A DNA stretch of 60,952 bases from an uncultured Lachnospiraceae bacterium. GTDB taxonomy: Bacteria; Bacillota; Clostridia; Lachnospirales; Lachnospiraceae. Below the pieces are notes generated by a model that was not told the origin of the DNA, made no database searches, and saw only the letters and a list, made by a program, of their open reading frames with translations. The DNA is taken from positions 1 to 60,952 of the forward strand of contig CANPXP010000009.1 of the NCBI GenBank assembly GCA_947586255.1, read 5' to 3'. Shown piece by piece: positions 1 to 60,952 of the stretch. Position 1 is the first letter of the stretch. The number at the start of each line of letters is the position of its first letter. The position numbers were made by a program, and so were the translations under genes.

Positions 1-131
1 TCCTGTCTTCCGTCTTTACGTTCTGAATTATTCTTCTTAGAATCTTCAGGGTTGCATTACTGTTTATTTGTCAAGGTACAAGCTTGCTTCGCAAACTCCG
101 CGCTGTGTGTTTCTCAACACGCAACGTTAGT
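1..131 (-). other. probable leader of an rRNA operon lying left of the window
   Basis: This stretch has no convincing reading frame. Read leftward from P2 it contains ACCTTGACAAATAAACAG (about 77-60) followed by GTAATGCAACCCTGAAG, a string resembling the conserved leader found between the promoters and 16S rRNA in many Lachnospiraceae. The 16S gene itself would begin just outside the window. Recognised from memory of the family, not by a search. Confidence 0.45.
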
Positions 132-275
132 ATGCTATCACAACCGCCGCCGCCCGTCAAGCCTTTTTTCTCATTTTTTCAAAGATTTTTCGGGGCTGAT
201 TTCCGGAGAGCACATAGTGCCTCCCCGTTTGGGCGGTGGAATTTTATTTTAGCACTCTTTTTTCCTATTTGTCAA
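132..275 (-). promoter_or_regulatory. tandem rRNA-type promoters P1 and P2
   Basis: Two good sigma-A-type promoters point left. P1 has -35 TTGACA (275-270) and -10 TAAAAT (251-246) with an 18-base spacer. P2 has -35 TTGACG (160-155) and -10 TAGCAT (137-132) with a 17-base spacer. Doubled promoters followed by a long untranslated leader are usual in front of rRNA operons of Clostridia. No gene start follows inside the window, so the target must lie beyond position 1. Assignment to an rRNA operon is inference; the promoter boxes are seen directly. Confidence 0.6.
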
Positions 276-411
276 GTTTGTCAAGCAATCTTTCCCTTGG
301 TTTCAGCTTTACTCTCCACACCCTGTTATCAGCAAAACAAATATCATTGGCAACATAGCCGCTAATCTCCGTTTCAATCTTACCCCAATCAAACTGCAGT
401 TTACGGAAGTT
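265..411 (-). pseudogene. remnant reading frame downstream of yafQ
   Basis: A 48-codon open frame without any start codon lies directly after the yafQ stop and ends with TAG at 267-265. It has ordinary protein-like composition (for example QFDWGKIETEI and PRERLLDKLDK), and its last codons overlap the TTGACA boxes of the leftward promoters. I do not recognise the family. It looks like the tail of a gene whose 5' part was lost when the toxin-antitoxin pair arrived, but chance openness cannot be excluded at this length. Confidence 0.25.
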
Positions 412-417
412 TGCTCT

Positions 418-690
418 CTAAAACAGATCACTGTGCGTCCCGGTTCTGGTCAGATACAGAATCAACTCATCATGACTGATCTCGTAAATGAGCAGCCAGT
501 CCGGAGCCACATGGCATTCTCTGCATCCTGTATAATTCCCTGCCAGCGGATGATCTCTGTTCTTCTCTGGCAAAATTTCCCCATTGACCAGTTTTTTCAA
601 AACTTCCGTGAGGAGCGAAAGATCATAGCCCCTCTTCTGTACGCGTTTCAGATCCTTCTGGAATTTTGTCGTTGGCCTTAATTTATACAT
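418..690 (-). CDS. yafQ: YafQ-family mRNA interferase toxin
   Basis: This 90-residue protein belongs to the RelE/ParE superfamily, YafQ branch, ribosome-dependent endoribonucleases that cut mRNA and are held inactive by a partner antitoxin. The residues important in E. coli YafQ have counterparts here: H47, H60, D64-W65 (PDWLLIY), H86 and F90 in the C-terminal TGTHSDLF, so the enzyme looks intact. Its ATG overlaps the antitoxin stop codon by eight bases (ATGTATAA), the usual translational coupling of antitoxin before toxin. Confidence 0.9.
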   Translation of the reverse strand: MYKLRPTTKFQKDLKRVQKRGYDLSLLTEVLKKLVNGEILPEKNRDHPLAGNYTGCRECHVAPDWLLIYEISHDELILYLTRTGTHSDLF

Positions 691-964
691 TGGACAGAAG
701 ATCCTCCATCATCTCGTCTACGTCCGCATATGTCTTGCCGAGATTTGGATCTGCTTTCATCATCTTCACTTCCTGAATTGCTTCTTTTGTTTCGGAATTC
801 GGGTTTTCCCCACTGATCTCAAAGGGAATACGGTATTCACGGACTGCCTTTTTTGCAAAAATATTAAATGCCGCACTCATCGTCAATCCCATATCCTCGC
901 AAAATTCTTCAAACTGGTGTTTCAGACCGGCATCCATACGAATGTTTACGTTTACATTTGCCAT
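683..964 (-). CDS. dinJ: RelB/DinJ-family antitoxin
   Basis: The 93-residue product begins MANVNVNIRMD, the ribbon-helix-helix DNA-binding strand and helix typical of DinJ antitoxins, and ends in a charged region that should wrap the toxin. I chose the ATG at 964 because AGGAGAT sits eight bases upstream; a longer in-frame extension to 1024 would run over the promoter. DinJ proteins with bound toxin repress their own promoter, and a small palindrome lies in the -10 region here. Confidence 0.88.
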   Translation of the reverse strand: MANVNVNIRMDAGLKHQFEEFCEDMGLTMSAAFNIFAKKAVREYRIPFEISGENPNSETKEAIQEVKMMKADPNLGKTYADVDEMMEDLLSNV

Positions 965-991
965 AAGCCAACATCTCCTTATCCGTATTAT

Positions 992-1024
992 ATACATTGT
1001 ATGGTTTTTTATGTACGTAGTCAA
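992..1024 (-). promoter_or_regulatory. promoter and likely operator of dinJ-yafQ
   Basis: The -35 box TTGACT (1024-1019) and -10 box TACAAT (1001-996) are separated by 17 bases. The -10 box lies within the near-palindrome ATACATTGTAT (992-1002), a plausible site for ribbon-helix-helix autorepression. The boxes are seen directly; the operator role is inferred from the family. Confidence 0.6.
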
Positions 1025-1152
1025 TATATTTTCACAAGGGACACTCAGGCTTACAACATTGCAATCACATTAAAACAGAGAAACAACCCCAAAAACAGTT
1101 GTTTCCCTGCCCGATAGCCGCAATATAAGATTTTCATTCTGCCATTCCGGAT

Positions 1153-2019
1153 TTAATGAAGCATAATCATCTTTTTAAGCACCGGTATGTGATCTGTTAT
1201 GAAGGCCCCCAACAGGCTGACCGCGAACGTAAATACCGTCAAGACAGGTATGGAAACAATCGGCGTAAACGAAACGGTCGTAATGCCAACCAAATTCAGT
1301 TTTTCAATCACAAACACATGGAACATATAGATAAAAAATGTATATCCGGACAGCTTCGCCCACAAGGAAGCATTTTTGATTCGGCTATTATCAAGGCGCG
1401 AATTATATTTAAAAAACAGGAAAATCGCTGTGCTCATAATCAGAATATTGATCGACGCCGGGCTGAACCATGTCTCCGCATAGAAACCCGATGCCCTGCA
1501 TTCACGAACCGTCAAAAAGGCTGTCAGTCCAACCGAAATAATCCCCATGGCATAAATGACAGCCCTGATTTCTTTTCGTATATCCAAAACACTCAGATAA
1601 TACCCAAGCATAAAATAGCCGAAGTTGCCGACCAAAACATCCAGCCCCAGGCTGTCAATTCTTGCCTGAAGCGTATCCAGATGAAATGTCCCGGTGACAA
1701 GCGGAATCAGGTATCGAAATACAACCCACAATATCAGATAATACTGTACCGCTTCTTTCTTTGCGCACAACTGTCTGGCAACCGGAATCAATAAATAAAA
1801 GCCGAGAAGCATCTGGATAAACCACATGTGCACATGGCCGAATACAAACCGCTCTGCCGCATTTCTCCAGGCCTGCGCCGCAAATTCTCTCTGCAGCGCA
1901 TCCACCGCCACTCCCTGAAAGGCATAAAACGCGGACCATATGTAAAATAAAACCAACAGCCTTACAAACCGTTTCCCGACTTTCCGGATTTGGTATGTTA
2001 TAGCACAGATATCGATACC
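1153..2019 (-). pseudogene. acyltransferase 3 family protein, N-terminally truncated
   Basis: About 288 codons remain of an integral membrane acyltransferase (acyltransferase 3/OafA-like family, usually 330-380 residues), which transfers acyl groups to cell-surface sugars. Several hydrophobic helices and the late family motif around FFIYMFHVFVIEK are present. The first roughly 70 residues, including the catalytic His normally in the first membrane helix, are missing: upstream the frame stops at a TAA near 2020, inside what should be the second helix. The only in-frame start is a TTG at 1956 without a ribosome site. I regard it as broken; deletion at the junction with the neighbouring ATPase gene is the simplest explanation. 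Confidence 0.7.
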
Positions 2020-2069
2020 TTACCAATGTCATCAACTTAAGAAATATTTACTAAAAATGTCCCTACTGG

Positions 2070-3470
2070 CTACATACCCCTGAAATACCGCCGGGCAGGG
2101 CTTCGACCAGACCCGCAATTCCGAAAAGGGACAATAATATCAGAAAATTTAACCAAACTCACATTATCCATCTCATTTGCCTTATCAATACAACCTTTTG
2201 TAAAGCCGGATTTGGAGAACAGGTAGTAATGCTTTGTTTTATAATGAAACAGTTCACTGCGTTTTACAAGGTTGTCTAAAACACCAAGGTCAACCTTTTC
2301 GTTTGTCCATTTGCATTCTGCAATCAGAGCCGTATTTTTATCCTGTTCGCCCATAATATTAATCTCGGCCTGGGCTTTTTCTTGAGGATTATTGCCCCAC
2401 CAGCGACCAAGGGATTTAAATTCTATCGGACAGTTGCCAGAAAGAAGCCGTTTCCAAAGATACTGTTTACAGATTTCTTCAAAAACCTTGCCCATATAAT
2501 CCGAGATCTGAGGTTCAATGCGTTTATAAACCAAAGCGGCAGCCCCACGGACGATCATCGAATTATTATCAATCACAAAACGATACCAGAAACGGAACAT
2601 ATTATCCTCAATGGAATAAATTGATTTTCTGGAAGCCGTTTCTCCGTAAGGCGTTTCTTTTTGAACGATGCCGAGGTTTATAAGGTTCTTAATATAATTC
2701 GTACAAACATTTGTGTCTTCGCCGACTTTACTTGAAATCTCGGACATTCTTGACGACCCCGTTGCAATCGCCGTAATAATTGCCGTGTATATTGCAGGTT
2801 CACGGACTTCCTGTTTTATAAGGTTTGTCGGTTCCTCATAAAGAAATGACATTGGATTAAGATACGTATTTTTTATGTTATCCTCTATGCTTAACTCATC
2901 ACTCATCTGTAAAAGATATTGAGGTGTGCCGCCTGCAATACCGTAAATAATAGCTTTGTCTTCATCAGACAGTTTTTTGAAACAGGCACAGGTTTCTTCA
3001 AAGTCGAAAGGCAACAGCTTAATTTGAGCCGTTCTTCTTCCGTAGAGAGGCGCTTTATACGCAAGCACATGGTCTTCCATATACGACATAGAAGAACCGC
3101 ATAGAATAAGCATCAGTTTTGATATATCTTTATACTTATCAATCAAGAGTTGTAATGTTGATGTAAGGCTTTTTGATGAACGAGCCACATAGGGATATTC
3201 GTCAATTGCAAGGATGATTCTCTCTTTTTCGGCAAGCTTAAACACATATTCAAGTGCGGCCTGGAAGGAAAGAAAAGAACTTTCAGTTTCAAAACCGCTT
3301 GCAAACTCCATTATGCTTCTTGAAAAGTTTTCAAGATTCTGCTTTGCGTTACTTTCAACGCCCATAAAATATATGGCTCTTTTATCCCCAATAAACTGAT
3401 TTATAAGCGCAGTTTTACCAACACGGCGTCTGCCATAGATAACCGTAAATTCAAATTGTACTATGGACAT
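2070..3470 (-). CDS. DUF234-type archaeal-like AAA ATPase with altered ends
   Basis: A P-loop ATPase of the ATPase_2/DUF234 type, 466 residues. Walker A is YGRRRVGKTALI (residues 12-23), a Walker B-like IILAIDEYPY follows, then a winged-helix segment and a C-terminal DUF234 nuclease-like region with ECKW. Function in bacteria is not settled. The usual first 15-20 residues before the FTVIYGRRR strand are absent: the preceding codons belong to a different gene, an IS110-type transposase start. The last residues (GSGRSPARRYFRGM) also look foreign to the family. There is no ribosome site in front of ATG 3470. It may be a nearly complete but dead gene, or be translated from the borrowed start region. 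Confidence 0.65.
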   Translation of the reverse strand: MSIVQFEFTVIYGRRRVGKTALINQFIGDKRAIYFMGVESNAKQNLENFSRSIMEFASGFETESSFLSFQAALEYVFKLAEKERIILAIDEYPYVARSSKSLTSTLQLLIDKYKDISKLMLILCGSSMSYMEDHVLAYKAPLYGRRTAQIKLLPFDFEETCACFKKLSDEDKAIIYGIAGGTPQYLLQMSDELSIEDNIKNTYLNPMSFLYEEPTNLIKQEVREPAIYTAIITAIATGSSRMSEISSKVGEDTNVCTNYIKNLINLGIVQKETPYGETASRKSIYSIEDNMFRFWYRFVIDNNSMIVRGAAALVYKRIEPQISDYMGKVFEEICKQYLWKRLLSGNCPIEFKSLGRWWGNNPQEKAQAEINIMGEQDKNTALIAECKWTNEKVDLGVLDNLVKRSELFHYKTKHYYLFSKSGFTKGCIDKANEMDNVSLVKFSDIIVPFRNCGSGRSPARRYFRGM

Positions 3471-3510
3471 CCATCCCGATTTTTAGTATTCTATACATAG
3501 TGGCCTCCTT
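3451..3510 (-). mobile_element. 5' remnant of an IS110-family transposase gene
   Basis: A perfect AGGAGG (3503-3508) is followed five bases later by an ATG at 3498 encoding MYRILKIGMDVHST, then a stop at 3453-3451. GMDVHST after a short beta strand is the start of the DEDD catalytic domain in one group of clostridial IS110-type transposases. After this the DNA continues, in another frame, into the DUF234 ATPase. So an insertion followed by deletion seems to have fused the transposase head to the ATPase body. Assignment is from motif memory only. Confidence 0.5.
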
Positions 3511-3590
3511 TGCATGCGGTAATCCCCGCAATTCTTGTTTTTTGCTTCAACATGAATTATACGGGTAAATCCACGTTGCTGCAAATGTGA

Positions 3591-4217
3591 GGTCACTTCA
3601 TATTATCTAACTTAAACAGAGTAATATTGCCAGATACTCTTGTCACTATTGGCGAGTATGCTTTCTTTTACTGTACAAACTTAACCAGTATTGATATTCC
3701 AGACAGTGTTACAGAAATTGACCGTTATGCATTCTCTTGCTGTGGGAACTTAACCAGTGTCACTATTCCAGACAGTGTTACAACAATTGGGATGGATGCT
3801 TTCGCTGAAACAGGTATTACCGGTATAGATATCCCAGACAGTGTCACTTATCTTAGTGGTTTTAGAGATACGGCAATTTCCAGCATTAATATCCCAGACA
3901 GTGTTACAACAATTGGCGATTTGGCTTTCCGGGACTGTGAAAACTTAACCGGTATTGAAATCCCCAACGGTGTAACAACCATTGACAGCAGGTCTTTCTT
4001 TAACTGTGACAACTTAACTGGCATCACTATCCCCGACAGTGTAACAACCATTGGCGAGGACGCTTTCTTTGGCTGTGACAACTTAACCAGTGTCACTATT
4101 CCAAACGCAGATGTAGCAATTAATCCGACAGCTTTTAATACTGGCACTAAAATAACAGTGGGCGGCACAGAAATCGAATGGGATGAGGAGGAAGACGGTT
4201 GGAACTGGAACAAATAA
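3591..4217 (+). pseudogene. BspA-like leucine-rich-repeat surface protein, fragment
   Basis: About 208 codons of tandem 23-residue leucine-rich repeats of the BspA/Treponema type, with the repeating core SVTTIGxxAFxxCxNLTS. Such proteins are normally secreted and much longer. Here the frame opens after a TGA at 3588-3590 and the first residues (LNRVILPDTLVTIGEYAF) are already inside a repeat; there is no signal peptide and the only start candidates (TTG 3627) lack a ribosome site. The C-terminal tail, EWDEEEDGWNWNK, ends normally. I read it as the 3' remnant of a larger gene. The DNA repeats (CCAGACAGTGTTACA and variants) could recombine. Confidence 0.6.
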
Positions 4218-4312
4218 AACCAGTGCGATAGCAAATCACCATTTGGAATTTGTCAATAATCCAACCGCACATTTTTCCATAAAAAGCCCTTACACGCATT
4301 TTCTTTTATGCT

Positions 4313-5968
4313 TCAGCCCCTGCCGCCCATGCGCCCCATAGAGCCCATATCCGAGACAACAATGTCGTCCGCTTCCACGAACGCGGAACTGTCTTTCGCC
4401 TGCTCCTCCTCAGTGGCGGGAATCGTTCCGGCCAGCTGTCCGCTCACGCTCTCGGCGCGCAGTTCGCAGAACGCTTCCAGCGTGGCGACGCCTTTTTCAA
4501 ATTCTTCATAAGTGCAGAACTTCGTAGGATCGCTCTCCACATAAGGCGCGATCATGGCGCGCGTGTCGTCGATCAGCTTCGCGAGATAACCGTTTTCAAA
4601 AAACTGCGCGATAAACTCGGAAAAATACTGGTGATACAGGTCGGTGTAATCGCTGTCTGCAAAAATCCAGGAGAGCATCGGCCTGGAATCGATCGTTCCG
4701 CCGGACACCGGCGTGTCAATGGGGTAATTGACGAGTCCTGCAGCATCGGTATTCGACTGGAAACTGCCAAAAGCCAGATTGTAGTCCCAGGGAATCATGG
4801 ACAGTTTTCCGTCATCCTCATACAGATAATAATTATGAATCATACCGCCGGTGTAGCTGTCGAAATTCAGCACGAAATTGTGCACCACAAAATACCGCAG
4901 TACCTCCTCCACGTCGACGACCTCTTCTATATCTTCGCGCTCGCTCAGTTTTTGCAGCGACTCGATGAGCCTCGTTTTATCGGCATCCGTGATGTCCGTC
5001 TTCGCATTATCAAAGATGTTGGCATAGCTGTCAAAGGCGTCGTCCGTGTAGGACAGCAGCACGTCGCTGTCCCCCATGACGCGGCCGGCCTCTCCGCCAC
5101 CCATGCCGCGACCGCCGGGCGCAGGACGCTCTCCTTCTTCCATGCCCCGACCTTTGAACATCGGCCGTTCGCCTTCCTCCATGCCTTGGCCTCCGAACGC
5201 CGGCGGTTCGCCTTCTTCCCTGTCAAAGCCGTCAAATGCCGGCGGCTCGCCGCCTTCCATCGCTTCCGGCTGAAAGTCAGGCGCCCCGTCTTCACCGAAA
5301 TCCATTTTTTCCATATCAAAATCATGCCCGTTGCCGCGGCCGCCGCCCATATCCATGCTGTCAGGTTTGTAGAGCTGCCCGTAGTCGCTGCCGTAATTTC
5401 GCTGCAAAAAGGAGTCCTCCACACCCTCCACGGCGAGATACAGCCCCCAGTCCTCGCCGTTCACCGTGATATAGCTGAAGCTGCACAGCGGCGCATCCGC
5501 ACCGAACTCACGCATCATACGGTAGACGAGGTAATCCTTCATATAAGTATTGTCCTGAATGATGTTGTTCAGGCACAATTTGTCTAGCCCATAGTAGCTG
5601 CCCCCGTCGTCATAATGATCAAACTCAATCTTAAAGCTGTATCTGTCATTTCCATAAGACTTTACCGATGTGAGGGAGGTATTTCCTTTTGCGCGCAGCG
5701 CCACGTTCCGATAAGCCTCGCCGTCGATCACAACCGTACAGTCGGCATACTCCTCGTCCGTACACTCTGCGATAAAAGAATCCCAATCGTCCATCTCGAT
5801 GTCAATCGTATGCACCCTGTCGGGATCAAACAGACGCGACGCATAGCCCACGGCGGCGCTGACCGCCTGAATCCCCAGACTGCCCGCGTTCATAAACACC
5901 ACGGTCAGGACGATGGCGCAGGCCAGCACAATACAGCATATTTGATCTATGTGCTTACTCGTAGACAT
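4313..5968 (-). CDS. CotH-type protein kinase family protein
   Basis: A 551-residue membrane-anchored CotH family protein. The N-terminal helix (about 10-30) anchors it outside the cell; the CotH fold follows, with ALRAKGNTS (90-98), the kinase-like core and MIPWDYNLAF (391-400), whose Asp is expected to bind metal. CotH in Bacillus phosphorylates spore-coat proteins; the role here is unknown. Residues 206-298 form an insertion with imperfect repeats such as EEGERPMFKGRGMEEGERP, rich in Gly, Glu and Pro, and the tail is Gly/Met-rich. It starts at ATG 5968 behind GGAGG, 11 bases after the DUF4956 gene, and is the last gene of a three-gene operon. Confidence 0.88.
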   Translation of the reverse strand: MSTSKHIDQICCIVLACAIVLTVVFMNAGSLGIQAVSAAVGYASRLFDPDRVHTIDIEMDDWDSFIAECTDEEYADCTVVIDGEAYRNVALRAKGNTSLTSVKSYGNDRYSFKIEFDHYDDGGSYYGLDKLCLNNIIQDNTYMKDYLVYRMMREFGADAPLCSFSYITVNGEDWGLYLAVEGVEDSFLQRNYGSDYGQLYKPDSMDMGGGRGNGHDFDMEKMDFGEDGAPDFQPEAMEGGEPPAFDGFDREEGEPPAFGGQGMEEGERPMFKGRGMEEGERPAPGGRGMGGGEAGRVMGDSDVLLSYTDDAFDSYANIFDNAKTDITDADKTRLIESLQKLSEREDIEEVVDVEEVLRYFVVHNFVLNFDSYTGGMIHNYYLYEDDGKLSMIPWDYNLAFGSFQSNTDAAGLVNYPIDTPVSGGTIDSRPMLSWIFADSDYTDLYHQYFSEFIAQFFENGYLAKLIDDTRAMIAPYVESDPTKFCTYEEFEKGVATLEAFCELRAESVSGQLAGTIPATEEEQAKDSSAFVEADDIVVSDMGSMGRMGGRG

Positions 5969-5979
5969 AAGAGCCCTCC

Positions 5980-6651
5980 TTAGCCCATGTAGTCGCCGTT
6001 ATAGCTGACCAGCACCGCATTGTTTACGCCTTCCATATCGGCCAGCGTGTTGATGAAATCCGTATTTTCGTCCTTCAGGCGGAGCTCGGCGTTCAGCTCG
6101 ACCGCGCCCTTGCGCACGGTTTTGCTCTTGACGCTGAAACGGCGCACCTGCGCTTTCAAATATTCCACGGCCCGCCGTTCGCTCTCCCCGTCGGCGCACT
6201 CGACCACAACGATATAGGGATTCGCGTGGGACTTCCGGTTGACGAAGATCAAAAGGAATACGCCAATCAACAGGCTGCCGATCACGGCCAGCGGAATCAG
6301 TCCCGCCGCGAGAACAATACCGACCGCGATCGACCAGAACAGATACGCGATATCCAAAGGCTCCTTGATCGCCGCGCGGAACCGCACGATGGACAGCGCG
6401 CCGACCATGCCGAGAGAGAGCACCACGTTGGAGGTGACAGCGAGAATCACGAGCGTCGTGATCATGGTGAGGGCGACCAGCGTCACGCCGAAACCGGAGG
6501 AATACATAACGCCCGAAAATGTCTTTTTGTAGACGAAAAAAATAAACATGCCCAAGGCAAAGGCAAGCGTCATTGCAAGCAGCATATCGAGTATGCTCAC
6601 ACTTGTCACGTTTTCCAGAAAACTCGATTTGAAAATGTCATTGAAAGTCAT
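5980..6651 (-). CDS. DUF4956 domain membrane protein
   Basis: A 223-residue protein with four hydrophobic helices in the first 140 residues, the DUF4956 signature SIVRFRAAIKEPLDIAYLF in the middle, and a cytoplasmic alpha/beta tail with ferredoxin-like character. Function is not established; genes of this family travel with VTC and CotH genes, as here. The ATG at 6651 has GGAGAC six bases upstream. It lies 68 bases after the VTC gene and 11 bases before CotH. Confidence 0.87.
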   Translation of the reverse strand: MTFNDIFKSSFLENVTSVSILDMLLAMTLAFALGMFIFFVYKKTFSGVMYSSGFGVTLVALTMITTLVILAVTSNVVLSLGMVGALSIVRFRAAIKEPLDIAYLFWSIAVGIVLAAGLIPLAVIGSLLIGVFLLIFVNRKSHANPYIVVVECADGESERRAVEYLKAQVRRFSVKSKTVRKGAVELNAELRLKDENTDFINTLADMEGVNNAVLVSYNGDYMG

Positions 6652-6719
6652 AATTTGTCTCCTTCTATAAATTCTATAAAACTTGATTGAACCTGCGCCA
6701 AAATGTCACAGGCCATGTC

Positions 6720-7391
6720 TTATCCGTACACGCGGCAGGCCGCGTATTTGGAGAAGGCGCACGCCCGTCTGTCACCCAGCTGCACGGCGTCTCTGATAAT
6801 ATCCGGAAGATATTCGTCCCACTTGACCTCGAGAATCGTCGGCGCGTCGCCCGCCGGGATCGTGACACAGGCGGGATTCAGAAAATCCGTGCACAAAAGT
6901 CCCGTGCGGATATCATAGTCCATCGTCACCCTGACATTGCCCGCCGGAAATATATATGGCTCTCTCGTATAATCCACAATGGTTTTGGGCCGAAGCCCCT
7001 GCGTCGTCATTTTAAAGTACAGTTCCCGCAGCAGCGCGTCCTCGGTATTCGCCAGCCACTTCAGATCGCCGTCGACGATGGCCTGCGCCTGCTCTGCCGT
7101 CAGCACAGTGCTCTCCTTTGTGCCGAGTCCGCTTATCTTGCTCTTCTTTTCCAGATGAAGCAGGGACGTGTCTCCGTTGTAATACCGGATCCGGAATTTC
7201 TCCCGCCTGCTCACGCCGTCGATTTTCTCCCGCAGTGCTTTGTCCATGAGATTGTCGAAATACAGGCTGCGTATCGCATAGACGCCGTTCACGGTATGCG
7301 CGTCGGTCCGCGCCACCGCCCGCAGCCGCTGGCGCAGCGCGATCCTGTCGGACAGCGTAATCTCATGCTTCCACTCATGACGATAAGTCAT
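6720..7391 (-). CDS. VTC-domain polyphosphate polymerase
   Basis: A 223-residue VTC domain protein, the triphosphate-tunnel fold that in yeast Vtc4 makes polyphosphate from ATP. The basic and acidic tunnel residues are visible: RHEWKHEI at the start, REKFRIRYYNGD, LHLEKKSK, RPKTIVDYTREPY and ILEVKWDEYLPD near the end. It has no membrane segment of its own, so the neighbouring DUF4956 protein may place it at the membrane (inference). It is the first gene of the VTC-DUF4956-CotH operon. Confidence 0.88.
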   Translation of the reverse strand: MTYRHEWKHEITLSDRIALRQRLRAVARTDAHTVNGVYAIRSLYFDNLMDKALREKIDGVSRREKFRIRYYNGDTSLLHLEKKSKISGLGTKESTVLTAEQAQAIVDGDLKWLANTEDALLRELYFKMTTQGLRPKTIVDYTREPYIFPAGNVRVTMDYDIRTGLLCTDFLNPACVTIPAGDAPTILEVKWDEYLPDIIRDAVQLGDRRACAFSKYAACRVYG

Positions 7392-7557
7392 GTTCTCTAC
7401 GACTCCTTCCCATATTTTGTTTTGATCTGTGCCGAAAAAACTGCCGTATAAATGACAGCCGCGATATGCACAAACTCAAGATAGGAAAATTATAGAAGTG
7501 TTTTAAGACGAAACTGTGTAAAAAGTATGTAAAATTTGTGACCGCGCCCTTTTTGCG

Positions 7558-8418
7558 TCACTCATTCGGCCGGTAATAAAATCTGCCGGCCAGTTCCTCG
7601 GTTCTGATCGCATTGACAAAAGCCGTATCGTCGGCTTCCTTGACCGCGCTGATCACGGCCTTGCTCTCCTCTCTGGAAACCACGGAGTACACGACGTCCC
7701 TTTTACGGCGCTCATAGGAGCCCTCGCCGCTTAAGATCGTGGCGCCGTGTCTGCTGATCCGGTTGATCGCATCGCAGACCGCCTCCGCATGGTTGGTCAC
7801 GATAAAGAGCGTCTGCTTCTGGTACCGCTTGTAGAGCATATGCAGCATCTGCGTGGAGGCATACTGGAAAATAATGGAATACAGCGCCTTGTCAAAGCCG
7901 AACAGAATACCGGCAATCATGATAATCACTACGTTGAAGGCGAGAATAAAGTTCCAGGCGTCCACGCCCTTTTTTTCCGACAGGAAAATAGAGATAAAAT
8001 CCGTTCCGCCCGTGGTCGCGTTCATGGACAGGCACATACTGATCGCAAATCCGTTGATGATACCTCCGAAAATGCTGATCAGCAGAATATCATAGGTCAG
8101 CGGAACCGCCGGGATAGCGTCCGTCAGCACACTGGTGACAAGGATCGACAGGCAGGAATACAGCGTAAACTTCCTGCCTATAAACCGAAAGCCGATATAG
8201 ATCGGCGCAATATTCAACAGCAGATTGACGGGCGTATATGGGAGACTGATATGCAGATACATTTTAAAAATACTCTGTATCAGTATCGTCAGACCGGTCA
8301 CGCCGCCCGGATACAGGCCGCCCGTATTGACAAAAGTCTTGATATTGACCGCCATAATCGCCGAGGCCAGGCAGATAACAGCAATCCTCTTGCCGTCTTT
8401 CTTAAGGTCAAAGGTCAT
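7558..8418 (-). CDS. YitT family membrane protein (DUF161/DUF2179)
   Basis: A 286-residue protein with five to six membrane helices (DUF161, residues 12-205) including the motif TGGTDFISIFLSEKKG, and a C-terminal soluble DUF2179 domain (about 210-275) of ferredoxin-like fold ending near GRFYYRPNE. YitT family members are widespread in Firmicutes and have no settled transport substrate. The start at 8418 has only a weak purine-rich site. It follows the DHH gene by 15 bases and probably shares its transcript. Confidence 0.88.
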   Translation of the reverse strand: MTFDLKKDGKRIAVICLASAIMAVNIKTFVNTGGLYPGGVTGLTILIQSIFKMYLHISLPYTPVNLLLNIAPIYIGFRFIGRKFTLYSCLSILVTSVLTDAIPAVPLTYDILLISIFGGIINGFAISMCLSMNATTGGTDFISIFLSEKKGVDAWNFILAFNVVIIMIAGILFGFDKALYSIIFQYASTQMLHMLYKRYQKQTLFIVTNHAEAVCDAINRISRHGATILSGEGSYERRKRDVVYSVVSREESKAVISAVKEADDTAFVNAIRTEELAGRFYYRPNE

Positions 8419-8433
8419 ATCTGGTTCCCCGTT

Positions 8434-9354
8434 CTATGCATTGGCCATCGCGCAGAGTTCATCCAGCATCTTCGGAAGCTCCGTCGCCATATTCTCATCT
8501 GTAAACTGGCATGTGCCGACCTTCTTATGGCCGCCGCCGCCGTATTTGAGCATGAGACTTCCCACGTTCACGTCGCTGGTCTTGTTCAGAATGCTGTAAC
8601 CGACCGCCGCGGAGCAGCCGAGACCGCCCTTGCCGTTGACGATCCAGGCAGAGATATTCTGTTCCGGATACATGCTGTAAATCATGAAGCGGTTGCCGGT
8701 ATAGATCGTCTCCACGCCCCGCAGATCCGAGATAATCACGTTGCCGCGGATTTCCGTGTGAGCCTTGACCATCTCCTTGAACTTTTCGGTCTGTTCATTG
8801 TACACTTCGATGCGCTCCTTGACATCGGGAAGATTCAGAATTTCCTCCGTCGTCATGGTGCGGCAGGCGTCGATCAGCTTCTCCATCAGCTGATAGTTGG
8901 AGATCGTAAAGTTGCGGAACCGTCCGAGCCCCGTCCTGGGATCCATCAGATATCCCACCAGAATCCAGCCCTTCGGATTCTGAATTTCATCGATGGTGAG
9001 GTTGCCCGAATCCACCTTATCGACCGCCTCCATCATATCGTCAAACTGCGGGAATCTCTCTCTGCCGCCGTAGTACTCATATATGATTCGCGCGCAGGAG
9101 GGCGTGATACGGCTCTCCCCTTTGTACTTGCCTGCCAGCTGCAGCCTCTCATGCTCGCTGGAATGATGATCGAACCACAGTCCGCAGCCTTCCACATAAG
9201 GCACATTGGCCAGGCAGTCGTCCTCCGTGATCTCAATCAGACCGTCCTGCAGGTCTTTGGGATGCGCAAATTTCCAATGGTCAATAATGCCCGCTTCCTT
9301 CAATAACGCTCCGCAGGCAAGCCCGTCAAAATCCGAACGCGTCACTAATCTCAT
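8434..9354 (-). CDS. DHH/DHHA1 family phosphoesterase
   Basis: A 306-residue DHH phosphoesterase. Motif I is RSDFDGLACG near the start (metal-binding Asp pair), the DHH motif is WFDHHSSEHER, and the C-terminal DHHA1 half carries the substrate-binding KYGGGGHKKVGTCQF. The family includes nanoRNases, cyclic-dinucleotide phosphodiesterases and exopolyphosphatase-like enzymes; the substrate here cannot be told, though exopolyphosphatase activity would fit the nearby VTC polymerase. Start chosen at ATG 9354 because GGAGG lies nine bases upstream; an in-frame extension to 9420 has none. Confidence 0.88.
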   Translation of the reverse strand: MRLVTRSDFDGLACGALLKEAGIIDHWKFAHPKDLQDGLIEITEDDCLANVPYVEGCGLWFDHHSSEHERLQLAGKYKGESRITPSCARIIYEYYGGRERFPQFDDMMEAVDKVDSGNLTIDEIQNPKGWILVGYLMDPRTGLGRFRNFTISNYQLMEKLIDACRTMTTEEILNLPDVKERIEVYNEQTEKFKEMVKAHTEIRGNVIISDLRGVETIYTGNRFMIYSMYPEQNISAWIVNGKGGLGCSAAVGYSILNKTSDVNVGSLMLKYGGGGHKKVGTCQFTDENMATELPKMLDELCAMANA

Positions 9355-9463
9355 ACTAATCCTCCACCTTTGCCCAATCAGTTTCACGGCGCAACACTTA
9401 TGCCGTCTCGAGTCTATCACATAATATTATAGACAATCTTCCCCTGTTTTTCAATATCGGGAA

Positions 9464-9504
9464 ATATAAAAAAGGACAGGAAAAGTCTCCTTCTCCCTGT
9501 CCTT
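9464..9504 (-). terminator. rho-independent terminator of the small membrane-peptide gene
   Basis: Inverted arms AAGGACAGG (9504-9496) and CCTGTCCTT (9480-9472) with a 15-base loop are followed, reading left, by a run of T (complement of 9466-9471). It lies 36 bases after the stop of the 38-residue ORF. Confidence 0.75.
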
Positions 9505-9539
9505 CAGGTTCTATTCACACATTTTGTCTCCCGCTGCGC

Positions 9540-9656
9540 CTATTCATCTTCCCCGATATCCTGAGACGCCGCAATCGCCGATACGACAGACGACACCACC
9601 GCGATTACAACAGGAATGATAACAACAATCAAACCGCCCGCCAATAACAGAAACAT
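9540..9656 (-). CDS. 38-residue single-span membrane peptide
   Basis: This very short gene encodes MFLLLAGGLIVVII, then PVVIAVVSSVVSAIAA and an acidic tail SQDIGEDE: one hydrophobic helix with an acidic C-terminus. A textbook ribosome site, AGGAGGTA (9661-9668), sits four to five bases before the ATG, and a clear terminator follows, so it is very probably expressed alone. I recognise no family. Its form would fit a small membrane-protein regulator, a type I toxin or a leader peptide; no antisense RNA was identified. Confidence 0.7.
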   Translation of the reverse strand: MFLLLAGGLIVVIIPVVIAVVSSVVSAIAASQDIGEDE

Positions 9657-9716
9657 AGTCTACCTCCTGCCCGGGAAAAACACACAACCGACCGCTGCTT
9701 CCATCGGTAGATAAAA

Positions 9717-9804
9717 CGGAGAAGGAGGGATTTGAACCCTCGCGCCGCGTAAGCGACCTACACCCTTAGCAGGGGCGCCTCTTCAGCCTCTTGAGTACTT
9801 CTCC
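9717..9804 (-). tRNA. tRNA-Ser (GCT)
   Basis: Acceptor arms GGAGAAG and CTTCTCC pair perfectly, the anticodon loop CTGCTAA gives GCT, and a long variable arm marks a serine tRNA. The T loop is GTTCAAATC. Discriminator G is at 9717; the 3' CCA is not encoded. Confidence 0.95.
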
Positions 9805-9843
9805 AAAGTCTGAACTACCTCTACCAATAACAACGCAACTGTT

Positions 9844-9872
9844 ATTATACCCAAGCCATGCCCGTTTGTCAA
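9844..9872 (-). promoter_or_regulatory. promoter of tRNA-Ser
   Basis: Consensus -35 TTGACA (9872-9867) and -10 TATAAT (9849-9844) with a 17-base spacer, 39 bases before the mature tRNA 5' end. Confidence 0.85.
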
Positions 9873-9930
9873 CGCTTTCACCATATTTTATACTGCTATG
9901 CTCTGCGCATTTTCGCGCTTATGCGTGCTT

Positions 9931-10485
9931 TTACCGCTCGCTGCGGTACGCTTCTATCGCCGTTTCATACAGATTATTGCCCACGGCGTCGATCACAACG
10001 ATCACGGGGAAGTCCTTTACCTCCAGCCTGCGGATCGCCTCCGTCCCGAGATCCTCGTATGCGATCACCTCAGCGCTCGTGATGGATCGGGAGAGAAGTG
10101 CCCCCGCGCCTCCCACCGCCGCAAAATAAACCGCCCCGTTTCTGACAATCGCCTCTCGCACAGCCTCCGCCCTTTTGCCCTTGCCGATCATACCAAGAAG
10201 CCCTCTGTCCAGGAGCGCCGGCGCATATTTGTCCATGCGGCTGGCCGTGGTCGGCCCGGCAGAACCGATGGGTCTTCCTTCCCGCGCCGGAGACGGCCCC
10301 ATATAATAAATGATATTGCCGTCCACGTCGAACGGCAGCGGCTCGCCCCGATCCAGCGCTTCCTGCATTCTCTTGTGCGCCGCGTCCCGCGCCGTATAGA
10401 TTGTCCCGGTAATATACACATAATCGCCGGCACGCAGTTCGCGTGCGGTTTCCCTGCTCACAGGCGCCTGTATATGCCGCTCCAT
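9931..10485 (-). CDS. fumarate hydratase, Fe-S type, beta subunit
   Basis: A 184-residue beta subunit of the class I (tartrate/fumarate) hydro-lyases, equal to the C-terminal part of single-chain FumA. Visible family motifs are RAGDYVYITGTIYTARDAAH, YYMGPSPAREGRPIGSAGPTT and IGKGKRAEAVREA, which shape the substrate site. Together with the alpha subunit it interconverts fumarate and malate in the anaerobe's partial citric acid cycle. It starts 18 bases after the alpha-subunit gene ends, consistent with an operon. Confidence 0.93.
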   Translation of the reverse strand: MERHIQAPVSRETARELRAGDYVYITGTIYTARDAAHKRMQEALDRGEPLPFDVDGNIIYYMGPSPAREGRPIGSAGPTTASRMDKYAPALLDRGLLGMIGKGKRAEAVREAIVRNGAVYFAAVGGAGALLSRSITSAEVIAYEDLGTEAIRRLEVKDFPVIVVIDAVGNNLYETAIEAYRSER

Positions 10486-10503
10486 CTCTCTTACCAGCCT
10501 TTC

Positions 10504-11346
10504 TTACAAAATCCGCACCGCGTGTCTGTTCACATGACAGCAAATATTGACCGCCACCGGCAGACCCGCGATATGCGTCGGATATGTATTGATGTTGACC
10601 GCCAGCGCCGTAGTCGTGCCGCCCAGTCCTCCCGGCCCGATTCCCGTCCTGTTGATCCGTGCCAGCATCTCCTCTTCCAGCTCTCTCACATAGGGGACGG
10701 AAGATCGCTCGCTGACAGGCCTCGTCAGCGCCTTTTTGGCCAGCAGCGCACATTTTTCAAAGGTGCCGCCAATGCCGACGCCCACAACCATCGGCGGACA
10801 GGCGTTCGGTCCGGCCTCCTCAACCGCCGTGAGAATCGCGTTTTTGACGCCCTCTATGCCGTCGGCGGGTTTGAGCATAAATATCCTGCTCATATTTTCA
10901 CTGCCGAAACCCTTGGGCGCAACCGTAATTTTGACACGGTCGCCTTCCGCAATCTCGTAATGAATGACCGCCGGCGTATTGTCCTTTGTATTCTCCCTGA
11001 TCAGCGGATCGCCCACGACAGATTTGCGCAGATACCCTTCCGTATATCCCTGTCGGACGCCTTCATGGATCGCCTCCTCCAGAAGACCGCCGGCAAAGTG
11101 CACGTCCTGCCCGATCTCCATGAAGATTACTGCCATACCGGTGTCCTGACAGATGGGAATCATGTCCTCCCCCGCAATCTTCAGGTTCTCCTGGAGCTGA
11201 CACAGAATCTGTCTGCCGAGAGGCGCCTTCTCGCTCTGTACGGCGGCCCTCATCGCTTCCTCCATATCCTCCGCCAGAAAATGATTTGCTTCGATGCACA
11301 TCTCTTTAATATTCCGTGTGACATCCGCAACATCTATCGTCCGCAT
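10504..11346 (-). CDS. fumarate hydratase, Fe-S type, alpha subunit
   Basis: A 280-residue alpha subunit of the oxygen-sensitive two-subunit fumarase. The expected [4Fe-4S] cysteines are C66 (PICQDTGM), C183 (GPNACPP) and one of C269/C270 (NICCHVNRH). The glycine-rich segment GIGPGGLGGTTTA is also present. The family includes tartrate dehydratase; fumarase is more likely from gene order alone with the beta subunit directly downstream. Full length, no anomaly. Confidence 0.93.
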   Translation of the reverse strand: MRTIDVADVTRNIKEMCIEANHFLAEDMEEAMRAAVQSEKAPLGRQILCQLQENLKIAGEDMIPICQDTGMAVIFMEIGQDVHFAGGLLEEAIHEGVRQGYTEGYLRKSVVGDPLIRENTKDNTPAVIHYEIAEGDRVKITVAPKGFGSENMSRIFMLKPADGIEGVKNAILTAVEEAGPNACPPMVVGVGIGGTFEKCALLAKKALTRPVSERSSVPYVRELEEEMLARINRTGIGPGGLGGTTTALAVNINTYPTHIAGLPVAVNICCHVNRHAVRIL

Positions 11347-11375
11347 TTACCCGTTTAGTCCTTTCCAAAATATGA

Positions 11376-11786
11376 TCAGTCCGCCAATATCTTCCGAATC
11401 TCTTCCAGTTCTTCCTCTTTCGGCTCGCCCGGCTTCCAGCCGATCTTCTGTCCATCCGCCGGATATCTGGGTATCATGTGCATGTGAAAATGAAATACGG
11501 TCTGCCCTGCCAGATCACCGTTGTTCTGCACCAGGTTGAGCCCTTCACAGCCAAGGCGGTCCCGCATCTTCTCCGCCATCTTTTTCGCCACTCTCATGAC
11601 TCCGCAGGCCGCCTCTTCCGGCAGCTCATACAAATTGGCGTAATGCTCCTTCGGCAGGATCAGCGCATGTCCCCTCGTCGCCGGTCCCAAGTCCAGAATC
11701 ACGCGGAAGTTCTCGTCTTCGTACAGGGTCTTGGACGGAATCTCTCCGTTTGCGATCTTACAGAAAATACAGTTGTCTTTCATCAT
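11376..11786 (-). CDS. HIT family nucleotide hydrolase
   Basis: A 136-residue histidine-triad protein, most like Hint/PKCI purine nucleoside phosphoramidases. The N-terminal zinc-like CIFCKIANGEIPS is followed by the catalytic triad region HFHMHMIPRYP near residue 110. Such enzymes hydrolyse AMP-lysine or AMP-NH2 type substrates. GGAGG stands in front of two adjacent ATG codons (MMKDN), either of which could be used. Confidence 0.92.
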   Translation of the reverse strand: MMKDNCIFCKIANGEIPSKTLYEDENFRVILDLGPATRGHALILPKEHYANLYELPEEAACGVMRVAKKMAEKMRDRLGCEGLNLVQNNGDLAGQTVFHFHMHMIPRYPADGQKIGWKPGEPKEEELEEIRKILAD

Positions 11787-11848
11787 GCTTCCTCCGTTTC
11801 AAATCTACAAATATATCATATATCAGACAGACGCTCCGTCCGAAAATC

Positions 11849-12859
11849 CTACATACCCGCCGGGCGCGCGCCGAACACGAGCACCTGATCCAGCGCCCGC
11901 AGAATCTTGAAATCTCCCTTCATTTTCATGTCGCCGCCCATAAAGGAGGCCTGGAAGGTGTTTTTGCCGGACAGAATATCGCCGAGCGCCTCTCTCGTCA
12001 TCTGCATCTCCACGTCAACCCGGCTCCCCTCGCCGTAGAAACACTGGAAACTGCCGCCGTTCACCTCGATGATGAGCGGCGTCTTCTTGCCCTCTATGAG
12101 CAGCTTATAATTGCCCGCAAGTCCCGGCTGCGGCTTAAAGTGCTCCTGAATCTCCTTCAGAAATTCTGTCGTATCTTCCTTCTTGCTGTTTCCCATCATA
12201 TCCCGGAACATGCTTGCCAGTTCCTGAATATCCTCTTTCTGCCTCTGCACATAGGTATCGTCCGACACATATTGGGACAGCTGCTCCGATTCCTGCGGCG
12301 TGAAGTTGATATTTTTGGTGATCGTAATCTTCTGCTTCACCGCCTGATTGCTGGTGGGCAGACACGCTATCTTCTGATTGATCGTGCGGTACAGATTCTC
12401 CGCATTTTTTTCTATAATCCGTATATACTCCTCGCTCTCTTCGAGAATCGAAGTGTCCGCAATGTAGCCGCAGATGCCGTCGCAGGGAATCCCTCCCAGA
12501 ATCTCCCACGCGGTCGTCAGGTTCAGCTTGCCGTCCCGCTCGCCGTACGTAGTCGACATGACCACCGGCAGCATATAGATCCGGCTGATCTTCTCCTTGT
12601 CGCCGTACAGCCAGCAGGCATCCAGAAACTGCTGCATATATCCGCCTATTCCATACCACTCAATCGTGGTCGCCAGAATCACGCCGTCGGCGTCCTTCAG
12701 ACTCTGGGGCAGCGTTGTAATGCCGTTTTTCAGCTCATAGAGCTGGAACTGCTCCACCGTGACGCGCAGCTCCTCCAGCACCTCTTTCATTTTATTTATG
12801 ACAAAAAGAGTCGGGTCATCCATCAGACCCCTGCCGCCGTAATAAATATTAATTTTCAT
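11849..12859 (-). CDS. flavodoxin-like NAD(P)H reductase fused to an SCP2 domain
   Basis: A 336-residue two-domain protein. Residues 1-170 form a flavodoxin-like fold of the NADPH-dependent FMN reductase kind, with ATTIEWYGIGGYMQQFLDAC at the flavin side. The last about 100 residues (TEFLKEIQEHFKPQPGLAG to the end) resemble the sterol-carrier SCP2 lipid-binding fold, with DVEMQMTREALGDILSGK and FMGGDMKMKGD typical of it. Electron transfer to or from a bound lipid is a reasonable guess only. Its ATG overlaps the rhomboid stop (ATGA), so it is co-translated with that gene. Confidence 0.8.
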   Translation of the reverse strand: MKINIYYGGRGLMDDPTLFVINKMKEVLEELRVTVEQFQLYELKNGITTLPQSLKDADGVILATTIEWYGIGGYMQQFLDACWLYGDKEKISRIYMLPVVMSTTYGERDGKLNLTTAWEILGGIPCDGICGYIADTSILEESEEYIRIIEKNAENLYRTINQKIACLPTSNQAVKQKITITKNINFTPQESEQLSQYVSDDTYVQRQKEDIQELASMFRDMMGNSKKEDTTEFLKEIQEHFKPQPGLAGNYKLLIEGKKTPLIIEVNGGSFQCFYGEGSRVDVEMQMTREALGDILSGKNTFQASFMGGDMKMKGDFKILRALDQVLVFGARPAGM

Positions 12860-13929
12860 CCAAATCTCTGTCCTTTCCTGTCCTGCCGCACAGACTGCAT
12901 GACTCCAATGACCGCAGCGGCGGCAAATCCCATAAGAACTCCGCCTATGTGCGCGGCGTTATTGACGTTTGCGGAAGTAAATCCGCAGTATATGGAAAAT
13001 ACGATCGCAAAAACCAGCCTGCCCGTCGTCACATATTCCAACCTGCCGTGGTTCATCAGCACTAGAACGAGCAACGCCCCCTCCACGCCGAAGACCGCAC
13101 CGCTGGCTCCCACGGAACTGCAGGGCTGCACTGTAAGAATTTCATACCCAGCCGAAAAAACATTCCCCGCTAAGCCCGCAAGGAAATAGATCAACGCATA
13201 AGGGGCATGTCCCAGTTTCTTCTCCACGATTTCCCCGACATAATACAGTACAATCATGTTACTGAAAAGATGCTGCACATCCGCGTGCAAAAACAGCGAT
13301 GTGAAGATCCGGTAACAGGAGCCGTCCGCCGCAATCGCCGCCACGCCGAACGCACCTTTATTATATAACACATCTCCGGTAATTGTACATATCAGAAATA
13401 CGAGCACATTGACGACCACAAGGCAGATATTGACCCAGGGCAGCGCCGAGATGCGCTCACGCGTCCACCCCGCCCCGGCATGATCGCCCTCCTCCGGAAA
13501 TTCCTCGTCATGCGCCGTCTCATAGTCATAGGACTGCCCCGACAGATAATCCTCCAGAATGCTCTTCCACCCATAGAAATCGGCTGCCTGATTTTCATGA
13601 ATGATCAGGCGTCTGCAGCCCGTATCAATCAGCCAGCAAAACCTGTCGCAGGCGCACAGCCTCTTCGCAAGCTGCGTGTCCGCTGTCAGAATCAGCGTCA
13701 GCATGTGTACGTCCGTCCCGGCACGGCTGCTCAGAAATTCTACGCCCTTCTCTTTCATATGCGCATACTGATCCTCGGAAATGTAGATTCCCTGACGGTA
13801 ATCAATGACAAATATAGCCGTGATCCCCTGACCTTCTCTGCGATAATAAAAGGTATACTCAGGAAGATTGGTCGGAATTTTATCGTATCCAGCCGAGTAA
13901 AACAGGCGTTCTATCTGCTCCGGTTCCAT
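12856..13929 (-). CDS. rhomboid-family intramembrane serine protease
   Basis: A 357-residue rhomboid with a long soluble N-terminal part (1-160) resembling the cytoplasmic extension in some clostridial rhomboids, then six membrane helices. The catalytic Ser is S276 in GASG and the catalytic His is H327 in NAAHIGG; HLFSN (220-224) is the conserved oxyanion-side helix motif. It cleaves within or next to membrane helices. It lies at the downstream end of the Tad run, 84 bases after the FHA gene, so pilus or pseudopilin proteins are conceivable substrates (inference). Confidence 0.88.
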   Translation of the reverse strand: MEPEQIERLFYSAGYDKIPTNLPEYTFYYRREGQGITAIFVIDYRQGIYISEDQYAHMKEKGVEFLSSRAGTDVHMLTLILTADTQLAKRLCACDRFCWLIDTGCRRLIIHENQAADFYGWKSILEDYLSGQSYDYETAHDEEFPEEGDHAGAGWTRERISALPWVNICLVVVNVLVFLICTITGDVLYNKGAFGVAAIAADGSCYRIFTSLFLHADVQHLFSNMIVLYYVGEIVEKKLGHAPYALIYFLAGLAGNVFSAGYEILTVQPCSSVGASGAVFGVEGALLVLVLMNHGRLEYVTTGRLVFAIVFSIYCGFTSANVNNAAHIGGVLMGFAAAAVIGVMQSVRQDRKGQRFG

Positions 13930-14012
13930 GACCCGCTCCCTATGTTCTCCAAAATAGCCGCCGCTTATTTGAGATTATCATTTTCGCTATGTCATGTCAA
14001 ACAAATACTGTC

Positions 14013-15428
14013 TTACCGATAACAGTAATTCATACTGCCAAAACGGATTTCGTCGCCCGGCTCGATCTCCACAGTCTCCTGCGGCTGCATGCGCAGACCG
14101 TTTTTGTATGTCCCGTTGGTAGAATTCATATCGGTCAGCAACACCCGCTCTCCCTGCATGTCGAATCTTGCATGGATCCTGCTGACAGAGGCATCGGCGA
14201 TCACATGATCCACACAGCCCGCCATCTTTCCTATCGTGTACGGAAAACGCTTCAGTTCAATATGATTCTTATTTTTTCTGTCCAACGCGTACAACTTGAA
14301 TTCCCGCTCCGCGCTTCCGTCAAAGAAAACCGTATTGGCACAGCCGTCAAGATTCTTCGCCGGCTGCGCCCGCATCTCTGTTTCACTGCGGTTTGCCATC
14401 TCCAAATCCATATCCCGGCTGATTACGCCACTCAGCGAGGGCATAACCGCATCCGCCGGCTCAACTGTCTGCCGGAAATCTCCCTGCCCCTCGTACAGCT
14501 CTTTCGCCAAATCCGGATAATATTCCTGTCTGTTCCCGTCGCCCTGCCCGGCTGCCGCGCTCCTTCCCTTTTTTCCGCTTGCGACCAGTCCCGCGATACA
14601 GACGAACAGGCAAAGTCCCATAACCGCCACAGCCCCGTATATCATGAGCTCCTCGCCTTGCGTCAGCTCATATATATTGTACACGGCGATCGCGCCCGCT
14701 ATGCCGCAGACCGACAACACGGCGAACAGCAGGCTGAACCATTTTCCTTTTGCGGCTCCTCTGCTTTTTCTTTCCGAGGCGGAAGGCGGCTGCAGCGCGT
14801 CATATTCCTCCGTCTTCATTCCACAGTCTTCCTCCGCCTCTGCCCGATACTCGGGAAACCGCACAATCTCCTGTACAGGCTCTTCCCCTTCCTCCAATAT
14901 ACGCAGAGCATCCTCTACATAGAAGCCGCCGTTCTCCGCCATCTCACAGATCCGATATACCTTTTCCGCAAGATCTCTGTCCTCGGCGTCGATATGTTCC
15001 AGCAGAAAATCCGCAAACGCCCTGCCGCCTCCGCCCTCTTCGTCTCGATAGTCCGGATAGTACAATCCGATATATTTCCGGGAAGCCATATCATAATAGA
15101 TATGTTCCGGAAAAAGCACCAGCCCGCTCTCCTCCATAAAATATTCCGCAAGTTTTTCATATATCCCGTTGATCTGCCGCAGGATATCCTTTACCTGCGC
15201 GCCGGACATTTTCCTGCCGCGAAACATACTGTCCAGCGACGCGCGGGAACTGATATCGTAATAATAGTATGCGCTGCCATTGACATACCGCACGGAACAG
15301 GGCAGTATCTCCCGGATCCTGCCCGATGCGAGAACTCTGTACCGGTAACTGTCCGCCGTCTCGCGATGCATACACTGCAATATCATGTAATTATGACCGT
15401 AATCTCTGTAATATTTTGCCTCCAGCAT
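14013..15428 (-). CDS. DUF6382 and FHA domain membrane protein
   Basis: A 471-residue protein. The N-terminal half is a DUF6382-like region; two membrane helices follow (about 245-300, GKWFSLLFAVLSVCGIAGAI and YGAVAVMGLCLFVCIAGLVA), and the last 100 residues are an FHA domain with SRIHARF and MNSTNGTYKNG, the phosphothreonine-binding loops. FHA proteins read Ser/Thr-kinase signals; no kinase gene is in the window. It sits 25 bases after the last TadE-like gene and belongs to the pilus operon, suggesting phospho-control of pilus assembly (inference). Confidence 0.85.
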   Translation of the reverse strand: MLEAKYYRDYGHNYMILQCMHRETADSYRYRVLASGRIREILPCSVRYVNGSAYYYYDISSRASLDSMFRGRKMSGAQVKDILRQINGIYEKLAEYFMEESGLVLFPEHIYYDMASRKYIGLYYPDYRDEEGGGGRAFADFLLEHIDAEDRDLAEKVYRICEMAENGGFYVEDALRILEEGEEPVQEIVRFPEYRAEAEEDCGMKTEEYDALQPPSASERKSRGAAKGKWFSLLFAVLSVCGIAGAIAVYNIYELTQGEELMIYGAVAVMGLCLFVCIAGLVASGKKGRSAAAGQGDGNRQEYYPDLAKELYEGQGDFRQTVEPADAVMPSLSGVISRDMDLEMANRSETEMRAQPAKNLDGCANTVFFDGSAEREFKLYALDRKNKNHIELKRFPYTIGKMAGCVDHVIADASVSRIHARFDMQGERVLLTDMNSTNGTYKNGLRMQPQETVEIEPGDEIRFGSMNYCYR

Positions 15429-15453
15429 GGTATTCTCCCTTCCAATTCATTGC

Positions 15454-15927
15454 CTAATCCGCCTGACTGATCATTCCCGCGAATGAATCCACCGCATGTT
15501 CCACCCATCTGCTCTTACGTATGATGTGGGTCGGATTGATAATTTGTGCCCGCGCCTGCGTACGGATCTGCCATCCCTGCTGCCCGTACATCGTAAAATC
15601 CGTCCTGATCGGCACGTTCACGCGGCACTCGCCGATCACATCGGCATAATTGCCATTCCGGTCCGCACTGCCCCGCACTTCGCTTGTCGCAAAATATTTC
15701 CCGCCAAACTGCTCCTTCATATGCGCGCTGATATAGGGAACCACATTCTCCTCCCGCTTCTGGATGCTGCCCCGGAAACAGACTGCATAGGCGTCCTGGA
15801 ACAGCACGCACTTATCGTACGAGTAAAACGCCAGATAGATCAGAAACACAAACAGAAAAATTGTCCATGTAACAATAAAAGTCGCCTCCACCGTCATGTA
15901 CCCGCCGGCCTTTTTTCTCACAGACAT
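15454..15927 (-). CDS. TadE-like pseudopilin
   Basis: A 157-residue protein with an N-terminal AGGYMTVEATFIVTWTIFLF, the TadE-type start in which a short basic stretch is followed by Thr-Val-Glu and a membrane helix (about 8-33), then an extracellular domain. TadE/TadF proteins are minor pilus components processed by the prepilin peptidase. Start at ATG 15927, overlapping the peptidase stop by ten bases and preceded by GGGGGTGAC; a much longer open frame to 16338 is only the shadow of the neighbouring gene. Confidence 0.8.
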   Translation of the reverse strand: MSVRKKAGGYMTVEATFIVTWTIFLFVFLIYLAFYSYDKCVLFQDAYAVCFRGSIQKREENVVPYISAHMKEQFGGKYFATSEVRGSADRNGNYADVIGECRVNVPIRTDFTMYGQQGWQIRTQARAQIINPTHIIRKSRWVEHAVDSFAGMISQAD

Positions 15928-16340
15928 ACCGTCACCCCCAATCCGATCAGCAGAAACGGCGCAAACGGCAGACTGTCGTCCCCCGACGCCCTTCTGAGCG
16001 CCAGCAGCACAAGCACCACAAACGATTCCAGCAGAAGACTGACCATAATGATCACAAAACATTTCCACAGTCCCGCAAACAACCCGACCATGACAAGCAT
16101 CCAGCCATCCCCATATCCCACCTTTTCCCTGCTGATATAACTCAACAGCCAGAACATCGTCCCCGGAATGATCGCCGCTGCCGCGGACTGCCACGTTCCG
16201 TCTCCCGACAGTCCTCTCATCCGAAGCACAAGCGCGGTTATGATGCCAAGCCACACGACGGCAAGAGGAATTTTCTTTTCCACGCTGTCGCACACCGCGC
16301 AGATACCCAGGAATACAAAAGCCAGGATCTCTACCCACAT
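15918..16340 (-). CDS. prepilin (type IV leader) peptidase, second copy
   Basis: A 140-residue membrane aspartic protease of the A24 family. The two catalytic Asp are in ICAVCDSVEKKIP (early loop) and KVGYGDGWMLV (the GxGD motif), with about five hydrophobic helices. It removes the short basic leader of Flp-type prepilins and pseudopilins. Start at ATG 16340 with GGGAGGTGC seven bases upstream; it overlaps the previous gene by ten bases. A second A24 peptidase opens this same operon at 24 kb, so the locus has two. Confidence 0.85.
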   Translation of the reverse strand: MWVEILAFVFLGICAVCDSVEKKIPLAVVWLGIITALVLRMRGLSGDGTWQSAAAAIIPGTMFWLLSYISREKVGYGDGWMLVMVGLFAGLWKCFVIIMVSLLLESFVVLVLLALRRASGDDSLPFAPFLLIGLGVTVCL

Positions 16341-17275
16341 TTCGAGCACCTCCCTCTCCCGCCGGTCTGTGACAGCGGCACCGTGTAGATCGTCCGTTTG
16401 AGCGCCGGACAGTCTATTCTGCTGTGATAGCTGCTGCCCTGCTCTGTGATAAACACCTGCCCCATACTCACGCCCGAACTGCAGGCGCCGCACGGATAAT
16501 ATTTGCCGCCCGATTGGTTCCTTCTGCCGTCCACAGCCAGTGCGGGAACCGATTGCACGGACGGGTTCAGATACGTGCAGCCGCGGTCCAGATGATATAC
16601 CGTTCCCGTCTCGGTGATAAACACCATCGGGTCTTCCTGCGCCGTATCGCTGATATGCTGTGTGACGTCATAGCCCGTCCACGCCCTCCCGTAATAGCGC
16701 TGAGACAGTGAAAAACCATCGAATCCCATAATTCCGGAGAACGGTTTGACTTTATAGGAAACCTGCAGTTCTATGATGTCCCCTTCCTCCATAACGGAAG
16801 AGCCGTTAAAGGATATCCCGTCCGCGCCGCCGACGACGCACGACTTCTTCAGATAATCCCTCCCGACATATTCCAGCACCGCTCCCCGCGCATATGCGTG
16901 CGTCATCGCGACGCTCGCCAGGCCTTCCGGCAGTACATCCCCCGCCGCCCTCTCATATACATATCCGGCAAACGCCATCTTATTGCCCGTCTGATGAAGT
17001 CCTGCGCTGATTCTGCTCTGCGCGCCGATGATATTGACGGCAAACAGAATATTGATAACGGCAAACAGGAAGAACGGCAGCGCGAAGGCGGCCTCCAGCG
17101 TCATGGAACCCTTGGCGCGCCGTGTGCGCAGTTTGCCGGAGGCGGCGGAAGACACCCTCTTTAACGATCTGCAATAAGATAAAATTTTTTGAGCATCCGT
17201 TCGGATGTCAAGATATGCCCGGAGAGAATGTGTCTTTTTTTTAGATTGATAATGCATGATACGTAAAAAGGGCAT
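16331..17275 (-). CDS. TadE-family pseudopilin with two Cys-rich C-terminal repeats
   Basis: A 314-residue protein. A basic N-terminal tail of about 55 residues precedes KGSMTLEAAFALPFFLFAV, a TadE-type leader and helix. The extracellular part ends in two tandem copies of a metal-binding-like module: VFITETGTVYHLDRGCTYL with CGAC, and VFITEQGSSYHSRIDCPAL with CSKC. Each has the pattern YH-x3-5-C followed by C-x2-C, as in small zinc-binding modules of exported clostridial proteins. GGAGG lies nine bases before the ATG at 17275. Likely a minor pilus component whose tail binds metal or forms disulfides. Confidence 0.8.
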   Translation of the reverse strand: MPFLRIMHYQSKKKTHSLRAYLDIRTDAQKILSYCRSLKRVSSAASGKLRTRRAKGSMTLEAAFALPFFLFAVINILFAVNIIGAQSRISAGLHQTGNKMAFAGYVYERAAGDVLPEGLASVAMTHAYARGAVLEYVGRDYLKKSCVVGGADGISFNGSSVMEEGDIIELQVSYKVKPFSGIMGFDGFSLSQRYYGRAWTGYDVTQHISDTAQEDPMVFITETGTVYHLDRGCTYLNPSVQSVPALAVDGRRNQSGGKYYPCGACSSGVSMGQVFITEQGSSYHSRIDCPALKRTIYTVPLSQTGGRGRCSKCG

Positions 17276-17294
17276 CTTCCGCCACCTCCTTCCG

Positions 17295-18731
17295 TCAATA
17301 AAATCCGTAACACCTGCTCATCTCATAGGAATACCCGAAACCGCTCGACACGGACAACTGCGCCTGATAGGTGTCAAAACACGCGTCCAGCCGAAATCTT
17401 GCATTCCCGGGAGTCTTGCGGATGTCCATCTCCATAATGTCCATCGCGCGGAATGTCCTGCTGTGCTGATCCTGTAAAAAAAGCATGATGCGCAGATATT
17501 CCTCATAGTTCAGCCCGTTGCCGCCGCTATCCTGCGTAAGACTCCCTTTCACATTCGTGATGCCGTTTAATCCCGTCTTCCAGTCGGCGGCAGTCTTGTA
17601 GATCGGAACTCTTCCTCCTGCAAGAAGCGTCTTTACGTCCTGCAGACTCTCCAGATAGGCCCATGCGAAGAGTATGGTATACTTTACCGGCTCCGCCAGC
17701 TCCGGGCACAACGCCACCGCCGTCAGCGCGAGCGCCATCGCCTCGGCTTCGGCGATCTTGGCGCTATCCGTAAGAATGTAGATCACATTTGCAACCTCCC
17801 GCCAGCGCAGCAGCCGCTTGGCCACATATTCCAGATTCTGCCAGTCCGTATCTCCTCCCGCCAGAATATACTCTATCTGGTACTTGAGCAGAGATTTTTC
17901 CATTTCCTTACCGTAAAATCCGCACTTCTCAAACAGATACGTCTGAAAAATAAGCTCGTTGGGCTCCCCCGAAATCTCCGCCGCCTCCGCACACAGTCCG
18001 GTTCCCCTGCCAAGAGACCGGTGCGATATATAATCGCCCGTTGACACTTTCACCGCAGACACCCGGGCGGGATCGTCCAACACCAGGTTCAGCACGCCGC
18101 TGCTCCTCGTGGCATTGGCGACATCCGCCGGATTGTTTAGCGGAACCTCTTCGTAGACGCCCTCCTCCACCTCCTGCGTGGGAAGTCCGATCTCGTCGAT
18201 CTGCGCCTCATAGCGCTGTCTTTCTCCCGCGACGTCTCTCGTCTCCAGGCCGCAGCTGTTGAGTTCGGATACGCCCAGCCCGATCTTATCCATAATCGCC
18301 CCTACCGGATAATCGGCCATGTAATCCGTCACCTGTCTCTTCAATACCGCTCCCCCGTCATCGGATGCGACAGAATATTGTCCGATATGTACCCTGCCGG
18401 CATCCATCGCCAGGAAATCTCTGAAATCGGCAAAACTCACGCGCCTATTGTCCGGCCGAAGATTTTTCTGTATATAATTTCTGAGATGCGCCTCCGTGTT
18501 GCCGATATCCGCATGCGTTCCTCCGTACGACATATCCACAAACAACAGATCATACTGCTCCAACAGCTCGCGGTGGAATTCCGCCAGCACCGAGTTCATC
18601 CCTATATCCGCTGCGCACTCAAATTTCATGCGCACGGCGCTGATCCGCGCTCCCTCGATTAAGGTAAATACGAGGGACAGGATCAGCGTGAGCGATAAGG
18701 TGAGAAATACGGTGATATATCCCCGCCTCAT
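17295..18731 (-). CDS. DUF5702 domain protein, Tad locus component
   Basis: A 478-residue protein beginning MRRGYITVFLTLSLTLILSL, a basic start and one membrane helix, then a long, mostly helical extracellular region (EFHRELLEQYDLLFVDMSYGG and onward). DUF5702 proteins are found in Tad loci of Firmicutes and probably act as a large pseudopilin or assembly factor; function is not proven. Start chosen at ATG 18731, which overlaps the Flp pilin stop (ATGTCATGA); the open frame continues far upstream but that part is shadow of the TadC and pilin genes. Confidence 0.82.
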   Translation of the reverse strand: MRRGYITVFLTLSLTLILSLVFTLIEGARISAVRMKFECAADIGMNSVLAEFHRELLEQYDLLFVDMSYGGTHADIGNTEAHLRNYIQKNLRPDNRRVSFADFRDFLAMDAGRVHIGQYSVASDDGGAVLKRQVTDYMADYPVGAIMDKIGLGVSELNSCGLETRDVAGERQRYEAQIDEIGLPTQEVEEGVYEEVPLNNPADVANATRSSGVLNLVLDDPARVSAVKVSTGDYISHRSLGRGTGLCAEAAEISGEPNELIFQTYLFEKCGFYGKEMEKSLLKYQIEYILAGGDTDWQNLEYVAKRLLRWREVANVIYILTDSAKIAEAEAMALALTAVALCPELAEPVKYTILFAWAYLESLQDVKTLLAGGRVPIYKTAADWKTGLNGITNVKGSLTQDSGGNGLNYEEYLRIMLFLQDQHSRTFRAMDIMEMDIRKTPGNARFRLDACFDTYQAQLSVSSGFGYSYEMSRCYGFY

Positions 18732-18928
18732 GACATTACCGTATTGCTGTCGGCCGTGATTTTCTCGAAAACCGTCTCCACCAGACTGCGGAGCTGGGTT
18801 TTGAAAATGATGACCAGACCGATCAGCACCACGATAATCAGTATGATCTCGACCGTTCCCATTCCTTCCTCCTCCCTGATAAATTCCCGTAATCCTTTCA
18901 GCTTTGACTCCTTTTTCACTCTGTTCAT
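18728..18928 (-). CDS. Flp-type IVb pilin (major pilin)
   Basis: A 66-residue prepilin. The leader is basic and ends EEEG, followed by MGTVEIILIIVVLIGLVIIF: cleavage after Gly would leave a mature pilin with Glu at position 5, the class IVb hallmark, and one long hydrophobic helix. Start placed at ATG 18928 because AGGAGGAAC lies just upstream; an in-frame extension to 18985 is possible but unnecessary. This is presumably the main subunit of the fibre. Confidence 0.87.
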   Translation of the reverse strand: MNRVKKESKLKGLREFIREEEGMGTVEIILIIVVLIGLVIIFKTQLRSLVETVFEKITADSNTVMS

Positions 18929-19003
18929 GTTGTTCCTCCTCTTCTTTTCGTATGCTTGTAAAAGTTTCTCTTTCCGCCGGCTCACAGCGCCGGGCGGACG
19001 TTT

Positions 19004-20467
19004 TTACCCTGTCATAAATGAAAAATATGCGGGTATCATGATGAGTATCATGACGATGCAGAGCATCATCATCATCGGCAATAGAAGCTTTGTTCCCGCT
19101 TCCTCGCCCAGCTTTTTGGCTTGATTTCTCCTCTCCGCAAAAGCGTTGTCCGCCTCCTGGCGAAGCGCAGCCAGAAGATCGTTGCTGCCCTTCCTGAGAT
19201 TCTGCGACAGAAGCGTACTCAGCTTCATGTAGACAGGCACCTGGCACCTCTTGCCGAAGTGATCGTAGACTTCGTTTTCCGACTTGCCGCTCTGCAGTTC
19301 ATGACAGGCGATCAGAATTTCCTCATACACATATCTCCTCCTTTCTTTCTGGCGCCTTTTATAATCCTCCCCCATTTTGGCGAAGGCGTTCCGGATCGTC
19401 ATGCCCGCTCCCATATAGAGCGCCAGCTTATTGACGATCTCCGGATAATCCAGCAAAAGTTCCCGCCTGCGCTGCTCCAGCTTCCGGTCTAATTCCTTCC
19501 CGGATCCCCAGTACAGAAATCCCGCGGCCACTATCACCAACAGCAGCAGGCTGCCGCTACTATCGCGCACAAGCTCCCGCCATGTGACAGGCTCACTGTC
19601 GACACTGTCCGGCAATATCATCGCCTCTTCGCTTTCGGTGCTCTCCTCCTGCGCGTGCAGCAGCTCCTCGATACGGCGGCGCAGCAGTTCCCTGTGCGTG
19701 TAGACCGGCGGATTGACCTGCGCGTAGATCTGGCAGTCCCACGTCTGTTTCTCATATCGAAAATGGGCTGTCAACATCACCACTTCCCCCTGCGCCAGCT
19801 CCTCGTTATTCACGGTTCCGTCAGTGTTGACCAGCGAGTAGCTGCTGCTCTCCCACGATATATCAAATGGATAGCCGTCTATTCGCGTTACCAGATCGAG
19901 ATTGTACCGCACATCTTCCAGACTGTCATTCTGCCCGCGAATAACCCCGGACAGCATTTCCGACGCTTCCCGGTACAGCGTTTCCGCCTCTTCCGAGGTG
20001 TATTTCTGCGCCTCCACGACATACTGGAATATCTCTTCCTCCTCTTCGCCCTCTATCCGTGCCGCCAGCTCAATCGGCGTTCCGTCCTTGCCGTAGCTGT
20101 TTCTCGGTATCAGATAACCGTCCTCCAGAAGCGGACTGCCGCGAACGCTCCACCACACCGCGAGACAGATAAGTACCCCCGCAAACAGCGCCGTCAGCAC
20201 ATTGCGATACACCGTCAGATAGTATGTCCGAACCTGCGCTGCCACGGACGCGGCAGGATTCAGGGTCCTCAGCTTCGTCTCCAGACGGTGCCTGAACAAA
20301 TCTGTCTTCCAATGGTGTCTTCCGCCCATAACGCTTCGCAGCAGCCTCTCTCTGTTCCGCACAAGATATGCCGCCATTTTGTGGAAGGGCGTTTTGCCCT
20401 CCTCCTTCCTCGCCAGAAACCACAACAGCGCATATATGCCAAGAATAGCCGTATACAGATAAATCAT
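19004..20467 (-). CDS. TadC-like type II secretion F domain protein
   Basis: A 487-residue inner-membrane platform protein. Helices lie near 1-20 and 85-105, a long extracytoplasmic part follows (about 110-300, including DGYLIPRNSYGKDGTPIELA), then a helix and the GspF-like domain (about 330-460, with LLLDYPEIVNKLALYMGAGM) and a last membrane helix. It is much longer than typical TadC (about 300) because of the external insertion, which seems common to this clostridial type. Eleven bases separate it from TadB. Confidence 0.85.
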   Translation of the reverse strand: MIYLYTAILGIYALLWFLARKEEGKTPFHKMAAYLVRNRERLLRSVMGGRHHWKTDLFRHRLETKLRTLNPAASVAAQVRTYYLTVYRNVLTALFAGVLICLAVWWSVRGSPLLEDGYLIPRNSYGKDGTPIELAARIEGEEEEEIFQYVVEAQKYTSEEAETLYREASEMLSGVIRGQNDSLEDVRYNLDLVTRIDGYPFDISWESSSYSLVNTDGTVNNEELAQGEVVMLTAHFRYEKQTWDCQIYAQVNPPVYTHRELLRRRIEELLHAQEESTESEEAMILPDSVDSEPVTWRELVRDSSGSLLLLVIVAAGFLYWGSGKELDRKLEQRRRELLLDYPEIVNKLALYMGAGMTIRNAFAKMGEDYKRRQKERRRYVYEEILIACHELQSGKSENEVYDHFGKRCQVPVYMKLSTLLSQNLRKGSNDLLAALRQEADNAFAERRNQAKKLGEEAGTKLLLPMMMMLCIVMILIMIPAYFSFMTG

Positions 20468-20477
20468 TCTTCCTCCC

Positions 20478-21236
20478 TCATACCTCGATATCCACGATTT
20501 TCTCGGACAACACGTACGCCGCCAGATAGAAGCCGAGACACACCGTCATGACAACGACGCCGATCAGATTGTGATACAGTACGTCAAAAAATCCCCGGGA
20601 AGTGGTTCCCACATAGAAAATGATGAGGAACGGCACCATATTCATAATCTTCTGTTCCGTCTTTTTGCCGCTTATCATCAACTGGATTTCCTTGTCCGTC
20701 TCCGCCTTCTTCTCGATCACCGCAGCCGTCTTCGCCAGAATATCCGTCATATTTCCGCCGCTTCTCTTGGCGATCAGAAAGACGTCCGCAAACTGCATCA
20801 CATCCGGCAGGCCGCTTCTCGCGCCCAGACTGTACAGCAGCTTTTCCAGAACAACGTTGTTGTCCAGCCCGGTCAGAATATACTTGAGTTCCGTGCAGAT
20901 AACGCTTTTCTCCCCGTATAACATCGCCATATCGCCGTACGCCTCCCGAAAGGCGTTCTCTATGGAATATCCCGCCTTCTGGCCGGCGGCCACAGACAGA
21001 ATCATATCCTTAAACTGCATGCTCAGCTCCTGCCGCTTTCTTTTGGCGAGTTCCCGCTTTTTCCTTTTCATAAATAGAATCAGTCCCGGCATCAGTACAA
21101 CACAGGCGATCCATGAGCGATAGAAAAAATAGGCGACCGCCGCTATAAGCAATATTCCTTCCGCCGCATACAGCGCGCGGTCTTTCGCCCGAAGCGGATA
21201 CTCATTGTAATCCGGCAAGCCGTAACTTTTCGACAT
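20478..21236 (-). CDS. TadB-like type II secretion F domain protein
   Basis: A 252-residue partner of TadC. Two N-terminal helices (about 24-60), a cytoplasmic GspF domain with MILSVAAGQKAGYSIENAF and AKRSGGNMTDILAKTA, and two C-terminal helices. It forms the membrane platform that couples the CpaF ATPase to pilin extrusion. The start overlaps the end of cpaF by 35 bases, unusually deep but supported by the conserved reading of both ends. Confidence 0.87.
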   Translation of the reverse strand: MSKSYGLPDYNEYPLRAKDRALYAAEGILLIAAVAYFFYRSWIACVVLMPGLILFMKRKKRELAKRKRQELSMQFKDMILSVAAGQKAGYSIENAFREAYGDMAMLYGEKSVICTELKYILTGLDNNVVLEKLLYSLGARSGLPDVMQFADVFLIAKRSGGNMTDILAKTAAVIEKKAETDKEIQLMISGKKTEQKIMNMVPFLIIFYVGTTSRGFFDVLYHNLIGVVVMTVCLGFYLAAYVLSEKIVDIEV

Positions 21237-22422
21237 AGCGCAGCTCTCCTCTCTTCTGCAAGGTTCCGATGATCCTGCCCTCCCCGTCCTCGCCGCTCTC
21301 CTCGAACCGGTACAGCGGATTCAACGCGATTTCGTTGTCGGCAAAATCCTGTACTTCCGTGATTTCCAACACTCTGCGGGACTTGTCCCTGAGCCGTCCC
21401 AAATGAACGATAATATCGATGCCGGAAGCAATCTGCTGCCTGATCGCGGCAAGCGGTATCTCCATGCCCATCAGGATCATATTCTCCAGTCTGCTCAGCA
21501 TATCCCTAGAACTGTTGGCGTGCCCGGTAGACATCGATCCGTCGTGTCCGGTATTCAGACACTGCATCATATCAAAGGCCTCGCCTCCTCTGACCTCTCC
21601 CACGATAATTCTGTCCGGCCTCATGCGCAAAGACGTCTTGATCAGGTCTCTGATCGTGATTTCTCTGCATCCCTCCACGTTGGCGTTGCGCGTCTCCATG
21701 CGCACCAGGTTCGGAACGTCGAGTATCTGCAGCTCCGCGCTGTCCTCTATGGTGATGATCCGCTCCTCCTTCGGAATATAGTAGGACAGCGCGTTCAGGA
21801 AAGTCGTCTTGCCGGAGCCCGTGCCGCCGCTGATAAAAATATTGTACCTGGCCCGAACCAGCCTACTCAGCCACTCGCACACCTCTTCGCTGACAGAACC
21901 GTAGGCGATCAGATCCTCCATCATAATTGGCTTTTCCGGGAACCGCCGTATCGTCACGATCGGTCCGTTCAGCGCCACCGGATTTAAAACCACGTTGACG
22001 CGAGCCCCGTTTTGCAGACGGGCATCCACGATCGGCGACGCCTCGTTCACGACTCTGTTGCAGGCGGCCACGATCTGTTGAATCACGTTCTCCAGCTTTT
22101 CTTTGCTCTCAAAGCGCATATCACTCCGGAACAGACGTCCGTCCCGCTCGATAAAAACATGGTCCGGTCCGTTAATCATAATCTCCGTAATATGCGGATC
22201 ATCCACCAATTCCTGCAAAATATCCAGCTTGCGAACCGCGTCGAACAGTTCCCGGCGAAGCTGTTCCCGTTCCCTGAGCGCCATCGGCAGCTCCCTGCTT
22301 TCCTTCACAAGCAATTCGTCGATCAGCTCCCGCATCTCTTCGTCCGATCGCTCCGTCGCATAATCGATCTGTGATGAGAGCGTTTCCCTGAGTCTTTTTC
22401 TGCGTTCTTCTCTATTCTCCAT
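21202..22422 (-). CDS. CpaF/TadA secretion ATPase
   Basis: A 406-residue hexameric ATPase that powers Tad pilus assembly. Walker A is ISGGTGSGKTTFLNAL; the Asp/Glu box is TIEDSAEL; Walker B is RIIVGEVRGGEAFDM; the His box is GHDGSMSTGHANS. All catalytic elements are intact. It overlaps the end of the CpaE-like gene by 11 bases. Confidence 0.94.
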   Translation of the reverse strand: MENREERRKRLRETLSSQIDYATERSDEEMRELIDELLVKESRELPMALREREQLRRELFDAVRKLDILQELVDDPHITEIMINGPDHVFIERDGRLFRSDMRFESKEKLENVIQQIVAACNRVVNEASPIVDARLQNGARVNVVLNPVALNGPIVTIRRFPEKPIMMEDLIAYGSVSEEVCEWLSRLVRARYNIFISGGTGSGKTTFLNALSYYIPKEERIITIEDSAELQILDVPNLVRMETRNANVEGCREITIRDLIKTSLRMRPDRIIVGEVRGGEAFDMMQCLNTGHDGSMSTGHANSSRDMLSRLENMILMGMEIPLAAIRQQIASGIDIIVHLGRLRDKSRRVLEITEVQDFADNEIALNPLYRFEESGEDGEGRIIGTLQKRGELRYVEKLRLAGLQ

Positions 22423-23425
22423 AGATGTCCTCTTTCACGATTGCCCGCACATATCCGGCCAATTCTCCGTATGTCAGAGAATCCAGACCGACCGGAATTT
22501 CCTTAAAAGCGGGAAACCTGCATTTCACCGTCTTATCCGCGATCTCCTCCAGTTCGTTAAACCGCAGAATCTGTTCGTACTGGTTGAGCTTGGCGACCGC
22601 GAAACTGTCTTCCTTCGTGATCGTATAGATCCGGCGGCACTGCCTGAGCAGATCAAAGAGCCCGTCCAACCCATCGTCCAGATCAAGGATGATATACTCG
22701 TACTCCCCGACCGCGGCGATGTGCCCGCACAATTCCAGCCACTGCCTTCCGTCGGCCTCCCGCATACCGGCCGCGGACCGCGCCGGCGGAATATAGTCCA
22801 GTCCGTTGATGTCCTGGACAATCGCCGGCAGGCGCAGCGCCAGCCTGTCCCTGTCACATCGAAAATAGTACATCAGATCCATCATATCCTTGGAAAATTC
22901 CCGCTGGAGCATTTGCCCGAACCCCGAATAATTCTCAAAATTGAGATACAGCGTTCTGTGCTCCCTCGCCAGAATCTGTCCGAGCGTCAGGGCGAAGGTC
23001 GTCTGCAGGCACCTCTTAACGGGGGAATATATACCGATCAGTTTCACTTTTTCGCCCGCCGGCGTCTCTTTCGCATCCCAGCCGGACGTTCCGCCCATGG
23101 ACTCGGCCATCGTCTCTAAAATAGCCTGCGGACTCTGAAACTTACTGATACACGGGATATCGCCGCGCCCCGCCTCCTCGCTTTCCGACAGCACAAAAAT
23201 CTGCTCTGTCTGCCGGCGTACAAACTCTTCCTTCAGCATCCGCAGCGCGCTCTCCGCGATCAGCAGAAGTTCCACTTTTTCACTCTGTATGAATTTCTGC
23301 AGCTCCTCCACTCTCGTAAACAGATGGAACGCATACGGCAGCCTGACTTTTTCATGCACATATTCCATCAGTCTGACCGCGTAGGCCTCCTCGGTATCGC
23401 ATATCGCAAAAATTTTTTGTCTCAA
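22412..23425 (-). CDS. CpaE-like pilus protein with degenerate P-loop
   Basis: A 337-residue protein in the CpaE position. An N-terminal receiver-like half (about 1-120) is followed by a MinD-like fold. The usual deviant Walker A (KGGxGKT) is replaced by YSPVKRCLQTTFALTLG, with no glycines, while ILDLDDGLDGLFDLL keeps the shape of Walker B. CpaE localises pilus assembly; this version may not hydrolyse ATP. I chose TTG 23425, which has GGGAGGTG just upstream and overlaps the previous stop by four bases; a GTG at 23443 is inside that ribosome site. Confidence 0.8.
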   Translation of the reverse strand: MRQKIFAICDTEEAYAVRLMEYVHEKVRLPYAFHLFTRVEELQKFIQSEKVELLLIAESALRMLKEEFVRRQTEQIFVLSESEEAGRGDIPCISKFQSPQAILETMAESMGGTSGWDAKETPAGEKVKLIGIYSPVKRCLQTTFALTLGQILAREHRTLYLNFENYSGFGQMLQREFSKDMMDLMYYFRCDRDRLALRLPAIVQDINGLDYIPPARSAAGMREADGRQWLELCGHIAAVGEYEYIILDLDDGLDGLFDLLRQCRRIYTITKEDSFAVAKLNQYEQILRFNELEEIADKTVKCRFPAFKEIPVGLDSLTYGELAGYVRAIVKEDIYGE

Positions 23426-24012
23426 ATCACACCTCCCACACACAGCGCTGCGCTGAACAAAATCGGAACCGTAAAGTGAATCTTGTTTCTCCGATAATTC
23501 TCATAATCCTGTATCATATGTTCCCCATACAGTTTCCACTGCCTGGTCCTGACCACATCGGCCATATACGACAGGAAATATTCCAGCCTCTCCCTGCCGT
23601 TGTGCTCCGCCACAAGCTTGATCAGGGCGCAGACCGCGCCGATCAGAAAAGCCCCGATCAGGATGCCGATAAGCTCCCTCGTCCCGGTAAAGCTGCCGAC
23701 CATCATCATCACTTTGACGTCGCCCGCCCCGATGGCTCCGATCTTAAACAGGGGATACAAAAGCAGAAATGCGAGAAGCATGGATGTGACCAACCGCCGG
23801 ATATCAGAATCGTACAGAAGATTTCCTGCGACGCCTGTACAGACGCCAAGCGCAACGAACCCGTTAGGAATACGATCGGTCTTAAGATCCGCCAATGCCG
23901 CCATCAGCAACAGCAAAAGTAATAAAGCTTGATAATAATTCAGTCCAACAAAACCACCTCCGTCTGTTATCCTTGACTCAACGAAATACTTGGGAGAAAT
24001 CCCGGATGCCAT
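23422..24012 (-). CDS. prepilin peptidase (CpaA/TadV type), first gene of the Tad run
   Basis: An A24-family peptidase with six hydrophobic segments. Catalytic Asp are in MAALADLKTDRIPNG and GAIGAGDVKVMMMVG. The start is uncertain: the ATG at 24012 and a GTG at 24054 lack ribosome sites and would add a polar stretch before the first helix, whereas GGAGGTGG (about 23960-23953) precedes an in-frame CTG at 23943 that would give a normal 173-residue enzyme. It processes Flp pilin and the pseudopilins downstream. Confidence 0.85.
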   Translation of the reverse strand: MASGISPKYFVESRITDGGGFVGLNYYQALLLLLLLMAALADLKTDRIPNGFVALGVCTGVAGNLLYDSDIRRLVTSMLLAFLLLYPLFKIGAIGAGDVKVMMMVGSFTGTRELIGILIGAFLIGAVCALIKLVAEHNGRERLEYFLSYMADVVRTRQWKLYGEHMIQDYENYRRNKIHFTVPILFSAALCVGGVI

Positions 24013-24081
24013 GTGGCAATAGAGTGAAACACTTCTCGAAAAAATGTTCCTCACAGAATTTCATGAGTTATTGTGAATTGA

Positions 24082-24110
24082 ATTATAAACGTCTTTTTTC
24101 ATCTTGTCCA
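24082..24110 (-). promoter_or_regulatory. promoter of the Tad pilus operon
   Basis: -35 TGGACA (24110-24105) and consensus -10 TATAAT (24087-24082) with 17 bases between, about 130 bases before the likely start of the first peptidase gene. The long leader could hold regulation, but I recognise no riboswitch in it. Confidence 0.7.
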
Positions 24111-24146
24111 GACATATTTTGCGAAAAAATCAATTTTGTGAAAATC

Positions 24147-24479
24147 CTACAAGATTTTAAAAAAATGTATGCCGTAAAGTACTGCGAGGCCAGGAAATCC
24201 AAGGGCTCCGGACGTCAAAATCGTGAGCGGATTGATGCCCACGGCAACCGCGATCTGCCTTGTCGCCAGAATATAGTTCAGGCAATAGATGCCGACAGTT
24301 CCCATCACCGCCCGCAGAACAAAATTGACTAGCCACTCCACTTTTCTGCCCATTGCGCCGATCGCGAGAACGATCAGACACACGGCCAAAATTGCCAGCA
24401 TTCCACCCGCTTTTTCCATTCCGAAACCCAGCCTTTTCACCATTTTGTCTGCTACATGGATATGCGCCGTCCGCCGCAA
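24147..24479 (-). CDS. bofA: BofA family sigma-K processing inhibitor
   Basis: A 110-residue membrane protein with two to three helices and the BofA C-terminal signature VGINPLTILTSGALGFPGLAVLYG. In Bacillus, BofA holds the SpoIVFB protease inactive in the forespore outer membrane, delaying sigma-K maturation. Here the N-terminal 20 residues before MEKAGGML may be overcalled. It faces the yaaL-like gene back to back; in many genomes the two lie in tandem after recR. Confidence 0.82.
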   Translation of the reverse strand: MRRTAHIHVADKMVKRLGFGMEKAGGMLAILAVCLIVLAIGAMGRKVEWLVNFVLRAVMGTVGIYCLNYILATRQIAVAVGINPLTILTSGALGFPGLAVLYGIHFFKIL

Positions 24480-24561
24480 ATATTACATGAATATTTAGCA
24501 GGATTTTACCTATACTTTTATCAGGTAAAACTTTCCATTTTTAGAAAGGACTGGCTTTCAT

Positions 24562-24852
24562 ATGAAAATTTTTTTCCATCAGAGCGCTAACGGCCCCGAG
24601 GACGCGGAGATCATCGTAGACTGCACCAAAATGTCGCTGCAGGAGGAACTCGCGCAGACCAGGTACGCCCTGGAGATCGCTTACTCAAACTTTGACAACG
24701 TGACCGAGCCCGACCTGATCGACTGCTACATCTATGAGGTCAACGCTATCCTGAAGCGTTACAAGTACTTAATAGAACAGGCAGCAGATCAACACCTGCT
24801 GCCCGAAGAAAAGCATCATGAAATTTATCGCGCGCTGTCGCTGTTCTCATAA
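24562..24852 (+). CDS. YaaL-like protein (DUF2508)
   Basis: A 96-residue mostly helical protein. The DUF2508 pattern is visible: LQEELAQTRYALEIAYSNFD, then EPDLIDCYIYEVNAILKRY. No catalytic residues are known for the family. It is divergent from bofA, with which it is usually clustered, so the pair supports both identifications. AAGGAC precedes the ATG. Confidence 0.8.
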   Translation: MKIFFHQSANGPEDAEIIVDCTKMSLQEELAQTRYALEIAYSNFDNVTEPDLIDCYIYEVNAILKRYKYLIEQAADQHLLPEEKHHEIYRALSLFS

Positions 24853-24860
24853 AGCGCCGC

Positions 24861-25337
24861 TTATACGCGAAACCCTCTGTTGCTCTCGGGAACTGCGATA
24901 TTCTCCGTCAGAGTGTTTCTGCCATAGGTAAGCCCCGCATAAACCGCCTGAGTGTTCCCCATAACCGGTCCCGACGTGTCCAGATCCTGAATCTGTTCAT
25001 ACGCCCGGTGAAGCTGGTCCATAATCAGACGGACATGCGCAAGCGGCTCTTTTTCATAGCGCGAAGACGCCTTGACAAGCTCTCTGTCCGCATAGAGATA
25101 TAACTGCAGCAGATTCTGCGCCAGCTCATACTCCAGGTGCAGGGATGCGGTCAGCTCTTCCACACAGCCTCGGGCCTTGCGCACAGCGCCCTTGACCGCC
25201 TTCCTGTCTCCTGCCTCCAGCGCGTCCTCCGCCTCATCGACATAGAGAAGCACCATCTCATACAGAATCGTAATCAACTGCGTCTTGTTTGCCTGCGAGA
25301 TACGCAGAGTGTATTCCTGCTTTAATTCCGTGGTCAT
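24861..25337 (-). CDS. fliS: FliS-like flagellin chaperone
   Basis: A 158-residue helical protein following flagellin by 21 bases. The N-terminal KQEYTLRISQANKTQLITIL and the charged four-helix layout match FliS, which binds the flagellin C-terminus and stops premature polymerisation in the cytoplasm. It is slightly longer than classical FliS (about 125-135), with a polar tail ending NRGFRV. Position in the flagellin transcript supports the call. Confidence 0.8.
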   Translation of the reverse strand: MTTELKQEYTLRISQANKTQLITILYEMVLLYVDEAEDALEAGDRKAVKGAVRKARGCVEELTASLHLEYELAQNLLQLYLYADRELVKASSRYEKEPLAHVRLIMDQLHRAYEQIQDLDTSGPVMGNTQAVYAGLTYGRNTLTENIAVPESNRGFRV

Positions 25338-25358
25338 ATTCTCTCTCCTTCACGTCCT

Positions 25359-26522
25359 CTACTGTAACAGCTGCAGCACCTGAGAAGGCCTCTCGTTCGC
25401 CTGCGCGAGCATGGACGTCGCCGCCTGTGCGATCACCTGCTGCGAGGTGTATGTCGTCATCTCCTCCGCCATATCCACATCCATGATATTGGAATAAGAC
25501 GCCGTCATATTCTCATTGCTGACGTCGAGATTGTTGATCGTATGCTCCAGTCGGTTCTGATAGGCGCCCAGTCTGCTGCGCACATCGGACACATACTGAA
25601 TCGCGCCCTTAATCTCGTTGATGGCATTGGTACTGCTCGCCTCCGTATCCACCTCCGTCCGCTCGATACCCAGTCTGTCGAGAGATATCTTCGGAATGCG
25701 GATATCAAGCTGCTGTCCCTCGTTGGCGCCCGTCTGCATATCCAGAGAGCCGATACCGGTGATGTCAATCTCCAAAGTCTTGTCCGCACCCGCGCCTGCG
25801 TCTGCAACAACCAAGCTGTTGCTCCCCGCAGGCAGCATATCGTAATTGACCGCCAGCGTCATCTTGAAATCCCGCTCGCCCGTAATGACTACCTTATCCT
25901 GACCAACCTCGGTGATCTCCACACCTTCGGGGAATCCTGAATCCGTCCCCAGAGTCAGACTGGCTTTCGTCTGTTCCAAGTCGATCGTTCCGTCCGGATT
26001 ATAAAATACCGTCAGCTCATCAATTCTATATTTTTTCGCCAGCACCTCATCGCTGTAGAAATCCACGCTCGCCAGCTGACTGTTCGTATAGCCGCGCAGA
26101 TCGAAGCTGCCGTCCAGAAGCGGCTGGCCGTTAAACTCCGTGTCGTTGGCAATCCTGGCCACTTCCTCTTTCAGCTGTTTAAGTTCGGCATTCAGCATTT
26201 CACGGTCAGATGTAGTGAGAACGCCGTGCGCACCCTTGACCGCCAGTTCATTCATTCTCTGCAGCATTTCATGTACTTCCGTCAGCGCGCCGTCCGCCGT
26301 CTCAATGATATTGACGCCCCTGTTGGAATTCTGCGTCGCCACGCCGATACCGCCGATCTGGGCATTCATTCTGCGCCCGATCGCATAGCCCGCGGGATCG
26401 TCCTTCGACGCCGTGATCTTCAAGCCGGAAGAAAGTCTCCTCAATGACTGCGATACCTTGCTGTCCGCCATGTTCAGCGCGTTGTTTGCATACATTGCCG
26501 CTGCGTTATAAGTGATTTTCAT
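25359..26522 (-). CDS. flagellin
   Basis: A 387-residue flagellin. Conserved D0/D1 ends are intact: N-terminal SQSLRRLSSGLKITASKDDP and RGVNIIETADGAL, C-terminal SRLGAYQNRLEHTINNL and QVIAQAATSMLAQANERP with terminal LLQ. The variable centre (about 150-290) is of moderate size. It is exported by the flagellar type III machine and forms the filament; FliS downstream is its chaperone and the large DUF6240 gene ends 13 bases upstream, so all three are probably co-transcribed. Confidence 0.95.
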   Translation of the reverse strand: MKITYNAAAMYANNALNMADSKVSQSLRRLSSGLKITASKDDPAGYAIGRRMNAQIGGIGVATQNSNRGVNIIETADGALTEVHEMLQRMNELAVKGAHGVLTTSDREMLNAELKQLKEEVARIANDTEFNGQPLLDGSFDLRGYTNSQLASVDFYSDEVLAKKYRIDELTVFYNPDGTIDLEQTKASLTLGTDSGFPEGVEITEVGQDKVVITGERDFKMTLAVNYDMLPAGSNSLVVADAGAGADKTLEIDITGIGSLDMQTGANEGQQLDIRIPKISLDRLGIERTEVDTEASSTNAINEIKGAIQYVSDVRSRLGAYQNRLEHTINNLDVSNENMTASYSNIMDVDMAEEMTTYTSQQVIAQAATSMLAQANERPSQVLQLLQ

Positions 26523-26535
26523 TTGATTTCCTCCT

Positions 26536-29535
26536 TTATGCCGCTACAGAAGTGATAAACGCCCTGGCAATCCTGTACAGGTCTGCCGTCTCAATTCGTG
26601 TATCCTGCGTCTGCTCTTCTCCTGCAAAATCTTTCACATGAACTTCTCTGCTGTACACAATACCGATATCTCCCGCGCGGAGCGGATCGCCCGTCGTATC
26701 GGCGACCGCAAGAACCGCCTCCCGCAGAGCCTGTTCTCTCTCCTGCAGTCTGCGGGTGCCCTCCTCGCTGTCGCAGGCGATATATCCGGACACGGTGTGA
26801 TCCCTTACACTGAACTGCGCCGTCACGCGACCGTATCTCTCGGCGTCCATAACCGCAGTGACTCTGCCGCTTTCGCCGCCGTGTACGACTTTCAGATTGA
26901 TCGCCGTCCACTCGCCTTCAATTTCCACGGGAATCTGGTAGTTCTCCTCCCCGGCGAGGCTGCCTGCCAGCGAAAGCTGCCTGCTGCAGCTCTGCAGCGT
27001 GCGAAGATCCAGATAAACCGTGCTCTCCTCCTGTGCCTCCTCCAGCATATCCGCAAAGGCACTCTGCATCTCGTCGTACGCCTCCGCCGCGCTGTCCTTG
27101 TCCGTCAATCTGTCCAGCAGGCGTTCCGCCGCATCCTTCACCTTATGCTTATCGGCTGACTTGTCGATATCATTCAGCTTCTTAAACAGCATCCTGGAAT
27201 TTCTGCGAAGCTCCGCCGCCGCCGTCACGCGATCCGCCGTGATTGGCTGTCTGTAGGCGAGCAGCTCCTGAATGACGCTGTCCTCCACCTCATTTAAGCT
27301 CTGATACTGCTGCAGCTGTTCTCTCTGGTAAGCCTGCTCAAGTGCCTCGTCCGTGAGCGTCCTGTAGAATTCTCTCGCCATTTTCTCCTGACCGGCGTCC
27401 GCATCCTGCCCATCTGATCCCTCCGCCGTCTGACCGGAAAAGCCGCTCATGATCTGCTCGGTGATCGTCTTGTTGAGCATGACACCGTCCACGCCCTTAA
27501 AGGAATCATCCACGGTGTAATCCATACCCTGTCGCTTTGTGCTGCGCATCGCCGTCAGAAGATTGCTGAAGGAAAGCTGCGCGCCCTCCATCATCAGACT
27601 CCCGACCGCCGCGTCGTCCGTCTTCTCGAGCTGTCTGAACATGCGGTAGATTCCGATATAAGCCTCCCGCTCCTGCTCAGTGATATTGTGATTCTTTTCC
27701 AGCTTATACAGGAATTTGCTGAATTTCTCGCCGTCGTCCGAAGCCTCCGCCTCGACGCCGTCAAGATATTCATTCAATTCCATGACCGACATCCTCAGTG
27801 GATTCTTCCCCTCGCGGATCGCCTGCAACGTGACCGCCGGCGTCATTCTCCGTATCGCGTGGCGAAGTTCCATATCGTACTTCTTCACGGCGTCGATATT
27901 GTCATCTGTGATATCCATACTGTTGTAGCCGAGTATGCGGACCGCCCTGCGGTTGGCCTCGCTCGTCTCAAGTCCCATATCGTTCAGAATATCGTCCACA
28001 TTGCGGAATGCCTTGCGTATGGAATCTCCCATATCCGCCCGCGGCGCCGTCATCAATGTCTCATAGGATTCCCGCGCGGCCTCATAAGCGTTTTTCAGAG
28101 CCGTGCCGCTCTCATGGACACTGTCCAGTGTAAACGGTTTCTCACCGTCTGCATACTCCGCGAGAACCGCCGCCGGCAGATAAGGTATCTCCGCCGTCTT
28201 CTGCTGCGTCTGCTCATAGAGCTGCGCCTTGTCCGCCGCCGCGGCGCTGTCGGACTCCCCAAAAAGCGTCCGATTCTGCTTCTCTTCCGCCTTCTTCAGC
28301 GCCTCCACCAGATCTTCAAGTTCTGCGGTGTCAATAGAATAGCCGCTCTCGATCAGCTTGCGGTTGGCTTCTATAGTCATCATCAGCCGAACCTCTTCGA
28401 GCTGCCGTCTCGCCGTAATCTGTCGCGGCGTCCCTTCCGTCACGCCGTATCTGTCTATCTGCTCCTGCGCCTTCGTCAGATTGCGCAGCGTTAATTCCTT
28501 GCCTTCCGAGACGGTCTGATCCGCCGCCTCATCGCTGATCTTCGCATAAGCCTCCACATAATCGGCGGCCTTCTCCAGACTGCTTCTCCCATCAGCCAGA
28601 TTGGCGTTTCCGGCGCTCTTGCCGTCCGCGATCGCCGCCGCGACAGCCGCGAGAATCTGCTCCATACTCTGCGGAAGCTCCACCTGCCGGATCTCATGCA
28701 GCCTGTCTGCGGATTCCGCCGTCAGCGGAATCCCCGACTCAATCAGCCATTTCGCCTCTTCGAGATTCTCATCCGTGGTTTCCAGCCCGGCTTCCTCCAG
28801 AACCTTCTCCATCTGCGGTGCAAGCTGTTCCCAGTTGTACTCCTCCGCCTTCTTCGCATAGTAGCCGCCCGCATCTGAAGCGTAATAGCCATGGCTCTGC
28901 CTGTTGTCCGCCGTGGAGCTGTAACCTGCCAGATACATCTCGTCCACCGTCGGATTCATGCGGTTCTCCACCATATACCGCACGGTTCCGTCCTCCGGCT
29001 TCTCAAGCTGCGCCGCCCTGTCGTACGCCTGTTTCGCGTTCATGACATTCTCTTTGGTGACGGGAATATCATGCAGCCCGAACTGTTTGTACAGCTCTCT
29101 CGCAAAAGCCTCGCTGCCGGTGATTGCCCGAAGCGTCTCCGCGTCCAGATCATCGGTGTAGCCGACTACCTGCGTGCCGCCCTTCATGAGCTCCGCCTTG
29201 ATTCTATCGACAATCGTGACAACCTCTTCGATCTCCATGTCTCCTGGGTGATAACCGTCTCTCTGCAGGCGGTCAAAATCTTCCTTCGACATAGTATTAG
29301 ACATCACTGTCATATAGTCTCTCTGCGTGGCTACATCGATGAGCCCCGCATCCTGCATAACCTCTTCTGCGGTCTTTCCGTGACCTTTGTAAGCGTTGTT
29401 ATCCATAACTGTGCCAGAAATGTCTAATGCGTAATCACCCGTCCGCCCTGTCCTGGCGGTCCTGGTGTCTCTATATGCGGTTGTCGCCCTGTCTACATTT
29501 TGATTCGTGTTCGTGTGGTCAAATGTAATCTTCAT
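26536..29535 (-). CDS. DUF6240 protein with FliK-like C-terminus
   Basis: A 999-residue, mostly helical, highly charged protein. The bulk matches the little-studied DUF6240 type; the last 120 residues (QIPVEIEGEWTAINLKVVHG and GRVTAQFSVRDHTVSGYIAC, then a helix REQALREAVLAV) follow the layout of the FliK/Flg_hook domain. A hook-length or flagellar export role is therefore plausible (inference). Start at ATG 29535 with GGAGA six bases upstream; the frame extends to 29613 but that DNA contains a terminator hairpin. It heads the flagellin operon. Confidence 0.8.
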   Translation of the reverse strand: MKITFDHTNTNQNVDRATTAYRDTRTARTGRTGDYALDISGTVMDNNAYKGHGKTAEEVMQDAGLIDVATQRDYMTVMSNTMSKEDFDRLQRDGYHPGDMEIEEVVTIVDRIKAELMKGGTQVVGYTDDLDAETLRAITGSEAFARELYKQFGLHDIPVTKENVMNAKQAYDRAAQLEKPEDGTVRYMVENRMNPTVDEMYLAGYSSTADNRQSHGYYASDAGGYYAKKAEEYNWEQLAPQMEKVLEEAGLETTDENLEEAKWLIESGIPLTAESADRLHEIRQVELPQSMEQILAAVAAAIADGKSAGNANLADGRSSLEKAADYVEAYAKISDEAADQTVSEGKELTLRNLTKAQEQIDRYGVTEGTPRQITARRQLEEVRLMMTIEANRKLIESGYSIDTAELEDLVEALKKAEEKQNRTLFGESDSAAAADKAQLYEQTQQKTAEIPYLPAAVLAEYADGEKPFTLDSVHESGTALKNAYEAARESYETLMTAPRADMGDSIRKAFRNVDDILNDMGLETSEANRRAVRILGYNSMDITDDNIDAVKKYDMELRHAIRRMTPAVTLQAIREGKNPLRMSVMELNEYLDGVEAEASDDGEKFSKFLYKLEKNHNITEQEREAYIGIYRMFRQLEKTDDAAVGSLMMEGAQLSFSNLLTAMRSTKRQGMDYTVDDSFKGVDGVMLNKTITEQIMSGFSGQTAEGSDGQDADAGQEKMAREFYRTLTDEALEQAYQREQLQQYQSLNEVEDSVIQELLAYRQPITADRVTAAAELRRNSRMLFKKLNDIDKSADKHKVKDAAERLLDRLTDKDSAAEAYDEMQSAFADMLEEAQEESTVYLDLRTLQSCSRQLSLAGSLAGEENYQIPVEIEGEWTAINLKVVHGGESGRVTAVMDAERYGRVTAQFSVRDHTVSGYIACDSEEGTRRLQEREQALREAVLAVADTTGDPLRAGDIGIVYSREVHVKDFAGEEQTQDTRIETADLYRIARAFITSVAA

Positions 29536-29560
29536 ACAAATCTCCGATGTAGCTGTAATA

Positions 29561-29596
29561 TAAAAGGGCGAATGTTTTTCACATTCACCCTTTATT
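29561..29596 (-). terminator. terminator of glgB, overlapping the flagellar promoter
   Basis: Arms AAAGGGTGAATGT (29593-29581) and ACATTCGCCCTTT (29575-29563) pair with one mismatch around a five-base loop and are followed by a T-rich stretch. It lies 45 bases after the glgB stop. Confidence 0.75.
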
Positions 29597-29620
29597 TCGG
29601 CATGGTTATGCACTTTCTTA
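29594..29620 (-). promoter_or_regulatory. sigma-D (sigma-28) type flagellar promoter
   Basis: Reading left, TAAG (29620-29617), 15 bases, then GCCGAAAT (29601-29594). The sigma-D consensus is TAAA-N15-GCCGATAT, so ten of twelve defined bases fit with exact spacing. It stands 59 bases before the DUF6240-flagellin-fliS unit, the right kind of genes for this sigma factor. Confidence 0.65.
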
Positions 29621-29640
29621 ACCTTTTTGCCCCAGATACT

Positions 29641-31578
29641 TCAGAAAATGAATACGGCTGCTGTGTAGGGCGGCAGGTTGAAGGAGATGTTGTAATCCTT
29701 GAAATTGCACACGCCCTTGACCGCCGCAATCTCCGCCGGGATCTCATGCCCGTTGCCGCCGAAGCGCTTCTCGTCGCTGTGGAAGAGCAGCTTGTATTTC
29801 TTTTTCTTCGGCACGCCGACCATATAATTCTCCCACATCATGGGCGTCATGTTGATGACGAACATAATGTTGTTCTTGCCGGTCTTATCCTTTCTGTAGA
29901 AACTGTACACACTGTGGTCACAGTCGTCCGCGTTCAGCCACTCGAAACCGTCCCAGCTGTTGTCGATGGAGTACATGGCGGGATATTTGCGATACAGGTT
30001 CAGAAGCTCCTTGACATACTCATGGATGCCTTTATTCATCTCCTCGCCGAGCAGATACCAGTCCAGCTCCCTGGTTTCGCTCCACTCTCTCTCCTGCCCG
30101 AAGTCCTGCCCCATGAAGAGCAGCTTCTTGCCGGCATGCCCGAACATATAAGTGTATCCCGCACGCAGGTTGGCATATTTATCAACCGGATAGCCGGGCA
30201 TCTTATTGACCATCGAACACTTCAGATGCACCACTTCGTCATGAGACAGCGGCAGAATGTAGTTCTCGCTGCTGTTGTAGGTCATGGCGAATGTCATGCC
30301 GTAGTGGTCGTTCTTGCGGAAGTAAGGATCCAGCTTCATATAATCGCAGAAGTCATGCATCCAGCCCATATTCCACTTGAAACTGAAACCGAGGCCGTCG
30401 TCCTCCACCTTGGTCGTCACCTTCGGCCATGCGGTGGACTCCTCCGCGATCGTCAAGAAGCCTGGGTATGTACCGAGCACGACAGAGTTCAGATGCTTGA
30501 AGAACTCGATCGCCTCCAGATTCTCATTGCCGCCGTACTTGTTCGGCACCCACTGGCCGTCGCGCTTGCCATAATCCAGATAGAGCATGGAAGCCACCGC
30601 GTCCACACGGATACCGTCGATATGATATTCCCTGAGCCAGAACAATGCGTTGGCGATCAGGAAATTCTTGACCTCGTTTTTGCCATAGTTGAATATCTTC
30701 GTCCCCCAGTCGGGATGCTCGCCGATCCTCGGATCGGGATGTTCGAAGATACATTCCCCGTCGAATCTGCCCAGTCCATGCGCGTCCGTGGCAAAATGCG
30801 CCGGAACCCAGTCCAGGATAACGCCGATTTTATTGCGGTGCAGCGTATTGACAAGATACATAAAATCATCCGGCGTGCCGTGCCTGGACGTGGGCGCATA
30901 ATATCCCGTCACCTGATAACCCCAGGAACCGTCATACGGATATTCCGCGATTCCCATAAGCTCCACGTGGGTATACTGCATTTCTTTCAGATATTCCACG
31001 ATCCTGTCCGCGAACTCTCTGTAATTGTAGAAGCCGTCCGGCGTACCGTTGGGATGCTTCATCCAGGAACCGATGTGACACTCGTAGATCGCCAAGGGCT
31101 CCTTCGTGTAATCCTTGCCGTCGCGGCTCGTCATCCAGGCGCTGTCCGTCCACTTGAACTTGCTGATGTCGCACGTCTTGGACGCGTTACCCGGGCGCAT
31201 CTCCGCATAGTTTGCAAAGGGATCCGCCTTGTACAGTTTCTCCCCCGACGGCGTATGGATCAGGTACTTGTACAGTTCGTTCTCTCCCACACCGGGAATG
31301 AACAGCGTATAGATCCCGGACGGCCCGATCTTCTGCATCATATGCGTCTCTTCATTCCAGCCGTTGAAGGTGCCGATCACGTGCACGCTCGCCGCATTCG
31401 GCGCCCATACCGCAAAGAACACGCCCTTTTCGCCGTTTTCCACCGACGGATGCGCGCCGAGCTTCTTATAGATATCATAGTGCGCGCCCTGTCCGAACAG
31501 ATACTGATCGGCCTCTGAGATAAAAACCTGATTCGCCTCCGCTTCGTTTTTTGCTCTGCTCTCTCTTTTTGCTGCCAT
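29641..31578 (-). CDS. glgB: 1,4-alpha-glucan branching enzyme
   Basis: A 645-residue GH13 enzyme that makes alpha-1,6 branches in glycogen. An N-terminal CBM48 (about 40-130, VFFAVWAPNAASVHVIGTFN) precedes the catalytic barrel. The nucleophile Asp is in DGIRVDAVASM, the acid Glu in TIAEEST, and the transition-state Asp in LPLSHDEVVH. It is the only glycogen gene in the window; it starts 20 bases after the large TPR protein gene and may share its transcript. Confidence 0.95.
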   Translation of the reverse strand: MAAKRESRAKNEAEANQVFISEADQYLFGQGAHYDIYKKLGAHPSVENGEKGVFFAVWAPNAASVHVIGTFNGWNEETHMMQKIGPSGIYTLFIPGVGENELYKYLIHTPSGEKLYKADPFANYAEMRPGNASKTCDISKFKWTDSAWMTSRDGKDYTKEPLAIYECHIGSWMKHPNGTPDGFYNYREFADRIVEYLKEMQYTHVELMGIAEYPYDGSWGYQVTGYYAPTSRHGTPDDFMYLVNTLHRNKIGVILDWVPAHFATDAHGLGRFDGECIFEHPDPRIGEHPDWGTKIFNYGKNEVKNFLIANALFWLREYHIDGIRVDAVASMLYLDYGKRDGQWVPNKYGGNENLEAIEFFKHLNSVVLGTYPGFLTIAEESTAWPKVTTKVEDDGLGFSFKWNMGWMHDFCDYMKLDPYFRKNDHYGMTFAMTYNSSENYILPLSHDEVVHLKCSMVNKMPGYPVDKYANLRAGYTYMFGHAGKKLLFMGQDFGQEREWSETRELDWYLLGEEMNKGIHEYVKELLNLYRKYPAMYSIDNSWDGFEWLNADDCDHSVYSFYRKDKTGKNNIMFVINMTPMMWENYMVGVPKKKKYKLLFHSDEKRFGGNGHEIPAEIAAVKGVCNFKDYNISFNLPPYTAAVFIF

Positions 31579-31598
31579 AAGTTTCCCCCTCTTACTCT

Positions 31599-34325
31599 TT
31601 AATTATTTGCATTGTGCATAAAATCTTTTTCCCGCAGTATAATCATGTCATTTTCATCATAACGCTTTGCCAGCAAAATATCCATAAAATGTTTTGGCGT
31701 TCTTTTATTGGCGTGCGCGATCGCCTCGTCAACCAGTTCCCTGACCTCCGCCAGCGTCACCTCGTGATCGCTCGTCTGTTTGTCCGCGATCCTCGTGTGA
31801 AGCGCCAGAATACCGAACTCATCGATGGCGTACTCCATCTCCTCCGCATACTGTTTCGCGTACTCCACCAGCGCTTCGGCATTCAGCGGCTCGATGTCCA
31901 CCCGCAGATTAAAATTGTTGCTCAGCTCCGCGTGATCCGCAAACAGCCGGTTGACACTCTGCTTCTTGTCGATGAGTATAAGCAGCAGGCCCATGTTATC
32001 CTTTTCCAGCACCTTCGTCATTTTGGAAATCGTGAGCGGCTTCAGGCGCGAAGCCTTCTCAATGATGAGCGCTCCGTTGTCCAGTCTGCCAAAGGTCTCC
32101 GTCAGATCTCGCTTATTCAGCAGATTGGCCGAAACCTTGGCGACCTTGCCGGAAAAATTGCTGTCGCTATACTGCATTTCCCGGATCAGCGCCTTCGCCA
32201 GGGCCAGCGTAGCGATTTCTTCCTCCCCGGAGATAACGATATTGCCCGTGCAGGAAGCGAGACTCATATTATCCAGCGTATGTACCAGCTGCCGCTTCGT
32301 TTTGCGGTGATGTGCAAACTGCCCGAAAAGCTCCTGTTCTTCCTCTGTCAGTTCGCGATCCTGCAAGCTCGGCGCCGCCGGCGCCTCTTCCTTCCCGGTC
32401 GCGCCTTTTGCGCCTGCCTCTTTCTCCTGTGGCGCCTCCTTGGACTCTCCGGCTTCGGCGCTCTCCGCGTCGCCTGACGCAGCGTCCGTCTCCTCGATCT
32501 CTTCCAATTCCTCTACACCATCATCCGCCTCTTCCTCGGTCTTCTTCCCCGCGGCCGCCGTGCTCGCCGCAAGCCGCTCGGCCTCAGTCTTCACCGCATC
32601 CAGAGCGGAATTGATCTTCTCATCGTCATCCGGCAGCACAACCTTTTTGATGGGAGGCTTTTTGTCGGAATCTTTGATGATCGCGTCCACAAACAGCCGC
32701 TCCAGCTGCTCCAACAGCCCGTTCTTCGTCGCTTCATCGAAATCCGCGAAGATATTGCCCGTATGCTCCAGGATTCTCTGGCGCACCTGCTCCCTGCGCT
32801 GCTCCTGGTTCTTCCGCTTCATCTCTTCCCACTCGGCCATAACATCGTCTATGCTGAGCTGCCCTGTGATCTGCTTCTCTATCTTGGCTGCCTCGGGCAC
32901 AACCAGACTGATCTGCCCGTCGTATTCCTGCGACAGGAAATTATCATACCGTGAAGGCGCTGTGTTCAGCGGCGTGAGCATCTCTCCCTTCGCCGCGACC
33001 TGCGCCTGCGCATTCAGCTTTATCTGTTCCACAATCTGCTGCGCGTCAAAAGATGCGGTATTCTCCGTGGCGAGCTGCGCGCCGATCTCCTGCAGCTCCT
33101 CCGCGCTAACGCTCTTCGATCCACTCTGCTCCGCGGCCGGAATCTCATCTTCTTTCACGGCGCTCTCTTCGGGCGCCGCTTTTGGCTGTTCCGGGAACTT
33201 TACGATAGCGGATTCGCGGAGCTTCTCTTCAACCACTTCGGGCGCCGGCATCTCCTTCGTCTCCTCCAAAAGCGGCGCGATCAACGTAGCGGTCACCGGA
33301 TCTTCCTCCTCTTCTTCCTCTTCCGGCTCTGCCTCTTCCTCTGCATACGCAGACTGCGCCGTCTCTTCTTCGACCTCCGCCGCCTCGTCTACACTATCAC
33401 CCTGCTTCTCTGTCTCGCCGTCATACCGCTCCTCTTCCGGCTCCGCTTCTTCTTTCTGAGACGCCTCCACATCGGCCATCCCTTCCGCCACAATCATCTG
33501 CAGATTGGTCGTGTTGCACTGTCCCAGATCGATTGTCTTAACTTCCGGCAGCTCCGTGGTAGGTTCCTCCGAAATCTCCTGCTCCTCATCTTCTGCCGCA
33601 CGGCGAATCTCTCCCACAATCCGCGTATCACCGGATACGTCGTCGTCATCCGGCTCTTCCGGAGCCTCGATCTCGTCCGACTCGTCTTCCCCCGCCTCAC
33701 GCTCTCTGATCCACTCGTCATATCTGGCCTGCTGCTTTTCATTCAGCGGCTCATGAAGCGCCTTCAGCTCCAGCGCCTTGATGACATATCTGCCGTTGCC
33801 GAAATAGCGGAACACACTGTCACATTCCTCTACACACTTGGTGGCAAGGCCGATCCTGTGATACAGATAGGCCAGCTCATACATCCATTTTTCCCTGGGA
33901 TCACGCTTGGTGAATTCTTCCAGGACCGCTATCCTCTCCTCCAGGCTGACGTCCTGGGCCTCATAGAGCCGGTACTGCAGAACATACCGCCCGGTGTCCT
34001 GCGGCGCGATCTGCACGAACTCTTTGTAATACTCGATCGCCTCCACGTACTCTTCCAGCTTAATGGAAAGCTCACACAGAGAATATACAATCAATCGGCC
34101 CGTGGGGCGCTTCTCGTAAGCGAGCAGCAGAATATCCTTGCTCTCCCGATACCTTCTGTTGATCTTATACAGATCGCTGATCGTGCCGAGCATCATAACG
34201 CTCTTGACCCTGCGCCAGTCGATTGTGTCGGCAATACTGACAGCCTCTTCAAATTCCCCTTCCGAGATCAGTCTTTTGATCTCGTCGGCCCGTACTTTAT
34301 ATTCATACTTATCCAAGGTAGCCAC
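31599..34325 (-). CDS. large TPR, acidic-linker and degenerate AAA protein
   Basis: A 908-residue protein of unclear role. Residues 1-200 are helical TPR-like repeats (GEFEEAVSIADTI, EYVEAIEYYKEFVQIAP); 205-400 are very acidic and low-complexity; 560-670 are again Glu/Ala-rich; the last about 230 residues resemble an AAA domain (NIVISGEEEIATLALAKALI, GALIIEKASRLKPL, then an AAA-lid-like tail). The P-loop lacks GxxGxGKT and Walker B lacks the Asp-Glu pair, so it is probably a non-hydrolysing pseudo-ATPase scaffold. No signal peptide or membrane helix. GlgB is next in the operon. Confidence 0.75.
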   Translation of the reverse strand: MATLDKYEYKVRADEIKRLISEGEFEEAVSIADTIDWRRVKSVMMLGTISDLYKINRRYRESKDILLLAYEKRPTGRLIVYSLCELSIKLEEYVEAIEYYKEFVQIAPQDTGRYVLQYRLYEAQDVSLEERIAVLEEFTKRDPREKWMYELAYLYHRIGLATKCVEECDSVFRYFGNGRYVIKALELKALHEPLNEKQQARYDEWIREREAGEDESDEIEAPEEPDDDDVSGDTRIVGEIRRAAEDEEQEISEEPTTELPEVKTIDLGQCNTTNLQMIVAEGMADVEASQKEEAEPEEERYDGETEKQGDSVDEAAEVEEETAQSAYAEEEAEPEEEEEEEDPVTATLIAPLLEETKEMPAPEVVEEKLRESAIVKFPEQPKAAPEESAVKEDEIPAAEQSGSKSVSAEELQEIGAQLATENTASFDAQQIVEQIKLNAQAQVAAKGEMLTPLNTAPSRYDNFLSQEYDGQISLVVPEAAKIEKQITGQLSIDDVMAEWEEMKRKNQEQRREQVRQRILEHTGNIFADFDEATKNGLLEQLERLFVDAIIKDSDKKPPIKKVVLPDDDEKINSALDAVKTEAERLAASTAAAGKKTEEEADDGVEELEEIEETDAASGDAESAEAGESKEAPQEKEAGAKGATGKEEAPAAPSLQDRELTEEEQELFGQFAHHRKTKRQLVHTLDNMSLASCTGNIVISGEEEIATLALAKALIREMQYSDSNFSGKVAKVSANLLNKRDLTETFGRLDNGALIIEKASRLKPLTISKMTKVLEKDNMGLLLILIDKKQSVNRLFADHAELSNNFNLRVDIEPLNAEALVEYAKQYAEEMEYAIDEFGILALHTRIADKQTSDHEVTLAEVRELVDEAIAHANKRTPKHFMDILLAKRYDENDMIILREKDFMHNANN

Positions 34326-34411
34326 CTCATCGCTGTATTTCCGCAGTCATCCGACATTTCAAGCCGAGCTGCCGCGCATTTTCCACATAGTAAGCCTATT
34401 TTCACTGTTTT

Positions 34412-34440
34412 AGTTTACCATAGCCTCATGTTAATGTAAA
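34412..34440 (-). promoter_or_regulatory. promoter of the TPR/pseudo-AAA and glgB genes
   Basis: -35 TTTACA (34440-34435) and -10 TAAACT (34417-34412) with a 17-base spacer, 87 bases before the start codon. Confidence 0.45.
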
Positions 34441-34459
34441 TAAAATAAACATAAAAATA

Positions 34460-34512
34460 GCATCTCCATTTGGAAAACTTTCTGTGGAAAATATACCAAT
34501 ATATGGAGATGC
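34460..34512 (-). terminator. probable terminator after rsmA
   Basis: Perfect ten-base arms GCATCTCCAT (34460-34469) and ATGGAGATGC (34503-34512), with further pairing of TGG and CCA inside the 33-base loop. Read left, CTATTTTTATG follows. It ends 40 bases after rsmA. Confidence 0.5.
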
Positions 34513-34551
34513 CCCGACTCTTCATCACTCTATCTTGTATTTTATCCTCTG

Positions 34552-35415
34552 TCACCGAAGCTCGTACAGCCTGTTTGAAAGCTCGGCAAACCGTTCCAAT
34601 GCAAGCGTTTCTCCGCGCACTGTCAAAGGCATTCCAAGCTCACCCAATACGGTTTCCACCTGTCCTCTGTCCAAGCCGAGATTTCCCGCGTTCGCGAGTC
34701 CGTTCGCCAGCGTTTTTCTGCGCTGGTTGAAAGAGGCGCGAATCACGGCAAAAAGCCACTCCTCGTCCCGCACCTCCACCGGCGGCTTATCATAACACGT
34801 TAGGCGAATCACGGCGCTGTCCACATTCGGCTTCGGCATAAAGCATGATGCGGGCACTTTGGCGATCATCTCGGGCTTCGCGTAATACTGCACAGCCAGC
34901 GACAGCGATCCGTACTCCTTGGAACCCGGCCCCACCCGCATACGATCCGCCACTTCCCTCTGCACCATGACCGTTATGCTCGCCTTCGGCACCCGACTCT
35001 CCAGCAGCGACATGATAATCGGTGTTGTGATATAATATGGAAGATTCGCCACAATCTTAAGCGGCCTGCCGCCATGCTCCGCCGCAATCCCGCGAATGTC
35101 TGTTTTCAGAATATCCTCATTGAGAACCGTCACGTTATCGTAATCCGCCAGTGTCTCCGCCAGAATCGGAAGCAGATTCCTGTCGATCTCCACCGCGACG
35201 ACTTCCCCTGCCTCCTCCGCCAGCCGTTGCGTCAGTGTGCCGATACCCGGGCCGATCTCCAGGACGCAGTCGTCTTTCGTGATATCCGCCGCCTCCACAA
35301 TTCTGTCCAATATACTGTTGTCCACCAGAAAATTCTGTCCGTATTTTTTCCGAAAATCAAATCCGTACCTCTGTATGATCTCCGCCGTATTTCTTCTGTT
35401 TCCCAGCGTGGCCAT
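34552..35415 (-). CDS. rsmA: 16S rRNA (A1518/A1519) dimethyltransferase
   Basis: A 287-residue RsmA/KsgA enzyme, which dimethylates two adenines near the 3' end of 16S rRNA. The S-adenosylmethionine site is VLEIGPGIGTLTQRL and the catalytic motif IV is NLPYYITTPI; the N-terminal KKYGQNFLVD is also diagnostic. Start at ATG 35415, with GGGAGG six bases upstream, in preference to 35439. Upstream is tatD on the same strand, a frequent pairing in Firmicutes. Confidence 0.95.
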   Translation of the reverse strand: MATLGNRRNTAEIIQRYGFDFRKKYGQNFLVDNSILDRIVEAADITKDDCVLEIGPGIGTLTQRLAEEAGEVVAVEIDRNLLPILAETLADYDNVTVLNEDILKTDIRGIAAEHGGRPLKIVANLPYYITTPIIMSLLESRVPKASITVMVQREVADRMRVGPGSKEYGSLSLAVQYYAKPEMIAKVPASCFMPKPNVDSAVIRLTCYDKPPVEVRDEEWLFAVIRASFNQRRKTLANGLANAGNLGLDRGQVETVLGELGMPLTVRGETLALERFAELSNRLYELR

Positions 35416-35461
35416 AGAAACCTCCCGTCCGCTCGGCATGCGCTCGCGTCGCAGCGCCTTC

Positions 35462-36235
35462 CTATTTTACGCGAAACAGCTTCTTCGCGTTATCGCCTGT
35501 AATTTTTTCCACCTCTTCACAGCTGATTCCCTTGAGCGCCGCGATCTCCTGCACCACATAGGGGAGATTCAGGGACGAATTGCGCATGCCGCGGTTCGGC
35601 TCCGGCGCCAGATACGGGCTGTCCGTCTCCAGCAGGATGCGGTCCATCGGAATATACTGTACCGCCTCCTTCAGTTTCTTCGCGTTTTTGAAAGTGATCA
35701 CACCGCCGATGCCGAAGTAATACCCCATCTCCAGATATTCCCGCGCGATTTCCTTCGTGTAGGAAAAACAGTGGATCACGCCGCCGATCTTCTCCGCGCG
35801 ATTCGCCCGCAGGATATCCAGCGTGTCCTTCGCGGCGTCCCTGGAGTGAATGATCACGGGAAGGCCGACCTCCCCCGCCAGCGCCAGCTGCCTCTCAAAC
35901 CACAGCTTCTGCACGGAAGCCTCCGGTTCCTTCCAGTGGTAATCCAGACCGATCTCACCTACCGCCACAACCTTTGGCGCGGCGCACTGCTCCTTAAGCC
36001 ACGCAAGTTTCTCCTCATTCAGCTCCTCCGTCTCGCTGGGGTGTACGCCCATAGCGCCGTATACAAAGGGATATCGCTCCATCAACGCCAGCGTGCGCCT
36101 GCAGTTTTCGATACTCGATCCCACGTTGAGCACATATTCGATTCCGTTCTCCCTGAGCGAGAGGAGCAGCCGATCTCGATCCTCGTCAAACACCTCGTCG
36201 TCGTAATGCGCATGGCTTTCAAAAATCATTTTCAT
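35462..36235 (-). CDS. tatD: TatD family metal-dependent hydrolase
   Basis: A 257-residue TIM-barrel metallohydrolase of the TatD (YcfH/YabD) type, a 3'-5' DNase or RNase in studied members. Metal ligands are visible in FESHAHYDDE, GEIGLDYHW, VIHSRDA, GVIHCFS and LETDSPYLAPEPNRG. Complete and unremarkable; it precedes rsmA by 46 bases. Confidence 0.94.
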   Translation of the reverse strand: MKMIFESHAHYDDEVFDEDRDRLLLSLRENGIEYVLNVGSSIENCRRTLALMERYPFVYGAMGVHPSETEELNEEKLAWLKEQCAAPKVVAVGEIGLDYHWKEPEASVQKLWFERQLALAGEVGLPVIIHSRDAAKDTLDILRANRAEKIGGVIHCFSYTKEIAREYLEMGYYFGIGGVITFKNAKKLKEAVQYIPMDRILLETDSPYLAPEPNRGMRNSSLNLPYVVQEIAALKGISCEEVEKITGDNAKKLFRVK

Positions 36236-36286
36236 TCCTCCCGAACAATTTCAAAACAATGTCTTAAAAATTTCTGAAAAAAATGC

Positions 36287-36315
36287 TTGCAATGCAAATG
36301 ACATTATACTATAAT
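36287..36315 (+). promoter_or_regulatory. promoter of tRNA-Lys
   Basis: -35 TTGCAA (36287-36292) and consensus -10 TATAAT (36310-36315), 17 bases apart, 39 bases before the tRNA. Confidence 0.75.
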
Positions 36316-36354
36316 AACTCTTGCGTGTTGGGACGGCGCCCAATCGCCGGATAC

Positions 36355-36427
36355 GCACCGCTAGCTCAGTTGGTAGAGCACCTGACTCTTAATCAGGGTG
36401 TCCAGGGTTCGAGCCCCTGGCGGTGCA
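36355..36427 (+). tRNA. tRNA-Lys (CTT)
   Basis: Acceptor arms GCACCGC and GCGGTGC pair fully; the anticodon stem CTGA/TCAG encloses CTCTTAA, anticodon CTT; T arm CAGGG-TTCGAGC-CCCTG. Discriminator A at 36427; CCA is not encoded. Confidence 0.96.
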
Positions 36428-36432
36428 CTATA

Positions 36433-36479
36433 AGGACTGATTTTGGAGTGATTGCACTCTGGGGTCGGTTCTTTTTTTG
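36433..36479 (+). terminator. terminator after tRNA-Lys
   Basis: A long hairpin (AGGACTGA to 36440 with TCGGTTCT, inner GGAGTG with CACTCT, several G-T pairs) followed by seven T. It also lies at the 3' end of the convergent permease gene. Confidence 0.8.
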
Positions 36480-36480
36480 T

Positions 36481-37323
36481 TCAGAATACAATGCCGAGCG
36501 CCTCCACGGCAATTCCCGCCACAGCGCCGATCAGATAGAGCATCCCGATCAGGCGAAGATTCTCCCGCCGGTCGTCATTCACCCTGAGAAGCACCAGAAG
36601 CCCAACGCCCGTTCCGGACAGCAGGCCCGCAATCATCGCTCCCGCGCCCAGCACGCCGTCCAGATACAGCTGCGTGATAACCACGGAGGCCGCGCAGTTG
36701 GGAATCAGACCGATCAGGCCCGCCACAGCCGGTCCCAGAATCGGCCGGTCGAGAATCAGACCGCCGAGCACATCTTCCCCCACCCACGCAATCACCAGAT
36801 TCAGGGCCAGGGATATCAGCAGAATATAGATAAAAATTTCAACCGTATGGTGCAGCGCGGACTTCCAGATACCGTTCTCACAGTGACAGTGGTGCTGTTC
36901 GCAGAGGTGATCGATCTTCACCTCTCCTCTGCTTCGTCGAAAAATACGGTCAATCGCCATCCCCGCCGCGGCCGCGACGACAAGCTTGGTCAAAAGCACC
37001 CTGAGCATCAGGCCAATCCCGACATTCTCGGATATCATAATCGGAAGCATCTCATCGGAGGTCGACAAAAATACCGCCATCAGTGTACCCATCGTGATGA
37101 TCCCGCCCGCATACAGATTGGAGGCCGCCGCCGAAAAACCGCACTGCGGAAAAACGCCGAGAAGCGCGCCGAGAAGCGGCCCGCCCTTGTCCGCGTTCCG
37201 AATCGCCGCCTGCATCTTCATCCCCGCCTTGTGTTCCAGATACTCCATGACCAGGTAGGTGAGAAACAGGAACGGCAGGAGCTTTATGCTGTCTGTCAGA
37301 CTGTCTGTGATGATATCCGTCAT
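36481..37323 (-). CDS. putative metal efflux permease (ArsP_2/manganese transporter type)
   Basis: A 280-residue protein with about eight membrane helices in two pseudo-repeats; each half carries a Gly-Pro-Cys-type turn, GVFPQCGFSAAASNLYAGG and GLIPNCAASVVITQLYLDG, the mark of the putative arsenic/manganese efflux family. Between the halves is a His/Cys-rich cytoplasmic loop, HLCEQHHCHCENG, likely a metal-binding sensor. Substrate is not proven. It runs alone, convergent with tRNA-Lys. Confidence 0.83.
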   Translation of the reverse strand: MTDIITDSLTDSIKLLPFLFLTYLVMEYLEHKAGMKMQAAIRNADKGGPLLGALLGVFPQCGFSAAASNLYAGGIITMGTLMAVFLSTSDEMLPIMISENVGIGLMLRVLLTKLVVAAAAGMAIDRIFRRSRGEVKIDHLCEQHHCHCENGIWKSALHHTVEIFIYILLISLALNLVIAWVGEDVLGGLILDRPILGPAVAGLIGLIPNCAASVVITQLYLDGVLGAGAMIAGLLSGTGVGLLVLLRVNDDRRENLRLIGMLYLIGAVAGIAVEALGIVF

Positions 37324-37505
37324 GTCCGATTTCGCTTCCTTATATTGTTCCTCGAATCACTTTACACACTAGAATACCGTTTCTCTATATAAAATGCAAG
37401 GCGAAAAACACCGGCGCCGAAAATAATAATTGATTATTGCGTCAAAATGTATTAACATATTAGGTGTGTACTTGTCGATTTCAGACAAAAGAGGAGGAAT
37501 TTTCC

Positions 37506-37778
37506 ATGGAAGGGTTAAAAAACATGATGGAGGAGGCCGTAGAGTATCAGCTCAACAAGATACTTCCCACAATGCCGAATGTCTGTTCCTGCGAAAAATG
37601 CCGGCTGGACATGGCATCCTTCGCGCTCAACAGACTGACCCCTCAGTATGTGAGAACCGACACCGGCGCCCTTTTCCAGAAATTGAACAATTCCTCCCAG
37701 CAGGCGGAAGTCGAGGTCATGACAACCGTTATGAACGCGATCAATATCATCAGCGCACATCCGAAACACGATACATAA
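37506..37778 (+). CDS. ComFB-like late competence family protein
   Basis: A 90-residue protein with the ComFB pattern: an N-terminal helix EEAVEYQLNKILPTMPNVCSC, the cluster CSCEKCRLDMASFALN and RLTPQYV. The three close cysteines suggest zinc binding. ComFB-like proteins in some bacteria bind cyclic dinucleotides. Start at ATG 37506 behind GAGGAGGAA; a GTG start at 37464 is less likely. It stands alone with its own terminator. Confidence 0.82.
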   Translation: MEGLKNMMEEAVEYQLNKILPTMPNVCSCEKCRLDMASFALNRLTPQYVRTDTGALFQKLNNSSQQAEVEVMTTVMNAINIISAHPKHDT

Positions 37779-37801
37779 TGCGACAATATCGCAGACATAC
37801 C

Positions 37802-37829
37802 AAGAGCCGGACATTTTGTCCGGCTCTTA
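37802..37829 (+). terminator. terminator after the ComFB-like gene
   Basis: Perfect eleven-base arms AAGAGCCGGAC and GTCCGGCTCTT around a five-base loop. The T tail is short on either strand; the hairpin separates two convergent genes and may serve both. Confidence 0.7.
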
Positions 37830-37844
37830 TTGACTCTTCACCTC

Positions 37845-38363
37845 TCAGGAGTTCGCTTTTTCCTTGCTGCGAACTGCTTTCTTGATATACGCTCCCACTT
37901 CCTCCTTCGGTATGGAGAGCGCCAGCGACATCTCGCTGTAGAGAAGCTCCTCCGCCCTGTGCAGATACTGTTCGTCCGAGGAGAGCACCTTCTTGCCCTC
38001 CTGCAGGCGCTTCTGCCTGCGCAGATAAAGCGTCTTGATGATCCGCACGAGGCTCTCGCAGTCGTATGTGCAGATCGCATCCTTGTACAGCTGCTCCCTG
38101 CTCTTTTCCTCCTGGATCCAGACGGTCTCGATCTCCGTGATCTGATCGACCAGCGCTTCCGCTTCCCGCTTGTTCATGATTCTGCGCATGACCACCTTGT
38201 CATTGTCGACCGGCGTGTAGACCGTACTTCCTTTCTCAAAGACAGGCTCCAGCACATAGTATTTGCGTTCCTTGTCCGATCTGTCGATCGGATTGTCCGT
38301 AATGGTAACAACGCGGCAGACACCGTGTCCGCCGCACATAATCAGTTGATCTTCCTTAAACAT
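37845..38363 (-). CDS. CarD/CdnL-like RNA polymerase-binding regulator
   Basis: A 172-residue CarD_CdnL_TRCF family protein. The N-terminal Tudor-like domain (1-65: QLIMCGGHGVCRVVTITDN, YYVLEPVFEKGSTVYTPVDN) should contact the polymerase beta subunit; the helical C-terminus (70-165) contacts promoter DNA and stabilises the open complex. Start at ATG 38363 behind AGGGAG; an extension to 38396 is open but lacks a site. Confidence 0.85.
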   Translation of the reverse strand: MFKEDQLIMCGGHGVCRVVTITDNPIDRSDKERKYYVLEPVFEKGSTVYTPVDNDKVVMRRIMNKREAEALVDQITEIETVWIQEEKSREQLYKDAICTYDCESLVRIIKTLYLRRQKRLQEGKKVLSSDEQYLHRAEELLYSEMSLALSIPKEEVGAYIKKAVRSKEKANS

Positions 38364-38515
38364 GGCTCCCTCCGCTTCGACCTTATATACCGACAATTCT
38401 CCATTACTATATATAGTTTAACACTATATTTTGGTTTTAGTAAGTGTTTTCCGAATATTTATGAGATTTTCGGCATTTTTGCGACAAACGCGGAGAGCGT
38501 TTTTGTGAAAAACTT

Positions 38516-39763
38516 CTATAAAGAATAACTGTTCAAATATTTCTCCTGCTCGGGTGTGAGCACATCGATCTCCTTGCCGAGGAATGCGAGCTTGCGCTTC
38601 GCCACATCCCTGTCCACTTCCTCCGGCACATCGATCAGCTTCTCGGTGAGCTCGCTGCCATGCTCCACCAGATATTTCGCGGAGAGCGCCTGAATCGCAA
38701 AGCTCATATCCATGATCTCCGCCGGGTGTCCGTCGCCTGCTGCCAGGTTCACGAGACGGCCTTCCGCCAACACAAAGATCCACTGTCCCGTAGGCAGCTT
38801 GTATCCCATGATATTCTTGCGCTGCTCCTTCTGCTCCACGGCGTTTGCCTTGAGCCACGCCATATCAATCTCACAGTCAAAATGTCCGGCGTTGCAGAGG
38901 ATCGCGCCCTCCTTCATCTCGGCGAAGTCCTCCTTGTCGATCACGCCGTCACAGCCCGTCACGGTGATAAAGAAGTCTCCGACCTTGGCCGCCTCTTTCA
39001 TCGGCATGACGTCGAAGCCGTCCATGACCGCCTCAATCGCCTTGATCGGATCAATCTCTGTCACGATAACCCGCGCGCCGAGTCCCTTCGCCCGCATCGC
39101 CGTACCCTTGCCGCACCAGCCATAACCGGCCACCACTACGATCTTGCCGGCCACGATCAGGTTCGTCGTCCTGTTGATGCCGTCCCACACGGACTGTCCC
39201 GTACCGTACCGATTATCGAAGAAGTGCTTGCACGCCGCGTTGTTGACGCGGACCATCGGGAATTTCAACTCTCCGGCCCTGTTCATTGCCTCCAGGCGGA
39301 TAATACCCGTCGTCGTCTCCTCGCATCCGCCGATGATATTCGGGATCAGCTGCGGCATCTCCTTATGCACCATGTTGACGAGATCCCCGCCGTCGTCGAT
39401 GATGATATTCGGTCCGGCTTCCAACACATGACGGATATGTGTCTCGTACTCCTCCTGGGTAGCATCGTACCAGGCGTGCACTTCCAGCCCGGCCTTGACA
39501 AGCGCCGCCGCCACGTCGTCCTGGGTGGACAGCGGATTGGAGCCCGTCACATACATATCCGCGCCGCCCGCGGCAAGCACCAGACACAGATACGCCGTCT
39601 TCGCCTCCAGATGCACGGAGAGCGTGATCTTCTTGCCCGCAAAAGGCTTGCTCTCACTGAACTCCTTCTCCAGGGTGCGCAGCAAATCGCAGTTGCGCTT
39701 CACCCACTCGATCTTTCTCTCACCGGATTCGGCAAGATTAATGTCTCTGATTTCGCTACTCAT
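38516..39763 (-). CDS. ahcY: adenosylhomocysteinase
   Basis: A 415-residue S-adenosylhomocysteine hydrolase, which splits SAH to adenosine and homocysteine and so clears the product of methyltransferases. The NAD-binding motif is VVAGYGWCGKGTAMRAKGLG; substrate residues are in NNAACKHFFDNRYGTGQS; the C-terminus ends in QEKYLNSYSL rather than the KPDHYRY tail of longer bacterial and eukaryotic forms, as in the shorter archaeal/thermophilic type. GGAGGAAA lies before ATG 39763. Confidence 0.95.
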   Translation of the reverse strand: MSSEIRDINLAESGERKIEWVKRNCDLLRTLEKEFSESKPFAGKKITLSVHLEAKTAYLCLVLAAGGADMYVTGSNPLSTQDDVAAALVKAGLEVHAWYDATQEEYETHIRHVLEAGPNIIIDDGGDLVNMVHKEMPQLIPNIIGGCEETTTGIIRLEAMNRAGELKFPMVRVNNAACKHFFDNRYGTGQSVWDGINRTTNLIVAGKIVVVAGYGWCGKGTAMRAKGLGARVIVTEIDPIKAIEAVMDGFDVMPMKEAAKVGDFFITVTGCDGVIDKEDFAEMKEGAILCNAGHFDCEIDMAWLKANAVEQKEQRKNIMGYKLPTGQWIFVLAEGRLVNLAAGDGHPAEIMDMSFAIQALSAKYLVEHGSELTEKLIDVPEEVDRDVAKRKLAFLGKEIDVLTPEQEKYLNSYSL

Positions 39764-39801
39764 TGATAGTTTCCTCCTGCAAATTAATCAGCCGAATTTT
39801 T

Positions 39802-39834
39802 ATTATAGTGATGGTCGTCTGTCCTATCATCACT
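39802..39834 (-). promoter_or_regulatory. ahcY promoter region with inverted repeat
   Basis: A consensus -10 TATAAT (39807-39802) lies 39 bases before ahcY, but no good -35 is at the right distance. Instead a perfect seven-base dyad, AGTGATG (39807-39813 and its partner CATCACT 39828-39834), spans the -35 region. It looks like a regulator-binding site; the regulator is unknown. Confidence 0.45.
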
Positions 39835-39875
39835 GAAATCTATGGGAATGCGCCTGCGGCCCATTCTTTCCTGTC

Positions 39876-41096
39876 TCAGAAAAACATCTCCTTATACCAC
39901 CTCACGGCCTCCGTGTACGCGCCGAATATCGTATCGGTGGAGATGCCCTTCACAACCAGCTGTCTGCCGACCTCCTGCCAGTCCGCGCTCTCATAATAGA
40001 GCATGAAGTCGTACACCTGCGCCAAGTCACCTTTGTGATCTATGAGCGCGTCCGAGATTTCCTTCGCCACATTCACCCTGCCGAGAGCCTCCTCGAGCGG
40101 CACATTCAGCACAATATCCAGCACGGAAAACAGACCGAGCAGGAAAAGTTCCTGCGCCTTCTGCGCAAGCCCGAAGGCGGGCGCGAGACATTCCGCGAAC
40201 TTCGCGCGAAGCAGCGACTCTCTCGTGATCTCATTGGGCTTATCGGCGCAGAGCTCCTTCGTGATCACGGTGTTGATCCACTTCTTCAGCTCTCTCTGGC
40301 CGAGGATGGCCGCTGCGTGACGGATCGAAGTAACCTCCGAATTGACGGCGATCTTGTTGACCATCTCAAGCAGCGACAGAACCAGCGCCGTATCGCGCCC
40401 GATGATGTCCGCCGCCTGCGTCAGCTCATAGTCGTCGTCGTTGACGATCTTCATCAGCTCCAGATAGTTGACCTTCAAGGGCTCTATCTTCGTCTGTCCC
40501 TTGGTGACGGGAATCCGGAAGAAATCACCCTCAAACATACAGAACGCTTCATCGTCCTTAAGCTGGTCAAACAGTTCCTGGCTCTCTATGTTGCCGACAC
40601 AGATCCTGATGTTGGGATATTGATGCGCAAAATAAATCTTCGCGGTCATCACGTCGACCTTCTTGCTGTCCAGGATAATGTAATCCATCGAATCGAGAAT
40701 GCCCTTGTAATTCTCAAACTCCGCGATCGGCAGCTTCATCATCGCCAGATGATAGCCTCTCTCCTTCAGCTGCGCGAGCCGGTTCTTATAGTCGTCGCGA
40801 TTCGCGATGGACTTGTCAAACAGAAGCACCAGACTGTCCTTCATGTCCTCCGTCTGGGACTCGATATCCGAGAATACATTGATCGGTCCGATCGGCAGGA
40901 ACACCTTGGAATCCGGCGACAAAGTGTCAATGCCGATATTTTTGATGATCTCGATTCCGTCCACTCTGCCGGCGCCGTCGAGCACAGCCAGCCCCTGCAG
41001 CTCCGGATTGAGCAGATAGTTCTCCTTCTGTGAAAACAAAGAGTACGCGCTCACCTTCATATCCTTGTCAAAAAACGGTACCAACGTCGCAAGCAT
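39876..41096 (-). CDS. HDOD domain signalling protein (YuxH-like)
   Basis: A 406-residue protein in the EAL-HDOD layout. The first 200 residues resemble an EAL barrel but lack the E-A-L motif and the metal-binding residues, so no cyclic-di-GMP hydrolysis is expected. The HDOD domain (about 205-395) contains LMKIVNDDDYELTQAADIIG and ALVLSLLEMVNKIAV, again without the HD pair. Such proteins act as scaffolds in motility and stress signalling. Start at ATG 41096 after AAGGTGAC. Confidence 0.85.
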   Translation of the reverse strand: MLATLVPFFDKDMKVSAYSLFSQKENYLLNPELQGLAVLDGAGRVDGIEIIKNIGIDTLSPDSKVFLPIGPINVFSDIESQTEDMKDSLVLLFDKSIANRDDYKNRLAQLKERGYHLAMMKLPIAEFENYKGILDSMDYIILDSKKVDVMTAKIYFAHQYPNIRICVGNIESQELFDQLKDDEAFCMFEGDFFRIPVTKGQTKIEPLKVNYLELMKIVNDDDYELTQAADIIGRDTALVLSLLEMVNKIAVNSEVTSIRHAAAILGQRELKKWINTVITKELCADKPNEITRESLLRAKFAECLAPAFGLAQKAQELFLLGLFSVLDIVLNVPLEEALGRVNVAKEISDALIDHKGDLAQVYDFMLYYESADWQEVGRQLVVKGISTDTIFGAYTEAVRWYKEMFF

Positions 41097-41293
41097 ATCT
41101 GTCACCTTCCCCTTTTCATTTATATTTGGCACGGTTCACCGCCGATTTATAACCCGTATAAAATCATTTTTACATGTTTCAGCTATAAATTCAAGTCTAT
41201 TTCGTGGATTCCTGCCAAATATAGTCTGGGAAATATGCTTTGGATGTGATATACTGTCCGCAAAAGCAGCACGGCTGACCAAAGGAGGCTCCT

Positions 41294-42250
41294 ATGAAAA
41301 TCGTAATTCTGGAAAGAAACAGCGTCGGCACGGATGTGGACGTATCCTGCCTGGAAAAATTCGGGGAAGTGACCTGCTACCCCAACACGGTGGCGCAGAA
41401 CACCGCAGAGCGCATCAGGGATGCGGACATCGTCATCTGCAACAAAGCGCCCATGAACGAGACGACCATGAAGGACGCATCGAACATCAGACTGATCTGT
41501 CTCTTCGCGACGGGCTATGACAACGTGGACACCGCCTACTGCAAGAGCCGCGGCATCAAAGTCGCCAACGTGGTCAACTACTGCACCTCCATGGTGACGC
41601 AGCACACGCTGCTCCTCGCGCTCGCCCTCACGGAACGACTGGCGCACTACGACCAGTATGTCAAGTCCGGCGCCTACAGCGCGCAGGACCGCTTCTCCAA
41701 TTTCGACAGAGTGTTCCACGACATGGAGAGCATGACCTGGGGCATCGTCGGCATGGGCACGATCGGCCGCAGAGTCGCATCGCTGGCACAGGCGCTGGGC
41801 TGCCGCGTCATCTTCTACTCCGCCTCCGGCCAGAGTACCTGCACGGAATATGAGCGCGTGGACTTCGACACCCTGCTCGCGCAGTCCGATATTCTCTCCC
41901 TGCACTGTCCGCTCAGTGACAGGACCAGAGGGTTGATCGACGGAAGCGCCTTTAAGAAGATGAAGAAGACCGCAGTTCTCATCAATGTGGCGCGCGGCCC
42001 AGTGGTGGATACGCAGGCGCTCTTCGACGCCCTGACGGACGGCGAGATCGCCGCGGCGGGACTGGATGTGCTGGAGAAGGAACCGATGGCCCAGGACAAT
42101 CCGCTCCGCCAGATCCAGGACAGCACGAAGCTGATCGTCACGCCCCACATGGCATGGGCCAGCGTGGAAGCCAGAACCCGCGTCGTGGAGGAAACCTATA
42201 AAAATATAGAAGCTTTTCTGCACGGCGAAGAACGGAACGTGGTGTCGTAA
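41294..42250 (+). CDS. D-2-hydroxyacid dehydrogenase
   Basis: A 318-residue NAD-dependent oxidoreductase for 2-keto/2-hydroxy acids, closest in look to hydroxypyruvate/glycerate dehydrogenases. The nucleotide site is GIVGMGTIGRRVASLAQALG; the catalytic Arg is in NVARGPVVD, the Glu in LEKEPMA and the His in TPHMAWAS. Substrate not determinable. AAAGGAGG is nine bases before the ATG. Convergent with the MATE gene. Confidence 0.9.
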   Translation: MKIVILERNSVGTDVDVSCLEKFGEVTCYPNTVAQNTAERIRDADIVICNKAPMNETTMKDASNIRLICLFATGYDNVDTAYCKSRGIKVANVVNYCTSMVTQHTLLLALALTERLAHYDQYVKSGAYSAQDRFSNFDRVFHDMESMTWGIVGMGTIGRRVASLAQALGCRVIFYSASGQSTCTEYERVDFDTLLAQSDILSLHCPLSDRTRGLIDGSAFKKMKKTAVLINVARGPVVDTQALFDALTDGEIAAAGLDVLEKEPMAQDNPLRQIQDSTKLIVTPHMAWASVEARTRVVEETYKNIEAFLHGEERNVVS

Positions 42251-42287
42251 GCCGCTCTGCAGAGATGATGCAGATATTTTTTGCGCC

Positions 42288-43616
42288 TCACGCTTTCAGT
42301 TGATTCATCCACCCGCGGCGCCTGAAAACGACGAGAGAGACGGCGAAGCGGATGCATTCCTCCAAGGACAGCGTGAAGTAGACCATCGGAATAGGCCAGT
42401 GGAGCACGAATGCAGTAAGGAGCCCCAGAGGAATGCCGAAGAGCCAGGTGCCCACCAGGTCAATGACCATGACGTATGTCGTTTTTCCGCCGCTGCGCAG
42501 GATACCGCTGCCGATAATCATGTTCAGCACCTTGAAGGGCATGACCGCAGCGTAGGCAGTGAGGATCTGAACCGTCAGCTCCCGGATGCCGGCCTCCACC
42601 TTGAAAATACGCACATACCATGGGCTTATAAAGAAAATCACCACAGACAGAAGCAGGGATCCCGCCAAGCCGTAGAGAAGGAGCTTTTTCGCCTCCCTAT
42701 AGGCCATCTCCCTGTCCCCGTCGCCAAGGCGCTTGCCGATGAGGATCGCCGCGGCCTGACTCAAGCCGCACAAGGTCCCGATTGCAAGAGACTGCACGGG
42801 ATTCGTCAGCGTCATGGCGGCGGTGGCGGCAGTGCCCAGATGTCCGTATATGCCGGCGTACACGTTTTCGCCCAAAACCCACATAAATTCACTGATCAGT
42901 AGCGGCAGCAGCATGGACAGATACTGTCCCCATGCAAAGGGACCCGCCGCAGCGCCTTCTGTTCTCTCCCGATATCCCAGATACATCACAAAAATGACTG
43001 CAAAATAGACGAGCTGTGAGATCAGCGTCGCAAACGCCGCCCCGGTGATACCGAGAACCGGCGCACCCAGCCGTCCGAAGATCAGTATCCAGTTCAGCCC
43101 GGTATTGACCGCCGCCGACGCAATCCCGGCATAGAGCGGAAGGAACGCCTTTTCCATGCACCGCAGATGGGTGGACAGAATGGTAACCCCCGCTATGGGG
43201 AAGAAGGTGCCGGACACGATGGCGAGATACCGCCCAGCCGCTTCCGCGGTAACGATATCGTCGATATAAAAGCTCATGATCTGCTTTGGAACAGCGACGC
43301 CGGCCAAAGTGAACAGCGCGGCAAGAGCGAGGCACACCCGCAGATTGAGGATCATACTCCGGCGGGTTTCGGCGGTATTTTTCTGACCCAGGTACTGGGA
43401 AATCATGATCCCCGCCACAGCGCCCACGGCGGATACGACCACGTTGAATATCCCCGTGAATTTTCCGGCAAGCCCCACCGCGGCCACCTCCACGCCTCCA
43501 AGCTGACCAATCATGACCTGATCCACCACGCCGAAGGACGCCTGAAGCATGGACTGCAGCGCTGCGGGAACCGCCAGAGCACATACAGAATAGAAAAAAG
43601 ATCGTTCTCGTTTCAT
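42288..43616 (-). CDS. MATE family efflux transporter
   Basis: A 442-residue, twelve-helix multidrug/toxic compound exporter. The MATE pattern is clear in both halves: AVPAALQSMLQASFGVVDQVMIGQLG at the start (read as segments) and TLTNPVQSLAIGTLCGLSQA in the middle. It normally uses a Na+ or H+ gradient. A LacI-type regulator gene ends 155 bases upstream on the same strand and might control it. Confidence 0.92.
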   Translation of the reverse strand: MKRERSFFYSVCALAVPAALQSMLQASFGVVDQVMIGQLGGVEVAAVGLAGKFTGIFNVVVSAVGAVAGIMISQYLGQKNTAETRRSMILNLRVCLALAALFTLAGVAVPKQIMSFYIDDIVTAEAAGRYLAIVSGTFFPIAGVTILSTHLRCMEKAFLPLYAGIASAAVNTGLNWILIFGRLGAPVLGITGAAFATLISQLVYFAVIFVMYLGYRERTEGAAAGPFAWGQYLSMLLPLLISEFMWVLGENVYAGIYGHLGTAATAAMTLTNPVQSLAIGTLCGLSQAAAILIGKRLGDGDREMAYREAKKLLLYGLAGSLLLSVVIFFISPWYVRIFKVEAGIRELTVQILTAYAAVMPFKVLNMIIGSGILRSGGKTTYVMVIDLVGTWLFGIPLGLLTAFVLHWPIPMVYFTLSLEECIRFAVSLVVFRRRGWMNQLKA

Positions 43617-43771
43617 TTTCGTTCAGCCTCCCTGTCTGCAAAAAAGTTTTCCCGTCAGCTCAATTATAAACTGGCGGGAAAACGCTTTTCAAATCTTAAA
43701 TCCGTAAGCTGTGACAAAAATGAAGCCGCGGTTTTGTTGAAAATGACAGGAAAATACCGGAGGCAGCCGAT

Positions 43772-44770
43772 TCAGCAGCTCCTTGTGCTGTCCCGAATCA
43801 CGAGAGACGTGGCGAGAGTAATGACCGGTTCCACCGGCTCACCGGCCCGCATTTTTGCGATGGCGTCCAGCGCCGTCCCGGCGCGTTCCGCATTGTCCTG
43901 ACGGACGGAAGTCAGAGACGGGTAGACCAGCCCGCAAAGGGGCGTATCGTCAAATCCGGCGACGGAGATCTCGCCCGGTATATCGACGCCGCTGCTCTGC
44001 AAAAAGCGAATGAGATCAACGGCGTAGTAATCGGATACGGCAAAAACAGCAGAGAAACTCCTGATCTCAGGCAGCTTCTCCCGGTAAAAAGCCATCCGTT
44101 CCGCCTTGATCATCGGGATCATCATGAACTCCGCGCCGCACCCGAAGCCCTCACAAAAGCCTTTCCAACGTTCCAGATCCATGTCAATATCGTTGTCCGA
44201 TAGGCAAAGGGCGCGCTGGTGCCCGCAAAGCCGGAAATACTCTCCCACCTGAAATCCTCCGCGGCGGTCATCAATGTTCACGGCACAGACGCGCTCCGCC
44301 TTGACGCCGCAGGCGTCGTAGACCGCAAAGGGTATGCGGACATTTTCGCGCAGATGCCCGTAATCCGCGCTGCAAAAACCGATCAGCACCAGTCCCTCCA
44401 GATTCCACATGGTGGCAAAGGAAATGATTTCATCAAGGTCGTTCACGGTTTTCACCATCATCTGTAATCCGCGGCCGGCCGTCTCAGCGCCGAGGGCGTT
44501 GAGCGCGGAAGCGATAAAAGCGTCCTCCAGGACGTGTGCTTCATATTTCTCGTGGGCATTGATGACCACTCCCACGATCTTCGCCGGGTTCTCCGCCAGC
44601 AGCACCTCCGCCGCACGGGGCAGATATCCCCGCTCCTCCAGCGCCTGCCGCACTCTGACAGCCGTTCGCTCCGACACCATGCCGGTTCTGCCGTGGAGCA
44701 CATACGACACTGCCGCCGTACTGAGCCCCAGCTCCGATGCAATATCCGAAAGCCGTACTTTTTCTTCCAT
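43772..44770 (-). CDS. LacI family transcriptional regulator
   Basis: A 332-residue repressor. The N-terminal helix-turn-helix is VRLSDIASELGLSTAAVSYV with the hinge-helix LEERGYLP, followed by a periplasmic-binding-like effector domain (about 60-325). The ligand is unknown; no sugar genes are adjacent. Start at ATG 44770 behind GAGGTGTGAC rather than the longer frame to 44827. A MATE exporter follows. Confidence 0.92.
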   Translation of the reverse strand: MEEKVRLSDIASELGLSTAAVSYVLHGRTGMVSERTAVRVRQALEERGYLPRAAEVLLAENPAKIVGVVINAHEKYEAHVLEDAFIASALNALGAETAGRGLQMMVKTVNDLDEIISFATMWNLEGLVLIGFCSADYGHLRENVRIPFAVYDACGVKAERVCAVNIDDRRGGFQVGEYFRLCGHQRALCLSDNDIDMDLERWKGFCEGFGCGAEFMMIPMIKAERMAFYREKLPEIRSFSAVFAVSDYYAVDLIRFLQSSGVDIPGEISVAGFDDTPLCGLVYPSLTSVRQDNAERAGTALDAIAKMRAGEPVEPVITLATSLVIRDSTRSC

Positions 44771-45012
44771 GTCACACCTCTGATCCGTTTCCTCTGTGCC
44801 TTTCAATGCAAGAACGGTCTTTTTCATACTACCACATCAACAAACAATTTTACAATCGGCTGTGAAAAGTCGTGCCCGACAGTACCAACACGCGGCATTG
44901 ATATTAAAATCCGTATCAATTTCGGATAGGAAATTGTCGGCGGACATGCTATACTTGGCACAGAACAGCAAAAAAAATACGCCGCAGATCAACGGCAGGC
45001 GGGAGAAGATTT

Positions 45013-45585
45013 ATGGAAAAGAAAAGATGCGATTTCAGTTTCGGCACGGGACAATATAAAATTTCGGAGAAAATGCTTCTCTACCACGACACCCGCTGGT
45101 GCAGACCGGAGCACCGCGATCAGGAGCAGTTCGCCATGCTCGTGCTGGAGGGAATGCAGGCGGGCGTGAGCTGGAACCTGATTCTGAATAAGGAAGAAAA
45201 TTTCCGCAAGGCCTTCGACGGCTTCGACCCGAAACTCGTCGCCGTCTATGACGAGGCCAAAATTGAGGCGCTGATGCAGGATGCGGGCATCATCCGCAAC
45301 CGGAACAAGATCAGGGCGGCGGTCACCAACGCGCAGGCGTTCTTGCGGGTGCAGGAGGAGTTCGGCAGCTTCGACCGCTATATCTGGGGCTTCACCGACG
45401 GGCAGGTCATCGACCACCACCTGGCGGACATAAAAGACATGCCGGCCAAAGACGAGCTCTCCGAACGGATCAGCAAAGACCTGAAAAAGCGCGGCTTCAA
45501 GTTTGTCGGGCCGACGATCATTTACTCCTATCTGCAGGGTATCGGTATCATCAACGATCACTGGGAGGAGTGCGAGTACAGGTAG
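45013..45585 (+). CDS. tag: DNA-3-methyladenine glycosylase I
   Basis: A 190-residue Tag glycosylase, which removes 3-methyladenine from alkylated DNA. Zinc ligands are Cys6, the His of YHDTRW, and the His and Cys of NDHWEEC at the C-terminus; the base-binding LEGMQAGVSWNLIL includes the key Glu. GGGAGAAG lies before the ATG. It is a single-gene unit. Confidence 0.94.
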   Translation: MEKKRCDFSFGTGQYKISEKMLLYHDTRWCRPEHRDQEQFAMLVLEGMQAGVSWNLILNKEENFRKAFDGFDPKLVAVYDEAKIEALMQDAGIIRNRNKIRAAVTNAQAFLRVQEEFGSFDRYIWGFTDGQVIDHHLADIKDMPAKDELSERISKDLKKRGFKFVGPTIIYSYLQGIGIINDHWEECEYR

Positions 45586-45617
45586 GGCGGTCTCTCCCAC
45601 ATCTCTTAAAATTCCTG

Positions 45618-45674
45618 TTGACACCACCGCCGTTTTTTGTTATATTTCAATTAACAATTAGGTTAAATGTTAAT
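45618..45674 (+). promoter_or_regulatory. sdpRI promoter and operator
   Basis: -35 TTGACA (45618-45623) and -10 TATATT (45641-45646), 17-base spacer. Four bases further on, a perfect dyad ATTAACA-N11-TGTTAAT (45650-45674) covers the likely transcription start, the form and place expected of an ArsR-family operator; SdpR binding is inferred. Confidence 0.7.
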
Positions 45675-45721
45675 CATCCTATGCCGACAAGCACGTTCGG
45701 TAACACAAAGGAGGCTGTCTC

Positions 45722-46006
45722 TTGGGACTGCAGCAGACACTGAAGGCGCTCGCCGATCCGATCCGCCGCGAAATTTTGAATATGTTGAAAAACGGCCGCA
45801 TGTCGGCCGGTGAGATCACAGAGCATTTTCCCGTGACGGCCGCGTCGATCTCCAGGCACCTGTCGGTCCTGAAGGACGCGGACCTGATCCGGGACACCCG
45901 CGAGGGCAAATACATCTTCTACGAAATCAACACCTCCGTCCTGGAGGAGACACTGTTGTGGATTTCCGGCCTGAAAGGAGCTGACGACCATGCTGAAAAA
46001 CAATAA
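45722..46006 (+). CDS. sdpR: SdpR-like ArsR family autorepressor
   Basis: A 94-residue winged-helix repressor. It starts at TTG 45722, seven bases after AAAGGAGG. The fold is visible as LGLQQTLKALADPIRREIL, MSAGEITEHFPVTAASISRH (recognition helix) and REGKYIFYEINTS. No metal-binding cysteines, which fits SdpR rather than a metal sensor. It overlaps sdpI by 17 bases. In B. subtilis, SdpI titrates SdpR to the membrane on meeting the SdpC toxin. Confidence 0.88.
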   Translation: MGLQQTLKALADPIRREILNMLKNGRMSAGEITEHFPVTAASISRHLSVLKDADLIRDTREGKYIFYEINTSVLEETLLWISGLKGADDHAEKQ

Positions 46007-47039
46007 AGGGAAACTTCTGGTATCTTCTATTATTATCCTGCTGCCTATGCTGGCAGGTCTTCTCCTGTGGAACAGACTGCCTGACAGCTTTGGCCAGAAA
46101 GGCTTCACTGTCTTCGGGCTGCCGCTTATCCTGCTTGCGGCCCACTGGGGCTGTCTGCTGGCGACATCCCTCGACAAAAGGCAGCGCAGCCAGAATCCCA
46201 AAGCGCTGGGCATGATCTTCTGGATTGTACCGTTTACCTCTCTCTTTGCCAACGGCATCACCTACAGCACCGTCCTTGGCAGAAGATTTGATCCCCTGAT
46301 CATCACCCCGCTGATGACGGGACTCCTGTTTATGTTCATCGGAAATTATCTGCCCAAGACCAGGCAGAACCAAACGCTCGGCATCCGGATCTCCTGGACG
46401 CTGAACAATGAGGAAAACTGGAACCGGACGCACCGGTTCGGCGGCAAAGTGTGGTTTATATGCGGTCTGATCCTGATCTTTTCGGTATTTCTGCCGGATG
46501 GCCTGATTATGCCGATCAACCTTTGTGTATTCTGCGCGGCCGTCCTCCTGCCTGTCGCCTATTCCTACGGTATCTACAGGCAGCACCGCAGTGAGGGGAT
46601 CTCCTATGCGTCCGCGCCGAAGAGCAAAAACCATCGGCTGGCTGCCGGCATCTCCATAGCCGTCGCTGCTCTGCTTCTGCTCGGCGTCGCTATCCTGATG
46701 TTTACGGGCGATATCGAGTACACCTGCACGGAAGACGGCCTCGAAATCAAGGCCGACTACTGGCGTGATCTCACAATTGACTACGCACAGATCGAACAGG
46801 CCGACTACCGCACGGATCTCTCTGCTGGCATGCGGACGAACGGCGTCGGCTCCGCCAGACTGCTGATGGGCACATTCAACAATGAAGAACTCGGCACATA
46901 CACGCGCTACTCATACACCGGCGCAACTGACTGCATCGTGCTGCAGATCGGCGGCGAAACCCTCGTCCTCGGCGCAAAGGACAACGCCGAGACAAGGGCC
47001 CTGTATGAAGCTATTCTATCTCATCCAGCCGCACCCTGA
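45990..47039 (+). CDS. sdpI: SdpI-like immunity/signalling membrane protein
   Basis: A 349-residue protein with an N-terminal DUF1648-like pair of helices and the SdpI region (GIRISWTLNNEENWNRTHRFGG, the family signature), followed by further helices and an extra C-terminal PH-like domain (about 240-345). SdpI protects against the SdpC killing peptide and relays its presence. No sdpC gene is nearby. The end overlaps the convergent anti-sigma gene by 29 bases. Confidence 0.88.
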   Translation: MLKNNKGKLLVSSIIILLPMLAGLLLWNRLPDSFGQKGFTVFGLPLILLAAHWGCLLATSLDKRQRSQNPKALGMIFWIVPFTSLFANGITYSTVLGRRFDPLIITPLMTGLLFMFIGNYLPKTRQNQTLGIRISWTLNNEENWNRTHRFGGKVWFICGLILIFSVFLPDGLIMPINLCVFCAAVLLPVAYSYGIYRQHRSEGISYASAPKSKNHRLAAGISIAVAALLLLGVAILMFTGDIEYTCTEDGLEIKADYWRDLTIDYAQIEQADYRTDLSAGMRTNGVGSARLLMGTFNNEELGTYTRYSYTGATDCIVLQIGGETLVLGAKDNAETRALYEAILSHPAAP

Positions 47040-48384
47040 CCTGCCGCACCTCCACGCCGTGATTCTTCCGGTACGACTGTGCCAGCATATCCCTGTTGTC
47101 CCAGTAGGTATCGATGTTTTTTACACGGCAGCACTCCGAGAACGTGCCGTCCCATGCGTAAGAGATCACATAGCCGTACGCCGGCTGTGCCGCGGCCGCT
47201 GCTGCCTGTGACCCAAGAGCGTCCTGCGCCGGCGCCGTCCGCCCGCCGCCGGGACAGAAGAGAAAGGCCGCCTGGCTGCCGGCCGACTCTTCCCCGGTCT
47301 GCACATCTTCGCCTGCAGGCGTATATGTGATATAGTACGCATAACTTTCCCCGTACGCCGCCGCGTCAGCGCCCAGCTTATCCTTCAGGAAAGCTTCCGC
47401 CTTTGCCTTCAGTTCCGGGAGTTTTTCTTCCGCTTCTTCCGGCGTCACCGGCTTCTCCCGCGCATCCGCCAGATCGCTGCCGCTGTAGGAGGCGTACACC
47501 AGACTGCCGTCCTGCGCGCTGATATAAAAATAGTAATACTGTCTGCCCGACACATCCGACCAGTTCACCATGTAGGTGTCTTTCTCTCCCGACCCGGCAT
47601 AACCCGCATCCTGCGTCTCCTCAAAGTACGAATTCTGCTCCATACCGTCTCCCGTGATGCCGTACAGTTTCTGCAGCCACGCCTTCGCCGATGCGACCGC
47701 CTCCTCCTCGGTGATGCCGCCCGCCTCGGCCGCCTGTATCGCCGCCTCTTCTCTCGCCTGCCTGTCGGCTTCGATCTCATCGGCATACTCTTCCTCATAG
47801 CGCTTCTGCAGGGCGTAATTGCGCTTCACCTCAAAGTCGATCAGCTCTAACAGCTCCTCGTCGGTGAGTTCCCTGTCCGGCAGATGGAAGCTGCTGTCGG
47901 TAGTCAGATACCACAGTTCATAGTTCCCCGCTTCCTCTGCGCTGCCCGCCTGCGGCAGCTCACCTTCCGGGAATTCTCCCTCCTGATACCTCCCCCAAAG
48001 CTCTTTCATACGGCGCCGTTCGTCCGCCGAATATTCCCGGGAGTAACTGTCCGCGCCTGCCGGCTGGCTGTCCAGCATCTCCGCCGTCGCCTCATGCTCT
48101 TTTGCCGGGATCTCCTCCATGCGCTCTTTGACAAGAGAGGACACAAGCGCTCTGACGGGAATCCCGATCACGCAGACCGCCAGAAGTACGCCTGCTGCTG
48201 CTGCCGCTGCCGCCACGCGCGGAATCCGATGTGCTATGCGGCGCGCGGGCGCGATCTTTACCCCCCCCCTGTTTTTTTCGGTGCGTTCCTCTACGTTGCG
48301 TATGATCTCCCGCTGCATCGTCTCCCTGATCTCTATCGCTTCCACTGCATTTCTTAAATCCTGCAAGTTCACTTTTTTTCCCAT
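47011..48384 (-). CDS. putative anti-sigma factor, single-span membrane protein
   Basis: A 457-residue protein next to an ECF sigma gene. Residues 1-50 are cytoplasmic and charged, one helix spans about 53-75 (RVAAAAAAAGVLLAVCVIGI), and the long outside part is Glu/Ala-rich with two regions resembling PepSY-like folds (about 215-290 and 305-430). No conserved anti-sigma zinc motif is seen, so the role is inferred from position and topology. The coding strand contains A7-C-A-G9 at codons 36-42, just before the membrane helix: slippage there would remove everything outside. The gene is in frame as sequenced. Confidence 0.7.
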   Translation of the reverse strand: MGKKVNLQDLRNAVEAIEIRETMQREIIRNVEERTEKNRGGVKIAPARRIAHRIPRVAAAAAAAGVLLAVCVIGIPVRALVSSLVKERMEEIPAKEHEATAEMLDSQPAGADSYSREYSADERRRMKELWGRYQEGEFPEGELPQAGSAEEAGNYELWYLTTDSSFHLPDRELTDEELLELIDFEVKRNYALQKRYEEEYADEIEADRQAREEAAIQAAEAGGITEEEAVASAKAWLQKLYGITGDGMEQNSYFEETQDAGYAGSGEKDTYMVNWSDVSGRQYYYFYISAQDGSLVYASYSGSDLADAREKPVTPEEAEEKLPELKAKAEAFLKDKLGADAAAYGESYAYYITYTPAGEDVQTGEESAGSQAAFLFCPGGGRTAPAQDALGSQAAAAAAQPAYGYVISYAWDGTFSECCRVKNIDTYWDNRDMLAQSYRKNHGVEVRQVRVRLDEIE

Positions 48385-48422
48385 TTCCGTGCCTCCTTTT
48401 CCGCACTTTTCTCCAAGCCTCT

Positions 48423-48890
48423 CTATGACTGTTCCGTCTCATCCGTCAGGGTAAGCCGCAGCGCTTTTCTGCCTCTCTCCAGCCGCTTCTTGACCGCATT
48501 GAGCGAGATGCCTAAGATATCCGCGATCTCCGCCGTCTTATAGCCCTCGATATAGTGCAGACAGATCACCGACTTCAGAGATTCCGGCAGATTGATCAGC
48601 GCCGCCAGCACCTCGCTCTGCTCTGGCAGCTCGCAGTAGGCCGAAATCTCGTCCAATTCCGCCTGCGGATGCCTGATCCGGAATCTGTGAATGTCACGGC
48701 ACCGATTGACCGCCACCTTGATGAGCCACGCCCGCTCGTGCGCCTTGTCGCGAAAATCCGGGGCGTGTTCTATATAGCGGCAGAAGACGTCCTGAATCAC
48801 ATCCTGCGCGTCCCACTCGTTGCCCGCGACGACCAGACATATCCTGAAAAGCATATTGCTGTACTCTTTCACAAGTTCTTCGACTTTCAT
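48423..48890 (-). CDS. ECF-type RNA polymerase sigma factor
   Basis: A 155-residue extracytoplasmic-function sigma factor. Region 2 is seen in DAQDVIQDVFCRYIEHAPDF and HERAWLIKVAVNRCRDIHR; region 4 in LPESLKSVICLHYIEGYKTA and the helix-turn-helix ILGISLNAVKKRLERGRKAL. Start at ATG 48890 with AAAGGAGGAGC upstream rather than the longer frame to 49013. The putative anti-sigma gene begins 38 bases downstream. Confidence 0.93.
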   Translation of the reverse strand: MKVEELVKEYSNMLFRICLVVAGNEWDAQDVIQDVFCRYIEHAPDFRDKAHERAWLIKVAVNRCRDIHRFRIRHPQAELDEISAYCELPEQSEVLAALINLPESLKSVICLHYIEGYKTAEIADILGISLNAVKKRLERGRKALRLTLTDETEQS

Positions 48891-48975
48891 GCGCTCCTCC
48901 TTTGTCGATTCCGCAAGCATTGCGCGCGCTGCTTTCTGTATTTCTATTATATACACGCAGTCGGAATTGCAAGGG

Positions 48976-49018
48976 TGACATACCGCGGGATATGACTTTT
49001 GACGCATTGACATACCGC
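48976..49018. repeat. direct repeat pair in the divergent sigma/kinase promoter region
   Basis: TGACATACCGC occurs twice, at 48976-48986 and 49008-49018, 32 bases apart (about three helical turns). The second copy overlaps the -35 box of the kinase promoter. Probably a regulator site. Confidence 0.6.
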
Positions 49019-49035
49019 CGACATTTCTATAGTAT
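49007..49035 (+). promoter_or_regulatory. promoter of the GHKL kinase gene
   Basis: -35 TTGACA (49007-49012) and -10 TAGTAT (49030-49035) with a 17-base spacer, 59 bases before the start codon. Confidence 0.7.
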
Positions 49036-49093
49036 TATGATGAAACAATCATCGGGTTTATGTTTTGCGCCGCCGACTGCGGAGGAGACAATT

Positions 49094-50404
49094 ATGGTTT
49101 CGACAATCTTACACGGCTTATGCGGTTTTTATTTGCAGCTTGCGCCCTGCAGCTTTTTCTGCCTCTACCCTTTTCTCGATTCCTTCCGCTATTCCAAGCG
49201 GCGGGTGATTGGGGCCATCTGCGCCGTCATGGCCGTCATGTCGGTTGTCTTTACCTGTGTTTATGTCGCCATGGATATTCCCTCCGGGACATACAATAAT
49301 TTCCTTCCGCTCAACCTGATTTTCCTGCTGACCGTCGGCTTGCTGATGGCCGTCTATTTGGCCTGCATCCGGGCGGCGGCGATTCATATGCTCTATACGG
49401 TGATTCTGGTGCTCAACTACGGATTTCTGACCTCGATGCTCGGAGACTGGATCGCTCCTGTGAGTTATCTGTACGACACCGGTTTCCTTCTGGTGAGCGC
49501 GCTGTCTACCGCCGTCATGTTTTACCCTATGCTGCACATTATGCGGCTCGCCCGCAGCGCCTTTGACAGCAGCATCGATCTGAGCGTCTGGAAATGGTTC
49601 GCGCTGATTCCGGGATTGTTTTTTGCCGCAATGCTGCTGTGCTATCACATTCCCATGAGCAGCGGCCTGTCCTCGGAAAATCTGTTAAATATTTTCATCC
49701 GGGCCATGTGCGTTCTGATGTTAATCATCTGCGCCATCAGCCTGCGCGCAATCCAGACCCTGCACCGGCAGTCGGACAAGCAGGCGTCTCTGGAGATCGC
49801 CGTCAACCATTACAAACTCGTGGCGGAACACACCGATAAAGAGCGGGAACTGCGGCACGAATTTCACCATCACATGACCGCCCTGTCCATCCTGATACAG
49901 AACCGTGATTATCAAGGCGCCGAAAACTACCTGAACAAAATCTCACAGCTTGATATCGACGCCGCCGAATTTTATACGCCCCATATACTGCTCAACTCCA
50001 TGCTGGCCGGCTACCAAAAACAGGCAGCCGCTGCGGGGATCCGAACGGACTATGTCATTGAAGTCCCGAATCCCATATCCATGGAGGATCTCGACTTGTG
50101 CCAGTTTCTCTCCAATCTGCTCGACAACGCTTTAGAAGCCTGCTCCCATCTGGAAGCCGGCATGCGGCGGCTGTCCCTGACGCTCAGGCAGAAGGGACGC
50201 TTCCTCTATTTTTGCTGTGAAAATTCCTGCGACCCGAAGTGGCTGCATCCCGCGAGCAACGGGTTTAAGACGACCAAATCCAATGAGTTCTCCCACGGTT
50301 ACGGCATTTCCATCATGAAGCGCATTGCAGAAAAATACGCCGGCGATTTTCGCACCGACGTACAGAATAATGTTTTTACGGTCACGGGGTATCTGTGTAT
50401 GTAA
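49094..50404 (+). CDS. GHKL domain sensor histidine kinase (AgrC-like)
   Basis: A 436-residue membrane kinase. Six to seven helices occupy residues 1-215; the linker contains the phosphoacceptor region ELRHEFHHHMTALSILIQNR; the GHKL ATPase domain follows with the N box FLSNLLDNALEAC and a G box HGYGISIMKRIAEKY. This is the quorum/peptide-sensor type that normally works with a LytTR regulator, but no response regulator gene is adjacent. Start at ATG 49094 behind GGAGGAGA; the frame is open further upstream across the promoter. Confidence 0.88.
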   Translation: MVSTILHGLCGFYLQLAPCSFFCLYPFLDSFRYSKRRVIGAICAVMAVMSVVFTCVYVAMDIPSGTYNNFLPLNLIFLLTVGLLMAVYLACIRAAAIHMLYTVILVLNYGFLTSMLGDWIAPVSYLYDTGFLLVSALSTAVMFYPMLHIMRLARSAFDSSIDLSVWKWFALIPGLFFAAMLLCYHIPMSSGLSSENLLNIFIRAMCVLMLIICAISLRAIQTLHRQSDKQASLEIAVNHYKLVAEHTDKERELRHEFHHHMTALSILIQNRDYQGAENYLNKISQLDIDAAEFYTPHILLNSMLAGYQKQAAAAGIRTDYVIEVPNPISMEDLDLCQFLSNLLDNALEACSHLEAGMRRLSLTLRQKGRFLYFCCENSCDPKWLHPASNGFKTTKSNEFSHGYGISIMKRIAEKYAGDFRTDVQNNVFTVTGYLCM

Positions 50405-50448
50405 TGTCTTATCAGATAGAAGGTTCCTTTCCAAATAAACATAAAGTC

Positions 50449-52461
50449 CTATTCTATGGTGAGAAGACTATCTTTAAAAGCCTTCGGATAAGACAATTTT
50501 ATAACAGCTTGCGCGAACACAATAACATAAGCATATACTGTTCCTTCACCAAAGCGATCATGCAACAAACTTTTACCATCGGGACAGAAACTAACCTCAT
50601 CTGGCAGTGATCTCAAATATGGTAGTTCAATGATCTTTGCAGGGCAATCAGGAAAACTTGCTTCAAGCGCCACAACTTGCCCTTCTCCAAAAACTTCATG
50701 TTTTACGATAGCACCGGCCGGTATTAAAAATTCTTCTAAATCTTTGCAAGCAATAGTTTCTCCTGCAATTTCAGACGCTTTTTCATAAACAGTAGTATCA
50801 ATATATTGTTTCCACGCTGGGGCTTCTAAGATATCTCTGCGGGACTCGCATCCTACAATCAACTCTCTAAGTTTTTCAGGATTTGCTTTATGCGATTCAA
50901 ACATTGCCACAAAATATTTCTGGAACTGTCCTAATGTCAACGGAACAATATCCAACCGCTGTTTTACATCACCTTTGGCATACCAAATACCATGTCTGAA
51001 TGTCTCTGCTGTGTTTGTGTCGATACGAACAGCAATAAACATACCGTATACAGGCTTATCATATTTCAGAACAGCATCGGAAACGTGCCGCCTGACAGGT
51101 TCGCCCTCCATTGCTTCCTGGCGGGAAGATGTGGACATAGTGACTTCAGTCAAGATTGTAAAGTCATTAAATTCACAATACAGATCTCCTTTTCCACCGC
51201 CCGCGGCTGAGACAGGCATGAAATCAGAATCCAATTTGAAGCCACGAACTTCATAAGGCTTATTGACCAAGTGATCAATCGCCAATACTGCGCGCCAGAG
51301 TGTCCATTCAAGATACGCTGGCGTTTCATCCCTGGGTACTTCAATGGCATTATCTTCATCGTAGATCAGCTTACCGCCGCCTTTGATTAGCAATGTCATA
51401 TAATCTCTGATTTCTTCCCACTGATTACACTGATCGTTGGCATACTGAATTTCGTCTGTTTGAGAGAGAATATTTTCGAGCCGCTGTCTTGCAATATTGA
51501 TTTCTGCCGAAGTATTCAGAGGCAGATCAGAAATATCAAATAGTATATGACGCTCTTTCATCTGCCTGATTAAATCATCCAACAAGGATTTTGCGACATC
51601 CAAGTTGTCAGTAGGTAACGGTGCACCAGCGCAGAGCAACTTATATTGCTCCATAATAGGAGCGGAACTTGCGGTAGATTTGGCAAGTTTCTCTGCCAGA
51701 ATATGCTTTGCAGGAACGATCATAAGCCCTCTGCCTTTTCGTTGAAGCACACCGGAAATACGAAGGTATCGCATATTCATATCGCTGTAATCCAAGAAAT
51801 TATCAGCTTTTTTGTCATAGTTTTCGCCTCTTTCGGCAATCTCTTTTCTGTCAAAGGCCCGCTTAGCCGGGGCAGCAGCCCTCCGTTGGCGCAGATCAAG
51901 TATTTTGTCAACAACTTCATCTAAGTTATAGCTGGGATTAGTAGTATGTCCCCACAGAGCAAATTCGATTCTGCTCAGTTCTGAAACTCCCGTGCGCTTC
52001 TCAAGCTCCAACATGATTGCTAGCAACCACCTTAACGGAGAAAAATAGTGTGTACCATCTGGCATCGGAAACTGTTCTACGCTCATCGCGCGGAGATAAC
52101 ATTCCTGTACAGCGGGGTATGTATCTGCTTTTAGAAACGATCTGCCAAAGGGCGTAATGTCGTCTAATGCGCCGAGTTCCTCTTGTTGACCATCTTTCGT
52201 CTGAATCTGCGGATAAATCAAGCCGTTCTTGGCAAACATCAAACGCCATTTACGGGCATGACTCCCAGAGCTGTCCTTACCTTCTTCGTTCTGAATGATA
52301 CCTTTTTCATCAAGCAAATTCATAAATCCAAGTTCATTTTCACGCCCATGAAGGTGACCGACAAATGCAGAGTTAGCAAAGACAGAAAATCCTTCTTGAA
52401 TTCGATTAGGATTGCGCAGGCCAGTGTTGCCTACCAACCATATTTTGATCTGCTCGCTCAT
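50449..52461 (-). CDS. AlwI-family type IIS restriction endonuclease
   Basis: A 670-residue protein resembling the AlwI restriction family. The nuclease core appears as GGGKGDLYCEFNDFTILTEV followed by QEAMEGEPVRRHV, a PD-(D/E)xK arrangement. The C-terminal 87 residues hold two copies of an H-x2-FGxGxV motif (HEVFGEGQVV about 588-597, HDRFGEGTVY about 634-643), as in Tudor/CarD-like modules, an unusual addition. Enzymes of this family cut beside an asymmetric site such as GGATC; the true site is unknown. The DNA is clearly more AT-rich than its surroundings, suggesting transfer. It starts 14 bases after the methyltransferase. Confidence 0.72.
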   Translation of the reverse strand: MSEQIKIWLVGNTGLRNPNRIQEGFSVFANSAFVGHLHGRENELGFMNLLDEKGIIQNEEGKDSSGSHARKWRLMFAKNGLIYPQIQTKDGQQEELGALDDITPFGRSFLKADTYPAVQECYLRAMSVEQFPMPDGTHYFSPLRWLLAIMLELEKRTGVSELSRIEFALWGHTTNPSYNLDEVVDKILDLRQRRAAAPAKRAFDRKEIAERGENYDKKADNFLDYSDMNMRYLRISGVLQRKGRGLMIVPAKHILAEKLAKSTASSAPIMEQYKLLCAGAPLPTDNLDVAKSLLDDLIRQMKERHILFDISDLPLNTSAEINIARQRLENILSQTDEIQYANDQCNQWEEIRDYMTLLIKGGGKLIYDEDNAIEVPRDETPAYLEWTLWRAVLAIDHLVNKPYEVRGFKLDSDFMPVSAAGGGKGDLYCEFNDFTILTEVTMSTSSRQEAMEGEPVRRHVSDAVLKYDKPVYGMFIAVRIDTNTAETFRHGIWYAKGDVKQRLDIVPLTLGQFQKYFVAMFESHKANPEKLRELIVGCESRRDILEAPAWKQYIDTTVYEKASEIAGETIACKDLEEFLIPAGAIVKHEVFGEGQVVALEASFPDCPAKIIELPYLRSLPDEVSFCPDGKSLLHDRFGEGTVYAYVIVFAQAVIKLSYPKAFKDSLLTIE

Positions 52462-52475
52462 GCTACAACCTCCAA

Positions 52476-54371
52476 TTAATATCCAACAAAGAGATATTCC
52501 TGTACGGAATTTCTATGTGATTTTGCGTCACTTTGGTTGCCAAAAGAATATTTATAGTTCACCGGAATCACTTCCACATGCTCTCTATATTTTGCCATAA
52601 TTGCTACCATTTCATCTTGCGTAGGCAAGCTGTTTGAAGAATAGGAAACAAGCAAAATGCTATTCGCAAATCTTCTAAATAGATGATCAAACGCATCTGC
52701 TGCGCCTTTGCGAGTAGCAAATGGCGTAGGATACGATTTGAACTTCTTGGTTTGCGTATGTTGCTGAATTTCAACACCCTTCCAGTCACGGGCAAGGCCT
52801 TCAACAAAATGATATCTACGAACATACTCATTGTCAGATAGTGGAGAGTAATACGGTGGGTCAATGTAAACCAAATCTGCTTGCTCCACTTTCAAATCCA
52901 TAGCGTCTCCCTGCTTGGAACAATTGACTTGACCATTGTCAAACACAGCATTATTGACTGCTTCAACAGCCTCCAGAAACTGCTGGGCAAGTGTTTTTTG
53001 TAAATCCTTACGACCATCATTGTATCGCTGTCCTGTGTAAGTAAATATACCGCGAGGACGTTTCTTCATACATGCCCGAATTAACGCTGTCATTGCAATA
53101 GCGTGTTTATATTGATCTTTGATAGCAGCGATATTGGTACGGAGCGTATCAATCAAATCATTTTCCTCATCGCTATAATATAGATCTTTGAAAGTCGATG
53201 CCACAAAATGATCTGACTCCCCATGTGCAATAATCAATTTCTCTGCTTCTTCTAATGGTAAAGTAATTGAATTGTTTTCTACCATTGCCTTAGTAAATGT
53301 TGCGGACATGGCCATATAATCATTACTGATCACTGCTTTGCCCTGTGCTTTGAACATATAGCTGACAATACCGGATCCTGAGAAAAGATCCACAACAGTA
53401 TTCACCTTAAATTGCGAGGCAACTGACCATATTTCAGACAGCAGTTTACTCTTGGAACCCATAAAACGAGTCGGCGGATAAACTGATACCTGTTCCGGCA
53501 GAGGCTGATGGAGCAGTTTTATTAAAGTGCGCTGCTTCGGAGGAATGGTAACAATGACATCCTCCCCTTTGCGGGTACTTCCATTACAAGAAATATGCCG
53601 CTTTGTTTGAATGACATCAATATTGAATGGCGCATATAACTCATGTACCAGCGGATGATTGGAATTTGTCAAAACAACATGACAACCCCGTTCATGTAAA
53701 GTCATGATCATCTTCGCGAGTTCAACATGATCCTCCTCGTAAAACTGTTCTTTGGTATATCGCTTAAAATCAGCATATTCAGAGATAGGCAAATACGGAG
53801 GATCCAGAAAAACAAAGTCTCCCGGCTGAGCGCAATGCTCCAAGACCTGCAGATAGTCGCCGCATAGTATATCCGCCCTTTTCAATGCTTCAGATGCTGC
53901 TCTCAATCCAGCCTCGTCGCAAATCTTAGGATTTTTGTATTTCCCATAGGGAACATTAAATTGTCCCTGTTTGTTGACACGATATAATCCATTAAAACAA
54001 GTTCTGTTCAGAAATATCGTCCTTGCAGCAGCTTCCGCCTTGGGGAGTTTCGTCCATTCCTGACTACGAACAGCATAAAACATCTCGGAAGTATTTTCGT
54101 ACTGTTTAAGAAATTGAATGACATTCTCTGCATGATCGGCAACTTCCCGATACATGTTAATCAATTCAGGATTGCTGTCCGCAATAATCGCGCTTTCTGG
54201 CTGCAAAGCAAAGAACATCGCGCCACCGCCAAAGAATGGTTCAATATATCGACCATAGGAGCTGGGTACTCTAGGTAAAAGATCTCCTAACATCTGTGTT
54301 TTACCACCAGCCCATTTCAGAATAGGCTTGGCTTGAACAGGCTCTACTTTTCTAACTGCTTGCTCTGCCAT
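52476..54371 (-). CDS. fused double Dam-type DNA adenine methyltransferase
   Basis: A 631-residue fusion of two N6-adenine methyltransferases. Domain 1 (about 15-285): KWAGGKTQMLGDLL, FFGGGAMFF (SAM site) and DPPY at 190-193. Domain 2 (about 298-631): RFMGSKSKLL, DLFSGSGIVSYMF and DPPY at 504-507. Two fused Dam-type domains, as in M.FokI, let one protein methylate both strands of an asymmetric site, which fits the type IIS nuclease downstream. Both active sites look intact. GAGGAGAG precedes ATG 54371. AT-rich, like its partner. Confidence 0.92.
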   Translation of the reverse strand: MAEQAVRKVEPVQAKPILKWAGGKTQMLGDLLPRVPSSYGRYIEPFFGGGAMFFALQPESAIIADSNPELINMYREVADHAENVIQFLKQYENTSEMFYAVRSQEWTKLPKAEAAARTIFLNRTCFNGLYRVNKQGQFNVPYGKYKNPKICDEAGLRAASEALKRADILCGDYLQVLEHCAQPGDFVFLDPPYLPISEYADFKRYTKEQFYEEDHVELAKMIMTLHERGCHVVLTNSNHPLVHELYAPFNIDVIQTKRHISCNGSTRKGEDVIVTIPPKQRTLIKLLHQPLPEQVSVYPPTRFMGSKSKLLSEIWSVASQFKVNTVVDLFSGSGIVSYMFKAQGKAVISNDYMAMSATFTKAMVENNSITLPLEEAEKLIIAHGESDHFVASTFKDLYYSDEENDLIDTLRTNIAAIKDQYKHAIAMTALIRACMKKRPRGIFTYTGQRYNDGRKDLQKTLAQQFLEAVEAVNNAVFDNGQVNCSKQGDAMDLKVEQADLVYIDPPYYSPLSDNEYVRRYHFVEGLARDWKGVEIQQHTQTKKFKSYPTPFATRKGAADAFDHLFRRFANSILLVSYSSNSLPTQDEMVAIMAKYREHVEVIPVNYKYSFGNQSDAKSHRNSVQEYLFVGY

Positions 54372-54407
54372 TGTACTGCTCTCCTCAATAGTTTCAAAGA
54401 CCGCTGA

Positions 54408-54436
54408 ATTCTATCACAGTCTTGTTATGTTTTCAA
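54408..54436 (-). promoter_or_regulatory. promoter of the restriction-modification operon
   Basis: -35 TTGAAA (54436-54431) and -10 TAGAAT (54413-54408), 17-base spacer, 37 bases before the methyltransferase ATG. The methyltransferase being first in the transcript would protect host DNA before the nuclease appears. Confidence 0.6.
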
Positions 54437-54457
54437 GATATACTGTATAATTTTGTT

Positions 54458-54482
54458 AAAAATAAACTGTCCATATAGTTTA
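54458..54482 (-). terminator. weak AT-rich terminator after the phosphoesterase remnant
   Basis: ATAAACT and AGTTTAT arms around an eight-base loop followed by a run of T on the minus strand, directly after the TGA of the broken gene. The stem is short and AT-rich. Confidence 0.35.
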
Positions 54483-54919
54483 TCATAAACGCTTCAAAAT
54501 AAACTCCCTGTTACAACGTATTACATCCGCAAGATTTCTCGGCGTAAAACCAAGTATATCCGCCCCTACATTATAACAGTTTGGCCTCTCAGATAATATA
54601 GAAATAGCCTCACTGCGAGAATTATGCACATGTCCGTATAAATGGATCGTATTGCGGTAATACCCGTCCCACTCCAAAATAGGATAATGGAACAAGACAA
54701 CGAGAGTGCTGCCGTCCGTAATGCGCAGATATTCCTGTACAGACGCAAAATACTTTAAGAGAAATCTCCCAGAATATATACGTCATCCTCATCATGCACT
54801 GCCGCGTTCCAGTTATTGATCAGGGTTTCATCCATCTCTTCTACGGAAGAAAACGGTCTGTTGCACATCTTTATGACATTGTAATGGCCCAGGTGAAGGT
54901 CAGAGATATAAAAATTCAT
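54483..54919 (-). pseudogene. calcineurin-like metallophosphoesterase, deleted and frameshifted
   Basis: The start is intact: ATG 54919 gives MNFYISDLHLGHYNVIKMCN and ends at VYILGDFS with a stop (near 54757). In another frame the end continues YFASVQEYLRI, LVVLFHYPILEWDGYYRNT and LYGHVHN, the normal C-terminal motifs. Between GD and the second part about 50 residues, including the GNHD metal motif, are missing. So an internal deletion with frame change destroyed the enzyme. Confidence 0.82.
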
Positions 54920-55026
54920 GAATAAACACCTTCCGCTTTCTGCTTTATTTTTTCTCTGTCAAAACATCCGCCGTTGTTGTAAGTATACCACAGAACAAAA
55001 TGCCTGTGTAGTTTCCTTATGCAAGG

Positions 55027-55055
55027 TTGCCGTTTCATATATTTTGTGTTAAAAT
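55027..55055 (+). promoter_or_regulatory. promoter of the macro-TIR gene
   Basis: -35 TTGCCG (55027-55032) and -10 TAAAAT (55050-55055), 17-base spacer, giving an untranslated leader of roughly 100 bases. Confidence 0.5.
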
Positions 55056-55159
55056 AAACAAAATATCGGCAGAAAACAAGGGGAAACGCAACGAACGAGC
55101 TGACTGATCAGGGCCGACAACTTTGCGCCGCAGCTTTGACAGCACAGGGAGGTATGAAT

Positions 55160-56155
55160 ATGCAGCAATCTTTTTGTTACATGACAAAATCCGGTCGGAA
55201 GCGAAACATAGAGGTATACTGCGGAGAACTGGAAGAGCTGGATCTTCAGGCGGATCTGTTGGTCTGTTCCGCTTTCTTACATAACTATATGCCGTCTCAA
55301 AGTTCGCTGATCGGTACGCTTCAGAGAACGTACGGGATCTCCGTGGAAAGCCTCGCGGCTCAGCCGGAGGTCGATATGCGGGAACTCGGCATATGGATAT
55401 CCGGACCGGTTGCGGACGCGCCCTTTCGGCGGATTGCCTGCCTGGAGATGGAAGGTCGCGAACAGAAGCTGCAGTCTTATTTTGAGACCGTCTTCTTTGC
55501 GCTCGCCAGCGGAAACCGCAGAGGCTGCAAAATCAGGACGATCGCCCTGCCGTTGGTGGGAACCGGCAATCAGGCGATGAATCCCCAGGATATCTTTGTG
55601 CCGCTGATCGCGGAGAGCCTGTATGGTTTTGAGCTTGTGGAGGAGTTGGAGAAGATCGTTTTCTTTGAGCGAGACGCGGAGAAGTATCGCTATATGTGCG
55701 AGTATCTGGCGCAGGAGCTGGAGAAAGAGGAGAGCCGCTCGTTTTTCATCAGCTACAGTCATAAAGACGCGGTCGCTGCCGACCTGATCGCCAATGTTCT
55801 GGAGCGGAACGGAATGAAAGTATGGATCGACCACAAAAAGATCCGCAATGCGAATTATCCGGAGGAAATCATCCGGGCGATGGAAACCTCCTCGGCATTT
55901 ATCATTCTCGTCAGTACCAATTCCCAGAATTCCGTGGATGTGAAGCGTGAGCTGCGCAATGCCGGAGAATTTGAACGGACCATCGAGCTCCAGATTCTTC
56001 CGATACGTCTGGATCGTGAGGAATTTACGCCGGAGGTCAAGTATTACCTCGCAGGCAAAAACTATTACGAGCTGCCGGATGTCACGGAAGAAGCGGTCGC
56101 CGAAATCTGCCGCAAGATTGCGGAAGCATCCCTGCCAAAGCGAAATGCAGAGTGA
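55160..56155 (+). CDS. macro-like domain fused to a TIR domain
   Basis: A 331-residue soluble protein. Residues 14-175 look like a macro-type ADP-ribose fold (EVYCGELEELDLQADLLVCS, then KIRTIALPLVGTGNQAMNPQ as the phosphate loop). Residues 193-290 are a TIR domain: RSFFISYSHKDAVAADLIAN, VWIDHKKIRNANYPEEIIRA and SQNSVDVKRELRNAGE, where Glu264 is the expected NADase residue. Bacterial TIR domains cleave NAD+ or make cyclic ADP-ribose signals in phage defence. Start chosen at ATG 55160, seven bases after AGGGAGG; ATG 55154 is too close. It faces away from a restriction-modification operon. No partner gene lies beside it. Confidence 0.75.
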   Translation: MQQSFCYMTKSGRKRNIEVYCGELEELDLQADLLVCSAFLHNYMPSQSSLIGTLQRTYGISVESLAAQPEVDMRELGIWISGPVADAPFRRIACLEMEGREQKLQSYFETVFFALASGNRRGCKIRTIALPLVGTGNQAMNPQDIFVPLIAESLYGFELVEELEKIVFFERDAEKYRYMCEYLAQELEKEESRSFFISYSHKDAVAADLIANVLERNGMKVWIDHKKIRNANYPEEIIRAMETSSAFIILVSTNSQNSVDVKRELRNAGEFERTIELQILPIRLDREEFTPEVKYYLAGKNYYELPDVTEEAVAEICRKIAEASLPKRNAE

Positions 56156-56197
56156 CGGTAATCCGGCAACCGCTTTTCCCAAACGCTCAATTCATCA

Positions 56198-57847
56198 TCA
56201 TCCATCAATAATGTAATCCTGCGGGTCGATAAACTCCCCGTTCCTGCTCAGGGCAAAGTGCAGATGCGGTCCCGTAGCCCTCCCCGTCTGTCCCACGGCG
56301 GCGATCTTGTCGCCGCATTTTACCTCTTCGTCTTTTCGGGCGGTAATTTCCTGACAATGGCAATAATAGGTCATATCGCCGTTCGCGTGAAGAAGCACGA
56401 TATAATTACCGTCTTCTGCCGAATATTCCGTCTCATATACCACGCCGTCTGCTGCCGCCTTGACGTCGGTGCCCTTCTCCGCCGCATAATCGATCCCCTC
56501 ATGTCTGATGACTTCCTGCGTGGCAGGATTTATCCGCTCTCCAAAAACAGCGGATATTCCGGTATATTCGCAGGGTTCCGCATAGAGGCGCTCGCTGTCC
56601 GCAGCGGAAACGTCAGCCCTCTCTGTATTGGCATTGCCGGATTCCGCATCGGCCTCTTCCTGCGGTGCTTTGTTTTCTGTGTCAGGCTTCTCATCTGCCA
56701 CAGCCTCTTCGGCCGCGGGCACATCGGCTGTTCCGCTCTCTGTCTCGTTCTGCTTTTCATCTGCCGATGCCTCTGCCTGTATCGGTTCCATGGGCCGTAC
56801 CGTCCCGTCTGCCCTGTCCGCAGATACACCTGTAAAAGTGCAGCCCACCGTGACAAGCATCAGAAGCGCCGCCAGCATACCCGCCCACAGCTTGCCGCTG
56901 CCGCTGTTTTCCACCAGCCGCCTGATCCTTTCTTTCAGCTCCGACCGGCGCGGGCGCAGCATTGTGCCGCGGGGATAAAAGCTCTTGCCTCTTTTCACTT
57001 TCGTAAATGCCAAAAGCATTTCACTGTACGCGATCCGTTCTCCTTGCCGCAGACGGCGGGTCGTGCCGTAGTCACAGGCGATCTCCCCGTCTTTGGCGGA
57101 GCATATCGCTGCGATCCACACCAGCGGGTGGAACCAGTATACGGTGACGAGCGCAGCGCGCACCAACGCCCAGAGATGATCCCCGTGCAGACAGTGCACC
57201 TTTTCATGCGTCACGGCATAACGAAAATAATCTGAATTCTTGTCAAGTTCTGTGCCGACATAGACTGCCGGGCAAAAAACGCCGGCCAGACACGGCGTCT
57301 CCAAACCCTTAACCCTATAGACCGGAATATGGCAGTTCTCCGCCGCATCCCGCGCGCCGCCCGTACAGCGGGTGCGGCTTCTGCGCAATCTCCGCAGAAA
57401 ACAGCCATGGGAAAGCAGCAGAACGCCTCCCACAAGCACGCTTCCCGCAAACCATACCACAGGCAATACCCGGCCTGATATCTCTGCTATAGAGCCGCGC
57501 CGGTCCGTCTGACTCACAAAATTTTTCTCTTCGTCCGCAGCGACTGTCACATGATCCGTTATGATGTGAGCCGCCGCAGCATCCGATTCTCCGCCTTGCC
57601 CGCTTAAGTCTGACCTGTCCGCCGCAACATACCGCTGCAGCGTCTTTTCCTGCCGGCCGTCGGCTGCTCCCGCAACCCGGAGCACGCTGAGCGGACTGTC
57701 CAGAAAATTAAACGGCATCATCAGCCGCAGAACCACGAGCAGCCACAAACCGTACCGCAGATATGCGTGCAGTCTCTCCCCGAACAATTTCTGCACCGCA
57801 AGTATTGCCATTATCAGAATTGCCGTCTGTATCATAATCCCTGCCAT
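56198..57847 (-). CDS. M56 (BlaR1/MecR1-like) membrane peptidase fused to M23 peptidase
   Basis: A 549-residue protein. The N-terminal M56 part (1-340) has four membrane helices and the zinc motif HEKVH (214-218) followed by WFHPLVWIAA. Where BlaR1 has a penicillin-binding sensor, there is an acidic linker (about 345-420) and an M23/LytM endopeptidase domain (about 430-549) with HEGIDYAAEKGTDVKAAADG and HLHFAL. So it may sense or cut cell-wall peptides outside and cleave the BlaI repressor inside (inference). It follows the BlaI gene by 15 bases. Confidence 0.87.
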   Translation of the reverse strand: MAGIMIQTAILIMAILAVQKLFGERLHAYLRYGLWLLVVLRLMMPFNFLDSPLSVLRVAGAADGRQEKTLQRYVAADRSDLSGQGGESDAAAAHIITDHVTVAADEEKNFVSQTDRRGSIAEISGRVLPVVWFAGSVLVGGVLLLSHGCFLRRLRRSRTRCTGGARDAAENCHIPVYRVKGLETPCLAGVFCPAVYVGTELDKNSDYFRYAVTHEKVHCLHGDHLWALVRAALVTVYWFHPLVWIAAICSAKDGEIACDYGTTRRLRQGERIAYSEMLLAFTKVKRGKSFYPRGTMLRPRRSELKERIRRLVENSGSGKLWAGMLAALLMLVTVGCTFTGVSADRADGTVRPMEPIQAEASADEKQNETESGTADVPAAEEAVADEKPDTENKAPQEEADAESGNANTERADVSAADSERLYAEPCEYTGISAVFGERINPATQEVIRHEGIDYAAEKGTDVKAAADGVVYETEYSAEDGNYIVLLHANGDMTYYCHCQEITARKDEEVKCGDKIAAVGQTGRATGPHLHFALSRNGEFIDPQDYIIDG

Positions 57848-57862
57848 GATCTTTTCTCCTTC

Positions 57863-58246
57863 TCACTTCTTCTCTTTTGCCTCTTTGATGATACGGTACA
57901 GTTCTTCCATCTCCGCGTCGGAAATCTCCTGCTTTTTTACCAACGTGTTCACCAGCAGGCCGAGACTGCCGTTATAGATCCTGTTCAGGAAACTGTTCGT
58001 CTCAGACTCCACCACTTCCTCCCGCTTTACGACCGCATAGTACTCCCGCGCCTTTTCTCCTTCCCTATAGGCAATACAGCCTTTTTGTTCCAGACGTCTG
58101 AGCATGGTCTTCGTGGTGCTCTTCGCCCAGCCGGTTTCCTGTTCCATCGCTCTGATGATCTGTGTCGCCGTTTTCGGCGAATCTTCCCAGAGATATTCCA
58201 TAATGTACCATTCATTGTTTGACAGTCCGACGCCTCTCTCTTCCAT
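57863..58246 (-). CDS. BlaI/MecI/CopY family transcriptional repressor
   Basis: A 127-residue winged-helix repressor: LSNNEWYIMEYLWEDSPKTA, the recognition helix GWAKSTTKTMLRRLEQKGCI, and a C-terminal dimer helix. BlaI proteins are inactivated by cleavage by their M56 partner, encoded immediately downstream. Beta-lactamase is not encoded in the window; cell-envelope genes or the ABC exporter upstream are possible targets. Confidence 0.9.
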   Translation of the reverse strand: MEERGVGLSNNEWYIMEYLWEDSPKTATQIIRAMEQETGWAKSTTKTMLRRLEQKGCIAYREGEKAREYYAVVKREEVVESETNSFLNRIYNGSLGLLVNTLVKKQEISDAEMEELYRIIKEAKEKK

Positions 58247-58262
58247 AACTTCCTCCCTGTTT

Positions 58263-58907
58263 TTAAACTATCTGCCTTATTAATTTTCCTCCATCCATTT
58301 CATAAACTGTATCGCATAGCATACGGATATCTTCTGTATTATGGGATACGATCAAAATCGTTTTTCCCTCCGCCTTCAGGCGCAGCAGCAATTCTCTGAT
58401 TTCTGCGACGCCGCTTTTATCCAAGGCATTCATAGGCTCGTCCAGAATCAGGATATCCGGATTTTCCATAATTGCCTGGGCTATCCCCAGCCGCTGTTTC
58501 ATGCCCAAAGAAAATTTCCCCACATGTTTCCTGTCATCCGGATCAAGCCCCACTAAGGACACAGCGTTACGGATCTCCTCCTTTCCAATCACGCCTTTCA
58601 GCGAGGCCAGATAATCTAAATTTTTATAGGCGCTTAAATTCGGCAAAAAGCCGGGCGCCTCGATAATCACGCCAATACTTTCCGGGAAATCCACGTCTTT
58701 TCCGATCTCTTTCCCATTCACTGACACATACCCTTCATCCGGCCGCACCAAACCGCATATTATCTTAATGAGAACAGTTTTGCCGGAACCGTTCCTACCA
58801 ATAATACCATGGATTTTCCCTTTTTCAAAAGATATACTGACATGATCCAATACGCTGATGCCCTTGTAAGACTTAGAGACTTCCTCTACCACGATCACGT
58901 TTCCCAT
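58263..58907 (-). CDS. ABC transporter ATP-binding protein
   Basis: A 214-residue ABC ATPase of the small drug/lantibiotic-export type. Walker A GIIGRNGSGKTVLI, signature SLGMKQRLGIAQAI, Walker B ILILDEPMNALD, switch His in LIVSHNTED. Start at ATG 58907 after AGAGGAAAT; the frame is open to 59054 but that part overlaps permease sequence. The last gene after two permeases on the same strand. Confidence 0.93.
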   Translation of the reverse strand: MGNVIVVEEVSKSYKGISVLDHVSISFEKGKIHGIIGRNGSGKTVLIKIICGLVRPDEGYVSVNGKEIGKDVDFPESIGVIIEAPGFLPNLSAYKNLDYLASLKGVIGKEEIRNAVSLVGLDPDDRKHVGKFSLGMKQRLGIAQAIMENPDILILDEPMNALDKSGVAEIRELLLRLKAEGKTILIVSHNTEDIRMLCDTVYEMDGGKLIRQIV

Positions 58908-58960
58908 ATTTCCTCTTTTCCGCCATTTCTGTTGGCATGGCTTTTTATCCTGTTTCTTTG

Positions 58961-59653
58961 TTATGCCCGCAGACCCTTTATGATACCTATGACGGCGCCG
59001 GCGATCACAACTGCCGAAATTCCCATAATCGACAACAGATAACCGCTCCTGCATGCTTCTCCGACCTGGCGTATCATTCCCCAGTAGGGCGGCAGGTAAG
59101 CTGCTGTCTGTGGAAAAATATCCCCGATGACGACCATAATTCCTTCTACGGCCAGATAGAAAACTACGGCCATATGGATCCCTTTACTTTGTGTACATAA
59201 TGCCACGGAAACCATAGACACGCAAAAGCTATGCACAAAAAACAACAGCAGGAACAGCAAAAATCCTCTCCTTTTATAACCCCCGTTTCCCGCACATATT
59301 TCTGTCAACACTGCAAACAGGAGAAGATAAAGCAGGTTGGCGGCGACAATACCCATAAACCGCAAAAAAAACCATTTTTTTACAGTCTTTGCCCTTACCA
59401 TGGTATAGAACCGAAGCCCACCTATTTCCGCATCCATGAAAAGAATGCTCACCGCAACCGGCGGCAGCACACACAAACTCCAGCGCATCATTCCTATCAT
59501 ATCCGGCTCTCTGCTCTCCTGCGGAGAAAAGCCGCCCAAAATATCCAGAACATCCTTTTGTCCGGGTGTGACCGCGAAAAGCAGCAAAAAGACGGCAAGA
59601 TAAATCGCGATCGCCCTCTTGTCCATTATCCTGCTGATCATTTTTCTGTTCAT
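58961..59653 (-). CDS. ABC-type membrane permease, second
   Basis: A 230-residue protein with six hydrophobic helices and a basic N-terminus (MNRKMISRIMDKRAIAIYLA). No family signature I can name; layout, size and place between another permease and an ABC ATPase point to the membrane part of an ABC-2-type exporter. It starts overlapping the previous permease stop by four bases. Confidence 0.7.
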   Translation of the reverse strand: MNRKMISRIMDKRAIAIYLAVFLLLFAVTPGQKDVLDILGGFSPQESREPDMIGMMRWSLCVLPPVAVSILFMDAEIGGLRFYTMVRAKTVKKWFFLRFMGIVAANLLYLLLFAVLTEICAGNGGYKRRGFLLFLLLFFVHSFCVSMVSVALCTQSKGIHMAVVFYLAVEGIMVVIGDIFPQTAAYLPPYWGMIRQVGEACRSGYLLSIMGISAVVIAGAVIGIIKGLRA

Positions 59654-60357
59654 TGTTTCGTTCCTACCGATATCCTAAAGTCATATTTTGGGATTGCCTG
59701 AAAGATGAAAATAAGCAGTACCGCTGCCGCGACTCCAAACACCAGAAAGGACTGCCCCAGCGATGGCAGCAATTCCCTATATTCTCCATTTATGCTATGG
59801 TACATCAACAGGCTGTTCCCCAACAGGGAATATCTCGCGTAATAACTGGACTGAAAAACACTGAGTATCATATAAAATACCGCATGAAGCAGCATGGTAA
59901 CGGCATATCCCAATGTCCTCGGCAGTTTCAGGTTGCAAAAAAAGAGAAAAAGGCTCATGGTAAATCCATACGCCACATTCAGCATAACAGCGGCAAGAAC
60001 TGCCTGTAATGGGCTCAACCGCAGAACGTGGGGATATGGGAAATAGGCATCGTACTCCCCCAAATCCAGTCCTTGCGTCAAATAATAAACCGGCTCACTC
60101 CAAAAATTCCCCACAAAAGCATTCCCTGAAAGAAATACCATTCCCGCCAGAAGCACAGCCAAATAATATAAGCTGCAGACGCATAGCAGGTATAGGACTT
60201 TACCCGCCAACCATTTTCTTCGTGAGACGCGCAAAAGTGTATACGTCTCATTCCCGGAAGAAAAAGGAATATCTGATACCAGAAATACGATGCTCAGAAA
60301 CACCGCCGCTATCGTGTATCTTTCGCAGCTGATGCCTGCATATCTTAAACATCCCAC
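59650..60357 (-). CDS. ABC-type membrane permease, first
   Basis: A 235-residue hydrophobic protein with about six helices; SSGNETYTLLRVSRRKWLAG is a cytoplasmic loop typical of ABC-2 permeases of the lantibiotic-immunity kind. The start is uncertain: GTG 60357 lies only two bases after AGGAGG, and no better in-frame codon is seen before the first helix. It overlaps the upstream membrane gene by 13 bases. Confidence 0.65.
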   Translation of the reverse strand: MGCLRYAGISCERYTIAAVFLSIVFLVSDIPFSSGNETYTLLRVSRRKWLAGKVLYLLCVCSLYYLAVLLAGMVFLSGNAFVGNFWSEPVYYLTQGLDLGEYDAYFPYPHVLRLSPLQAVLAAVMLNVAYGFTMSLFLFFCNLKLPRTLGYAVTMLLHAVFYMILSVFQSSYYARYSLLGNSLLMYHSINGEYRELLPSLGQSFLVFGVAAAVLLIFIFQAIPKYDFRISVGTKQ

Positions 60358-60872
60358 AGCCTCCTTCTGATCAATACAGAAAATAAAACGCAGACCAATG
60401 CCAGCAGCAGCACTTCATAAAGTAACGGATATAATATAAATGGTATGAAGGCGGCATTTGGCATCAGCATATTGACCGGACTGAGTACCAGCAAAAATTC
60501 TAAACGATAAAAAATCAGATGTATGGAAAAATAAAGGGCAAAGGGCGCCGCCAATGCAAGGTACCTGTTGGGAAACAGGACCGATACAAGCAAACCTGCA
60601 TCAGACCAGACAGCGCCAAACAAAAAAGCCAGCAGCAGCAACATAAGCGCCAGCAGCAGACCGCCCCATACATATTGCATTTGGGCATATACCGTTTCGT
60701 CAAATGATGTGGAATATCCCCAGCGATTCACATTTTCCAAGGTATCCAGCCTGCCGTTTATCAGATAAAACAATCCTGACAGAAAACAAGGAAGAAATAC
60801 TGCCAGACCTCCCGCTATGGAAGAACACAAAAGCGTTTCCCTGATATACCGGCGTTTTTCCACCCGATTCAA
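60345..60872 (-). CDS. membrane protein of the ABC exporter cluster, possibly incomplete at the 5' end
   Basis: A 175-residue protein with four helices, MNRVEKRRYIRETLLCSSIA followed by long hydrophobic stretches and a basic end LIRRRLWDV. The only start is a TTG at 60872 with a poor site. Just upstream another frame (about 60873-60945) reads FIKNGIWKPYRMGL, also permease-like, before a stop, so a frameshift near 60880 is possible; the window edge prevents a decision. Confidence 0.55.
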   Translation of the reverse strand: MNRVEKRRYIRETLLCSSIAGGLAVFLPCFLSGLFYLINGRLDTLENVNRWGYSTSFDETVYAQMQYVWGGLLLALMLLLLAFLFGAVWSDAGLLVSVLFPNRYLALAAPFALYFSIHLIFYRLEFLLVLSPVNMLMPNAAFIPFILYPLLYEVLLLALVCVLFSVLIRRRLWDV

Positions 60873-60952
60873 TATAATAATCTCTCGGAATCTCTAAGCC
60901 CCATTCTATAAGGCTTCCAGATTCCATTTTTTATAAAGTCCCCCACTTTTTT

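Follow-up and report, generated by a model that had tools for sequence, protein, structure and literature searches.

A macro-TIR fusion protein in a variable insertion site of a Lachnospiraceae genome, a candidate one-protein sensor-effector of phage defence

Here, we analysed a stretch of 60,952 nucleotides, hereafter called the window, from the genome of an uncultured Lachnospiraceae bacterium (2.78 Mb, 85% complete; contig C9), and focused on a gene that joins an N-terminal macro-like part to a TIR domain, which we refer to as macro-TIR. The gene shares a variable stretch of the genome with a restriction-modification pair and the remnant of a further gene, and the features on which the argument draws are these, in coordinates of the window:

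50404..56217, no strand assigned: variable insert, flanked by a GHKL kinase gene and an M56/M23 peptidase gene, that genome G759 lacks (blastn)
50449..52461, minus strand: AlwI-type restriction endonuclease (RE_AlwI 5e-99; PADLOC REase_II 6.3e-152)
52476..54371, minus strand: D12 N6-adenine DNA methyltransferase (MethyltransfD12 2.4e-89; PADLOC MTase_II PDLC03261 over residues 13-631)
54487..54920, minus strand: interrupted metallophosphoesterase-like gene remnant (by eye)
55160..56155, plus strand: macro-TIR gene, 331 aa (intact frame, shuffles, dN/dS)
55160..55720, plus strand: N-terminal divergent macro domain, residues 1-187 (PDB profiles, cross-matches to canonical macro proteins, Foldseek)
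55253..55255, plus strand: codon of Asp32, which corresponds to the adenine-binding Asp in macro domains (six of six N-domains; aligned to TTHA0132)
55559..55567, plus strand: macro-domain GxG loop, Gly134-Thr135-Gly136 (the two Gly shared by six of six)
55742..56101, plus strand: TIR domain (TIR_2, residues 195-314; Pfam, with PDB profile matches to Cat1 and TIR-1/SARM1)
55949..55951, plus strand: codon of Glu264, candidate catalytic Glu (19 of 19 TIR rows; aligned to Cat1 E74)

The reading frame of macro-TIR is intact over its 331 codons for amino acids, and the longest stop-free run in 1,000 mononucleotide shuffles of the same stretch was 189 codons; a ribosome-binding-like GGGAGG is seen by eye upstream of the ATG at 55160. 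Between the window's gene and its 88% identical homologue at locus L002, we obtained a dS of 0.83 and a dN/dS of 0.075 (0.067 for the N-terminal half and 0.087 for the TIR half), and with ratios of 0.07 to 0.09, purifying selection maintains both halves of the protein. The same genome encodes a second TIR protein (555 aa; G000 contig C53, 15882-16253, L108), in which no macro part was apparent by eye.

In genome G759 (L081), a gap of just 30 bp separates the segments corresponding to window positions 49005-50402 and 56218-58256 (blastn), so that 50404-56217 is either a discrete insert of 5.8 kb or a deletion in G759. Four features make up this insert, namely the genes of the AlwI-type endonuclease and the D12 methyltransferase, the phosphoesterase-like remnant and macro-TIR. 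The original prediction had described a restriction-modification operon and a broken gene beside the fusion, and both are there, the former by Pfam and PADLOC matches and the latter, between the restriction-modification pair and macro-TIR, by eye. The remnant has a GC content of 0.41, like the restriction-modification genes. At third codon positions, macro-TIR (GC3 of 0.65) falls within the range of four flanking genes (0.62 to 0.70) and far from the restriction-modification genes (0.37 to 0.39). Because its GC3 is host-like and differs from theirs, macro-TIR and the restriction-modification pair are probably separate arrivals in one insert, and a single co-transferred operon, which we considered, is weakened by this difference and by the opposite strands of the genes.

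The site itself varies among relatives. Within 1 kb of the same junction, G755 (L083 505-1089) carries an Abi_2/AbiD gene (1.1e-35, 2.4e-44), and its contig stops before the other flank; G758 (L082 7142-7660), which lacks the GHKL kinase gene at the junction, has there a 172-aa CdiA_C-like protein (2.3e-21) and a GNAT-like gene (by eye); and in G763 no defence gene was seen by eye among the junction-side ORFs that are 150 aa or longer. Thus, across five genomes, the site holds recognised defence genes in the window's own genome and in G755, an arguable case in G758, nothing in G759 and none seen in G763. Macro-TIR resides in a variable site whose alleles in relatives include other defence genes. 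The defence role that had been drawn from its location is in this respect supported by the Abi_2/AbiD allele, whereas the part of that argument that leaned on the restriction-modification genes is set back by GC3, which places macro-TIR apart from them.

The TIR half is the more readily recognised of the two. Pfam TIR_2 matches residues 195-314 at 1.3e-19 (bit score 71.3, cut-off 28), and the best PDB match of a TIR profile is Cat1, the CARF-TIR CRISPR effector (9.6e-16), followed by TIR-1/SARM1. Our TIR alignment has 19 rows, made up of all five macro-TIRs plus 14 further TIR matches picked from loci that the whole-protein search had returned, with the omission of matches with internal stop codons and some others; E264 and S258 are invariant in all 19. 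Glu264, which had been proposed as catalytic from the sequence of this one protein, therefore sits at the expected position, aligned with Cat1 E74 and with a SARM1 glutamate that we take to be the catalytic one, and S198, D224 and S258 align with Cat1 S7, D33 and S68. D224 is kept in three of the five macro-TIRs and is Ala in the other two. In the Cat1 study, S7, D33, S68 and E74 line the NADase active site, K121 and Y122 are contributed to it by a second protomer, and growth arrest is impaired when D33, S68 or E74 is replaced by Ala, although the D33A mutant is partly active in vitro (PMC12162218). From this likeness, the TIR half of macro-TIR is likely an NAD+-destroying enzyme. Among PADLOC models, its best match is SAVED_TIR (3e-13, residues 193-274), with ThsB models reaching 2e-08 at best; Pfam ThsB_TIR scores 25.1 bits, just above its cut-off of 21.2, and the NCBIfam model for type III Thoeris ThcB4 scores 4.4e-07 but only 29.1 bits, far below its cut-off of 220.

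For residues 1-187, Pfam gave no match up to an E-value of 10, the curated Macro model included, so that the macro call needed distant-homology methods. With a profile of four N-domain rows, all ten PDB matches at E of at most 1 are macro domains (best 0.0086); with six rows, ten of 11 are, the best being PARP14 at 0.0026 and the eleventh an acetyltransferase at 0.57. TTHA0132, which is among the latter matches, is presumably a macro protein. Searched in the order genomes at E<0.001, the six-row profile found two additional proteins, both of them canonical macro proteins by eye. A direct hhalign comparison of the six-row profile with a two-row canonical MacroD alignment gave no match (probability 2.9%).

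The predicted fold points the same way. An AlphaFold2 model of macro-TIR, built from four sequences, has a mean pLDDT of 65.8, with values of 70 to 93 in 18 of the 19 ten-residue blocks of the N-domain and 58 at residues 131-140, the block that contains the GxG loop. From residue 191 on, pLDDT is 55 or less in every ten-residue block, and no arrangement of the macro and TIR domains relative to each other can be read from the model for this reason. Among the 50 Foldseek matches listed, 42 are macro domains (E of about 1e-7 to 1e-5), including macroH2A, PARP9/14/15, MacroD2, YmdB and OiMacroD, with TM scores by target of mostly about 0.7. The remaining eight, rank 1 among them, bear the title of SPX-domain entries, which we take to have been crystallised on a fused macroH2A carrier. 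By profile and by modelled fold, then, residues 1-187 are a divergent macro domain, the assignment from sequence resting on E-values of 0.003 to 0.01. The predicted fusion of a macro-like and a TIR domain is in this way upheld, with TIR_2 on one side and PDB profiles, cross-matches and Foldseek on the other, the negative hhalign comparison with MacroD notwithstanding.

The residues of this domain argue for binding rather than catalysis. Asp32 aligns with the Asp of the GDAIVNAA stretch of TTHA0132, an alignment that is not significant by itself, and Asp32, Gly134 and Gly136 are identical in all six N-domains, as would be seen in a macro domain with its adenine-binding Asp and GxG loop. Catalytic MacroD enzymes have a NAAN motif with two Asn and a glycine-rich catalytic loop. 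Judged by the TTHA0132 stretch, the N-domains have Cys or Val at position 36 and Phe or Tyr at position 39 in place of the two Asn, and a PSQSSLIG-like segment where the glycine-rich loop would be, so that the signature of a MacroD-type hydrolase is lacking. Because both elements are absent, ligand binding without hydrolysis is to be expected of the macro half, which is likely an ADP-ribose-binding module.

Although both halves are recognisable, the family is small. We found five macro-TIR proteins, 27 to 88% identical to the window's, and with just five of them the evidence from conservation is thin. A search with the whole protein gave a match in 39 of 299 family genomes; full-length matches were confined to the window's own genome and G226 (44%), G202 matched over the N-domain alone, and in all remaining rows the match begins no earlier than residue 159, either a little ahead of the TIR domain or where it starts. 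With the N-domain profile at E of at most 0.001, matches were found in one of 398 genomes of the phylum draw (own), one of 77 of the genus draw (own), four of 397 of the family draw (own, G226, G202 and G833), two of 391 of the class draw (own and G1174), three of 166 of the order draw (two being the canonical macro proteins), one of two genomes in the genus of G226 (G226) and one of 115 in the family of G1174 (G1174); these counts cannot be summed because the draws overlap. The distribution of macro-TIR is patchy, with N-domain matches in one of 77 genomes of the genus and four of 397 of the family. A scan of GTDB contigs for close relatives returned a single match, the 88% identical homologue at L002, in a metagenome-assembled genome titled uncultured Acetatifactor. 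No relative turned up in phage records or in viral contigs, the latter scanned twice and the second time by two peptide patterns, and no plasmid record covered 80% of the protein. Candidates set aside were a Candidatus Chlorohelix plasmid match from residue 145, whose N-terminal part looks by eye like FHA and GAF rather than macro; a weak Nostoc plasmid match to the N-domain of P0004 (E 0.7), antisense to an annotated gene; and the matches with E of 0.0015 to 0.1 in the family draw (25 of 29 genomes), which we took as chance, the best of them (L038) having been inspected.

One member of the family departs from the TIR design. In P0004 of G202 (L005 1390-2556), the N-domain of macro-TIR is joined to DUF4145 (3.6e-08) in place of TIR. 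Since the same N-domain is found on two outputs, this protein fits a portable sensor with an exchangeable output; it favours, without proving, the role of a sensor for the macro half and suggests that this half is the input module. Two TIR proteins are encoded in G202 on contigs other than that of P0004, and G226 has a second TIR protein with a different N-terminal part (by eye). The macro-TIR of G1174 begins with a zinc-ribbon-like segment that scores below the Pfam cut-off.

The surroundings of the homologues bear on whether macro-TIR acts by itself. In a comparison of six loci of 3.4 to 14 kb, the smallest being L068 with 3.4 kb in all (230 ORFs of at least 80 aa each, E of at most 1e-4), the genes held in common were macro-TIR or macro-DUF4145 with their antisense shadows, ABC ATPases, which the window shares with L066, and a GHKL kinase, which it shares with L068; in the window, the last two lie outside the insert. 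No conserved partner gene of macro-TIR was found across the six loci, in line with the earlier claim that no separate effector stands beside it. The same prediction proposed to check whether homologues fall in defence islands. Among the five other loci, that of G1174 combines macro-TIR with a serine recombinase gene, a gene for a TIR-LRR-CutA1 protein and two MacroD genes, one canonical and one truncated, whereas L002, L066 and L067 have mostly housekeeping surroundings with no obvious defence gene (by eye), a GGDEF-EAL gene (domain search) being part of the L002 neighbourhood.

Two of these loci have features of their own. At L002 (10390-11199), a 269-aa protein is encoded on the strand of the 88% homologue, its gene starting 47 bp downstream; it has no Pfam or PADLOC match, and none of the other five loci contains a relative of it. 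At the G1174 locus (L065 2427-4016), TIR, BspA-type leucine-rich repeats and CutA1 are combined in one protein, followed by a stand-alone CutA1 gene; a fusion of CutA1 to TIR is, to our knowledge, unusual. The canonical MacroD gene of G1174 begins 25 bp downstream of macro-TIR, and the two MacroD copies, truncated upstream (4872-5156) and full (8491-9003), are 97% identical over their shared part; bracketing the macro-TIR stretch, they are possibly a trace of its arrival. We considered MacroD as a constant partner and rejected it, as it adjoins macro-TIR in one of six loci, and of the 23 MacroD sites listed outside G1174, all 11 that were viewed, with flanks of about 1.5 kb (one shorter), have neither macro-TIR nor purF adjacent.

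Taken together, we propose, with a probability of roughly 50%, that macro-TIR is a one-protein sensor-effector switch of phage defence. A macro domain that appears non-hydrolytic precedes a TIR domain that looks active, which suggests a chain from ligand on the macro domain to assembly, NAD+ destruction and arrest. The N-terminal domain would bind an ADP-ribose-type ligand, which may be ADP-ribose in its free form, an adenine dinucleotide or a macromolecule that becomes ADP-ribosylated in the course of infection; its source may be the TIR domain's own product, the signal of another TIR protein or ADP-ribose chemistry borne by the phage. Binding would draw protomers together, two TIR domains would form a composite NADase site containing Glu264, and NAD+ would be consumed, so that the infected cell might halt before phage release.

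Several readings differ from this one in what the macro domain senses or does. As a tentative possibility, a portable macro sensor with TIR or DUF4145 as output may detect phage-made ADP-ribosylation or free ADP-ribose, arising from phage ADP-ribosyltransferases or NAD+-rebuilding pathways, and would then destroy the remaining NAD+; if so, a single gene would guard ADP-ribose chemistry. A doubtful but related idea, which overlaps with the sensor-effector switch, is a feed-forward loop, in which a weak trigger of another kind would be turned into an all-or-none collapse of NAD+ because the macro domain binds what the TIR domain itself produces, either ADP-ribose or a dinucleotide formed by base exchange, and this binding strengthens TIR assembly. 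The fusion does set an ADP-ribose-binding fold beside a likely ADP-ribose maker, and the macro domains of type II ThsA bind ADP-ribose and oligomerise (PMC11204291); yet the same N-domain occurs on DUF4145, which bears no sign of making ADP-ribose, although the two TIR proteins of G202 could supply the ligand there.

We consider it unlikely that the macro domain is an antitoxin-like restraint that keeps TIR inactive, or a remover that clears ADP-ribose signals. The MacroD gene 25 bp from macro-TIR in G1174 would suit such a role, but this adjacency is unique to that locus among the six, the N-domain has neither the NAAN Asn nor the glycine-rich loop of MacroD, and the DUF4145 version needs no such clearing. 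It is similarly improbable that, as in Thoeris, the TIR domain produces a nucleotide that signals to an effector whose gene lies at another place in the genome: the PADLOC ThsB, Pfam ThsB_TIR and ThcB4 matches given above speak for it, the last with its bit score far short of the cut-off, whereas the insert contains no effector gene and none is common to the six loci. A role outside defence, as a stress or metabolic NADase or as a scaffold, has the lowest probability of all in our view, since the mostly housekeeping surroundings of three loci (by eye) and the host-like GC of macro-TIR are countered by its patchy presence, the Abi_2/AbiD allele of the variable site in a relative and the recombinase-bearing context in G1174.

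A description of a macro-TIR fusion was not found in the open-licence PMC literature, and one may exist elsewhere; nor did that literature yield a paper on a macro domain together with DUF4145. Two comparative-genomics papers, in the passages available, mention macro domains once each but not with TIR in one protein, and the text of a paper on DUF4062 TIR-like NADases makes no mention of macro domains (PMC13174449). That macro domains of anti-phage TIR systems regulate them has been predicted in print (PMC9503650), and the type II Thoeris report poses the question of whether nucleotide binding makes macro domains of other defence systems oligomerise as well (PMC11204291). At 331 residues, macro-TIR would offer a simple way to test such oligomerisation and could show whether ADP-ribose serves as input, as well as output, of TIR immunity, and the macro-DUF4145 protein would allow this sensor to be read out independently.

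In known sensor-TIR proteins, a nucleotide acts as the switch by driving assembly, and known fusions of this kind carry CARF, SAVED or STING as the sensor. Next to these, macro-TIR is probably a sensor-TIR effector of rare design, neither Thoeris nor CBASS. It shares its macro fold and GTGN-type loop with macroH2A and PARP9/14, but identity is 10 to 18% among the 50 Foldseek matches listed, and those entries have no TIR. SpbK is a one-protein TIR NADase taken to be itself the effector in abortive infection, as proposed here for macro-TIR, but it is triggered by the phage protein YonE, and macro domains are mentioned only for ThsA in the sections available of that source (PMC12847820). With the CBASS proteins SAVED-TIR and TIR-STING, macro-TIR has the sensor-TIR fusion in common, and PADLOC SAVED_TIR matches its TIR part; however, its N-terminal half contains no SAVED or STING domain, and there is no cyclase among the genes of the insert.

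Type II Thoeris comes closer, in that macro and TIR domains belong to one NAD+-derived signalling logic and the Asp at the adenine position is shared. In its description, the macro domain binds ADP-ribose, and imidazole adenine dinucleotide better, the macro domains of ThsA oligomerise further upon ADP-ribose binding, and D83 of EcThsA is the adenine-position Asp, equivalent to Asp32 here (PMC11204291). Thoeris is, however, split over a membrane effector, the TM-macro protein ThsA, and the TIR protein ThsB, whereas macro-TIR is one chain; ThsA chains were absent from the PDB profile matches and from the 50 Foldseek matches listed. We rejected Thoeris as a label, given that no ThsA gene lies beside macro-TIR and that ThcB4 scores far below its cut-off.

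The closest parallel is Cat1, the top PDB match of the TIR profile, which likewise fuses a nucleotide-sensing domain to TIR and shares the active-site S, D, S and E positions (D in three of five macro-TIRs). Ligand-driven stacking of Cat1 is reported, two stacked TIRs making the active site (PMC12162218). The two proteins differ in that Cat1 belongs to type III CRISPR, with no CRISPR gene in the insert of macro-TIR; that TIR comes first in Cat1 (match to residues 3-97 of 263) and macro first in macro-TIR; and that Cat1 senses cyclic oligoadenylate by its CARF domain, whereas in macro-TIR a macro domain would take that role. By analogy, the mechanism of macro-TIR would resemble that of Cat1, the macro domain standing in for CARF as the sensor.
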